In this document: piece by piece, positions 1 through 49,512 of the stretch | Layout of the letters: each line of letters starts with the position of its first letter | Position numbering within the stretch: position 1 is the first letter of the stretch | NCBI GenBank assembly: GCA_937974055.1 | Contig: CALJIU010000130.1 | Location: 1 to 49,512 of the forward strand | Length of the DNA: 49,512 nucleotides | From: an uncultured Neomegalonema sp. | GTDB lineage: Bacteria; Pseudomonadota; Alphaproteobacteria; Rhodobacterales; Rhodobacteraceae | Direction of reading: 5' to 3' | Position numbers and translations under genes: made by a program | Notes under the pieces: generated by a model | What the model saw: the letters and a program-made list of their open reading frames with translations, nothing else | The model's database searches: none | Told to the model about the DNA's origin: nothing

Positions 1-90
1 CCGCCATCGGTATAACTCCAACAGCAGACGCACCAAATCGCCCCCCGCCCAGCGGCGGTGGCCCTAAATCTCGTCCTGAAACCTGCCCCC

Positions 91-726
91 TCACGGAGGC
101 GCTTTCATCCCCGCCAGTGCCATCAGTGCCAATTCATGCACCTCCGCCAGCAGCAGATCGATGGGCCGCTTGCCCCGTTTCACATGACCCGGCGGCCTAC
201 CCGGACGCATCACGCGAAGCGGCCTCGCCATCCCGGCCTGCTTCCGCGCCAACCGCTTCGCCTGCCCCGGAATATCGTTCATCGCTGCAACCAACGCCTC
301 GACCCGGCGGCGCAAAGCGGCAGCCGATACCGGATCATCTGGCAAAATCTCCACACGCCCCGGAGGCGTGACATCTAGATCATCGAATCCCCGCACATTC
401 GGCCCAAATCCCGGCGCAGTCTTACGCTTCGGCGGTCCAACCTCCCGGCGCGGATCGATGACCACGAAGACAGGTTTTCGCCCGCCCGACCCCTTCGGAA
501 TACCACCCGATGGGGGCGCTCGCTTTGCACGCGGTTCCACCACGATATCCTTCGCCGCAATCGCAATCAGTCGCCGTAGCGTCGATTCCGCCGGACGCAG
601 CAGCGCCAGAATCGCCAGATGCATATGCCGCAGCAGGATCTCGCTATCCCCAAGCATCGCCAGAATCTGCGCCACCGTGGGCAGCAAATCTTCGCGATTG
701 ATCTCGATGCAGCGGGTCCAACTCAT
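91..726 (-). CDS. conserved hypothetical protein (start MSWTRCIEINREDLLP chosen; longer ORF to 810)
   Basis: Open minus-strand frame of 212 aa from the internal ATG; Arg/Pro-rich C-terminal half; no family recognised. Confidence 0.55.
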   Translation of the reverse strand: MSWTRCIEINREDLLPTVAQILAMLGDSEILLRHMHLAILALLRPAESTLRRLIAIAAKDIVVEPRAKRAPPSGGIPKGSGGRKPVFVVIDPRREVGPPKRKTAPGFGPNVRGFDDLDVTPPGRVEILPDDPVSAAALRRRVEALVAAMNDIPGQAKRLARKQAGMARPLRVMRPGRPPGHVKRGKRPIDLLLAEVHELALMALAGMKAPP

Positions 727-869
727 ATGCGATGCGCGTCCTCGTTCAAAACAAAACATGAACAAACGACATGATAATTCCCCAAATGTCAAGCGCGCGC
801 TGCACCCCAAATCCGGCGCAGCGACAATTTTCCGAGCGAATGCTGACCCTGACGATCCGAGTCGGAGGT

Positions 870-897
870 GGGGACCGGGCTGGGTAACCCGATCCCC
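870..897. other. intergenic hairpin
   Basis: ggggaccggg-ctgggtaa-cccgatcccc, 10-bp stem with one mismatch; no T-run on either side. Confidence 0.35.
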
Positions 898-1092
898 GAA
901 GAAGCACGCCCGCTATGCGGTTGGCTGGGTGTGATTGCGAACGTGCTATTCACGGACAGCAATACCGCCGTGAACACCTCTTTCACGTGTGGGCGCATGT
1001 ATTCCGTCGCTACAATTCCGATGGCCCTGATTTTTCCGGCATAAGCCCCGCGATTCCATCGCTTTTAACCATTGCGCCCCTACCGTCGCGCG

Positions 1093-2592
1093 ATGAACTC
1101 ATGCCGTATCATAGGGGCGTTGCTGCTCGCCTGTTTTTGCTGGGTGGGGTCCGCCGTTGCCGGTGAGGCAGGACGCGAGACCCTGCGCAATGGCGCGGTG
1201 CTGTCGTGGCAGGTCGAGGATGCCGGCGATCCGCGTTTGGGGCTGGCCGTACCTGCCTTCGCACAATGGGGTTCGCAGGGCTTTGCCGACCCGGTTACGA
1301 TCCGCATGAGTGCCACGACACTGGCCTTCATCGATGCGTGGCAGCTTTCCTTCTACCGCATCGGGGATGCCCGGTTCGAGCGTCCGTTGCGCCGGTTCCG
1401 GGGCACCGCCCTCACCCTGCACGATCCCTTGTCATGGGATGGGAACGTTGAGACCGGCGCACCGCTTCGCCCCGGCGAAACCGTGCTTGCCGTGCTGGAA
1501 ACACGCGATACGGCGGGCAATATCGACCGCGCTGATCCGCAAGAGATGATGGTCGCGCGCTATATCATGAAGCGGGAGCGCCGCCGCATTCGTGACGTCG
1601 ATGCCCGGCGCAAGGCGGATGTCGTTCGCGGTTCGGCCATCGCTTCGCGTGCCATGCCGAGCACGGGGCGCGCGGTATCTCTGCGCATCGACGGCTGGCC
1701 GGAAGACGACCCGCCGCTTCTATCCGGTATTCCGCTGCACCGTGACGGGTCATCATGGACGCTGCGCCAGACGGTGCCGGGCGGTGCCTACGATCTCGTC
1801 GTTCAGGTCGCCCGCCCGATCATCGGCGGCACTCGCGCCATCCCCGTCGGCATTGCCCGCCTTCTCGTTCCGACTGGCGCGCCCCTGATGGCGCGTGTCA
1901 AGGGAACCGGCGCGCTCGACCGCGAAGACCGGCAGGGTATGGTCCCCGAAGGCTTGCGTGATGACGGGGCCATCGACGGTGATGCTGCGACCCGCCTCGT
2001 TCTGCTCGACCGACAGGTGGGCGAGGATCGTCTGGCCTTTGCGTCGATGGACCCGGTCGGCACCGTTGATCTGGCCAAGAATCGCCGCAAACGTCGCTTC
2101 CTCGTCGTTCCCGCCGATTCATCGGTGGCTCAATGGGCGGGGCAGGGCGCGTCATCATCGACCCTGCGTCCCACGGCAGAGGCACGCACGCGGACCATCT
2201 CGGTCGTCTTCGATAGCCCCATCGGCAGCGAGCTGATCCTGCCCCACACCGATATCGTCTGGGGTAGCCTGCGCATCCAGCCGCAAGGCGATGCGTCGCC
2301 CCTGTCGCCGGTGCGCGATTTCTTCGCGAACCCGGCCCAGGGCCGTATTCTTCTGACGGAAAGCGCGATCAATGATTTTGGCGGGGAACAAGTCGAAGGT
2401 TTGCGCGTTGAATATTCAGTTAATACTTTTGCGCCGCGATTGCAGAATGAAGGCAGAATTACCGACAACGGAAAGTCGTCTCACATAACATGGGATGCCA
2501 ACGCGACGCGCAAATACAGTGAGGCAAAGAATGGCACTAAAGAAAAGGGGTTTATCAGCAAGGTTCTGAGTTGGTTTTCGGGGTCGGATTAA
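1093..2592 (+). CDS. secreted protein of unknown function
   Basis: ORF from ATG 1093 with signal peptide MNSCRIIGALLLACFCWVGSAVAG; long uninterrupted frame. Confidence 0.75.
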   Translation: MNSCRIIGALLLACFCWVGSAVAGEAGRETLRNGAVLSWQVEDAGDPRLGLAVPAFAQWGSQGFADPVTIRMSATTLAFIDAWQLSFYRIGDARFERPLRRFRGTALTLHDPLSWDGNVETGAPLRPGETVLAVLETRDTAGNIDRADPQEMMVARYIMKRERRRIRDVDARRKADVVRGSAIASRAMPSTGRAVSLRIDGWPEDDPPLLSGIPLHRDGSSWTLRQTVPGGAYDLVVQVARPIIGGTRAIPVGIARLLVPTGAPLMARVKGTGALDREDRQGMVPEGLRDDGAIDGDAATRLVLLDRQVGEDRLAFASMDPVGTVDLAKNRRKRRFLVVPADSSVAQWAGQGASSSTLRPTAEARTRTISVVFDSPIGSELILPHTDIVWGSLRIQPQGDASPLSPVRDFFANPAQGRILLTESAINDFGGEQVEGLRVEYSVNTFAPRLQNEGRITDNGKSSHITWDANATRKYSEAKNGTKEKGFISKVLSWFSGSD

Positions 2593-2603
2593 TAAAAAAT
2601 TAA
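2589..2603. promoter_or_regulatory. candidate CtrA-type box TTAA-N7-TTAA(CC)
   Basis: ttaa-taaaaaa-ttaacc at the end of the 1093-2592 ORF, about 150 bp upstream of the 2752 ORF; matches the alphaproteobacterial CtrA consensus. Confidence 0.35.
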
Positions 2604-2751
2604 CCTTTTTCCTCTGCCGAAGGTTGTATTTCCAATCACTTGATATCGACTTTATTAGCGCCTTCAATAACCCTTTGCGGATGGTCACATTCTTGCTAAC
2701 GGTGTACGCGTTTAGAGTAAAATCTTCCAATCTATTCAGGAGAAAAGGCCG

Positions 2752-3606
2752 ATGGTCTCTTTCAAGATGAAGCACGGCGCAGCGGTTGCTGTGCTGCTTG
2801 CGACAACGGCGGTGACTGGGGTTGCTGTTGCGCAAACCAATCTCAGCAACACCGTGATCCAGTCAACCGGCACCGGAACCATCGCGACCCCCGGCGCTGT
2901 GGATCGTGCAATCGTGCAGCCCCTGCAAAACGCGACGATCCAGTCGTCGGGTACGGGCGTCATTGCAACACCGGGCGCAATCGAGCGCCGTGTCGTTCGG
3001 GCACCTACTCAGATCGTCACCGGCGGTTATGCCGATGTGACGGAATGTTACATTGAGGGCGAATCGCCCATCGAAGACCGTGATCGTCTTCCCGCCTGCC
3101 CCGCCGAAATCGCGGAACTGGGTGAAATCCAGTATGTGAACGAGCCGATCCAGCAGTCTGTCGTTGAGCAGCCCGTGATTCAGCAGCAAACCGTTCAGGT
3201 TCAAAGCGTCGAGCCGGTTCAGCTCGATTTGGCCAGCGTTACCCGTGGTACGCCCTGTGGTCCGGGCACCGGCACAAGCTGCGCAAGCACCGCTGCCGAC
3301 CTGCAGAACGTGCGCCCGTATTTCAATACGTCTACGCCTACGCCCGCCACTCCGGCTCCGCAGATCGTGGCCGCTTCGCCACCCCCGCCTCCTCCTCCGC
3401 CCCCACCACCCCCACCACCTCCGCCTCCTCCACCACCGCCACCCGTGGCAGTGACGCCCATTCCAGCGGCTGGTTTCGGTGGCATCGGTGTTCCCGGTAT
3501 CGTTGCGGCGGGGATCGGTGCGCTGGCAATCGGCGGTATCATCTACGCGATTTCGGATGAGGACGACGACAACAACGCCTCGAACAACACGCGCAACAAC
3601 AACTAG
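2752..3606 (+). CDS. secreted or membrane-anchored repeat protein with 22-residue polyproline tract and C-terminal Gly-rich TM segment
   Basis: aggag RBS-like sequence upstream; signal peptide (AVAVLLATTAVTGVAVAQ); two 27-aa imperfect repeats; Pro22; GFGGIGVPGIVAAGIGALAIGGIIYAI segment and acidic/Asn tail. Confidence 0.8.
   Translation: MVSFKMKHGAAVAVLLATTAVTGVAVAQTNLSNTVIQSTGTGTIATPGAVDRAIVQPLQNATIQSSGTGVIATPGAIERRVVRAPTQIVTGGYADVTECYIEGESPIEDRDRLPACPAEIAELGEIQYVNEPIQQSVVEQPVIQQQTVQVQSVEPVQLDLASVTRGTPCGPGTGTSCASTAADLQNVRPYFNTSTPTPATPAPQIVAASPPPPPPPPPPPPPPPPPPPPPPVAVTPIPAAGFGGIGVPGIVAAGIGALAIGGIIYAISDEDDDNNASNNTRNNN
2848..3006 (+). repeat. two imperfect coding repeats of about 27 aa
   Basis: NTVIQSTGTGTIATPGAVDRAIVQPLQ followed by NATIQSSGTGVIATPGAIERRVVRAP. 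Confidence 0.8.
3379..3444 (+). repeat. polyproline-coding tract (22 consecutive Pro codons)
   Basis: Direct codon reading; mixed CCA/CCC/CCG/CCT usage. Confidence 0.95.
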
Positions 3607-3635
3607 CGCGACTTTCACCGTATCTGATCTGTAGA

Positions 3636-3671
3636 CATGGCCCGGCGATTGATGAAAATCGCCGGGCCATG
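3636..3671. terminator. intrinsic terminator-like hairpin
   Basis: Perfect 15-bp stem catggcccggcgatt / aatcgccgggccatg, 6-nt loop, followed by ctgtttt. Confidence 0.75.
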
Positions 3672-3752
3672 CTGTTTTCGGCGACAATCGTTCCTAGATA
3701 TTGCATGTGACAAACCGTCTTACTTGTCCGGTTGCCGGAGGAAGGTTCGCAG

Positions 3753-3878
3753 ATGAATGCTCGACTGGTTCGTACCCTCGCTTTCGTCGCCCTCATGGGC
3801 ATCGTCTTCGCCGCGTCCTGCGCGACGTTCGTGCGCGCCGATACCGGGGCACCTGTCACGATGGAAACGGCCCCATGA
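3753..3878 (+). CDS. small hydrophobic, possibly exported or lipoprotein peptide (41 aa)
   Basis: MNARLVRTLAFVALMGIVFAASCATFVRADTGAPVTMETAP; ATGA overlap with the next ORF; ggaagg RBS-like sequence upstream. Not listed in the ORF track. Confidence 0.55.
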   Translation: MNARLVRTLAFVALMGIVFAASCATFVRADTGAPVTMETAP

Positions 3879-4813
3879 GCGATTCCGGCGACCCGCAGGA
3901 CTACACGCCCAAATCCGCAACACGTTTCGGTGGTCCCGGTCATCAAACGACGCCACCCGCCATGCTGAACAGCGCGACACGCCTCGATAGCCGGGGGCAG
4001 CGCAGCGCGCGTTTCCGCAAGCGTAGCTGGATGATCCTGATTGCCGCCGCCCCGTTGCTCTTTGCGGCCATTCGCAGCCTGTCGGGCGGCGATGCCATCG
4101 GCATGGGCACCAATATCGGTCTTTTCGCGCTCTACGCCTTCTCGGTCTTCCTGATCCGTCAGGGGGGCGAGGCCGAGGACGCTTACCTCGACCGCACCTA
4201 TGCCTCGCCCCCGGCTTTGCCGCGTAAACTGCTGGGTTCACTTGGTCTTGGTGTCGCCACCGCCCTGACCGGCCTGTTCGGATGGGATATCGGCATCGTC
4301 CAGTCCATCGGCCTTGGCGTGCTTGCCGCCGGAGCCTCCGTCGCGACCTTCGGTTTCGACCCGATGAAGGCCAAAGGCGAGATTTCGCTATCTGGCGTCA
4401 CGCCGCAGATGGTCGAGGATGCGATCGACGAGGCGGAGGAACGGTTGGAGGGTATCGACCGCGCCGCCGCCGATATCGCCGACCGCCCCCTGCGCGACCG
4501 CCTTGGCAAGATTACCGCACGGGGGCGCGATATCCTCCGCCGGATCGAGGAAGACCCCTCAGACTTGCGCCGGGCGCGCAAATTTCTGAAAGTCTATCTC
4601 GACGGGGCATTGGAGGCGACGCGCAAATACGCCCGCAGCCAGCACGACCTCGGCGATAGCGACATGTATCTGAAATTCCGCAGCTTGCTTGATGACATGC
4701 AGCAGACATTCGACCAGCAACACGAAAAGCTGCTGACCAACGACCGCATCGACCTCGATGTGGAAATCGACGTTTTGGCTGAACGGCTGGAACGTGAAAC
4801 CGTGCTGCGCTGA
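3875..4813 (+). CDS. XpaC-like (5-bromo-4-chloroindolyl phosphate hydrolysis family) membrane protein
   Basis: Start MSDSGDPQDY overlaps the upstream sORF stop; two hydrophobic segments then a helical C-terminal domain; typical TelA neighbour. Confidence 0.65.
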   Translation: MSDSGDPQDYTPKSATRFGGPGHQTTPPAMLNSATRLDSRGQRSARFRKRSWMILIAAAPLLFAAIRSLSGGDAIGMGTNIGLFALYAFSVFLIRQGGEAEDAYLDRTYASPPALPRKLLGSLGLGVATALTGLFGWDIGIVQSIGLGVLAAGASVATFGFDPMKAKGEISLSGVTPQMVEDAIDEAEERLEGIDRAAADIADRPLRDRLGKITARGRDILRRIEEDPSDLRRARKFLKVYLDGALEATRKYARSQHDLGDSDMYLKFRSLLDDMQQTFDQQHEKLLTNDRIDLDVEIDVLAERLERETVLR

Positions 4814-4929
4814 TCGTTGCGCTTAACCATGTTTCACGCGATACTTGGCGTGGGATGTGATCCACTTTAAGACAGTAATGCGCCGCGTGCATAGCGTCGG
4901 TCGTACAAAGATTAAGACAGGGAACCATC

Positions 4930-6141
4930 ATGGCCGTTGAACAGACCGAACAACTCCGCCAGAAGACCGCGCTGGCCGTCCGCGAGGCTGACGAGATCAT
5001 TCAGATGACCCCACCCCCGCCCGCGCAGGAGCTTATCACGATCCAAAGCGCCAACCCCGATCAGGTCGCCGCGATCCGCCACCGCATGTCGGAAATCGAC
5101 CTGTCGAACACCCAGACGATCATCAAATTCGGCTCCAAGGCGCAGGAAGACCTGACCGCCATTTCCGACGAAATGCTCGACGGCGTGCGCAACAAGGATG
5201 TGGGACCGGCGGGCAGTTCTCTGCGCAAGATGGTCACCACCATTCGCGGCTTCGACGTCACCGAACTCGCCCCCGGCAAGGAAGCCGGTTTCTTTGCCAA
5301 GATTTGGGCATGGATCATGGGCAAGTCCGCCTCCACCGCCGATTTCGTGGCGCAATACGAGGAAGTGCGCGGGCAGATCGACAGTATCCAAGACGAACTG
5401 CTGACGCATGAGACGAAATTGCTCAAGGATATCAAATTCCTCGACAAACTCTATGACAGCTCCCTCGATTTCTACGATCAACTTGCCCTCTACATCGCGG
5501 CGGGTGAGGCGAAGCTCGACGAACTCGATACGACCGAGATTCCGGCCAAGGAAGCCTATGTACAGGCCGCCTCCGAAAACGAGGGTGTGCTGCGGGCGCA
5601 GGAATTGCGCGACCTGCGCGCGGCCCGCGACGACCTCGAACGCCGGGTCTACGATCTGAAACTGACCCGTCAGGTGACGATGCAATCGCTCCCCTCGATC
5701 CGGTTGGTGCAGGAGAACGACAAATCCCTCGTCAACAAGATCAACTCGACCCTCGTGAACACCATCCCCCTGTGGCAGACGCAGCTCGCGCAGGCCGTCA
5801 CGATCCAGCGGTCGCGTGACGCCGCCGGTACGGTCAAGGATGCGACCGATCTGACGAACGAATTGCTGACCAAGAACGCCGATAACCTCCAAATGGCAAA
5901 CCGCGAAGTGCGCGAGCAGATGGAGCGTGGTGTCTTCGATATCGACGCGGTCAAGCAGGCCAACCAACGCCTGATCGACACCATCAACGAAAGCCTCGCC
6001 ATCGCCGACGAGGGCAAGAAGAAACGCGCCGAAGCCGAATCCGAGCTGATCACGATGGAAGAGGAACTCAAGAAAACCCTTTCCTCCGCCAAAGCCCGTA
6101 AAGACGGCACTGGCGATAATGTCGGGACATCGGCGGGGTGA
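4930..6141 (+). CDS. toxic anion resistance protein, TelA family
   Basis: 403 aa, helical/coiled-coil throughout, with TelA-like segments (SLPSIRLVQENDKSLVNKINSTLVNTIPLWQTQLAQAV). Confidence 0.85.
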   Translation: MAVEQTEQLRQKTALAVREADEIIQMTPPPPAQELITIQSANPDQVAAIRHRMSEIDLSNTQTIIKFGSKAQEDLTAISDEMLDGVRNKDVGPAGSSLRKMVTTIRGFDVTELAPGKEAGFFAKIWAWIMGKSASTADFVAQYEEVRGQIDSIQDELLTHETKLLKDIKFLDKLYDSSLDFYDQLALYIAAGEAKLDELDTTEIPAKEAYVQAASENEGVLRAQELRDLRAARDDLERRVYDLKLTRQVTMQSLPSIRLVQENDKSLVNKINSTLVNTIPLWQTQLAQAVTIQRSRDAAGTVKDATDLTNELLTKNADNLQMANREVREQMERGVFDIDAVKQANQRLIDTINESLAIADEGKKKRAEAESELITMEEELKKTLSSAKARKDGTGDNVGTSAG

Positions 6142-7025
6142 GATACGCGCGCGCAGCAGTAACGGGCGCTCTGGCCCTGTTGACCTTGTCGATCACTGGT
6201 TGCGGCAGGTCCGCGACTGATCTTGGGCCGCAGCAGCCGCGCGCAACCTCGGTCGGTGTCTTGCCGCCGACCGATATCGTGTCCCGCCGGGACAGGGTGC
6301 CGTTGCCGTTCTACGCCGCAAAGCCCCGCCCGGAGACGCCGTATTCCAACGTCGATGTGCTGCGCAACTTCATGTCCATCGCCCTGCGTGCCGAGGCCGC
6401 CGACGATTTTGCCCCCGATGGCAGCATCGCGATTTCCAAATGGCAGGGACCGGTCCGCTATCGCCTCGCCGGGGCGCAACCGCGCGACAAGGTACAGATC
6501 GCCGCGCTGTCGCAACACCTCTCCGACCTCACCGGCCTCGATATCCGCGAGGCTTATGACGTCGAGCGGTACAATATGGATATCCGCTTCGTTCCCCGCG
6601 AATTTCGTGGGGCGGAGATGCGCGAACTGCTTGCGACCAACTGGCTTGGTCCCCGCGTGGCTCGCCTTGCCGAAGGCTGGCGCGATTACGAATCCGACCG
6701 CTGCTTCACCCTCACCACCCGCGATCCGGGGACGGGCGTGACCGGCACGGCGCATATCTTCATCAAGGACGAACTGTCCCCGATCTGGCGGGAAACCTGC
6801 ATCATCGAGGAGATGGCGCAGAGTCTGGGCCTGTTGAACGACGATCCCCGCGCCTCGCCCTCGATTTTCAACGACGATGGCGTGTATCAATCCTTGACCA
6901 GTCAGGACGAGTTGCTGCTGCGCATCCTCTACGACCCCCGCATTGAATCGGGCATGACCAGACGCAATGTCTTGCCGCTGGCGGAACAGGTGATTGCGGA
7001 TCTGCGCCCCGCAGGCAGGCGTTGA
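6138..7025 (+). CDS. DUF2927 domain lipoprotein (paralog 1)
   Basis: GTG start overlapping the telA stop; lipobox SITGC; conserved C-terminal block EEMAQSLGLLNDD...SIFND...LLLRILYDPRIESGM. Confidence 0.8.
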   Translation: MRYARAAVTGALALLTLSITGCGRSATDLGPQQPRATSVGVLPPTDIVSRRDRVPLPFYAAKPRPETPYSNVDVLRNFMSIALRAEAADDFAPDGSIAISKWQGPVRYRLAGAQPRDKVQIAALSQHLSDLTGLDIREAYDVERYNMDIRFVPREFRGAEMRELLATNWLGPRVARLAEGWRDYESDRCFTLTTRDPGTGVTGTAHIFIKDELSPIWRETCIIEEMAQSLGLLNDDPRASPSIFNDDGVYQSLTSQDELLLRILYDPRIESGMTRRNVLPLAEQVIADLRPAGRR

Positions 7026-7882
7026 TGCGGGCCGCTCTGCTCGCCGCTGCCCTTGGCTTGCTGAGTGCCTGCGCCCCCCCGTCGTCCGGGCCTGAACTTG
7101 CCGCTCTCTACGGCGATTTCGAGTATTACTACCGCGCCGATTCCCGCTTTCGCACCGATTACGACCCCCCCGATGCCCCCATCGACCTCGCCAAGCTGGA
7201 GCAAAGTTTCCTGAAACTCGCCTTCAACAGCGAGGCGCAGCAACTGAACGACCGTACCATCGTGCAGGCCGAGGAAGTCCAACTGCTGCGCTGGCCCGGT
7301 CCCGACGTCACCTACGCCCTGATCGGTGGCTCCCCTGCGGATGACGCCCGGATGCTGGCGCTGGGCACCCGCATCGGCGACGTGATCGGGCTGCCGGTGC
7401 AGCCGGTAGACAATGTCCAAGATGCCGATATCCGCGTCTTCGTCCTCGATGGCCCGACCCGGCGGGAGTTTGGCAAGAAATCTGCCGAAGGCTTCGATCT
7501 GTCGATAGCGGCCTTTATCGGCGCATGGGTGCTGCGCCCCGAATTTCCGTGCATCGGCGTCATCAATACCAACCCCGAAGACGACAGCCTCGCGGTCGGT
7601 GCGATCTTCATCAAAGACGAATTGCAGGGCGATTTCCGCCGCGCTTGCTTCACCGAAGAATTCACGCAGGTCTTCGGCCTCATCAACGATGACCCCGATG
7701 TTCGCCCCTCGATCTTCAATGACGATCAGGAGTTCATTGAATTGACCCGCCACGATGAATATCTGCTCAAGATGCTCTACGACCCCCGCCTCTCGCCCGG
7801 CATGACCGAGGCCGAGGCCCGCCCCCTGCTGGGGCAGATCGTGCGGGATGTGGTAGGGCAGAGCGAGACGGCAGTATATTAG
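7025..7882 (+). CDS. DUF2927 domain lipoprotein (paralog 2)
   Basis: TGATG overlap with the upstream stop; lipobox LLSAC; EEFTQVFGLINDD...SIFND...LLKMLYDPRLSPGM. Confidence 0.8.
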   Translation: MRAALLAAALGLLSACAPPSSGPELAALYGDFEYYYRADSRFRTDYDPPDAPIDLAKLEQSFLKLAFNSEAQQLNDRTIVQAEEVQLLRWPGPDVTYALIGGSPADDARMLALGTRIGDVIGLPVQPVDNVQDADIRVFVLDGPTRREFGKKSAEGFDLSIAAFIGAWVLRPEFPCIGVINTNPEDDSLAVGAIFIKDELQGDFRRACFTEEFTQVFGLINDDPDVRPSIFNDDQEFIELTRHDEYLLKMLYDPRLSPGMTEAEARPLLGQIVRDVVGQSETAVY

Positions 7883-7891
7883 GAGAGCCAG

Positions 7892-9019
7892 ATGAGCCTT
7901 TGGGACCGCCTAACCGGCGAATTTATCGACATTATCGACTGGACGACCGATGATGGCGATACAATGGTCTGGCGCTTCGAGCGCTATGGCAACGAAATCA
8001 AGCACGGTGCCAAGCTGACCGTACGCGAGGGGCAGGCCGCCGTTTTCGTCAACGAGGGGCAGGTCGCCGACGTCTTCCCCCCCGGCCTCTACCAGTTGGA
8101 AACGAACAACCTGCCGATCCTGTCGACGTTGCAGAATTGGGATCACGGGTTCCAATCGCCCTTCAAGGCCGAAATCTATTTCGTTAGCCTCAAGCAGTTC
8201 ACCGACCTGAAATGGGGTACCAAGAACCCGGTCATGCTGCGCGACCCGGATTTCGGCCCGACCCGCCTGCGTGCCTTTGGCACCTATGCCATGCGGGTAG
8301 CCGATCCCAAGGTTTTCCTGCGTGAGATCGTCGGCACCGACGGCGAATTCACCACCGGCGAGATTCAGAGCCAATTGCGCAATATCATCGTGTCGCGCTT
8401 CTCGAACGCCATCGCGTCCTCGCATATTCCCGTGCTCGATCTGGCCGCTAATTATGATGACTTAGGCAAATTCGCGGGCGTGAAGATTGGCGAGGAACTG
8501 GCGGAATACGGCCTGATGCTCACCAAGCTGTTGGTCGAAAACGTCTCGCTGCCCCCCGAAGTGGAAAAGGCCATGGACCGCCGCACTCAGATGGGTGTGA
8601 TCGGTGATCTGCACAAATACACGCAGTTTCAGGCCGCTGAATCCATGCGCGCCGCCGCCGAGAATCCGGGCGAGGGGGGCGGCGCTGCCTCCGCTGGTAT
8701 CGGGGCCGGAATCGGCATGGCGATGGGCGGCATGATGGGCAACGCGATGGGCGGCACGGCCTATGCCGATGCGCCGCAGGGTGGCATGGCTCCGCCCCCG
8801 CTGCCGCCGCAGGGCAAGCAATGGCATGTTGCCATCGATGGCGCATCCAGCGGCCCTTATGATCAGGGCGCGCTCGCGGGGTTGGCCCGCGATGGTCGCT
8901 TGACCAAGGACAGCCTCGTCTGGTCTGCCGGTATGGAAGCATGGGAACGCGCGGGCGTCGTCGCCGACCTGTCCAGCGTCTTCGCCGCGACCCCGCCCCC
9001 CCTGCCGCCGCAGGGCTGA
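7892..9019 (+). CDS. SPFH/band-7 domain (YdjI/virion-core-like) protein with C-terminal GYF_2 domain
   Basis: N-terminal SPFH-like fold ([35 protein letters not shown]...), Gly/Met-rich linker, C-terminal [19 protein letters not shown]...[15 protein letters not shown]. Confidence 0.8.
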
Positions 9020-9043
9020 TACACTCTTCCCACGCGAAACCGA

Positions 9044-9076
9044 CCGTGGCCGTCTTACCCAAAGCGACGGCCACGG
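9044..9076. terminator. hairpin, probable terminator after the SPFH-GYF gene
   Basis: Perfect 11-bp stem ccgtggccgtc / gacggccacgg with 11-nt loop; no strong T-run. Confidence 0.5.
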
Positions 9077-9165
9077 AACAAACTCCTCCGAACACGCTTG
9101 AAATGTCACAGGGTATGCGACAGGGTGCGCGCGTTTTGTACGCTGATAGTACGGAGGCTTCCCAA

Positions 9166-9906
9166 ATGTCCCCATCCCCCGAAGCGGGCGGCCACCCCGG
9201 CTGGAAACGTGTTCTCCTGAAAATTTCGGGCGAGGCGCTGATGGGCGATCAGGGCTATGGCGTCCACCCCCCCACCGTCCAGCGCATCGCCGCCGAGATC
9301 GTCGCGGTCCAGAAGGGCGGCACCGAGATATGCCTCGTCATCGGGGGCGGTAATATCTTTCGCGGGTTGTCCGCCGCCGCGTCGGGTATGGAACGCGCTT
9401 CCGCCGATTATGTCGGGATGCTGGCGACCGTGATGAACGCGCTGGCCATGCAAAGCGCGCTGGAGGCTCTGGGGGCCGAAACCCGCGTCATGTCGGCGAT
9501 CCCGATGCAGGCGGTCTGCGAGCCGTATATCCGCCGCAAGGGAATGCGCCACCTCGAAGAAGGCCGCATCGCGATCTTCGCTGCCGGAACGGGCAACCCC
9601 TTCTTCACCACCGACACCGCCGCCGCCCTGCGCGCTGTCGAGATGAATTGCGACGCGCTGCTCAAGGGAACGCAGGTTGACGGCGTCTACGATTCCGACC
9701 CGCGCACGAACCCCGATGCCAAGCGGTTCGATACCGTCAGCTACACCCGCGTCCTTGCCGAGAACCTCAACGTTATGGACGCCACCGCCATCGCCCTTGC
9801 CCGCGACAACGGCTTGCCGGTCGCTGTGTTCGACCTGCACCAAGTCGGCGGCTTCGCCTCGGTCTTGTCGGGTGAGGGAAAATCGACCATTGTACGTGAA
9901 GACTGA
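9166..9906 (+). CDS. pyrH: UMP kinase
   Basis: [13 protein letters not shown]...[10 protein letters not shown]...[17 protein letters not shown]...; followed by frr. Confidence 0.95.
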
Positions 9907-9924
9907 TTTTCAGGGACGACCCGC

Positions 9925-10491
9925 ATGAGCGACGATACCGATATTGACCTAGACGACATCACCCGCCGTATGGAGGGTGCGCTTACCTCGCTGCGCGGCG
10001 AGTTCAGCACCCTGCGCACGGGCCGCGCCAGCGCCTCGATGCTCGACCCTGTGATGGTCGATGCCTATGGCGCGATGACCCCGCTCAATCAGGTCGGAAC
10101 CGTCAACGTGCCAGAGCCACGCATGGTCACGCTGTCCGTTTGGGACAAGGGGCTGATGAAATCGGTCGAAAAAGCCCTGCGCGATTCTGGCCTCGGCATT
10201 AATCCACAGATCGACGGCACGCTCGTCCGCCTGCCGATCCCTGAGCTGAACGAGGAACGCCGCGCCGAATTGGCCAAGGTCGCCGCAAAATACGCCGAAT
10301 CTGCCCGCGTTGCCGTTCGTAACGTCCGCCGTGACGGTATGGATCAGGTCAAAAAAGCCAAGAACGCGAACGATATTTCGGAAGATGACCAAAAACTTTA
10401 CTCGGACGAAATACAAGAAATGACGGATGGCGCGATCAACAAGATCGACGATGCGCTGGCCGCGAAGGAAAAAGAGATCATGCAGGTCTAG
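9925..10491 (+). CDS. frr: ribosome recycling factor
   Basis: 188 aa; [20 protein letters not shown]; directly after pyrH. Confidence 0.95.
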
Positions 10492-10540
10492 GCTCTTCGT
10501 TTTGGAAGTGGTCCGCCGGGCCGGAACAGAAAGTTTCTCG

Positions 10541-11317
10541 ATGCTCAGATTCAAGCCCGGTCGCAAAGCCGCCACCACCGAAGTACCGCCGAACCGCGCC
10601 GAACCGCGCGCCTTGCCCGAACACGTGGCCATCATCATGGATGGGAACGGACGTTGGGCGACCAGGCGCGGCCTGCCCCGTATCGCGGGCCATAAACGCG
10701 GTATCAATTCCGTCCGCAAGATCACCCGCCACGCGAAAGAGCGGGGTGTCAAGTATCTGACCCTGTTCGCTTTTTCGACCGAGAACTGGCTGCGTCCCAA
10801 GGACGAGGTGCACGGTCTTTTCGACCTGTTCCGCTATTACATGCGCCGCGAATGCCGCACTTTGGCCCGTGAAGGCGTGCGCATTCGCTTCATCGGTGAT
10901 CCATCTGAGATGCCCGAAGACATCCAATCCATGATGGTCGAGGCGCAGGACATGACCGCGTCGGGCGATGCCATGACCCTGATCGTCGCGTTGAACTATG
11001 GCTCACGCGCCGAGATCGTCGCCGCCACCCAGCGCCTCGCCGCCCGCGCCGCCGCCGGAGAGATCACACCCGAATCCATCGACGACGCGGCCATCTCCGC
11101 CGAGATGAACACCGCCGATTTCCCGGACCCCGACCTCATTGTCCGCACCAGTGGCGAACAGCGCCTTTCGAACTTCCTGCTGTGGCAGGCCGCATATTCG
11201 GAATTCCTGTTCGTGGATCGTCACTGGCCCGATTTCGACGAGGAATCCTTCGACGAGTGCCTGACGCTCTACCGCGACCGTGACCGCCGCTTCGGTGGCC
11301 TCAGAAAATCGGGCTAA
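10541..11317 (+). CDS. uppS: (di-trans,poly-cis) undecaprenyl diphosphate synthase
   Basis: HVAIIMDGNGRWA...TLFAFSTENW...RTSGEQRLSNFLLWQAAYSE. Confidence 0.95.
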   Translation: MLRFKPGRKAATTEVPPNRAEPRALPEHVAIIMDGNGRWATRRGLPRIAGHKRGINSVRKITRHAKERGVKYLTLFAFSTENWLRPKDEVHGLFDLFRYYMRRECRTLAREGVRIRFIGDPSEMPEDIQSMMVEAQDMTASGDAMTLIVALNYGSRAEIVAATQRLAARAAAGEITPESIDDAAISAEMNTADFPDPDLIVRTSGEQRLSNFLLWQAAYSEFLFVDRHWPDFDEESFDECLTLYRDRDRRFGGLRKSG

Positions 11318-11320
11318 CCT

Positions 11321-12130
11321 TTGCGTTTCGGGTCAGACCTCCGCCAGCGGGTGATTTCCGGCTTTGTATTGGCCACGACGGCGGCGATTGCCGTTGCGAT
11401 TGGTGGATGGGTCAATGCCTTGTTCGTCGCGCTCGGCACCGGCGTCATGGCGTGGGAACTGACCCGGATGACGCGCGGGGTTCTTGGCTTTCGGTTGCGG
11501 GGTGCCGTTCTCGCCTTCATCACCGGCGCATTGCCGCCCATCGTCGTGGAGGCGGCGGGCATCTTGCCTGCCCTCGGTGTCGCATTGGTGTCATCGGTCA
11601 TCACCGGCTTTTTCCTCGCCCGCAAGACACCCCGGCCCGATCTGCTGGCCCTTGGCATCTTGCTGCTGGCCTGCGCGGGGGCATTCTTCGTCTGGCTGCG
11701 CGATCTGCCCGATAACGGTCTCATCATTGCCGTTTGGCTCGCTTTGATCGTCGCCGCCGCCGATATGGGTGGCTATTTCGCGGGCCGTGCCATTGGCGGC
11801 CCAAAGCTCGCCCCCGTCCTCAGCCCGAACAAGACATGGGCGGGGGCCATCGGCGGCATCGTCTTCGCGATGGTCGTGTCCATCATCTTCGCCATCGTCG
11901 TGGGGGATAGCGCCGTGATCCTCGCCATTATCGCCGCCCTGACGGCGGTGGTGTCACAGGCGGGTGACCTGATCGAATCCGCCACGAAGCGCCGTTTTGG
12001 CGTCAAGGATTCCAGCGCCTTGATCCCCGGCCACGGCGGCGTCCTCGACCGTTTCGATGCATTGGCGGGGGCGTCATTGTTCGTGGGTTTTGCCCTCTGG
12101 CTGTTCCCGGTCTTGATCGCCCAATGGTAG
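11321..12130 (+). CDS. cdsA: phosphatidate cytidylyltransferase
   Basis: Multi-TM; C-terminal signature SATKRRFGVKDSSALIPGHGGVLDRFDA; TTG start. Confidence 0.93.
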   Translation: MRFGSDLRQRVISGFVLATTAAIAVAIGGWVNALFVALGTGVMAWELTRMTRGVLGFRLRGAVLAFITGALPPIVVEAAGILPALGVALVSSVITGFFLARKTPRPDLLALGILLLACAGAFFVWLRDLPDNGLIIAVWLALIVAAADMGGYFAGRAIGGPKLAPVLSPNKTWAGAIGGIVFAMVVSIIFAIVVGDSAVILAIIAALTAVVSQAGDLIESATKRRFGVKDSSALIPGHGGVLDRFDALAGASLFVGFALWLFPVLIAQW

Positions 12131-13299
12131 ACCGTCGCAGCGTTTCCATCTTTGGCTCGACCGGCTCCATCGGGCGCAGCACCCTTGACGTGATCGCCTC
12201 GCATGGGGGGCGTGATGCCTATGATGTGCGGGTGGTTGCGGGCGGCGCGAATGCCACGCTGCTGGCCGAGCAGGCCCGTGCCGTCGATGCGGATATGGCC
12301 GTTATACAAGACGAGTCGAAACTCCCCGATTTACGCGCCGCCCTCGCCGGAACCGATATCGACACCGCCGCCGGAGATGCCGCCCTTGTCGATGCCGCCA
12401 GCCAGCGCGTCGATCTCTGCGTTTCCGCCATTGCCGGTGCCGCCGGTCTGTACCCCACCCTCGCCGCCATTCGCGCCGGGTCGCATATCGCTTTGGCGAA
12501 CAAGGAATCGATGGTCTGCGCCGGTGACCTCGTTCGCAGCGAAGCCGCCCGCATGGGTGTGCGCATCCTGCCCGTCGATTCCGAGCACAATGCCATCTTT
12601 CAGGTGCTGGAAGCCCACCACGCCGCCGCCATCGAGCGGATCATCCTCACCGCGTCGGGGGGACCGTTCCGCGACTATACCCTCGAACAAATGCGCGCGG
12701 TCACGCCCGAAGAGGCCATCGCCCATCCGAATTGGTCGATGGGCGTGGCCATCTCGCTCGACAGTGCGACGATGTTCAACAAAGGGCTGGAATTGATCGA
12801 GGCGGACCAATTGTTCCCCGTCGCCCATGACCACATCGAAATCCTCGTTCATCCGCAATCCATCATCCATTCGATGGTCGGATACGCCGATGGATCGATC
12901 CTCGCGCAGCTTGGCACGCCCGACATGCGCACCCCCATCGCCTACGCCCTCGGCTGGCCTGCCCGCGTGACTGCGCCGGTCGAGCGGTTGGATTTCGCGT
13001 CCCTCGCCCGCATCGATTTCGAGGCCCCGGACGAAACCCGCTTCCCCGCCCTGCGCATCGCGCGTGAGGCGCTGCAGGCGGGTGGCCTCGCCCCGTGTGC
13101 CATGAATGCAGCCAAAGAGATCGCGGCGGAGGCATTTCTCAATCGTGACATTACCTTTCTTGAAATAGCCTCTGTCGTAGAACACGTATTGGAGGGCTTC
13201 GCGAATGGGGCCGCCGCCGCGTCGCTCGACGAGGTTGTCGCCGCCGATAGCGAGGCGCGACGACTGGCTGGGCTAGCCGTGCAAACCCGCGCGGTGTGA
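12124..13299 (+). CDS. dxr: 1-deoxy-D-xylulose-5-phosphate reductoisomerase
   Basis: SIFGSTGSIGRSTLDVI...LANKESMVCAG...PVDSEHNAIFQ. Confidence 0.96.
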   Translation: MVDRRSVSIFGSTGSIGRSTLDVIASHGGRDAYDVRVVAGGANATLLAEQARAVDADMAVIQDESKLPDLRAALAGTDIDTAAGDAALVDAASQRVDLCVSAIAGAAGLYPTLAAIRAGSHIALANKESMVCAGDLVRSEAARMGVRILPVDSEHNAIFQVLEAHHAAAIERIILTASGGPFRDYTLEQMRAVTPEEAIAHPNWSMGVAISLDSATMFNKGLELIEADQLFPVAHDHIEILVHPQSIIHSMVGYADGSILAQLGTPDMRTPIAYALGWPARVTAPVERLDFASLARIDFEAPDETRFPALRIAREALQAGGLAPCAMNAAKEIAAEAFLNRDITFLEIASVVEHVLEGFANGAAAASLDEVVAADSEARRLAGLAVQTRAV

Positions 13300-13319
13300 G
13301 GAAAGAGGACTGCTAAAAC

Positions 13320-14654
13320 ATGGGCTTCATCGAACAGATTCCGTTCATCGGACCTGCCGCCTATTACGTGCTGCCGTTCATCCTTGTACTCAGCATCGTG
13401 GTGGCGGTGCACGAATACGGCCATTACATCGTCGCCAAATGGTGTGGGGTTCACTCGGATGTTTTCTCTCTCGGCTTCGGCCCCGAACTGTTTGGATGGG
13501 ACGATTCCAAGGGGACGCGCTGGAAAGTCTGCCTGATCCCCCTCGGCGGCTACGTGAAGTTTCGCGGCGATGCCGATGCCGCCAGCGCCCGTGCCGATGA
13601 CGATGCCATCGAGACGATGACGGAGGAGGAACTGGCGCACAGCTTTCCCCGTGCATCGCTATGGCGGCGGGCGTTGATCGTGGCGGCGGGGCCGGTGTTC
13701 AACTTTGTGCTGGCCGTCCTGATTTTCGCCGGTGTCGCGATGGTGTCGGGGGCGTATACCGACCGACCCATCATTGATAGCGTGGTCGAAGGGTCGCTTT
13801 CCGAACGCGCTGGATTTGAACAAGGTGATCGCGTGGTATCCATCGATGGTGCCCCAATCGATTCCTTCGCGCGCTTCGCTGAGACGGTCACCGCTGACGT
13901 TGGCGCAACATACGATATCGGGATCGACCGCGATGGTCGGAAACTGACCCTGCCATTCTCCTACGATTTCCCGATTCGTGTCGCCAAGGTCACCGAGGAT
14001 GGTGCTGCGCTTGACGCGGGGATTCGCGCAGGCGATGGCATCGTTTCGCTCGATGACCAGCAACTCGCCAATTTCGGTGAATTGGTGCAGACGCTCTCGG
14101 CGTCGGAGGGGCAGCCCGTAACCGTCGGCGTGATCCGCGACGGCGAGCCGCTGTCTTTCGAGCTGACGCCACGGCCAAACGAAGACCCCGAAGTCGCGTC
14201 GAAATGGCTGATTGGAATTCAGGGCGGCGGTTCGGTCGGCCTTTCGACGGGTATCGAAAAAATGGGTCTGGCCGAGGCGCTTGCCCACGGCACGACGGGC
14301 ATGACAAACGTGCTTGGCAACTCGATGTCTTTCATCGCCGATATCTTTCGCGGCAAGGGCGATTCTGCCGATTTGGGTGGTCCGATTCGTATCGCTGAGG
14401 TATCCGGTGAGGCCGCCGATGATGGTTTCGCGTCTCTGATGCGCCTGACCGCAATCCTTTCCGCATCCATTGGATTGATAAATCTATTCCCAATCCCGGT
14501 TCTCGATGGGGGTCATTTACTCTTTTATGCGATAGAAGCAGTACGGGGCCGCCCCATGAGCGAACGGATGCAAGAAGTTGGCTTGACCATCGGGCTTGCG
14601 ATGGTTGTGATGCTCATGGTTTACGCCACGTATAACGATGTTATGCGATTGTGA
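13320..14654 (+). CDS. rseP: RIP metalloprotease (site-2 protease family)
   Basis: HEYGH zinc motif, PDZ regions, C-terminal NLFPIPVLDGGH. Confidence 0.95.
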   Translation: MGFIEQIPFIGPAAYYVLPFILVLSIVVAVHEYGHYIVAKWCGVHSDVFSLGFGPELFGWDDSKGTRWKVCLIPLGGYVKFRGDADAASARADDDAIETMTEEELAHSFPRASLWRRALIVAAGPVFNFVLAVLIFAGVAMVSGAYTDRPIIDSVVEGSLSERAGFEQGDRVVSIDGAPIDSFARFAETVTADVGATYDIGIDRDGRKLTLPFSYDFPIRVAKVTEDGAALDAGIRAGDGIVSLDDQQLANFGELVQTLSASEGQPVTVGVIRDGEPLSFELTPRPNEDPEVASKWLIGIQGGGSVGLSTGIEKMGLAEALAHGTTGMTNVLGNSMSFIADIFRGKGDSADLGGPIRIAEVSGEAADDGFASLMRLTAILSASIGLINLFPIPVLDGGHLLFYAIEAVRGRPMSERMQEVGLTIGLAMVVMLMVYATYNDVMRL

Positions 14655-14735
14655 TATCGAAACGAGACGATATGCTGCGTGCATCGTAAGACAATTATTG
14701 TGACTTGTCGGCATATGCGCCGCTGGAGGACTGGA

Positions 14736-17210
14736 ATGCGGAAGATACTGGGATCGTCGGCTCTGATCGGGCTGATGGCGGTTGGCACGGGGGTGTTGCC
14801 CGGCTCGCTCGCCGCGCAGACCTTCGGCACCCTTGCGCCGCAGCCTGTTACCTCCGGCTTCGGTGTCCCCGTCGCCACACAGCCCGTGACGAATGACGCT
14901 GCCACCGTGCTGTTCGGCAGTCCGAGCGTCGGCACCGTTGCCGCGCCCACCATCGTCCAACCCGGTGGAATCAGCCAGATCGTCGTCGAGGGAAATCAGC
15001 GTATCGAGCCTGCGACGGTTCAATCCTACATGACCATCATGCCCGGTCAGGCGGCCAGCCCGGACGATATCAACGACAGCGTTCGCGCCCTGTTTGCGAC
15101 CGGCTTGTTCCGTGACGTGCGAATCGTTCCGCGTGGCAATGTTCTGGTCGTGACGGTCGATGAAAACCCGGTCATCAATCAGATTTCCATCGAAGGCAAC
15201 GACCGCATCGAGGACGAACCGCTGCGCGCATTGCTGACCAGCCGCGAGCGCCGCGTCTATACCCGCGCGAAGGCCGAGGCCGATGCCGATGTGTTGCTGG
15301 AACAGTATCGCCGAGCGGGCCGCTACGCCGCCTCCGTCGAGCCGGTCATCATCGAATTGCCCCAGAATCGCGTCGATCTGGTATTCGAGGTTGAAGAGGG
15401 CGCGCTGACGGGTGTTGAAAGCCTGCGCTTTATCGGTAATTCCAAATTCTCCGACCGCCGCCTGCGCCGCGTCGTGTCGACGGATGAATCGTCGCTGCTA
15501 AACTTCCTGTCCAGCACCGATACTTACGATCCCGACCGCCTCGAACTCGACAAGCAATTGCTGCGTCGCTTCTATCTCTCGAACGGTTACGCGGATTTCG
15601 AGATTTTGTCGGCGGTGGCCGAATTGTCGCCCGACCGCACCGGCTTTTTCCTGACCTTCACCGTGGATGAGGGTGAAGAATACGATTTTGGGGTCATCGA
15701 CATCGTTTCCAATGCCGAAGGCGTGGATGTAGAGGAACTGCGCTCGCTGATCGTCGTTCGCGAAGGTGACCCCTACGATGTCAAGGATGTGGAGGATTCC
15801 ATCGCCGCGCTGACGCTACGGCTTGGCGAGTTGGGTTATGCCTTTACCGAAATCAGGCCCGTACCGAACAAGGACGAGGAAAACCGTACGCTTGGCGTGA
15901 CATTCGAAGTGAACGAGGGCGAGCGCGTCTTCGTGGAGCGCATCGATATCGTCGGCAACTCCCGCACGCTCGACCGGGTCGTGCGTCGCGAATTTGAGCT
16001 GGTGGAGGGCGATGCCTTCAACGCGCTACAGGTCCGCCGTTCGCGCTCCAACATTCGTGGCCTCGGCTTCTTCCGCGCCGTCGACGTCTCGACCGAACAG
16101 GGTAGCGCCCCGGATCGTGTGGTTCTGAAAACCGAAGTGGAAGAGCAATCGACCGGCCAGATCAGCCTCGGCCTCGGTTTCTCGACCTCTGAAAGCGTGT
16201 CCGGCGAGGTGAGCATCACGGAACGCAACTTCCTCGGTCGCGGCCAATTCCTGCGCGCCCGCGCCCGTGTTTCTGGGTCTAACCAACTGTATGATTTCAG
16301 CTTCACGGAACCGCGCTTTTTGGATCGTGACGTTGCTGTTGGCTTCGATTTCTATCGCCGCGAGACGAACGATCAGGACACATCGTCCTTCGATACGCGC
16401 AATACCGGGTTCTCTCCGCGATTCAGCTTCCCTCTTGGGCGTTATTCGCGGCTTTCCACCCGGTATCGCATCTCCGAAGATGAGATTATCGACGTACCGT
16501 CTGATGCATCGCCGCTTATCAAGAAAGACATCGGTTCCAACATCACCTCGTCGGTCGGCTACACGCTTGTCTATGACCGCCGCAACGATGTCATCGAGCC
16601 GAGCAAGGGCTATTTCCTGAAGCTCGATCAGGATATCGCCGGTCTTGGTGGTGACACGCGCTACGTCAAAACCGAAGCATCGGCCAAGGCGTATACCCGT
16701 CTGATTTCCGATGATGTCATCGGCAGCGTCGAAGTCGCCGGTGGTGCCATCGTCGGTTTCGGTGGGTACGAGCCGAACGTCTCCGACCGGTTCTTCCTTG
16801 GTGGCGACAGCTTCCGTGGCTTCGAGAATTCGGGCCTCGGCCCATCGGATCAGGAAACCGACGATACGCTGGGCGGCAAATTCTACGGCATCGTCCGAAC
16901 GGAGGTCACGTTCCCGCTGCCGATCCCCGAAGAATACGGCCTCGCTGCGGGCTTGTTTGCCGATGTTGGTACGGTATGGGGGCTGGACGACACCAGTTAT
17001 GTCGATGATTCTCTCCCTGCCGCCGACAGGATCAATGGCGGCAACGAGGTGTTCATCGACGACGACCCAGAACTGCGCGCCGCCGTCGGGGCCAGCCTCT
17101 TCTGGCAGTCGCCATTCGGCCCGGTTCGCCTGAACTTCGCATACCCGATCCTCGAAGAAGAGCAGGATGATGCAGAAGTCTTCCGCTTCACCGCTGGCAC
17201 CCGCTTCTGA
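14736..17210 (+). CDS. bamA: outer membrane protein assembly factor BamA
   Basis: POTRA repeats, beta-barrel end ...RLNFAYPILEEEQDDAEVFRFTAGTRF; ORF could start at 14679. Confidence 0.96.
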   Translation: MRKILGSSALIGLMAVGTGVLPGSLAAQTFGTLAPQPVTSGFGVPVATQPVTNDAATVLFGSPSVGTVAAPTIVQPGGISQIVVEGNQRIEPATVQSYMTIMPGQAASPDDINDSVRALFATGLFRDVRIVPRGNVLVVTVDENPVINQISIEGNDRIEDEPLRALLTSRERRVYTRAKAEADADVLLEQYRRAGRYAASVEPVIIELPQNRVDLVFEVEEGALTGVESLRFIGNSKFSDRRLRRVVSTDESSLLNFLSSTDTYDPDRLELDKQLLRRFYLSNGYADFEILSAVAELSPDRTGFFLTFTVDEGEEYDFGVIDIVSNAEGVDVEELRSLIVVREGDPYDVKDVEDSIAALTLRLGELGYAFTEIRPVPNKDEENRTLGVTFEVNEGERVFVERIDIVGNSRTLDRVVRREFELVEGDAFNALQVRRSRSNIRGLGFFRAVDVSTEQGSAPDRVVLKTEVEEQSTGQISLGLGFSTSESVSGEVSITERNFLGRGQFLRARARVSGSNQLYDFSFTEPRFLDRDVAVGFDFYRRETNDQDTSSFDTRNTGFSPRFSFPLGRYSRLSTRYRISEDEIIDVPSDASPLIKKDIGSNITSSVGYTLVYDRRNDVIEPSKGYFLKLDQDIAGLGGDTRYVKTEASAKAYTRLISDDVIGSVEVAGGAIVGFGGYEPNVSDRFFLGGDSFRGFENSGLGPSDQETDDTLGGKFYGIVRTEVTFPLPIPEEYGLAAGLFADVGTVWGLDDTSYVDDSLPAADRINGGNEVFIDDDPELRAAVGASLFWQSPFGPVRLNFAYPILEEEQDDAEVFRFTAGTRF

Positions 17211-17211
17211 G

Positions 17212-17784
17212 ATGATGCGACACAAGGGCGGTCTGTCACGTCGGGCCGTCTGCCAGGTTTTGGCTGGAGCAGCCGTTGCCGCCCCAGCCCATGCGCAGGA
17301 TGAGGGCCGCACGCCGGTCCTGATCGTCGATATGGCCCGCATTCGCACCGATACGCTGGCTGGCAAGGATATGCTTGCCAAGATCGAAGATATCCGCAAG
17401 CGGATCGAATCTGATTTGGCAGAGCGCGCCGTCGCGCTTCGTGAAGAAGAACAGCAGATTGCCGAAGACCGCGCGACCCTCTCGTCGGAGGATTTTCGCG
17501 AGCGCGTACGCATCTTCGAGAAACAGGTCTTCGAGAACCGTCAGTTCTCCGAGCGTGAAAACCGCCGCCTTCAATTGGTGCGGGCCAATGGATCGAAGCT
17601 TCTTCGGGAGAGGGTGACGGCGGTTCTGGCGCGGATCATGGTCGCCCGGCGGGCGGATGTGATGCTGGATTCCACGCAGATCGTCCTTAGCGTCGACAGC
17701 CTCGATATCACCGACGAAGCCATCGCGCGGTTGGATGAAGTGTTCCCGGAAATGCCGCTCCCATCGACCGAACCACAGCAATAG
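17212..17784 (+). CDS. OmpH/Skp family periplasmic chaperone
   Basis: Signal-like N-terminus, coiled-coil with long charged helices; position between bamA and fabZ. Confidence 0.85.
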
Positions 17785-17878
17785 TCGATTGGGTGCTCTG
17801 CATTCCGGTGTGACGCTTGACCCGCCACCGTGTTCCGGGCAAAGGATGACCAAACGCTTCGACCCGCCGGAGGTGACC

Positions 17879-18334
17879 ATGACCGAGACCCCAGGAACCG
17901 CCGATCTCGCGAAGATCATGCGCATGATCCCCCACCGCGCGCCCTTCCTGTTCATCGACCGCGTGCGCGATATCGTGAATGGTGAAAGCGCGGTCGGGAT
18001 CAAGAACGTTACCGCCAACGAACCGCATTTCGCGGGTCACTTCCCCGGCCAGCCGATCATGCCCGGCGTCCTGATCGTCGAGGCCATGGCCCAGAGCGCC
18101 GCTGTGATGGTCGTCGAAACGCTCGGCATGATCGACAAAGGCATGTTGGTTTACTTCATGACCGTCGACAAGACCCGCTTTCGTTCGCCGGTCACCCCCG
18201 GCGACGTTCTCGAACTGCACGTCACGGTGCTGCGCCATAAGGGCAATGTCTGGCGGTTTACTGGACGCGGCATGGTGGGCGACCGCCTTTGCGCCGAGGC
18301 CGAGTTCAGCGCGATGATCGTCGACCCTGATTGA
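17879..18334 (+). CDS. fabZ: 3-hydroxyacyl-ACP dehydratase
   Basis: [13 protein letters not shown]...[23 protein letters not shown]. Confidence 0.95.
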
Positions 18335-18341
18335 TTTTTGC

Positions 18342-18366
18342 CGATCAACCTAAGTTTTGTTGATCG
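18342..18366. other. small inverted repeat between fabZ and lpxA
   Basis: cgatcaac-9 nt-gttgatcg. Confidence 0.4.
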
Positions 18367-18395
18367 CGACGGCTCTCGATACGAACGGAAATCGA

Positions 18396-19202
18396 ATGAC
18401 CATATCCGAAACCGCGCAGATACACCCTACCGCTGTGATCGAGGCGGGGGCCGCTATCGGCGACAAGGTTCAAATCGGCGCATTCTCGGTCATCGGGCCG
18501 GAGGTTACGCTCGATAATGGCGTGAAAATCGGTGCCCATGTCGTCATTGCGGGCGAGACCCATATCGGCGCTGAAACGGAAGTCTATCCTTTCGCCTCCC
18601 TTGGCAGCGCGCCGCAGGATCTCAAGTTCAAGGGCGAGAAGACGCGGCTAGAAATCGGCAAGAAAGTCCAGATCCGCGAACATGCGACGATGAATCCCGG
18701 CACGGAGGGGGGCGGTGGCCTGACCCGCGTGGGCGATAATTGCCTGTTCATGGTCGGTACGCATGTGGCGCATGATTGCATGGTCGGCTCCAACGTGATC
18801 GCCGCGAACAATGCGACCCTTGCGGGTCATGTCGAGGTCGGTGACTTCACGGTGTTGGGCGGCATGTGCGGCGTTCACCAATTCGTACGGATCGGTGCCC
18901 ATGCGATGGTCGGCGGCATGACCGGCGTGGCCCATGATGTGATCCCCTACGGCTCGGTGATGGGCAACCGCGCGCATCTTGCCGGATTGAACATGGTCGG
19001 CATGAAGCGGCGGGGCTTTGATCGCCCGCAGATCCACGCGCTGCGCGCCGCCTACCGTGCTGTCTTCGACGACACCGAAGGTTCATTGCACGAGCGCGCG
19101 AGTGTCGTCGCTGCGACGTTGGAGGAGGGCGGTGCAGCACGCGAGATGATCGATTTCATCCTCGCGGGCGGTAGCCGTCGGTTCTGTGTCCCCGAACAAT
19201 AG
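18396..19202 (+). CDS. lpxA: acyl-ACP--UDP-N-acetylglucosamine O-acyltransferase
   Basis: Left-handed beta-helix hexapeptide repeats; IHPTAVIEAGA...; order fabZ-lpxA. Confidence 0.95.
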   Translation: MTISETAQIHPTAVIEAGAAIGDKVQIGAFSVIGPEVTLDNGVKIGAHVVIAGETHIGAETEVYPFASLGSAPQDLKFKGEKTRLEIGKKVQIREHATMNPGTEGGGGLTRVGDNCLFMVGTHVAHDCMVGSNVIAANNATLAGHVEVGDFTVLGGMCGVHQFVRIGAHAMVGGMTGVAHDVIPYGSVMGNRAHLAGLNMVGMKRRGFDRPQIHALRAAYRAVFDDTEGSLHERASVVAATLEEGGAAREMIDFILAGGSRRFCVPEQ

Positions 19203-20013
19203 GGCTGTGCGCCACCTCTGCATTCTAGCCGGGTCGGGCGCGTTACCGCGCGAGGTGGCGGAGGCGCGCCGGGCGGCGGCACAGCCGGTCTTCGTCATCG
19301 ACCTCGAAGGCGCGGCAGGGGATTGGATCGCTGATTTCCCCCATGAACGCTTGTCGTTCGGGCAGGTCGGACGGCTATTCTCTCTGCTCGAAACTCATGG
19401 GTGCGATACGGTCACCATGGCGGGCAGCTTGGTGCGCCCGTCCCTTGCGCGCATCCGTTTCGACCGCACGGGGTTGGCCCTGCTGCCCCGCGTAGCGCGG
19501 CTGTTCCGAAGCGGAGATGACGGGTTGTTGGCCGGTCTGGCGACGTTGTTCGAGGAACATGGCTTCCGCATCGTCGGGCCGGAAACCTTCCTTCCCGAAG
19601 CCTTTGGCCGTGTGGGCGCGATGGTCGGAGAAACGCCCGATCCGGCGGAAATCGCTTTGGGCCGCGCCATCCTAGATGCGCTTTCACCTTTCGATATCGG
19701 GCAAGCGATTGTTGTCGAGCAGGGCCATTGCCTCGCCATCGAAGCGGCGGAAGGGACGGCGGCAATGCTCGATCGGGTCGCGATGCTTCGACAGGGGCGG
19801 ACAAAGGGCGGCGTCCTCGTCAAGATGCCGAAGCGCGGTCAGGATGAACGCATTGACCGCCCGGCCATCGGTCCCGACACCATGCGCGCGGTCGCGAAGG
19901 CGGGGCTTTCGGGGGTTGCGGTGCAGGCGGGCGGCGTCCTCATACTCGACGCCACCGAAACCGAGCGTCGCGCGCGCGAGGCCGGGTTGTTTCTATACGG
20001 CTTCGAGGAATGA
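19186..20013 (+). CDS. lpxI: UDP-2,3-diacylglucosamine diphosphatase, LpxI (DUF1009) type
   Basis: LCILAGSGALPREVAEA...; DUF1009-like C-terminal block; between lpxA and lpxB. Confidence 0.88.
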   Translation: MSPNNRAVRHLCILAGSGALPREVAEARRAAAQPVFVIDLEGAAGDWIADFPHERLSFGQVGRLFSLLETHGCDTVTMAGSLVRPSLARIRFDRTGLALLPRVARLFRSGDDGLLAGLATLFEEHGFRIVGPETFLPEAFGRVGAMVGETPDPAEIALGRAILDALSPFDIGQAIVVEQGHCLAIEAAEGTAAMLDRVAMLRQGRTKGGVLVKMPKRGQDERIDRPAIGPDTMRAVAKAGLSGVAVQAGGVLILDATETERRAREAGLFLYGFEE

Positions 20014-21212
20014 CCGCTCCCCGCCATATCATGGTCGTTGCCGGAGAAAGCTCAGGTGACCGCCTTGGCGCTGCGATGATCCGGGCGCTGCGACAAGAAG
20101 TGGGGGACGATATCCGCTTTTCTGGCGTTGGCGGGCCGATGATGCGGGCCGAGGGGCTGGAGACGATCTTCCCCACCGATGATATAGCGGTCATGGGTTT
20201 CACGGAGATCGTGCCGCATATCCCGCGTATCCTCAATCGTCTGAAACAGGCGGTTCGAGCGGTCGTCGCGGCGCGACCCGATGCCCTCGTGACCATTGAT
20301 GCACAGGTGTTTTCAGCCATGCTCGCCAAGCGCGTCCGCCGCCGCGCTCCCGACACCACCATCGTTCAATATGTGGCCCCGACCGTCTGGGCGTGGAAGC
20401 CGTGGCGCGCTGGTCAGGCGTCCAAGATCTACGACCGGATGCTCACACTCCTGCCTTTCGAGCCGCCCTATTTCGAGCGCGAGGGGTTGGAAGCCGACTA
20501 CGTGGGCCACCCGGTCGCGGAGCGTGTCGCGCAACTTACGCCCGATGCTCCCGCAGCGTTGCGCCGTGAGCTTGATATCGCCCCGGAAGCGCCGGTTCTG
20601 CTCGTCGCCCCCGGAAGTCGCGGGCGCGAAGTTACCAGCCTCATCACTCATTTCGGCGAGGCGGCGACGCTGCTAGCGCAGAAGGTGCAGGGATTGCAGG
20701 TCGTGGTCCCTGTGGCCGACAGTGTTGCCACGGCGGTGGAGCAGGCGGTCGCCGATTGGCCGATGCCCGTGCATCTGCTGCGATCCGAGGGGCGCACGAC
20801 CGACGACAGCGAAGACCGCAAGTTTGCTGCGTTCGGTTGCGCGGATGTTGCGTTGGTTGCCTCCGGCACTGTTGCGTTGGAGGTCGCCGCCATGCGCACG
20901 CCGATGGTGGTTGGCTATCGGGTGCCGAAGACGACCGAATTCATCATTCGCCGTCTGGTGAAGGTCAAAAGTTTTACGCTCATCAATCTGATCGTGGGGC
21001 GTAAGGCGGTGCCTGAATTGCTCCAGGAACGATGCACCGGTCCCCGCCTCGCTGACGCGCTGGAGGCGGTCATGGCAGATGGGAGTGCACAGCGTGCCGC
21101 TTTCGAGGAAGCGTTTGCAAGCTTCGGAGAAAACAGCGCGCCGCCCTCGGTCAGAGCGGCGCGGGGTGTGCTGACCGCCATCGCCCGAAAGCGACGGCGG
21201 CGCACGCTATAG
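20010..21212 (+). CDS. lpxB: lipid-A-disaccharide synthase
   Basis: VAGESSGDRLGA...GVGGPMM...YVAPTVWAWKPWRA... Confidence 0.95.
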   Translation: MTAPRHIMVVAGESSGDRLGAAMIRALRQEVGDDIRFSGVGGPMMRAEGLETIFPTDDIAVMGFTEIVPHIPRILNRLKQAVRAVVAARPDALVTIDAQVFSAMLAKRVRRRAPDTTIVQYVAPTVWAWKPWRAGQASKIYDRMLTLLPFEPPYFEREGLEADYVGHPVAERVAQLTPDAPAALRRELDIAPEAPVLLVAPGSRGREVTSLITHFGEAATLLAQKVQGLQVVVPVADSVATAVEQAVADWPMPVHLLRSEGRTTDDSEDRKFAAFGCADVALVASGTVALEVAAMRTPMVVGYRVPKTTEFIIRRLVKVKSFTLINLIVGRKAVPELLQERCTGPRLADALEAVMADGSAQRAAFEEAFASFGENSAPPSVRAARGVLTAIARKRRRRTL

Positions 21213-22511
21213 TCAGCGGCTCGCGACGTCGACGTAGTCCCGCTCGGTTGCGCCGGTATAGAGCTGACGTGGACGGCCAATGCGCTGGTTCGGGTCGGAA
21301 ATCATCTCTTTCCACTGCCCGATCCAGCCCACGGTGCGTGACATCGCGAAGATCGCCGTGAACATCGAGGTGGGGAAGCCCATCGCGTTCAGAACGATTC
21401 CTGAGTAGAAATCGACGTTTGGATAAAGGCTACGCTTGACGAAATACTCGTCTTCCAGCGCAATCTTCTCCAGTTCCTGCGCGACCTGAAGGATCGGCGA
21501 ATTTTCCACGCCAACCAATTCGAGCACTTCCTTCGCCGTTTCCTGCATCACTTTCGCGCGCGGATCGTAGTTCTTATAGACCCGGTGACCGAAGCCCATC
21601 AGGCGGAACGGATCGTCCTTGTCCTTTGCGCGGGCGATGTATTCGGGGATGCGGTCGACCGTGCCAATCTCGCGCAGCATGTTGAGGCACGCCTCGTTCG
21701 CCCCGCCATGTGCTGGACCCCAAAGGCAAGCGACACCGGCGGCGATACAGGCAAACGGGTTCGCATCCGACGACCCCGCAAGGCGCACCGTCGAGGTCGA
21801 GGCGTTCTGCTCGTGATCGGCGTGCAGCGTCATGATCCGATCCATCGCGCGGGCCATGATCGGGTCTACCTTGTATTCCTCGCAAGGTACCGAGAAGCAC
21901 ATGTGCAGGAAGTTCGCGGCGTAATCGAGGTCGTTACGCGGGTAAACGAACGGCTGGCCGACCGAATACTTGTAGGCCCATGCGGCAATCGTCGGCATCT
22001 TCGCGACCATGCGGATCGAGGCGATTTCGCGCTGCATATCGTCGGTGATGTCGGTCGAATCGTGGTAGAAGGCGGACAATGCGCCGACGACGCCAACCAT
22101 GATCGCCATCGGGTGCGCGTCCCGCCGGAAGCCACGATAGAAATTGGTCATCTGTTCGTGCAGCATCGTGTGATTGGTCACGCGGCCCTCGAAATCGGCC
22201 ATCTGCGTTGCATTGGGCAACTCACCGTAGAGCAGCAGATAGCAAACTTCGAGGAAGTGGCTCTTTTCAGCGAGTTGGTCGATGGAATAGCCACGGTATA
22301 GCAACTGACCTTCGTCACCATCGATATAAGTGATGTCGGATTCACAAGCGGCGGTTGAGGTAAACCCCGGATCAAAGGTGAAATGCCCTGTCTGTGCATA
22401 CAGTTTGCGCACGTCGATGACCGATGGGCCGACGGCTCCGGCCAAGATCGGCAGTTCGATGGTTTTTCCGTCAACGGTCAGGGTTGCCGTGCCTTGCTTT
22501 GTTTCCGTCAT
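21213..22511 (-). CDS. gltA: citrate synthase
   Basis: 432 aa; [18 protein letters not shown]...[15 protein letters not shown]...[16 protein letters not shown]. Confidence 0.97.
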
Positions 22512-22610
22512 GTATCGCCCTCTTCACAAGTTGCGCTCCGCTCTCGGCTCCCTCGAAGGGGCAACCGGGTGCAGCGCGAATATCTGTTGTCACGGGGTGT
22601 GGCTGAACGC

Positions 22611-24020
22611 TCAGTCCCGGCTCTGATCTTCAAGGCGGGCAAGCGTTTCTTCCCGGCCTAGTGTCACCATTACATCGTAAATTCCGGGCGAGGAGGTCTT
22701 GCCCGTCAGTGCAGCGCGCATCGGCTGGGCAATCTTGCCGAGCTTCTGGCCCTTTGTTTCCGCGAAGGTCTTCACGGTTTCTTCCAGTTTTTCCGCCAGC
22801 CAGTCGTTACCATCTCGCAACTGCGAAGTCAATTCGGCGAGGGTTTCGCGCGCCTCATCGGTCAGCAGTTTTTCGGCTTTCGGCTCCAGCATCAGGGGGC
22901 GCGTCGCGTAGATGTAATAGGCTGAGGCCGCAAGTTCGTTCACCGTTTTCGCCCGCTCTTTCAGGCCCGGCATGGCAAGGCGCAGGGCGTCGTGCTGCTC
23001 GGCTGTCAAGACGATCCCATCATTCGATTTCAGCAGGTCCGCTGCCGTGTCGGCCAGATAGGCATCATCTGCGGCCCGCATATGCTGGCCGTTCAGGTTC
23101 TCCAGCTTTGCAAAATCGAACCGTGCGGCGGATTTTCCGATTCCCTCAAGGCCGAACCATTCGGTCGCTTGCTCGGTCGTGAAGAACTCGTCATCGCCAT
23201 GCGCCCATCCCAGCCGTGCGAGGTAGTTGCGCATGGCTTCGGGCAGGTAGCCCATGTCGCGGTATTCCCCTACGCCGAGCGCGCCATGTCGTTTCGATAG
23301 CTTCGCGCCGTCCGGGCCGTGGATCAGCGGGATATGCGAGAAGATCGGCGGCGTCAGGCCAAGCGCCTGATAGATCAGCGTTTGGCGCGCGGCATTGGTC
23401 AGGTGATCATCGCCCCGGATCACATGGGTGACACCCATATCATGGTCGTCTACCACCACCGCCAGCATGTAGGTCGGCGTGCCATCGGACCGTAGCAGGA
23501 TGAGGTCGTCGAGTTGGTGATTGCCGAATGCAACCCGCCCCTGCACGGCATCCTCAATCACCGTCTCCCCCTCGCGCGGTGCTTTCAGGCGCACGGTGAA
23601 GGGCATGTCCGAGGTTAGGTCGGGGGCTTTGTCGCGCCACGGGCTATCGTAACCGAGCGGTTTCTTTTCGGCGCGAGCTTTCTCGCGCGCGGCGTCGATT
23701 TCCTCTTTGGTGGCATAGCAGCGATAGGCGGTGCCACGCTCTAGCATCGTCTCGACGGCCTTTGCGTGGATGTCGATGCGCCCGATCTGGCTGATCGCTT
23801 CGCCATCATAGTCCAGCCCCAGCCATGCCATTCCGTCCAAGATAGCGGCGGTTGCCTCCGGGGTGGAGCGGGCGATGTCGGTGTCTTCGATCCGTAGCAG
23901 AAATTTGCCGCCATGGTGGCGGGCGAACAACCAGTTGAATAGCGCCGTGCGCGCGCCGCCGATATGCAGGAAGCCTGTCGGGGATGGCGCGAAACGGGTG
24001 ACGACGGGGGTGGCGCTCAT
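22611..24020 (-). CDS. gltX: glutamate--tRNA ligase
   Basis: [26 protein letters not shown]...KLSKRHGA. Confidence 0.96.
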
Positions 24021-24063
24021 GGGTTGCTCCTGCTTTGTTCAACCTGTGGGTTGGAGGGGGTTT

Positions 24064-26076
24064 ATGGCCGAGACAGGCGATTCCGTAAAGCGGTTATGGT
24101 ACGGGCAGGCCCGGCGGCTCGCGTTGTGGCTGCCTGCGCTTATGGCAACTGGGATCGCGTTGCGCTTTGGCGGGCATGTCGCGCCGATGATTGCGGTCAT
24201 GGTCGGCGCTATCCTCGTCTGTATCATCCCAATCCTGAGGCCCTATGCCATCGCCAGCCTGCTGGTGTTCGTCTGTGGGGTCATCGCGGCAGATGTGCGG
24301 TTGAAGATGGTCGATGCGCCGGTGCTGGCAGAAGCATGGCGTGGGGATTTATCGGGCAGGGCGGTTGCGGTTGATCGGTCTTCTTCGGGCGCGCCGCGTG
24401 TTACGGTCGACGAGGTCGCGATGGCCGGGGTGCAACTGCTGCCACAACGGGTGCGCGTCACGCTGCGGCGGGGGGCGGATGTGCCGGAGGTTGGCGACAG
24501 GCTCATGGTCCCGGCGGTCCTTGCCGCCCCGCGTGGGCCACCGGCGCCGGGCGCGTTCGATTTCTCTCGGCAGGCGTATTTCGATCGGCTGGGTGCGGTG
24601 GGGTACGCGGTCGGCGAGGGGCGTGTCGATAGCGTCTCCGATGATGTTTTATCATTGCAATTGCGTGTTGATCGGGCGCGGGGAAGGATTGCCCGATGGC
24701 TGCGCGATAGGATCGGCGGGGCAGAGGGTGCGGTGGCCGCCGCGCTGATCGTTGGGGATCGTAGTGGTATTCCAGCCGAGGCCCGCGATGCGCTGCGCGA
24801 TTCGGGTTTGGCGCACCTGCTGGCGATTTCTGGGCTGCATATGGGGCTGCTCGCCGCCCTTGTCTATTGGGTCGTTCGTCTTGCGTTGGCTTTGCCGCCG
24901 CAGGTGTCTGAGCGGATTGCGATTCGGAAGGTCGCGGCGATCTGCGCTTTGGTGGCGGCGGTGGTTTATCTCGTCATGTCGGGTGCGAGCGTTGCCACCC
25001 AGCGGGCCTTCGTCATGGCAGGCGTGGCTTTTCTTGCTATCACGCTCGACCGGACTGCGGTGACGATGCGGGGTTTGGCGGTTGCGGCGCTCATCATCTT
25101 GTTGCTGCGTCCTGAAAGCCTGTTCGAAGCGGGGTTTCAGATGTCCTTCGCCGCCGCCGCCGCGCTCGTTGCCGGCTATGATGCGACGCGCGGTTTTTGG
25201 CGCAAGCGGGCGGAAAAGCGGGATTGGAAAGCGCGGTTCGTCACGGGCGTGATGGCCACCGTGATGACGAGTACGTTGGCCGGGTTCGCGACGGCACCCT
25301 TTGCCGCCTACCATTTCAATCGCCTGGTCATCTGGGGGCTACCGGCCAATTTGCTCGCGACACCATTGATGGGGCTATGGATCATGCCTTGCATCGTCCT
25401 TGTCGCCATTCTTGCGCCCTTTGGCTTGGCGGGTGGTGTCTTGGCCGCTTTGGGCTTCGGTATCGGCATAATCCTCAATGTGGCCGCTTATTTCGGTTCT
25501 GGAGACAGCGCCTTGAAGGGTGTGGCCGCCGGGTCGCCCATGGTCCTCTTGTTGATCGTTATCGGTGGGTTGTGGCTGATAATCTGGCGCGGTTGGCTTC
25601 GGGTGGCGGGAATCATGCCTCTGATGACCGGATTATTCCTATGGGCCTTCGTTGCGCGGTCCGATCTATTTATCGCGACCGATGCGGCGTTGATCGCAGG
25701 GCGGGGTGAAGATGGGCGGCTGTGGGTCAGTCGTAGCCGTGCGGAGACGTATAGCGCCGAACTCTGGCTTCGACGGGATGGCGAGGCCCGCCCGGACCGA
25801 TCCGCTGCGTATGGCCGACGCGAATGGTCATGCACGAAACGCCGGTGCCGAGGGTGGACCGGCAATGACTGGCGCGTCGTCTATCTTCGCAATGGTGAGG
25901 CGAGATCGACAGACTGCACGGATCGAATGATCCTCATCGCCCCGCACTTGTCTCTCGCGAGTGCCGAACCATGCTTTGGCATCGGAAAAGAAGCGTTCGA
26001 TGGAGCGAGCGCGCTTGCAATCCGCTTTCCGAAAGATGGCCACCCGGTCATTGAAACCGCGCGGCCATGGCGGTGA
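24064..26076 (+). CDS. comEC: ComEC/Rec2 family competence-type membrane protein
   Basis: LAHLLAISGLHMGLLAALVYW signature; many TM segments; ATG at 24064 in the longer ORF. Confidence 0.88.
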   Translation: MAETGDSVKRLWYGQARRLALWLPALMATGIALRFGGHVAPMIAVMVGAILVCIIPILRPYAIASLLVFVCGVIAADVRLKMVDAPVLAEAWRGDLSGRAVAVDRSSSGAPRVTVDEVAMAGVQLLPQRVRVTLRRGADVPEVGDRLMVPAVLAAPRGPPAPGAFDFSRQAYFDRLGAVGYAVGEGRVDSVSDDVLSLQLRVDRARGRIARWLRDRIGGAEGAVAAALIVGDRSGIPAEARDALRDSGLAHLLAISGLHMGLLAALVYWVVRLALALPPQVSERIAIRKVAAICALVAAVVYLVMSGASVATQRAFVMAGVAFLAITLDRTAVTMRGLAVAALIILLLRPESLFEAGFQMSFAAAAALVAGYDATRGFWRKRAEKRDWKARFVTGVMATVMTSTLAGFATAPFAAYHFNRLVIWGLPANLLATPLMGLWIMPCIVLVAILAPFGLAGGVLAALGFGIGIILNVAAYFGSGDSALKGVAAGSPMVLLLIVIGGLWLIIWRGWLRVAGIMPLMTGLFLWAFVARSDLFIATDAALIAGRGEDGRLWVSRSRAETYSAELWLRRDGEARPDRSAAYGRREWSCTKRRCRGWTGNDWRVVYLRNGEARSTDCTDRMILIAPHLSLASAEPCFGIGKEAFDGASALAIRFPKDGHPVIETARPWR

Positions 26077-26094
26077 CTTTAGCGATAACCCTGA

Positions 26095-26130
26095 GCCATG
26101 TTTCGCGCCAAGAGTTGCGCGAAACATGGC
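26095..26130. terminator. bidirectional terminator-like hairpin between convergent comEC and lexA
   Basis: Perfect 14-bp stem gccatgtttcgcgc / gcgcgaaacatggc, 8-nt loop. Confidence 0.6.
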
Positions 26131-26161
26131 ACTTGATGGATCAGGATAATCGCAATTCGCT

Positions 26162-26860
26162 CTAATAGTTGCGCATCAAAGCCGTAAGGCGACCCTGAAT
26201 CGTTACCTCGTTCGGACGATACCGCTGCTTCTCGTAGATCGGGTTTTCTGGTTGGAGAACAATGGTATCGCCTTCCATCCGTAGTGTCTTGAGCGTTGCT
26301 TTGTTCTCGTCATGGATCAACGCGACGACGATTTCGCCTGCACGGGCGGTTTCGCTGCGCTCTACGATGACCGTGTCACCGTCATTGATGCCAACACCAA
26401 CCATCGAGTCCCCATCGACTGTCAGGGCATAGAATTCGCCTGAAGTCGGGACCATCATATCCGGGATCATGATCATGTCATCGGGCTGACCCAATGCCAC
26501 GTCGATAGGCTGACCGGCGGCAATTTTGCTGAGTTTCGGAATTTCCCGAATACCAACAGGAATGGGCGTTGATTTCGGATCGTCTTGACGCCGCCCACCT
26601 TCGATAACGCGGGGGCGGAACGGCATGGCATTCGCCTTCGACATCTCTTCGGGCCGTTTCAACACTTCCAACGCACGTGCGCGGTGGCGCAGGCGGCGTA
26701 GAAAGCCGCGTTCTTCGAGAGCGCTGATGAGGCGGTGAATGCCGGATTTCGATTTCAGATCCAGCGCTTCTTTCATCTCGTCAAAAGACGGTGAAATCCC
26801 TTTTTCACTGATGTGTTCATCGATGAAAGTCAGAAGTTGGTGCTGTTTCTTGGTCAGCAT
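26162..26860 (-). CDS. lexA: LexA repressor
   Basis: MLTKKQHQLLTFIDEHISEKGISPSFDEMKEAL; C-terminal S24 protease region GDSMVGVGINDGDTVIV. Confidence 0.97.
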   Translation of the reverse strand: MLTKKQHQLLTFIDEHISEKGISPSFDEMKEALDLKSKSGIHRLISALEERGFLRRLRHRARALEVLKRPEEMSKANAMPFRPRVIEGGRRQDDPKSTPIPVGIREIPKLSKIAAGQPIDVALGQPDDMIMIPDMMVPTSGEFYALTVDGDSMVGVGINDGDTVIVERSETARAGEIVVALIHDENKATLKTLRMEGDTIVLQPENPIYEKQRYRPNEVTIQGRLTALMRNY

Positions 26861-26981
26861 GATGGTTCCCTTCCGGGTTTGAGCCGGTTGCCCCGGTGTC
26901 TGTCATGGAGACTCCGGCTATCGTCCGAAATCCCTTTAAAGATACGTCTTGTTCTTAAGCGTCATTAACTTATCGCCTTTC

Positions 26982-26996
26982 GTTCTATTTTGGTTC
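26982..26996 (-). promoter_or_regulatory. SOS (LexA) box GTTC-N7-GTTC upstream of lexA
   Basis: gttc-tattttg-gttc; GAAC-N7-GAAC read on the lexA strand; about 120 bp upstream of the lexA start. Confidence 0.8.
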
Positions 26997-27126
26997 GTGG
27001 GTTGTGTCAACACCGGAATAAAAGGAGATTCAATTTTTTCAACAACCGGCTAACCGTTCAAGGATCGCTATGCGTAAGGTGTTGTATTTTAATAATTTTA
27101 ATCTAAAAGGGGCGTTTTGCTAGGTG

Positions 27127-27729
27127 TTAATCGTTGTCGCTCAGGGCGGTTCCTGCGCCCGCACGGGACAGATCGCTGGCAGGAACGAGAATTCGCTCGG
27201 CTAACATGCACAGGGTTTCCCATGAACAAGCGTCTACCGCGCAAGCCGCCGGTGAGGCGGGGGATCCCGGTATGGGTATAGCCGGGCGGCATATCAGGTG
27301 ACTTGTCGGTGCCAGCAAATCGCCCTGTCCGGTAATCGTGAGGGAATTGCGCGCGATGTTTGCCTGAAAAGCTTCGCACTTCAAGGCAAAGGCTCGATCG
27401 AGAGCATCCGCCGCACGGCCCATCTGCGCGAGGATCAGGAGTGGCTGTTCCGCAGTCATCGTTATTGGTTCTGCCAATGCAAGCGCGCGGTCTGCAAGGG
27501 CCGTTGCCTGCGTCAATGGGCAGGTGCGAGTCTGTGGTTCACTGCCAAAACCGTCGTTTGAACTGGCCAATTCGGCCATGACCTGCCCAGCCGGCAGGCC
27601 GTATGACGCAAGCCACCGTGCCGCTTTTCCCGCCTCCTCGGCCAAGCCCCACGCATATCCGTGTCCGCGCATCGCCTTTCGCACGGTCGCGTCGATCTCG
27701 GCGAGGGTGCGGATTATGGGTACGCCCAT
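27127..27729 (-). CDS. DUF3726 domain-containing protein
   Basis: IRTLAEIDATVRKAMRGHGYAWGLAEEAGKAARWLASYGLPAG pattern; 16-bp overlap with the upstream 560-aa ORF. Confidence 0.7.
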   Translation of the reverse strand: MGVPIIRTLAEIDATVRKAMRGHGYAWGLAEEAGKAARWLASYGLPAGQVMAELASSNDGFGSEPQTRTCPLTQATALADRALALAEPITMTAEQPLLILAQMGRAADALDRAFALKCEAFQANIARNSLTITGQGDLLAPTSHLICRPAIPIPGSPASPAACAVDACSWETLCMLAERILVPASDLSRAGAGTALSDND

Positions 27730-29396
27730 GAATCCTCCGGCATATCGGCCAGTTCATGGGGGAAGGGTGCGTTCCGGTACAGGCAGATGCGTACCCAGCG
27801 GTCCGAGCGTGGATCGAAACGGGTTGCCCCGAAGAAAGCCAGCTTGCACCGCAGCATGTCGATGGGCAGCATCGCGCCGTCGATCAGATTGTCCCGTATC
27901 TCGGAATAGGGGCGGCTGGCGGCGGTCTGGATGCGGCGTACCGTATGCCGGTATTGCGGATCGCGCATAAGGAAATCCGCGAGCAGGGTATCGCCGTCGA
28001 CATCATTAAGCGCCGATGCCAAGGCCGCAACGGCGCGCGATATATCGAGCGGTTCTTCCCGTTCGGCCCCCGGTTCCTCGTGTCGTTGGCCCAGCCTTGG
28101 TTCCAGCTTTTCCTCCGATACGTACCAAAAGCGGGCGCAGCGGTCGGCAGGCGTATGGTCGATGGCGGTTGCCCATGCATAATCTCGTGCAATGAGCGCG
28201 CGCAGGGCGTCGACGGTCATCGTGCCCTCGATCCGTGCGGTGGCGGTTTCGTCGGTGGCCATATTGGTGCAGAGGTCATCGACAAGATCGCCATAGGGTT
28301 CGAGGATCAGGGCGGCGAGTTGTTCTTGCCCTTCTATCGAGAGGGCGGTTTCCGACCAGTTCAGCAGCGCATTCCACGGGGAGGGTTGCGATAGCGCATC
28401 GGTGGCGAGGTGAGCCTCCAGCCGTGCGAGGTCGTCGCGTAGGGCGGTCAGCTTCACGGATTGTATCGGATGCTCAGACCGCCAGCCCGCTGCGTTCCGC
28501 ACAGCCCCTGCGACACAATGCATGAAATGCGCGCGTTCGGGTGCGGTGGCGCTTGGTAGGGCGCGCACGCGGGCGATGGCCGTCTCGCGGGCCGTCATCC
28601 ATGCATCCAGCAAAGCGGGGTGGTGGACGAGGAATGGGGCCATGCCGAGGCCGGTCGAATTGCCGATGCCGAGGCGGCGGCGCATATCGGGCGCGATCTG
28701 CGTGGCGCACTCGCCCCCCTTGACCCGCGCCATGTGCTCGACGAGGTCGAGCGAAAAGCTGCGGATAAGCCAAACGGCCAGCATCTCTGCTCGGAATGGC
28801 CCGGACATGACGGTTCGCCCGGCCAGCACCGCCCGGTCCGCCGCCCCGAACTTGCCAGAGCCGTAAACGGCGGTGGTGCGCATCAGGTAGCCGACCGCCT
28901 CGATCTGCTCCTCGTCCGGCTGTTCCCCCGCCGCCAGACGATCCACCACATGCGCCCAGAGGCGGACGGAACGGTTGGCCCGTGATAGCGACAATTCGCG
29001 GTCCGTGATCCGCCCAGCCTCTTGCTTGGGTACGTTACGCGACAGGCGGTCGATATCCTCGGCGGTGGGGGTGCCGTCGAACAGGGCAAAGGTTGCATCC
29101 CATGCGGTGGCGATGACCCGGTCGGATCGCATCTCGTCCGGCAGGTCATGGGCGAAGGCGACGAGCGAGTAGCTGCGCCGTGGTCCCGTTGCGCGGTAGA
29201 CGGCATGGCCGACGCCGGTATCGTCGATGTTCCAGACAGGCCGATCAAAGCGCCAGCCTTCGCGTCGTAGCGAGCGCAAAAGACCGCGCATGAAGCTGAG
29301 TCGCGTCTGGTGTGCGCTGCCCATGCGGGCAAGGCGCATGATTTCCGAAGGGGGGCGCAGGGACGACGTCGTGGGTGCGATATCCGTTTTCATCAT
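27714..29396 (-). CDS. conserved hypothetical protein, 560 aa, coupled to DUF3726
   Basis: Long open frame overlapping the DUF3726 start; no catalytic motif recognised. Confidence 0.75.
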   Translation of the reverse strand: MMKTDIAPTTSSLRPPSEIMRLARMGSAHQTRLSFMRGLLRSLRREGWRFDRPVWNIDDTGVGHAVYRATGPRRSYSLVAFAHDLPDEMRSDRVIATAWDATFALFDGTPTAEDIDRLSRNVPKQEAGRITDRELSLSRANRSVRLWAHVVDRLAAGEQPDEEQIEAVGYLMRTTAVYGSGKFGAADRAVLAGRTVMSGPFRAEMLAVWLIRSFSLDLVEHMARVKGGECATQIAPDMRRRLGIGNSTGLGMAPFLVHHPALLDAWMTARETAIARVRALPSATAPERAHFMHCVAGAVRNAAGWRSEHPIQSVKLTALRDDLARLEAHLATDALSQPSPWNALLNWSETALSIEGQEQLAALILEPYGDLVDDLCTNMATDETATARIEGTMTVDALRALIARDYAWATAIDHTPADRCARFWYVSEEKLEPRLGQRHEEPGAEREEPLDISRAVAALASALNDVDGDTLLADFLMRDPQYRHTVRRIQTAASRPYSEIRDNLIDGAMLPIDMLRCKLAFFGATRFDPRSDRWVRICLYRNAPFPHELADMPEDSWAYP

Positions 29397-29492
29397 GCTA
29401 TTTCGGCACGAAAAACCGCTGCGAGCAAGCTGTCCAGCGACATGAAATGGCGGATTGCGACGGTCCAGACGGCGAAGGCAACGCGAAGGCTT

Positions 29493-30056
29493 TCAGCGCA
29501 AATTCCATCCGGCCAGCACTGTCCGCTGCGGATTATGCCAGATGAGCGCGCGGCTGCCCCATTGAATCTCGAACGTCATGCTTTTTGCCGGGGTCGATCC
29601 GGTGATATGGGCGGCGATGATGCGCAAGGGACCACCATGGGCGACGACCACGAGGGGGGTCTCCTCGACCGTCACCTGCCCCCACCAGTCCAGCACCCGC
29701 GCGGCCATGGCGTTCACCGACTCGCCGTTCGGGGGGATGTAGCCGCCGGTATCCGCCGCCCAAGCGTCGATCTCATCGCGGGGCAGGTCGGTCCATTGCC
29801 GGTTTTCCCAGTCGCCGAAATCCATCTCGATTAGGCGGGGGTCAGCGGCAACGGCGCGGTCCCCGGCCAAGCCGCGCGCCAAGGCCATTGCCCGCCGTTG
29901 GGGCGAACTGACGAAGCGGGCATTGACGGGTATCGCGGGGGCATTGCGGGCGATATCGGCGGCGAGTTGGTCGGGGTGAGCCTCGATATCCGACGATCCG
30001 TAGCAGGTGCCGCTTGATGCGACCGTTTTTGGGTGCCGGATCAGATGGATGTCCAT
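29493..30056 (-). CDS. cobC: histidine phosphatase family protein (alpha-ribazole phosphatase-like)
   Basis: MDIHLIRHPKT RHG-like motif, overlaps cobS; VVAHGGPLRII. Confidence 0.8.
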   Translation of the reverse strand: MDIHLIRHPKTVASSGTCYGSSDIEAHPDQLAADIARNAPAIPVNARFVSSPQRRAMALARGLAGDRAVAADPRLIEMDFGDWENRQWTDLPRDEIDAWAADTGGYIPPNGESVNAMAARVLDWWGQVTVEETPLVVVAHGGPLRIIAAHITGSTPAKSMTFEIQWGSRALIWHNPQRTVLAGWNLR

Positions 30057-30832
30057 GCGGTTGCCCCCACCAGAAACGCGGTTTCGACAGCCTGTTGCTG
30101 TGCGCCCAGCGTGTCGCCCGTCCAGCCGCCCACGCGCGTCTTCATCAGGCGCAGCACCCATAGCATCGCAAGGATTGCCAGCAGCAGCGCGACCGCCGCT
30201 CCGATCAGGCGTTCGGGTCGCTCGACCGCCCCCAGCGCGATCATGGGGATGAGGGCGAGCACCGCAAAGACGCCGACGCGCACCACCTCGCCCCGGACGA
30301 TCACGCGGCTGATGGGGGGCACCTTCGCGTCCTTTTCGTCGCGGGCGTAATTCAGCGCCTTGACGGTCGCGAACAGGTACGCCCGGCTGAGGGCGTGGGC
30401 GGCAATCAGGACCAATGCGCCGTAGATGGGGGGCAGGGTCGCCAGCGCCGCGACCTTCATGCCGATGACGAGGATCAGGGCAATCACGCCGTAAGCCCCG
30501 ATATGGCTGTCCTTCATTATCGCCAGCACGCGCGCCGTATCACGGCCACCGCCGACCCCATCCGTGAAATCGGCCAGCCCGTCCTCGTGCAGCCCGCCGG
30601 TCAGCAAGATGCCGGTGCCGATGGCGACGATGGCGGCGAGTAGGGGGGAGAACAGCAGGCTGGCGACGATATAGGCGAGTCCGCAAATCGCCCCGATGAC
30701 CACCCCGACAAGGGTGAAATAGGGGGCGGCGCGGTCCAGCCGTCCAGCCTCCCACCCCGTCCATGCCGGGGTCGGAAGGCGGGTCAGAAACTGCATGGCG
30801 GAGAAAAACGCCTGTGCCTCACGCATCATCAC
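30041..30832 (-). CDS. cobS: adenosylcobinamide-GDP ribazoletransferase
   Basis: FLTRLPTPAW...TGGLHEDGLADFTDGVGGG. Confidence 0.93.
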   Translation of the reverse strand: MMMREAQAFFSAMQFLTRLPTPAWTGWEAGRLDRAAPYFTLVGVVIGAICGLAYIVASLLFSPLLAAIVAIGTGILLTGGLHEDGLADFTDGVGGGRDTARVLAIMKDSHIGAYGVIALILVIGMKVAALATLPPIYGALVLIAAHALSRAYLFATVKALNYARDEKDAKVPPISRVIVRGEVVRVGVFAVLALIPMIALGAVERPERLIGAAVALLLAILAMLWVLRLMKTRVGGWTGDTLGAQQQAVETAFLVGATAWTSI

Positions 30833-31869
30833 CCTTCGGCCCCCCTTGGATAATCCGCCAGATCGGTCAGAATCGCTGCCGCCGCCCGCACCAGCGGAAT
30901 CGCCAATGCCGCGCCGGAGCCTTCACCGAGGCGCAGGTCAAGATCGAGCAGTGGGTCAGCGTCGAGTGCGTCGAGTATGGCCCTCGCCCCCGGTTCCGCC
31001 GAACGATGGGCGAAGACCATCCGCTCGCGGGCGGCGGGAGCGATGCGACAGGCGGTCAAGGCCGCCGCGCCAGCGATGAAGCCGTCCACGATCACGATAC
31101 GGTCTTCGGCGGCGGCGCCCAGCATGAATCCGGCCATCATCGCAATCTCGAAACCGCCGAATTCGGCCAGCACCCCCAGCGGGTCGGTCGTATCGGTGCG
31201 GGCGGCGGCCTTGGCGAGCGCAGCGCGCTTGCGGGCCAGCCCTTCATCGTCAAGCCCGGCCCCGCGCCCGACCACATCGCCCAACGGTGCGGGGGCGAGG
31301 CGATGGACCAGCAGGCTGGCCGATGCCGTGTTCCCGATACCCATTTCACCGGGGGCGAGGATATCGACGCCCTCGGCCACCGCGTCACGCGCCAGCGCGA
31401 TGCCCCTGTCGAGGGCCGTGCGGCATTGGTCTGCGGTCATGGCCGGTTCGCCGGCGGCATTGCGTGTGCCGGGGGCGATCTTTGCATCCGTCAGGTCGGG
31501 ATGGGCGGGCAGGGGGGAGGCAACGCCCGCATCGACCACCCTCAGTTCTGCGCCCGCGATCCGCGTGAAGGCCGAAATCGTTGCGCCACCCGCGAGGAAA
31601 TTGCTGACCATCGCGGCGGTGACCTCCGGCGGATGCGAGGACACGCCCTCGGCGGTGATGCCATGATCCCCGGCGAAGATGACCGAGCGCGCCTTGCCCA
31701 ATACGGGCCGGTCCTCGCCCCGGATTAGAGCGATCTGCAACGCAAGCGCCTCCAGCCGCCCAAGCGAGCCGACGGGTTTTGCCTTGTCGTCAATCAGGGT
31801 GCGCAGGGCGGATTCGCGGGTGCGGTCGAGGGGGGAAATGTCGATCATTGCAAGTCTCGCAGCCCTCAA
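30829..31869 (-). CDS. cobT: nicotinate-nucleotide--dimethylbenzimidazole phosphoribosyltransferase
   Basis: KPVGSLGRLEALALQIA...FAGDHGITAEGVSSHPPEVTAAMV...GEMGIGNTASASLL. Confidence 0.95.
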   Translation of the reverse strand: MRAARLAMIDISPLDRTRESALRTLIDDKAKPVGSLGRLEALALQIALIRGEDRPVLGKARSVIFAGDHGITAEGVSSHPPEVTAAMVSNFLAGGATISAFTRIAGAELRVVDAGVASPLPAHPDLTDAKIAPGTRNAAGEPAMTADQCRTALDRGIALARDAVAEGVDILAPGEMGIGNTASASLLVHRLAPAPLGDVVGRGAGLDDEGLARKRAALAKAAARTDTTDPLGVLAEFGGFEIAMMAGFMLGAAAEDRIVIVDGFIAGAAALTACRIAPAARERMVFAHRSAEPGARAILDALDADPLLDLDLRLGEGSGAALAIPLVRAAAAILTDLADYPRGAEG

Positions 31870-33239
31870 TTCACATCCACGACCTTACCCGGATTGAGCA
31901 GGTTCTGTGGGTCCAATGCGCGTTTGATTTCACGCATGATATCGTAGCCATCGCCATGTTCGGCGGCCATGTGCTTTATCTTGCCCATACCCACGCCATG
32001 CTCGCCGGTGACGGTGCCGCCCATTTCCAGCGTCCGCTCGGCAATGCGGTGGGCGAGGGCTTCGGCGGCCTTTAGCTCGCTGGCATCTGTCGGGTCGATC
32101 AGGATGGCGAGGTGAAAATTGCCATCGCCGACATGCCCCACCACCGGGGCCATCATGCCGCTTTCGGCAATATCTTTCTTCGTCTCGATAATCGCTTCGG
32201 CCAGCCGTGAAATCGGCACGCAGGCATCGGTGACGTAGCCCTGACAGCCGGGGCGCAGCGCGCGAACGGCGTAATAGGCATCATGCCGCGCCCGCCACAG
32301 CCGGTTGCGGTCTTCGGTTTTTGTGGCCCAGTCGAAATCGCTGCCCCCGTATTCGTGGGCAATCTCGCCAAACCGTTCCGATTGCTCGGCCACCCCGGCA
32401 TCGGTGCCGTGGAATTCGAGGAACAGCGTCGGTTTTTCGGCCAGTGACAGCTTGGAATAGGCGTTCACCGCCTGAATCTGCAATTCATCGAGGAATTCGA
32501 TCCGCGCGACGGGTAGCCCGCTCTGCATCGTCAGGATCACCGCATCGACCGCCCCCTCGACCGTCTCGAAGGTGCATACGCCCGATGCAATGGCTTCCGG
32601 CTGGCCCTGCAAGCGCAACGTCAGTTCGGTGATGATCCCCAGCGTCCCCTCGGACCCGACCAGCAGTTTGGTCAGGTCATACCCGGCTGAGGATTTGCGC
32701 GCCCGTGTGCCGGTGCGGATGATCCGTCCATCGGCCATCACCGCCTCCAGCGCCAACACGTTCTCGCGCATCGTGCCGTAGCGAACGGCGGTCGTGCCCG
32801 ATGCGCGGGTCGCGGCCATGCCGCCCAAGCTGGCATCCGCACCCGGATCGACGGGGAACATCAGGCCGGTATCGCGCAATTCCTCGTTCAGCCGCCGCCG
32901 CGTGACCCCCGGCTGGACCACGACGTCGAGATCCTGTGCGTTGACGGCCAGAATCGCATCCATCTTCGATAGGTCGAGGCTGATGCCGCCTCTCACCGGG
33001 ACGACATGGCCCTCCAGCGAGGTGCCGGTGCCGAAGGGGATGATGGGGCAGCCATCGGCGGCGCAAGTGCGCATGATCGCCGCGACTTCCTCGGTCGAGC
33101 CGGGGAACAGCACGGCATCGGGGCGTATGGGCGTGTGATACGCCTCGCCCTTTGAGTGATAGTCGAGGATCGCGTCGGAGGTGGCGCAGCGGTCGCCGTA
33201 TTCTGCTTTCAGCGTCGCGATGGTGGCGTCGAAGGGCAT
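31866..33239 (-). CDS. FAD-binding oxidoreductase (GlcD/D-lactate dehydrogenase type)
   Basis: PIIPFGTGTSLEGHVVPVRGGISLDLSKM...GSEGTLGIITELTL...GEHGVGMGKIKHM. Confidence 0.92.
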   Translation of the reverse strand: MPFDATIATLKAEYGDRCATSDAILDYHSKGEAYHTPIRPDAVLFPGSTEEVAAIMRTCAADGCPIIPFGTGTSLEGHVVPVRGGISLDLSKMDAILAVNAQDLDVVVQPGVTRRRLNEELRDTGLMFPVDPGADASLGGMAATRASGTTAVRYGTMRENVLALEAVMADGRIIRTGTRARKSSAGYDLTKLLVGSEGTLGIITELTLRLQGQPEAIASGVCTFETVEGAVDAVILTMQSGLPVARIEFLDELQIQAVNAYSKLSLAEKPTLFLEFHGTDAGVAEQSERFGEIAHEYGGSDFDWATKTEDRNRLWRARHDAYYAVRALRPGCQGYVTDACVPISRLAEAIIETKKDIAESGMMAPVVGHVGDGNFHLAILIDPTDASELKAAEALAHRIAERTLEMGGTVTGEHGVGMGKIKHMAAEHGDGYDIMREIKRALDPQNLLNPGKVVDVN

Positions 33240-33248
33240 TGGCTTCTC

Positions 33249-34928
33249 CTATCCTGCTGCTTTGAGCAGGCTTTTTGCTGCATCCTTCGCGGCCTTCGTG
33301 ACGGATTCGCCCGCCAGCATCCGCGCCAATTCGTCCACCCGTTCCGTGCGCGACAGTTCGACGACCTGCGTGCGGGTCATTTCGCCGCCGTCTTCGTCCG
33401 CTTCGACGGATTTCTGGATGCGCCATTGCCGGTCCGCCTCTGCCGCGACCTGTGGGGCGTGGGTGATGACCAGCGTTTGCGTATCCTCGCCCAAGCGGCG
33501 CAGGCGCGCGCCGATGGCCGCCGCCGTTGCACCGCCCACACCCCGGTCGATCTCGTCAAAGATCAGCGTTTTGCCGTCGCCTTTCTGGGCGAGGCAGACC
33601 TTCAGCGCCAGTAGGAAGCGGGACAGTTCGCCGCCCGATGCGATCTTGTCGATGGGGCCGGGGGCGGAACCGGGGTTGGTGGTCACCTCGAAAGCGACAC
33701 GGTCGATACCGTCTGGCCCGCCGCGTTCCGGGTCGCTGTCGACCAAGGTGCGGAAGATGGCGCGTTCCAGCTTGAGCGGGGCCAATTCGCCCACGACCTG
33801 TTTGTCCAGCACGCCCGCCGCTTCCTGCCGTGCCCGGCTGAGAGCCTTGGCCGCGTCGAGGAAGGTTGCATGGGCTGTCGCGACCTCGCCCTCCATCTCG
33901 GTGAGTTTGGTTTCGCCCTGTTCGATGAATTTCAGCTTTTCATCCAGACCGGCGAATAGCTTGGGCAGGTCGGCAACGCCGATGCGATGTTTGCGGGCGA
34001 GGCCGCGCAGGGCGAATAGCCGTTCTTCGGCTTGCTCCAGCCGCATCGGATCGAAGGACAAGGCTTCGGAGGCGCGTTCGACCTCGGATAACGCTTCGGA
34101 GGTTGCGTTCAGCGCGCGACCGATTGCGGCGAGGGCGGCGTCGAGCTTGCCATCGGCCTTCTCGGCGGCCACCTCGATTCGGCGCATGGTGTCACCGATG
34201 GCCATTTCTGCCCCGTGGTTCCCAAGCAGGCCGATAGCTTTCTGCACATCTTCGGCAATGGATTCGGCCCGCTGCATCTGACGACGCTCGGCATCGAGCA
34301 CGTCTTCCTCCCCCTCCTCCGGGGCGAGGGCGGCCAATTCCTCGACGGAATGGCGCACAAATTCGGCATCGCGCTGGGCTTCGGCAACTTCGGCGCGGGT
34401 GGTTTCTAGCCGGGTCGCGTGCTCCCGCCATGCCAAATACAGCGCATTGACCCGCTTATGCTCGCCCTGCAATCCGCCATAGGCATCGAGCAGGCCACGG
34501 TGTCCGGCGGGATCGACCAGCGCCCGGTCGTCGAATTGTCCGTGAATTTCGATCAGACGCGACCCAAGCTCGCGCAGGGTGACGACGCCGACGGGTTTGT
34601 CGTTCACGAAAGCGCGGCTGCGCCCTTCGCGGTTGATGACCCGGCGCACGATCAGCGCGGCATCCTCGAAATCATGCCCCTGCTCGCGCAGCCATTCCCA
34701 GACCGGATGATCGTCATCGAGGTCGAACTCGGCGGTGGCCGATCCCTTCTCTGCCCCGACCCGAACGAGATCGGCATTGGCCCGTGCGCCAAGGGCGGCC
34801 CCCAACGCGTCGAGCAGGATCGATTTACCCGCCCCCGTCTCGCCCGTCATCGCGCCCAATCCAGCGTCGAATTCGAGGTCGAGGGCGTCGATCAGGACGA
34901 TATTGCGGATTGAGAGGCGGCGCAGCAT
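33249..34928 (-). CDS. recN: DNA repair protein RecN
   Basis: MLRRLSIRNIVLIDALDLEFDAGLGAMTGETGAGKSILLDAL...LIFDEIDRGVGG. Confidence 0.96.
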   Translation of the reverse strand: MLRRLSIRNIVLIDALDLEFDAGLGAMTGETGAGKSILLDALGAALGARANADLVRVGAEKGSATAEFDLDDDHPVWEWLREQGHDFEDAALIVRRVINREGRSRAFVNDKPVGVVTLRELGSRLIEIHGQFDDRALVDPAGHRGLLDAYGGLQGEHKRVNALYLAWREHATRLETTRAEVAEAQRDAEFVRHSVEELAALAPEEGEEDVLDAERRQMQRAESIAEDVQKAIGLLGNHGAEMAIGDTMRRIEVAAEKADGKLDAALAAIGRALNATSEALSEVERASEALSFDPMRLEQAEERLFALRGLARKHRIGVADLPKLFAGLDEKLKFIEQGETKLTEMEGEVATAHATFLDAAKALSRARQEAAGVLDKQVVGELAPLKLERAIFRTLVDSDPERGGPDGIDRVAFEVTTNPGSAPGPIDKIASGGELSRFLLALKVCLAQKGDGKTLIFDEIDRGVGGATAAAIGARLRRLGEDTQTLVITHAPQVAAEADRQWRIQKSVEADEDGGEMTRTQVVELSRTERVDELARMLAGESVTKAAKDAAKSLLKAAG

Positions 34929-34944
34929 CGCGCGTGACCCGCGC

Positions 34945-35823
34945 CTAGAGCCAGTCGCCGAGCACGACCTGACGATACATGCGCTTGTACCAAGCGTCGC
35001 TCGAAAGGCCGCCGGTCAGGTTTTCGCCGGTCAGCAGGGCATAGCTGGCCTCATACCACTGCGAGCCGGGGTAGTTATGCCCAAGCACGGCGGCGGCGGA
35101 TTTCGCTTCGTTGGCAAGCCCAAGGGCGAGGTTCGCCTCCACCAAACGGTGCAGGGCCTCTTCGACATGCGAGGTGGTATCGAAGTCGCGTGCGACGGTT
35201 TGAAAGCGGTTGATCGCGCCGATGTACTGGCCGTTCTTGAGGTAGTAGCGCCCGACCGTCATTTCCTTGCCCGCGAGCTGGTCGATGGTCGTGTCGCGCT
35301 TAAGCTGGGCATCCTTGGCGTATTTGCTGTCGGGATGGCGGGCGATCAACTCGTCCAATGCCTGACGCGCCTGCACGGTCATCCCCTGGTCCCGGCCTAC
35401 ATCGACGATCTGTTCATAATAGCTTTGGGCGACGATGTAGCGGGCGTAATCGGTTTGGTCATCGCTGGGGTAGAAGCCGATGAAGCGTTCCGCCGAGAGG
35501 ACGGCCTTGTCGTATTCGCTGGCTTTGTAGGATGCCACGGCAGAGCGCAGCATCGCTTCCTTCGCCACGTCGGAATAGGGATACAGGCGCTCGACCTCGT
35601 CATAGAGGAATGCGGCGGTCTTGTAGTTGCCTTTGCTCTGGTTCGCGCTCGCATCGGCGTAGATATCTTCCGCGCTGCGCGATTCTATGGGTGCATCGCT
35701 GCTGGAGGAGAACAGTGACCCGACCGAAGGGACGTTGCCGCTACATGCGGAAAGGCCCAGCAGCATCGCACTGAGCATGGCGGGCAGTGCGCGGGAAGCG
35801 CGGCGGTTCTCGGCGTCGGACAT
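34945..35823 (-). CDS. bamD: outer membrane assembly lipoprotein BamD
   Basis: Lipobox LLGLSAC; tetratricopeptide-like YDEVERLYPYSDVAKEA; adjacent to recN and lpxC. Confidence 0.93.
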   Translation of the reverse strand: MSDAENRRASRALPAMLSAMLLGLSACSGNVPSVGSLFSSSSDAPIESRSAEDIYADASANQSKGNYKTAAFLYDEVERLYPYSDVAKEAMLRSAVASYKASEYDKAVLSAERFIGFYPSDDQTDYARYIVAQSYYEQIVDVGRDQGMTVQARQALDELIARHPDSKYAKDAQLKRDTTIDQLAGKEMTVGRYYLKNGQYIGAINRFQTVARDFDTTSHVEEALHRLVEANLALGLANEAKSAAAVLGHNYPGSQWYEASYALLTGENLTGGLSSDAWYKRMYRQVVLGDWL

Positions 35824-35960
35824 TCGTCACCCAATCTTCGTTGGCGGCGCGCGATTACGCGCCCGGTATCTCTCGCGATGATAGCGCAGTCTGGTAACGC
35901 TATGAAGCCGCTTTTCAGGGAATGTCAAGACGCCGAACGTCATTGGTAAGAAACGTGAAC

Positions 35961-35992
35961 AAAAAAGCGCCCGCGACTGTGCCGCGAGCGCT
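35961..35992 (-). terminator. rho-independent terminator downstream of lpxC
   Basis: On minus: agcgctcgcg-gcacagt-cgcgggcgct followed by TTTTT; one mismatch in stem. Confidence 0.8.
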
Positions 35993-36030
35993 GGTTTCGA
36001 TGGGCCGTAATTCCCGTTCGCCTTGGCGTG

Positions 36031-36951
36031 TTACGCGCAGGCTAGATTGGCAGGCTGTTCGTGTATTTCGTAGTCAGGTGCGATGGCACCCCGGTCTTCG
36101 ATTTCCTCGTAGCGCCATGCGGTCGGGTCGGCGAACAGGGCATGGAGCAGGCGATTGGTCATGTCGTGACCCGCGCGCACGCCGCGATACCGCCCGATGA
36201 TGGGAACACCGGCAAGGGCGAGATCACCGACAGCATCGAGCATCTTGTGGCGAACGAACTCATCGCGATGCCGCAAACCGCCGCGATTCAGCACCCGGCC
36301 TGCATCCACGACGATAGCATTCTGTAGCGTGCCGCCGCGTGCGAAGCCGATCTTGCGCAGCGCCTCGACGTCACCGAGGGTGCAGAACGTGCGGGCGTTG
36401 GCATAGCTGCGCACGAAAGCGTCGCCCGTGAAACGCTCGAAGCGATGCTGCTTGCCGATGGCGGAATCAGCGAAGTCGATATCGTATTCGATCTCGAACT
36501 GATCGGTCGGCAGAAGTTCGGCAGTCTTATCGTTCAGCGTGATGCTGACCGGCTTAAGGATGCGAATGACGCGCAGCGGTTCATCCTGCTCGACCGTACC
36601 GGCGGCGAGCAGAGCCTCGATGAAGGGGGCCGCGCTGCCGTCCATGATCGGCACTTCGGGACCATCTACCTCGACCAGCGCGTTATCGATGCCGCATCCG
36701 GCCAGTGCGGCCATGAGATGTTCGATCGTCGATACCTTCACCCCGTCATCATTGCCGATGCAGGTGCAAAGCGCTGTGTCTGTCACCGCGTCGAAGCGAG
36801 CGTCGATCATGTTGTCGCGGTCTTCGATATCTATACGGACAAACCGGACACCGGTATTGCAGGCCGCCGGCATAATCGTCGCCGTCGCGGCATGGCCGCT
36901 GTGAACGCCGATTCCGGAAAGGCGGATCTTGCGGGCCAGAGTGCGCTGCAT
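36031..36951 (-). CDS. lpxC: UDP-3-O-acyl-N-acetylglucosamine deacetylase
   Basis: MQRTLARKIRLSGIGVHSGH...STIEHLMAALAGCGIDNALVEVDGPEVPIMDGSA...RHKMLDAVGDLAL. Confidence 0.96.
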   Translation of the reverse strand: MQRTLARKIRLSGIGVHSGHAATATIMPAACNTGVRFVRIDIEDRDNMIDARFDAVTDTALCTCIGNDDGVKVSTIEHLMAALAGCGIDNALVEVDGPEVPIMDGSAAPFIEALLAAGTVEQDEPLRVIRILKPVSITLNDKTAELLPTDQFEIEYDIDFADSAIGKQHRFERFTGDAFVRSYANARTFCTLGDVEALRKIGFARGGTLQNAIVVDAGRVLNRGGLRHRDEFVRHKMLDAVGDLALAGVPIIGRYRGVRAGHDMTNRLLHALFADPTAWRYEEIEDRGAIAPDYEIHEQPANLACA

Positions 36952-37118
36952 GGAAAACCTCGTAGACGAAAGAAGACGACGATGAAGTAGCAGCGTATAC
37001 AGCGCACTACAATTCAAGCTTTATGTCAGTTTGCAACACAATGTAGAGGAAACAATAAAGTCGGGAACATAATACTTGACAGTTCGTTAATGTTCTCATT
37101 CTCGGAACAAATAAGAAA

Positions 37119-37142
37119 GAGGCGGAGCTTATGCCCCGCCTC
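37119..37142 (-). terminator. terminator downstream of ftsZ
   Basis: gaggcgg...ccgcctc stem followed on minus by tttcttattt. Confidence 0.65.
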
Positions 37143-37177
37143 CTTATTCTTACATTCTAGTTCTGCTTATCGTCGGG

Positions 37178-38680
37178 TCAGTTTGCCTGACGGCGAAGAA
37201 ATGCCGGGATTTGCAGGGCATCGTCTTCCGCGTTGCCGTCGATACTATCCCCTTTGAAGGGGGGCTTTGCAGCGGGTGTCTCGGCGGCGGGGGAGCGGCC
37301 AAGGCTGTCGGCTACCCGGCGGATTAGGTTCAGACCAGCCCGCGCCGACACACCCGAACCCGTCGGAGCGGGGGCGTGGCTGGCGGTTTCGGCAGGCATT
37401 TCCGCGACGGATGGGTCGATCACGGTTGCAATCGAACCTTGCGTCGAAACGGTCGGCCCGGTGGCGGACATCGGTGGCGCGACGCCGTCGGTGCCGGTGG
37501 CGGCGAGGGGCTGTTCGATCGGCTCCTCGATGACCTGTGGCGTCTCGACAGCTTCGGTGCGCGAGCCTACGGCCTGACGCACAGCGTGGCGGGTGCCGGA
37601 GCTGATGTCGCGGTCGTTATTCGCATCGCTCGCATAACGCGGTGCGGGGATCGCACGGCGGGGGCGGGCGGCTGCGCCGAGGCGGGCGGGTTCCTGCGCG
37701 CGGGCGGCCACGGATTCGGCCTCGATGCCCGTTGCGACGACGGAAACGCGCATGTGACCCTTGAGCGAGTCATCGAAGCAGGAGCCGACGATGATGTTCG
37801 CGCCGGGATCGACCTCTTGTTTGATGCGCGATGCCGCTTCGTCGACCTCGAACAGTTTCAGGTCTGGCCCGCCGGTGATGTTGATGAGGACGCCGCGTGC
37901 ACCTTTGAGCGACACATCGTCCAGCAGTGGGTTGGCGATGGCTTTTTCGGCGGCTTCGACCGCGCGGCCCTCGCCCTCGGCTTCGCCGGTGCCCATCATC
38001 GCCTTGCCCATCTCGCCCATCACGGTACGCACGTCCGCGAAGTCGAGGTTGATGAGGCCGGGCATGACCATCAGGTCGGTGACGCCTTTGACGCCCTGAT
38101 ACAGCACGTCATCCGCGAGGTTGAACGCATCCATGATGGTCGTGTTCTCGGTCGCGATGCGGAACAGGTTTTGGTTCGGGATGATGATCAGTGTGTCGAC
38201 ATATTGCTGTAGCTCGTCGAGGCCGTCTTCGGCCAACTGCATCCGCTTCGCCCCCTCGAAGGAAAACGGTTTGGTCACGACGCCGACGGTCAGCACGCCC
38301 AGTTCGCGGGCCGCTTTCGCGATCACCGGGGCCGCGCCCGTGCCCGTACCACCACCCATACCGGCGGTGATGAAGCACATGTTCGCGCCGTTCAGGTGAT
38401 CGATGATTTCATCGAGCGTTTCCTCGGCGGCTTCACGTCCCACGGAGGGTTTCATCCCCGCGCCCAAACCCGCCGTGACACCGCCGCCAAGCTGAACACG
38501 GCGCGATGAACGCGACTGTTCGATGGCCTGCGCATCGGTGTTTGCAACCACGAATTCTACGCCTTCGAGGTTCTTGTTGATCATGTTGTTGACAGCGTTG
38601 CCGCCTGCACCGCCCACGCCGAAAACCGTGATTTTCGGCTTCATGTCGGTGTCGTCGATAGCCCCTAGATTCAAAGCCAT
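37178..38680 (-). CDS. ftsZ: cell division protein FtsZ
   Basis: [18 protein letters not shown]...[13 protein letters not shown]; long linker and C-terminal [15 protein letters not shown]. Confidence 0.98.
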
Positions 38681-38837
38681 GGTACCGCCTGTATGCTGAT
38701 GTTTCTTGTTATTTTGTTATTTTTTTGCCTCGTCGTGATTCGGAATCCTAACGAAATTTTTCAAGAAGTCACATGGTAAATTAAAGGAATCGCAATGCTT
38801 TCCGTCATGTAAGGGGTGGCTAGCTTGAGATTTTGGC

Positions 38838-40127
38838 TTACCAGTTGTCGCGAAGCCATTGGCGCAAACTGCCGAATGCCTTTTCGCCGGGCTGTGCCGT
38901 TTGCATGGCTTCTGCCCAAGGATCGCACTGTTGGCGAATTGCGTGTGCGAGCAAACCGTGGGTTGCGGCATATTCGGGGCCGAGTGTCTCGGTTTGTGCG
39001 CCGCGCGTTCGGATCGCGCGACCCAAGCGTACACGACGCCCCAAGACGGCAGTTCCGGCCTCGACCATCCCCGCCATGCGGCTGCCCCCGCCGGTCAGGA
39101 CGACGGGGCGGGATTCGCCTGTGGGCAGGGCTGCGCGGATGAGTTCGAATAGTTCCTCGACGCGGGGACGGATCACCCCGACCAGAACCATAGTCGCCTC
39201 GCCCGGTCCGGCCCCGCCCAGCACGGAGGGATCAGCGGAAACGCTGCCCCCGCGCGAGGTGAGTTTCATCGCTTCGGCATCGTCGAAGCCCGTGCCCATC
39301 GCTTCGGCGAGGTCGGCGGTCATGCGTGCCCCGCCGAATGAGATCGTATGGACCGAGCGTAGGCGGTTGCCGCTGAAGCTGGCGATGCCCGTGACGTCGG
39401 CCCCGATATCGACCACCGTTGCGCCCAGTTCCAATTCATCCTCGGTCAAGCTGGCAAAACCGCTGGCGGCGGCGGCGCAGGCAACGCCGGAGACGGCAAG
39501 ACCGGCCCCCTTGGCCACCCGGCCCAGCCGTTCGAGGGCATCGCGCTCGACGGTTACAATGCCGAAACGAACGCCGAGGGTACGGGCGGAGCGGCCCCGT
39601 GGATCGCGCATCTCGCCCACGCCGTTGATGCTGAAATCCAGCGGCTCGATATGGATGGGGCGGCGGATATTGAGGGCGATTTCCTGTCGGCAAGCGGCCA
39701 TGACGCGCCCGATGGCGGCATCGTCCACATCGCGCACAGGAATGGCGCTGGCGGCGCTTGCTTGCAGGGTACGGGGTGAACCGCCCGCCAAGGCAAAGAC
39801 CGCTCGTGCGGGCATTATGCCGCTTTGGCGACGGATTTGGGTCATAAGGTCGCGCAGGGCTTCGGTGGCGGCTTCCTCGTTTGTGATGACGCCACCGGCC
39901 ATCCCGGCGGCGGGGACGTCGGCGGAGGCGAAGACGCGCAGGGCGGTGTAGACATCCGTTTCCCGGTCCAGCAGCGAACGGTTGAGTACGGAATGGCGGA
40001 TATCGGCCATAAAGCAAGAAAAGCGCGAACTGCCCATATCGACCACGGCGATGCGGTCTTGCGACAGGGCGGTGCCGATCCGGTTGCGGATAGCCTGATG
40101 CGCGCCGAGGACGGCGATCCCGCTCAT
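38838..40127 (-). CDS. ftsA: cell division protein FtsA
   Basis: Actin-like fold VVDMGSSRFSCFMADI...VVLTGGGSRMAGMVE; between ftsZ and ftsQ. Confidence 0.95.
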   Translation of the reverse strand: MSGIAVLGAHQAIRNRIGTALSQDRIAVVDMGSSRFSCFMADIRHSVLNRSLLDRETDVYTALRVFASADVPAAGMAGGVITNEEAATEALRDLMTQIRRQSGIMPARAVFALAGGSPRTLQASAASAIPVRDVDDAAIGRVMAACRQEIALNIRRPIHIEPLDFSINGVGEMRDPRGRSARTLGVRFGIVTVERDALERLGRVAKGAGLAVSGVACAAAASGFASLTEDELELGATVVDIGADVTGIASFSGNRLRSVHTISFGGARMTADLAEAMGTGFDDAEAMKLTSRGGSVSADPSVLGGAGPGEATMVLVGVIRPRVEELFELIRAALPTGESRPVVLTGGGSRMAGMVEAGTAVLGRRVRLGRAIRTRGAQTETLGPEYAATHGLLAHAIRQQCDPWAEAMQTAQPGEKAFGSLRQWLRDNW

Positions 40128-41017
40128 CTGTAGGTCGTCCGCAGGGTGCGCAGCAGGTCATCGCGCATGGCGGTGGCCCCCGGTTCCAGCCGGATCACGG
40201 GTGGTTCGGTCGGTAAACGCAGATCGACCGTGACGACGGCGAAGGGGGCGATACGCTCGCCGATGCGGCGGTCGATATAGCTGCGCAGCGCACCGAGCGC
40301 ATCCTCGGCGGGCAGTTTCAGCACGATGCCCCGGCTGCTGATGACATCCCAGCGGCGATCCCCCCGGCGGACGAGGGCGGCGATCTCCGGCAGGACTTCG
40401 GCGGGGGCCGCGCGCAGCAGGGCGCGGGCATCGGCGACCGCCGTATTCGCGCCTTCGCCGATCAACAAGGGCAGGTCGAGCCGGTTTTCAGGCCCCTCCA
40501 CTGGGATGATCTGCGTGCCGCGCGCGTCGATCAGGAAAAATCCGTCATTGCTGCGCCATATGGCGACGGGGATGCGTTCCAGAATATCGATCTTCATCAC
40601 GCCGGAGGGATCGACGGCGACCGAGGCGCGCTCGATCCATGAATTGGCCAGCAATGCCGCACGGGCCTTGCGCGCGTCGAAGCGCAGGGAGGAGATGGCG
40701 CGGGTGCCGGGTTTCAGGCCGACGATGGCCCCGATCTCGTGGACGGAAAGCTGTGAATGGCCGCTGACCTCCAGTTGGGTCACGGCGAATTCGGGGTGGT
40801 CGATGACGGCAGTGCGCAGGGCATCGGCGCGGGTGAGCGTGCCGGTGCGGACGTTGGACCAGTTGAAGGCGATGACGGCGGCGATGCCGATGATGGCGGC
40901 GGGCAACCACCATGTCAGCAAGCGGCGCTTGGTAAAGGGCGATCCGAAACGGCGGCGAGGTTTCTTTGCCGGTTTCGTCTTCTTCTTTCGCGTCTTCGCC
41001 TCCATCACCGCTGGCAT
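40124..41017 (-). CDS. ftsQ: cell division protein FtsQ
   Basis: Single N-terminal TM, POTRA-like [19 protein letters not shown], FtsQ domain; ATGA overlap with ftsA. Confidence 0.92.
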
Positions 41018-41913
41018 GATGCATCCTCCACCATCCACGCGACGAGTTCGGGGAAGGCCATGCCGCAATGGGCGGCCTGTTCGGGCACCAGCGAGGTCGG
41101 GGTCATGCCGGGCTGGGTGTTGACCTCCAGGATAATCAGGTCGTCGCGGTCGGGGTCATAGCGGAAATCGGCGCGCGAAATGCCCCGGCAGCCCAGCGCC
41201 TGATGCGCGGCGGCGGCGATATCCATACAGCGGGTGGCCAAGGCGGGTGTGATATCGGCGGGGATCACGTGGCGCGAGCCGCCCGCCTTGTACTTGGCGT
41301 CGTAATCATACCACCCATCGACGAAGATTTCGGTCACGGCGAGGGGTTCGCCATGGCGCACGGCGACGGTCAATTCGCGCCCCGGCACGTAGCGTTCGAC
41401 CATCAGGCGGGCGGGGGCATCCGGTCCGGTGAGTTGCGGCGGGGTATTCGCGCCCTGCATGACCAGATGGATACCGACCGACGACCCTTCGTTATAGGGT
41501 TTGACGACGTAGGGTGGTTCCATCACATGCGCGCGGGCGATGTCTTCGGGGGTGGCGAGCAATCCATCGGCCACGGGCAATCCGGCGGCGGCGAAGACGA
41601 CCTTTGCCTGCTCCTTATCCATTGCCAGCGACGAGGCGAGGACGCCCGAATGGGTGTAGGGGATTTGCAGCCATTCGAGGATGCCCTGCACGCAGCCATC
41701 CTCGCCCCAACGGCCATGCAGCGCGTTGAAGACGGCATCGGGGCGGGCCTGTGCCAGCCGGTCGACCAGGTCATCGGCGGCGTCGATTTCGGTGACGGTA
41801 TAGCCCGCCTCGCGCAAGCCAATGGCGCAATCGCGGCCTGATACGAGCGAGACTTCGCGTTCGGCGGAGGGACCGCCCTTGAGGACGGCGATATGGTCGA
41901 AGCGGCGGGTCAT
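41005..41913 (-). CDS. ddl: D-alanine--D-alanine ligase
   Basis: [17 protein letters not shown]...[38 protein letters not shown]...[10 protein letters not shown]. Confidence 0.96.
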
Positions 41914-42818
41914 GCGGGTCGTCCGATGCGCTTTATTTCCCAATGCAGATCATGGCCGGAGGTGGCGCGCACGCGGTCGCGGACGGTTTCGCCCAATGTT
42001 TCCAGATCGGCGGCGGTGGCCTCGCCGTGGTTGATGAGGAAGTTGCAGTGCTTTTCGCTCACCTGCGCCCCGCCAACGCGCAAGCCCCGGCATCCCGCAG
42101 CGTCGATCAGCTTCCATGCGCTGTCATCCTGTGGGTTGCGGAAGGTCGAACCGCCGGTCTTCTCGCGCACGGGCTGGGCGGTTTCGCGGGCGGTCATCAG
42201 CTCGGCCATGCGGGTGGTGATTGCGGTGGGGTCGTCGGGCGTGCCCTCGAAAACCGCTTCGGTGACGATGGCGTCGTCGGGCAGATCGCTGTGGCGATAG
42301 GCGAAGCCGAGATCGGCGTTCGAGAGCGTGCGGGTCGTGCCATCGCGGAAGACGACCGTGGCCTCGACAAGCCGGTCGCGCGTCTCGGTGCCGTGGCATC
42401 CGGCATTCATCCGCACCGCACCGCCCACCGTGCCGGGGATGCCGCGTAGGAATTCAAGGCCCGCAAGACCGGCATCCGCCGCCGCTTGCGATAGCTTTGC
42501 GTCGGGAATGGCGGCCCCGGCGCGGATGCGGGTGCCTTCGACCGAAAGGCCAGAGAATCCGCGACCCAACCGCACGACCAAGCCGTCGATTCCGCCATCC
42601 CGGACCAGCAGGTTAGAGCCGATGCCGATGGGGGTAACCGGGCCGTTCCATGCCCGCATCGCCTGCGCCAAAGCCGCCGTGTCGGTGGGGGCGTAGAGGG
42701 TTTCGGCAGGGCCGCCGACGCGGAACCATGTGTAGGGTGCCAGCGGCGCATGGGCGGTCACACGCCCGTCCAAGGGGGGCGTTGCGGTGTCGCGGGCAGG
42801 TGAAAGGGCATGGGCCAT
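41910..42818 (-). CDS. murB: UDP-N-acetylmuramate dehydrogenase
   Basis: [16 protein letters not shown]...[13 protein letters not shown]...[24 protein letters not shown]. Confidence 0.95.
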
Positions 42819-42918
42819 GCCCTTCATTGTCACGGGCGGGCAGGGCACTCAAGCCGGTTTTTGCCGTGCCGCGAATCGATGTGCTACGGTGTCCACGAAA
42901 AACCGGGGAGGGGAGCCG

Positions 42919-43935
42919 ATGCGGCTGTCGATCATGTTGCCGACCGTTGCGATGCTATTCTGCGCGCCCGCCCATGCGGCGGAGCCGCTGAACGGGTATT
43001 TCATCGCGCTGGATGCCTGCGATGCCTATGTCTCGAAGAATCGGCGGACCAATCCGGGGGATGTGCGGGTCGAGGCGCGTCGTGCCTATGACATGCTGGC
43101 GATCAACAAGGTGGGGGGCGATTTCTTTCTGGTGCGTGTGCCGGATGCGCCCGTGAACTCCGCGCGGTGGGTATCGACCGCCTGCGGCCTGCATGTCGTC
43201 GAAGCGGGAACGACGGTGGATGCGCCGCCCGCCGATACGACGGTGATGGTGCCGCAGGAGCGGGAGGAATCGACCGATAACCTGCTTGCCCTGACATGGC
43301 AGCCCGCTTTCTGCGAGAGCAGGCCGACGCGCGAAGAATGCCGGTTGCTCAACGCTGGCGATTTGCCCGATGCGGGTATGCGCCTGTCGATCCATGGTCT
43401 ATGGCCGCAGCCGAACGGGACGTTCTTCTGTGGGGTGCCGTCGATGCTGGTGCGGCTGGATAATGACCGCGACTGGCGCGCCTTGCCTGCGCCGGAGGTG
43501 GATGCCGAGACGCGCGCGGCGCTGGATGCGGCGATGCCGGGGGCGCGCAGCCTGCTGGACCGGCATGAATGGATCAAGCACGGCACCTGCTATGGCGGTG
43601 CGGGTGGGGCGGACGAGTATTTCGACGATACGCTCTACCTGCTCGATGCGATCAACGGGTCGGCGGTGGGTGATTTTCTCGCGGCGAATATCGGACAGCG
43701 GATCGAGGCGTCGGACCTGCGCGCTGCCTTCGACGGGGCGTTCGGGGCGGGCGCGGGGGAGCGGGTGCAGGTGCAATGCGCCAGCGATGACGGGCGGGTG
43801 ATCATTCGCGAGATCAGGGTTGCGCTGATGGGGCGGATCGATCCCGACACGCCGGTCGCCGGTTTGCTGGCCGCCGCGCAGCCGCAGTCGCCGGGTTGTC
43901 CGCGCGGTGTGCTGGATGCGGCGGGGCTACAATAG
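42919..43935 (+). CDS. secreted ribonuclease T2 family protein
   Basis: Signal peptide MRLSIMLPTVAMLFCAPAHAA; CAS I HGLWP (43393-43407) and CAS II HEWIKHGTC (43564-43590). Confidence 0.9.
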   Translation: MRLSIMLPTVAMLFCAPAHAAEPLNGYFIALDACDAYVSKNRRTNPGDVRVEARRAYDMLAINKVGGDFFLVRVPDAPVNSARWVSTACGLHVVEAGTTVDAPPADTTVMVPQEREESTDNLLALTWQPAFCESRPTREECRLLNAGDLPDAGMRLSIHGLWPQPNGTFFCGVPSMLVRLDNDRDWRALPAPEVDAETRAALDAAMPGARSLLDRHEWIKHGTCYGGAGGADEYFDDTLYLLDAINGSAVGDFLAANIGQRIEASDLRAAFDGAFGAGAGERVQVQCASDDGRVIIREIRVALMGRIDPDTPVAGLLAAAQPQSPGCPRGVLDAAGLQ

Positions 43936-43940
43936 CTGGT

Positions 43941-44066
43941 AGGCTGCTGAAAAAGGACTGCAAAGCCGGCTTCCCATCCCTTTTTCCAATATCATGCCCG
44001 CGCGGGCAGACATCCACTCGCGGGAATGACATTATCCACGGTGGCAGATTTGTCTTTCAGCAGCCT
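43941..44066. mobile_element. MITE-like element, about 126 bp, with 12-bp terminal inverted repeats
   Basis: aggctgctgaaa ... tttcagcagcct perfect TIRs; internal 14-bp palindrome tgcccgcgcgggca at 43995-44008; no ORF. Confidence 0.55.
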
Positions 44067-44158
44067 GTTAGATCACTCTGAATTTCATACGGATCAACAA
44101 TAGCACCAAGACATGTGCGATTGTCGATACTCCTGATTCAGGTAGAGCTCATAACACT

Positions 44159-44686
44159 TTAGGCCAGCAATGCCTCAAGGACGTGGTCGAACAAGGCGAC
44201 GTCTTTCATGCTGCTGGCCAGCATCATCGACCCTTGCAAGGTGCCGACGGTATAGGTCGCCTTTGTCCGGGCCGTGTCGTCGCCCCCGAATGCACTGGCG
44301 AGCCAATCGATATTCGCCTCGAAAAATGCCGCGACAGCATCGTTCAGGGATACCGGTATGCCCGCCGCTTCGGCACCGAGCATCCCGCACAGGCATAGTC
44401 GATCCGAACTGACGAGGATGTGGCGGTAGACGGCGCAGAATGCCCTCAATTTATCTTTCGATGTCAGGGCTTTAGTTGCCTCGACCTCCAGCGCGTCGAA
44501 GAATCGCTTCGAATAGCGCTCCACCAGCGCAAGCCCCAGATCTTCCTTTTGGCGGAAATGATAATGGACGCTTGCGCTCTTGATGCCCAGCTCATCCGCC
44601 AGATCGCGGAAGCTGACGGCATGGTAGCCGCGCATCCTTATCGCTGCTTCGGCCTTATCCAACACCTTGTCGCGCGTCGCGGTCAT
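44159..44686 (-). CDS. TetR family transcriptional regulator
   Basis: RDKVLDKAEAAIRMRGYHAVSFRDLADELGIKSASVHYHFRQKEDLG HTH. Confidence 0.93.
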   Translation of the reverse strand: MTATRDKVLDKAEAAIRMRGYHAVSFRDLADELGIKSASVHYHFRQKEDLGLALVERYSKRFFDALEVEATKALTSKDKLRAFCAVYRHILVSSDRLCLCGMLGAEAAGIPVSLNDAVAAFFEANIDWLASAFGGDDTARTKATYTVGTLQGSMMLASSMKDVALFDHVLEALLA

Positions 44687-44870
44687 GGTCGTTTCCGTCT
44701 GTACTGTAAGCAAGACTTTCCATGCCTAAGTGAAACGCATGAGTCAACTTGGCTACTACTAGGTAGGCTGATGAAAAAAAGTTTTTATCTCAGATGTCTA
44801 GGTTTAAGTTGGGTTCATCTATTTAAGGTTTTAAAGTCCCCGATAGGGGATCAGTAAATCCCGTGCCTTT

Positions 44871-44937
44871 GAAGCGTTTTTAGCAAAAGTGAGAACCGGT
44901 TTTGCGGTTCGAAAACGCGACCAACAAACATATAGAG
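44871..44937. repeat. alphaproteobacterial dispersed palindromic intergenic repeat-like sequence
   Basis: gaagcgtttttagcaaaagtgagaaccggttttgcggttcgaaaacgcgacca...tatagag; nested stems gaaccg/cggttc and gcgtttt/gaaaacgc; resembles intergenic repeats common in Rhizobiales and Rhodobacterales (from memory). Confidence 0.6.
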
Positions 44938-45019
44938 ATTTTGAGGCGAACCAAGGTTCGCTGAAAAAGCTCTAGGCGGCATGGGACTGCAAAACGGTTG
45001 ATTTCACCGCTATCGATCT

Positions 45020-45835
45020 CTAGCCCCTCCGGCGCCCCACCAGCCCCTTCGATGGATCATAGGCGTAGATGGCCGCGCCGAGGAAGGCGACGGTTACCGC
45101 GATGACGATCCCGACGGCGGGCCAGTTCACCTGCGCATAGAGCGCGAAGCGGATCAGCTCGACCGCGTAGGTGAAGGGGTTGAACAGGCAGATATCGTAG
45201 AGCAACTCGCTCGATTCCTGTAGCCGCCAGAGCGGATAGAGGGCCGAGGAGGCGAAGAACATCGGGAAGATCACGAAGTTCATGACGCCCGCGAAATTCT
45301 CCAACTGCTTGATGGTCGAGGAGAGCAGCAGGCCGATGGCACCGAGCATCAGGCCCGATAGCACGAGCGCGGGCAGCAGGGTCAGGTAGCCGATGGGCGG
45401 GGGCCGGATCTCCCAAAACCATGCGATAGCGAGGAAGGCGTAGACTTGCAGGATCGACACGGCGACCCCGGCGACCAGCTTTGACACCAGCACGAACCAG
45501 CGGGGGTAGGGGCTGACCAGCAGGGTACGCATCGCTCCGGTTTCGCGGTCATAGACCATCGACAGCGAAGATTGCATCCCGTTGAAAAGCTGGATCATCG
45601 CGATCAGGCCGGGGGTGACGTAGACTTCGTAGAGGATGTACGTCTCGTAAGGCGGGGTGATCGACAGGCCGAGGACCGAGCGAAATCCGGCGGCGAAGAT
45701 AAACAGCCAGACGAGGGGGCGGACGAGGGCGGAGAGAAACCGCTCGCGTTGCTGGGCGAAGCGGATTGCCTCGCGCCAGACGATGCCGCCGAGGGCGGTG
45801 ATGTGGCCCTGCCAGCCGAGGCGGTTGGGGGTCAT
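45020..45835 (-). CDS. ABC-2 type transporter permease
   Basis: Six-TM ABC-2 architecture; MQSSLSMVYDRETGAMRTLLVSPYPRW...; resembles PQQ-dependent alcohol-dehydrogenase-associated ABC-2 permeases (inference). Confidence 0.85.
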   Translation of the reverse strand: MTPNRLGWQGHITALGGIVWREAIRFAQQRERFLSALVRPLVWLFIFAAGFRSVLGLSITPPYETYILYEVYVTPGLIAMIQLFNGMQSSLSMVYDRETGAMRTLLVSPYPRWFVLVSKLVAGVAVSILQVYAFLAIAWFWEIRPPPIGYLTLLPALVLSGLMLGAIGLLLSSTIKQLENFAGVMNFVIFPMFFASSALYPLWRLQESSELLYDICLFNPFTYAVELIRFALYAQVNWPAVGIVIAVTVAFLGAAIYAYDPSKGLVGRRRG

Positions 45836-45850
45836 CGTGTGTCGCTCTGG

Positions 45851-45900
45851 AACCCTCTCCCTTTGGGGGAGGGGCGCGGGCTGCGGGGCAGGGTGAGGGA
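45851..45900. repeat. G/C-asymmetric palindromic intergenic repeat
   Basis: aaccctctccctttgggggaggggcgcgggctgcggggcagggtgaggga, a widespread bacterial intergenic repeat type. Confidence 0.45.
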
Positions 45901-46004
45901 AATGTCGAGGTATGTGTATTCGTTTGAAGGGTAGAATGCCCTTACCCCGGCCCCCTTCAGCAAGCGGAAGAGGGGGAAGATCGCGACGGTTTTTACCATG
46001 AGGG

Positions 46005-46742
46005 TCACGCCGCTATCTCGCGCTCGTCCACCCCGGTCAGTTCGAGGAAGCGGTCGCTGAGAGTGCTGTCCCCGGCGATTTCGGATGCGGTGTCGGTGGC
46101 GAGTACCTCGCCCTTATGCAGCAGGACGACATCGTCATCGGAGCGGACTTCATCGAATAGATGGGTGGCCCAGAGGATGCCGACCTCGCCGCCTTGGGCC
46201 AATGCGCGGACGGTATCGACCACGTCGGCGCGAGAGCGGAGGTCGAGGCCGACGGTGGCCTCGTCCAGCAACAGGAGGGTGGGGTCGTGCATGAGGGCGC
46301 GGGCGATTTCGGCGCGGCGGACCTGACCCCCCGATAGGGTCGCGACTTTGGATGCGCCCTTGTCGAGCAGGCCGACGCGCTCCAACACCCAGTCGCCGCG
46401 CTTGATAGCTTCGCGGCGTCCGATACCTTGCAGGGCGGCGTGGTAGCGGAGGTTTTGGCGGATGGTCAGGCTCATATCGAGGGAGCGGGACTGGAAGACG
46501 ACGCCCATGCGGGCGAGCGCCGGGCCGGGTTGTCGTCGGACGTCATGGCCGCAGACTTCGATGGTGCCGCTGACATTGTCGTAGAGGCGGGTGACGAGCG
46601 AGAACAGCGTGGATTTGCCCGCGCCGTTCACGCCCAGCAGGGCGACGAAGCGCCCCGGCTGAACCGTCAGGGATACGTCGCGCAGGGCTTGGGTCTTGCC
46701 GAAGGCGTGGCTGACGCCCTGCACCCGCAGCGCAGGGGTCAT
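46005..46742 (-). CDS. ABC transporter ATP-binding protein (ABC-2 exporter type)
   Basis: Walker A GVNGAGKST, signature LSGGQ, Walker B LLLLDEATVGLD. Confidence 0.93.
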   Translation of the reverse strand: MTPALRVQGVSHAFGKTQALRDVSLTVQPGRFVALLGVNGAGKSTLFSLVTRLYDNVSGTIEVCGHDVRRQPGPALARMGVVFQSRSLDMSLTIRQNLRYHAALQGIGRREAIKRGDWVLERVGLLDKGASKVATLSGGQVRRAEIARALMHDPTLLLLDEATVGLDLRSRADVVDTVRALAQGGEVGILWATHLFDEVRSDDDVVLLHKGEVLATDTASEIAGDSTLSDRFLELTGVDEREIAA

Positions 46743-48394
46743 GATGTCTCGGTCGATAGGGGCTTACCCTCGCGCAGCCGTTCATCGAGCAGGTTGGTGA
46801 GCCAATCGGGGTCCATCTCTGGTACCGAAGACAGCAGCAGATCGGTGTATTCGTGGTGCGGGGGGGTGAACATCTCGACCTTTGGACCCTGTTCGACCAC
46901 CTTGCCGTGCTGCATCACCACCACCTCGTCGGCGATGGCGCGAACGGTGGCGAGGTCGTGGGTGATGAACATGTAGGCGAGGCCCAGCTCGGTTTGCAGG
47001 CGGTCGAGTAGGCGCAGAATGCCTTCGGCGACCAATTGGTCGAGGGCGCTCGTCACCTCGTCGCAGATGATGAATTCGGGGTCCGCCGCCAAGGCGCGGG
47101 CGATACCGATGCGCTGCTTCTGGCCGCCGGAGAGTTCACCGGGGAAGCGATGGCCGAAGACGTCCGGCTCCATCTCGATCAGATTGAGCAATTCGCGCAC
47201 CCGTTCGTCGCGGGCGCGGCCCGATAGGCCGAGGTAGAATTCGACCGGGCGACCGATGATGTCGCGGATGCGCTGTTTCGGGTTCAGCGCCGTATCGGCC
47301 ATCTGGTAGATCATCTGCGCTTGGCGAAGCTGATCCTTGCTGCGGCGTTTGAAGTTGGGCGGCAGGACTTCGCCATTGAACAGGATTTCGCCGGCGGTGG
47401 GGGGCAGTAGGCCGGTGATGCAGCGGGCGGCGGTGGATTTGCCGGAGCCGGACTCGCCGACGACCGCGACCGTGCGGCCTTTGTGAATGTCGAAGGAGAC
47501 GCCATGCAGCACGGGGACGGGACCGTAGGAGGCGTCGACGTTGCGCAGGCTGACCACCGGCACGGCGTCTTCGGGGGGCTTTGCCTTGGCGGATGCCTTG
47601 AAGCTGCGCACGGCCCATAGGGATTTGGTGTAGTCCTGTGTCGGGGCCGAGAGCATGGTGCGGGTGTCGGCTTCCTCGACCAAGACGCCGTGTTTCAGCA
47701 CCATGATGCGGTCGGCCATCTGGGCCACGACGGCAAGGTCGTGGGTGATGTAGATGGCGGCGGTGCCAAATTGTTCGACCGCCGAACGGATCGCGGCGAG
47801 CACCTCGATCTGGGTGGTGACGTCGAGGGCGGTGGTCGGTTCGTCGAAGATGATGAGGTCGGGGCGGCAGGACATGGCCATCGCGGTCATGGCGCGCTGG
47901 AGCTGTCCGCCCGATACCTGATGCGGGTAGCGGAAGCCGATTTCGTCGGGGTTCGGCAGTTGCAGGCGGCGGTAGAGGTCGGTCGCGTCGGCCTCGGCCT
48001 CTTGCTTGCCCATGACGCCATGCTTGATCGGGGCTTCGCTGTATTGGTCGATCAGGCGGTGGGCGGGGTTGAAGCTGGCCGCTGCGGATTGGGCGACATA
48101 GGCGATGCGCTTGCCGCGCAATGCCCGGCGGTAGCCTTCGGTCTGCTGCGCAAGGTCGGTGCCGTCGAACTCGATGGACCCGGCGGAGATGCGGCACCCA
48201 CCGCGCACGTAGCCCATCGCGGCGAGGCCCATCGTGGACTTGCCCGCACCCGATTCGCCGATGAGGCCGAGGACTTCGCCGCGCCGCAGGTCCAGGTCGA
48301 TGCCCTTGATGATGGGCAGCCAGTCATCGCCGGTCTTGCCGTCAATCTTCACGCCGCGCATTTTCAGGAGGATATCGTCACTCATAGGGGTCAT
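46739..48394 (-). CDS. dipeptide/oligopeptide-type ABC transporter, fused dual ATP-binding protein
   Basis: Two NBDs (GESGAGKST, GESGSGKST; VSGGQ, LSGGQ); Dpp/Yej-like. Confidence 0.93.
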   Translation of the reverse strand: MTPMSDDILLKMRGVKIDGKTGDDWLPIIKGIDLDLRRGEVLGLIGESGAGKSTMGLAAMGYVRGGCRISAGSIEFDGTDLAQQTEGYRRALRGKRIAYVAQSAAASFNPAHRLIDQYSEAPIKHGVMGKQEAEADATDLYRRLQLPNPDEIGFRYPHQVSGGQLQRAMTAMAMSCRPDLIIFDEPTTALDVTTQIEVLAAIRSAVEQFGTAAIYITHDLAVVAQMADRIMVLKHGVLVEEADTRTMLSAPTQDYTKSLWAVRSFKASAKAKPPEDAVPVVSLRNVDASYGPVPVLHGVSFDIHKGRTVAVVGESGSGKSTAARCITGLLPPTAGEILFNGEVLPPNFKRRSKDQLRQAQMIYQMADTALNPKQRIRDIIGRPVEFYLGLSGRARDERVRELLNLIEMEPDVFGHRFPGELSGGQKQRIGIARALAADPEFIICDEVTSALDQLVAEGILRLLDRLQTELGLAYMFITHDLATVRAIADEVVVMQHGKVVEQGPKVEMFTPPHHEYTDLLLSSVPEMDPDWLTNLLDERLREGKPLSTETS

Positions 48395-49431
48395 TCCTTC
48401 AGGCCGCTGGAACGGTGGAGCATCCAGTCGACGACGAAGTTGACGGCGACGGTGAGCAGGGCGATGGCGGCGGCGGGGTAGAGGGGGACGACGACGCCAA
48501 AGCTGATGAGAGTCGCGTTATCGCGCACCATCGACCCCCAGTCGGCGGTCGGCGGCTGAACGCCGAGGCCGAGGAAGGAGAGTGCGGAGATGGTCAGGAA
48601 CACGAAGCAGAAGCGCAGGCCGAATTCGGCGATCAGGGGCGCGCTGGCATTCGGCAGGATTTCGCGGCGGATGATGTACCACAGGCCTTCGCCTCGTAGG
48701 CGAGCCGCCTCGACATAATCCATGACGACGATGTTCATCGCCACCGCGCGGGTCAGGCGGAAAACGCGGGTGCTGTCGAGCACGGCCATGATGACAATCA
48801 GCGCGACCGTGTAGAGCCACGGCGAGGGATTATCCATGCGCCCGATCCACGTATTCGCGACCGTCAGCGCCAGCAGGGCGAAGATCAGCGAGGGGATCGA
48901 CATCAGCACGTCGATGATGCGCGAGAGAATCTGATCCACCCAACCGCCAAAGGTCGCGGCGAGCATTCCCAGAAAACCGCCGAGCAGGAAGGAGATAATG
49001 GTTGTCAGCAGGGCGATGCCGACCGTGTTCCGGGCGGCGTAGATAAGACGCGAGAGCATGTCTCGGCCCAAGTTATCGGTGCCCATCAGGTAGGTGGCGT
49101 TCGGCTCCTCGAACTGCGCACCCAGAATTTCGCGCTCGCCATAGGGGGCGAGGAGGGGGGCGAACAGGGCGACGAAGACGTAGATCGCAATCACGATCAT
49201 GCCGAACCACGCGGTCAGGGGCGCGGAGCGGAAGGCGCGCGATGTGCGGACCCAGAGCGATTCCTGCGCCATCTTCGGGGCGTCTGCATCCGCGCTCATC
49301 GCCGTAGGATTGGCGGTCGCTGGCTCGGTCATGGCGACCATGCGTTCAGTGGCCATCGGCTGCTGGTTCGGGCCGTCTGCAGCGCGGTCGATGATGGTCG
49401 TCGGTTCGTTGTTATTGGTCACATCGGTCAT
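48391..49431 (-). CDS. dipeptide-type ABC transporter permease (DppC-like)
   Basis: LMGTDNLGRDMLSRLIYAARNTVGIAL; EAARLRGEGLWYIIRREILPNASAPLIAEFGL. Confidence 0.92.
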   Translation of the reverse strand: MTDVTNNNEPTTIIDRAADGPNQQPMATERMVAMTEPATANPTAMSADADAPKMAQESLWVRTSRAFRSAPLTAWFGMIVIAIYVFVALFAPLLAPYGEREILGAQFEEPNATYLMGTDNLGRDMLSRLIYAARNTVGIALLTTIISFLLGGFLGMLAATFGGWVDQILSRIIDVLMSIPSLIFALLALTVANTWIGRMDNPSPWLYTVALIVIMAVLDSTRVFRLTRAVAMNIVVMDYVEAARLRGEGLWYIIRREILPNASAPLIAEFGLRFCFVFLTISALSFLGLGVQPPTADWGSMVRDNATLISFGVVVPLYPAAAIALLTVAVNFVVDWMLHRSSGLKE

Positions 49432-49462
49432 TCTTGCGCCCTCCCGGCGTGGATCGTCGCGC

Positions 49463-49512
49463 TCATTTCGGGTGCAGCAGGCGCGGGTTCGTCGCAATGG
49501 CGAGGATATCCG
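49463..49512 (-). CDS. partial CDS running off the window, probable partner ABC permease (DppB-like)
   Basis: C-terminal ...DILAIATNPRLLHPK* read on minus; position consistent with the upstream permease gene. Confidence 0.45.
   Translation of the reverse strand, partial: DILAIATNPRLLHPK

Follow-up and report, generated by a model that had tools for sequence, protein, structure and literature searches.

The window analyzed, a stretch of 49,512 nucleotides from an uncultured Neomegalonema sp., carries an operon whose conserved gene set probably builds a membrane-surveillance complex, and on balance a core Rhodobacterales machine for envelope surveillance and membrane repair is slightly favored. 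The gene set, the order of the genes, and their conservation are direct observations, whereas complex formation and membrane repair are what we infer from them.

Gene Organization of the Operon

The genes and flanking hairpins are arranged in the window as follows.

3636..3671, + strand: 15-bp hairpin, terminator-like with a short T-rich tail (z -6.2), closing the upstream gene
3753..3878, + strand: sORF encoding a 41-aa one-TM microprotein; ATGA overlap with the XpaC start
3875..4813, + strand: XpaC/Halogen_Hydrol (PF10112), three TM-like stretches
4930..6141, + strand: TelA (PF05816), all-helical, without TM, single copy
6138..7025, + strand: DUF2927 lipoprotein a, GTG start, lipobox ITGC; EEMAQSLGLLND
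7025..7882, + strand: DUF2927 lipoprotein b, ATG start, lipobox LSAC, predicted matrixin fold; EEFTQVFGLIND
7892..9019, + strand: SPFH-GYF_2, an SPFH domain (Band_7_1, PF13421) with GYF_2 (PF14237) flanked by PPPLPP motifs
9044..9076, + strand: 11-bp hairpin 3' of the last gene (z -4.7), no T run

The sequence-only reading had described six same-strand ORFs with ATGA, GTGA, and TGATG start/stop overlaps at three junctions between two hairpins; all six ORFs are present at these coordinates, the overlaps match the sequence exactly, and both hairpins are real. The XpaC-TelA and DUF2927b-SPFH junctions, with spacings of 116 and 9 bp, do not overlap, and the downstream hairpin, which lacks a T run, is not a standard intrinsic terminator; the next gene past it is pyrH. 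An alternative TTG start for DUF2927b is possible at 7022. The Pfam assignments are clear for XpaC (PF10112, 4.5e-29, 102 bits against a cut-off of 29.8), TelA (PF05816, 2.9e-106, 355.7 bits against a cut-off of 30, covering positions 3-331 of 332), the two DUF2927 proteins (PF11150, 2.1e-40 and 2.1e-38), and SPFH-GYF_2 (PF13421, 1.8e-102, 341.8 bits; PF14237, 2.1e-14). The predicted topology fits the envelope-spanning layout proposed earlier: the microprotein has one TM and XpaC three, TelA is cytoplasmic, both DUF2927 proteins are lipoproteins, and the SPFH protein is soluble, with no TM-like stretch.

Conservation and Gene Order

Genes for XpaC, TelA, DUF2927, and SPFH-GYF are present in 98-100 of 101 Rhodobacteraceae genomes, almost always as single copies, and follow one order in nearly all of 60 regions, which together represent the family's sampled genera almost completely. 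The same order is seen in named genomes, where XpaC lies upstream of TelA in 55 of the 64 loci with TelA, and its recurrence across both sets places the gene set far beyond chance. A neighborhood search of the kind suggested by the earlier reading finds the four families strongly co-conserved across the Rhodobacteraceae. The typical genome has one DUF2927 gene, not two, and its operon usually runs on into a gene for a zinc-ribbon membrane protein (ZnR), which in the genome of the window is placed elsewhere (G000:C176:68-1258). Three other alphaproteobacterial families have an XpaC-TelA-SPFH-ZnR arrangement that lacks DUF2927, a pattern that marks these four genes as the core and DUF2927 as an add-on.

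Upstream of XpaC, 104 of 112 loci encode a one-TM microprotein of 27-41 aa, which is under purifying selection. The window sORF has clear homologues at the equivalent position in loci L150-L154 of Neomegalonema; it is not detected by an HMM of the order-wide microprotein from which Neomegalonema sequences were left out as seeds, and its putative homology to that microprotein is therefore positional, judged by position, size, and weak similarity. Such a tiny membrane protein is easily overlooked by gene finders. The conserved position of this sORF was missed in the earlier reading, as were the matrixin fold and rewritten site of DUF2927 and the usual YdjG-like ZnR partner.

Relation to the Stress Operons of Firmicutes

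The GYF domain of the SPFH protein is placed between conserved proline motifs. ZnR, whose gene adjoins the operon in most genomes, combines TFIIB-type zinc ribbons with a C-terminal TM and is likened to Bacillus YdjG by its match to the TFIIB zinc-binding family, a domain of this type being reported for YdjG (PMC9239133). In Bacillus subtilis, YdjI together with YdjG/H brings PspA to the membrane (PMC8581546), and xpaC-yaaN and pspA-ydjGHI both belong to the SigW regulon (PMC3498285). The feature of pspA-ydjGHI is that an SPFH protein (YdjI, PF13421 also matching in B. subtilis in a control search) and a zinc-ribbon membrane protein (YdjG) recruit a stress protein. Unlike this system, the present operon has XpaC and TelA instead of PspA, with GYF_2, DUF2927, and the microprotein added; PspA is encoded in just 38 of 100 complete genomes and in none of them within 15 kb of the operon.

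The XpaC gene immediately preceding TelA is shared with the xpaC-telA (yaaN) operons of Bacillus, Listeria, and Lactococcus, to which the window-type operon adds SPFH, ZnR, the lipoproteins, and the microprotein. The Gram-positive operon is induced by envelope stress (PMC3139573, PMC12791056), with xpaC/telA1 induced in a CesSR envelope-stress setting (PMC3139573), and a telA mutant of Listeria reportedly tolerates nisin and tellurite less well (cited in PMC12791056). The AlphaFold model of TelA is weak (pLDDT 64). Homology of TelA to PspA/ESCRT-III was considered and rejected, the fold search giving generic coiled-coil or pore-former matches alone and hhalign a probability of 2.3%; a shared membrane-remodeling mechanism thus has no structural support.

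The DUF2927 Lipoproteins

The DUF2927 model is predicted with high confidence (pLDDT 94.8) to adopt a matrixin fold, and matrix metalloproteinases make up nearly all of the best 50 listed PDB matches in Foldseek. The best match has an E-value of 1.4e-3 and a probability of 1.00, with TM-scores of ~0.55-0.65 by target length, values that make matrixin a fold call and not proof of descent. A PDB sequence search with the TelA and DUF2927 profiles gave no significant match. Shared with matrixins (MMPs, karilysin) are the predicted fold, the active-site helix, the Gly turn, and a C-terminal helix ending in a LYDP-like stretch. In a difference from these enzymes, DUF2927 is a lipoprotein with two conserved Cys, and its zinc ligands are replaced. 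The HExxHxxGxxH zinc site of active matrixins is absent from the operon copies, which have EExxQxxGxxxD in its place, all three zinc histidines being replaced in every operon-linked copy; EExxQxxG is found in 63 sequences versus HExxHxxG in 6 homologues, these six being distant and retaining HExxHxxGxxxH. Loss of protease activity would follow, and the replaced motif indicates that DUF2927 probably binds an envelope polypeptide or glycan without cutting it.

Tandem DUF2927 pairs are found in 11 of 13 other genomes of the window's genus, and two to three copies also occur in other deep lineages. A recent duplication of the two genes was rejected, as each forms its own genus-wide clade; the tandem pair is old and genus-wide.

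Proposed Machine and Alternative Explanations

In the proposed machine, XpaC and the microprotein would form an inner-membrane platform with TelA, a long helical cytoplasmic protein, as the working subunit. On the cytoplasmic face, the YdjI-type SPFH protein would assemble and cluster TelA, its subunits perhaps cross-linked by the GYF domain and their own proline motifs, and the YdjG-like zinc-ribbon/TM protein would anchor it at the membrane. Extending into the periplasm through their matrixin fold, the DUF2927 lipoproteins would act as a damage sensor or adaptor, with the machine inside then sealing the damage. Such a machine would unite components that in B. subtilis are divided between two SigW operons and add a periplasmic pseudoprotease arm. 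The more specific proposal is tentative, namely that the dead metalloprotease cleft of these periplasmic pseudo-matrixins senses damage and, with the microprotein, controls a TelA-SPFH membrane-repair assembly in an order-wide, PspA-independent envelope stress system.

The contrary view of DUF2927 as an active enzyme, with E/E/Q/D forming a new metal site or mechanism and the operon a regulated periplasmic protease unit, draws on the invariance of E, E, Q, G, and D in 74 DUF2927 sequences, which exceeds expectation for a decayed site, and on the retained general-base Glu of matrixins. We know of no matrixin that functions with E/Q/D ligands, and with the zinc histidines gone this view is unlikely. 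It is rather less probable that the genes share a transcript as housekeeping functions but do not work as a single machine: XpaC is apart from TelA in one genus (g7) and ZnR is detached from the operon in part of Neomegalonema, but almost all of the genera sampled keep the order, with genes closely spaced or overlapping, and the same core recurs in other alphaproteobacterial families.

A dedicated tellurite/oxyanion detoxification system is suggested by the naming of TelA and by a TerC-family gene just upstream of XpaC in ~12 of the 60 regions. O'Gara et al. (1997, cited in PMC6955997) reportedly described telA of R. sphaeroides as a tellurite locus; it comes from the same order as the window TelA and, TelA being single-copy in the order, is probably the same gene. 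The tellurite link drawn earlier for TelA and XpaC is plausible through the listing of R. sphaeroides telA in a review as a chromosomal tellurite determinant (PMC6955997). Detoxification as the dedicated role is nevertheless improbable, as a gene set found almost throughout the order is in keeping with a housekeeping role, the operon contains no recognizable gene for a reductase, methyltransferase, or efflux pump, and Firmicutes telA mutants reportedly lose nisin tolerance too. An anti-phage or conflict system is very improbable. General knowledge links the Ter/TelA and Psp names historically to phage and places SPFH proteins in some defense loci, but the operon proteins match no PADLOC family at E<=1, and the genes are near-universal, single-copy nearly everywhere, and fixed in order, with no signs of mobility. 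The operon is no defense island, and the defense half of the sequence-only reading is not supported. Its envelope half gains support from topology and co-conservation, and also from XpaC/TelA and YdjI/YdjG envelope-stress genetics in Firmicutes (PMC8581546, PMC3498285, PMC3139573, PMC12791056).

Significance

The literature searched contained no mention of DUF2927 and no combination of TelA, XpaC, and SPFH. New here are the predicted matrixin fold of DUF2927 with its rewritten zinc motif, the microprotein before XpaC, the GYF domain between proline motifs in the SPFH protein, and the DUF2927-less core in three other families. The DUF2927 family thereby receives a model-based fold and an active site that is rewritten yet conserved, and a conserved microprotein is added to the gene set. 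Almost all genomes sampled from this major order of marine and soil bacteria carry the operon, and because it gathers XpaC, TelA, and YdjI/YdjG-like SPFH functions, each with separate stress links in Firmicutes, into one predicted transcription unit, their joint function becomes testable and accessible in the genetically tractable Rhodobacter or Paracoccus.

Operon organization and conservation

The operon comprises six same-strand genes at 3753-9019 of the window, encoding a short ORF product (sORF), XpaC, TelA, two DUF2927 proteins (a and b) and an SPFH-GYF_2 protein, with families, start/stop overlaps and both flanking hairpins as described in the sequence-only reading. The second hairpin is not followed by a T run in the window sequence, making the name terminator unsuitable. 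The ORF translations read as pyrH, frr, uppS, cdsA, dxr, rseP and bamA downstream of the operon, and the nearest named relatives are uncultured Neomegalonema with 76% identity in the DUF2927b comparison.

The order sample of 101 genomes (54-55 genera, completeness 90% or higher in nearly all) contains DUF2927 in 100, TelA in 100 (99 strong full-length matches and one fragmentary), XpaC in 99 and the SPFH family Band_7_1 (PF13421) above cut-off in 98. By their coordinates, TelA, DUF2927 and SPFH cluster in nearly all of these genomes, and the operon is core to this sample. Gene calling on 60 regions from these genomes gives the usual order [small TM ORF or TerC gene] XpaC-TelA-DUF2927-SPFH-[inserts]-zinc-ribbon protein (ZnR), the gaps between neighbors being mostly below 50 bp. 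Counted without the window itself, HMM matches occur for TelA in 60/60 regions, DUF2927 in 57, SPFH in 57, XpaC in 56 and ZnR in 51. In the 64 named loci with TelA, DUF2927 lies downstream in 63, a count biased upward because the loci came from a DUF2927 query, SPFH lies downstream in 59 (two loci missing it have short flanks), XpaC upstream in 55 and ZnR downstream in 49.

Some loci also have genes inserted between DUF2927 and SPFH: in L068, L114 and L120 these encode secreted proteins of ~210 amino acids (cluster 28; L120 has three tandem genes), whereas L078 and L111 carry instead a membrane protein of ~210 amino acids (cluster 66). Upstream of the operon XpaC, L078, L087 and L093 have a second XpaC paralogue together with a small TM ORF of its own (cluster 49).

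Microprotein upstream of XpaC

The window sORF encodes 41 amino acids with one TM-like stretch, and in other genomes a one-TM ORF of 27-40 amino acids with the consensus core LQKLAFFLLLALILYVA lies just 5' of XpaC. An 18-seed profile finds an XpaC-adjacent match in 104 of 112 loci with only two matches elsewhere; a profile from 12 core seeds, searched at E<20 against 55,574 short ORFs, gives 95 adjacent matches and 6 elsewhere. Differences between close pairs, which are not independent, distribute by codon position as 96/28/202, as in a constrained protein-coding gene. The core-only profile does not match the window sORF and reaches only E 2-15 for other deep-lineage sORFs, though these are correctly placed. 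With clear conservation within Neomegalonema, the window sORF is therefore a genus-conserved gene whose order-wide counterpart is positional.

DUF2927 fold and the rewritten site

Prior to any structure search, the motif EExxQxxGLxND...PSIFNDD...LT..D..LL..LYDPR hinted at a matrixin with replaced ligands. The AlphaFold2 model, built with 74 sequences from the window and genome contigs, has pLDDT 94.8 and pTM 0.92. In a Foldseek search of the PDB almost all the top 50 entries are matrix metalloproteinase catalytic domains (best E 1.4e-3, prob 1.00, target TM about 0.55-0.65), including MMP1, karilysin, MMP-13, MMP-7 and MMP-9; the bacterial metzincin myroilysin and one unrelated TIR domain (prob 0.21) are also matched. 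In the 74-sequence alignment Glu-196, Glu-197, Gln-200, Gly-203 and Asp-207 are invariant and Asn-206 nearly so. Class-level sampling finds DUF2927 in 32 of 234 good genomes. The zinc-ligand positions of the aligned set read EEQ in 63 sequences, HEH with a further His in 6 and neither in 4, with HExxHxxG[FL]x[GN]H present in L239, L243 (twice), L246, L247 and L249. These labels cluster in the tree; given its weak deep forks and the long branches of the HEH rows, no claim is made on the ancestral state.

In genome G246 about seven DUF2927 matches are clustered (L242 and L243, about 20 kb); EExxQ and HExxH types occur there side by side, along with one that has neither motif, a useful set for the study of active-site loss or gain. 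A second DUF2927 type of ~450-510 amino acids, carrying the motif HEELAQALGPLND and extended at the C-terminus by a helical, TPR-like region, is located elsewhere in most Rhodobacteraceae genomes (L122-L132, L135-L139).

Each of the two window copies has a lipobox, ITGC in a and LSAC in b, with no Asp at +2, so that by the E. coli rule sorting to the outer membrane is likely. Two further conserved cysteines, Cys-161 and Cys-193 (A2 numbering, as for the site residues), may form a disulfide.

The window has two operon copies compared with one in most genomes. A recent accident is rejected as the origin of this pair because 11 of 13 further congeneric genomes have two adjacent matches, copies a and b fall into distinct clades that each span the genus, and other deep lineages (L156, L157, L162) have two or three tandem copies.

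SPFH-GYF and zinc-ribbon proteins

GYF domains bind proline-rich peptides. A PPxP-type motif ends all 59 complete SPFH proteins examined and an additional one precedes the GYF_2 domain in 57, making self- or cross-ligation plausible as an assembly device. Just 5' of the operon, the product of window 2752-3606 is predicted to be secreted or membrane-bound and contains a stretch of >20 prolines; it could be a candidate GYF ligand. Similar proline-run frames occupy this position in L150 and L153 but were not found in L151, L152 or L154.

ZnR combines TFIIB-type zinc ribbons with a single C-terminal TM; Bacillus YdjG is likewise described in the literature as a membrane-integral protein with a TFIIB-type zinc ribbon (PMC9239133, PMC8581546). 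In the window's genome the ZnR gene is on a different contig (C176) from the operon, with an RTX-like repeat protein gene nearby (L258, 2770-3999), whereas the coordinates in three congeners (G108, G110, G111) place it after the operon.

Function

Of the earlier proposal of an envelope-stress or defense operon, defense is rejected and an envelope function is likely, if unproven. In Firmicutes PspA placement at the membrane needs YdjI, with YdjG/H (PMC8581546), and in B. subtilis both xpaC-yaaN and pspA-ydjGHI are SigW-dependent (PMC3498285). Induction of xpaC and telA1 occurs in a setting requiring the envelope-stress pair CesSR (PMC3139573), and a bacteriocin induces xpaC-telA in Listeria (PMC12791056), where a telA mutant is described, citing Collins 2010, as 4-fold more sensitive to nisin and 2-fold to tellurite (PMC12791056). 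R. sphaeroides telA is listed as a tellurite determinant in a review (PMC6955997, citing O'Gara 1997). PspA itself is patchy, present in 38 of 100 genomes and in none of them within the operon. On this basis the operon would be an envelope-stress machine in which XpaC/TelA occupy the place of Bacillus PspA, a likeness of position, no structural relationship of TelA to PspA having been found.

Three other alphaproteobacterial families have XpaC-TelA-SPFH-ZnR loci (L262, L263, L265) with SPFH directly 3' of TelA and DUF2927 absent, and several more have TelA with only a weak XpaC-like neighbor or none. The cytoplasmic/inner-membrane core thus also occurs where the lipoprotein is absent, and DUF2927 seems to be the Rhodobacterales addition to it. 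Most informative among the results are the DUF2927 fold with its rewritten site and the operon's core status.
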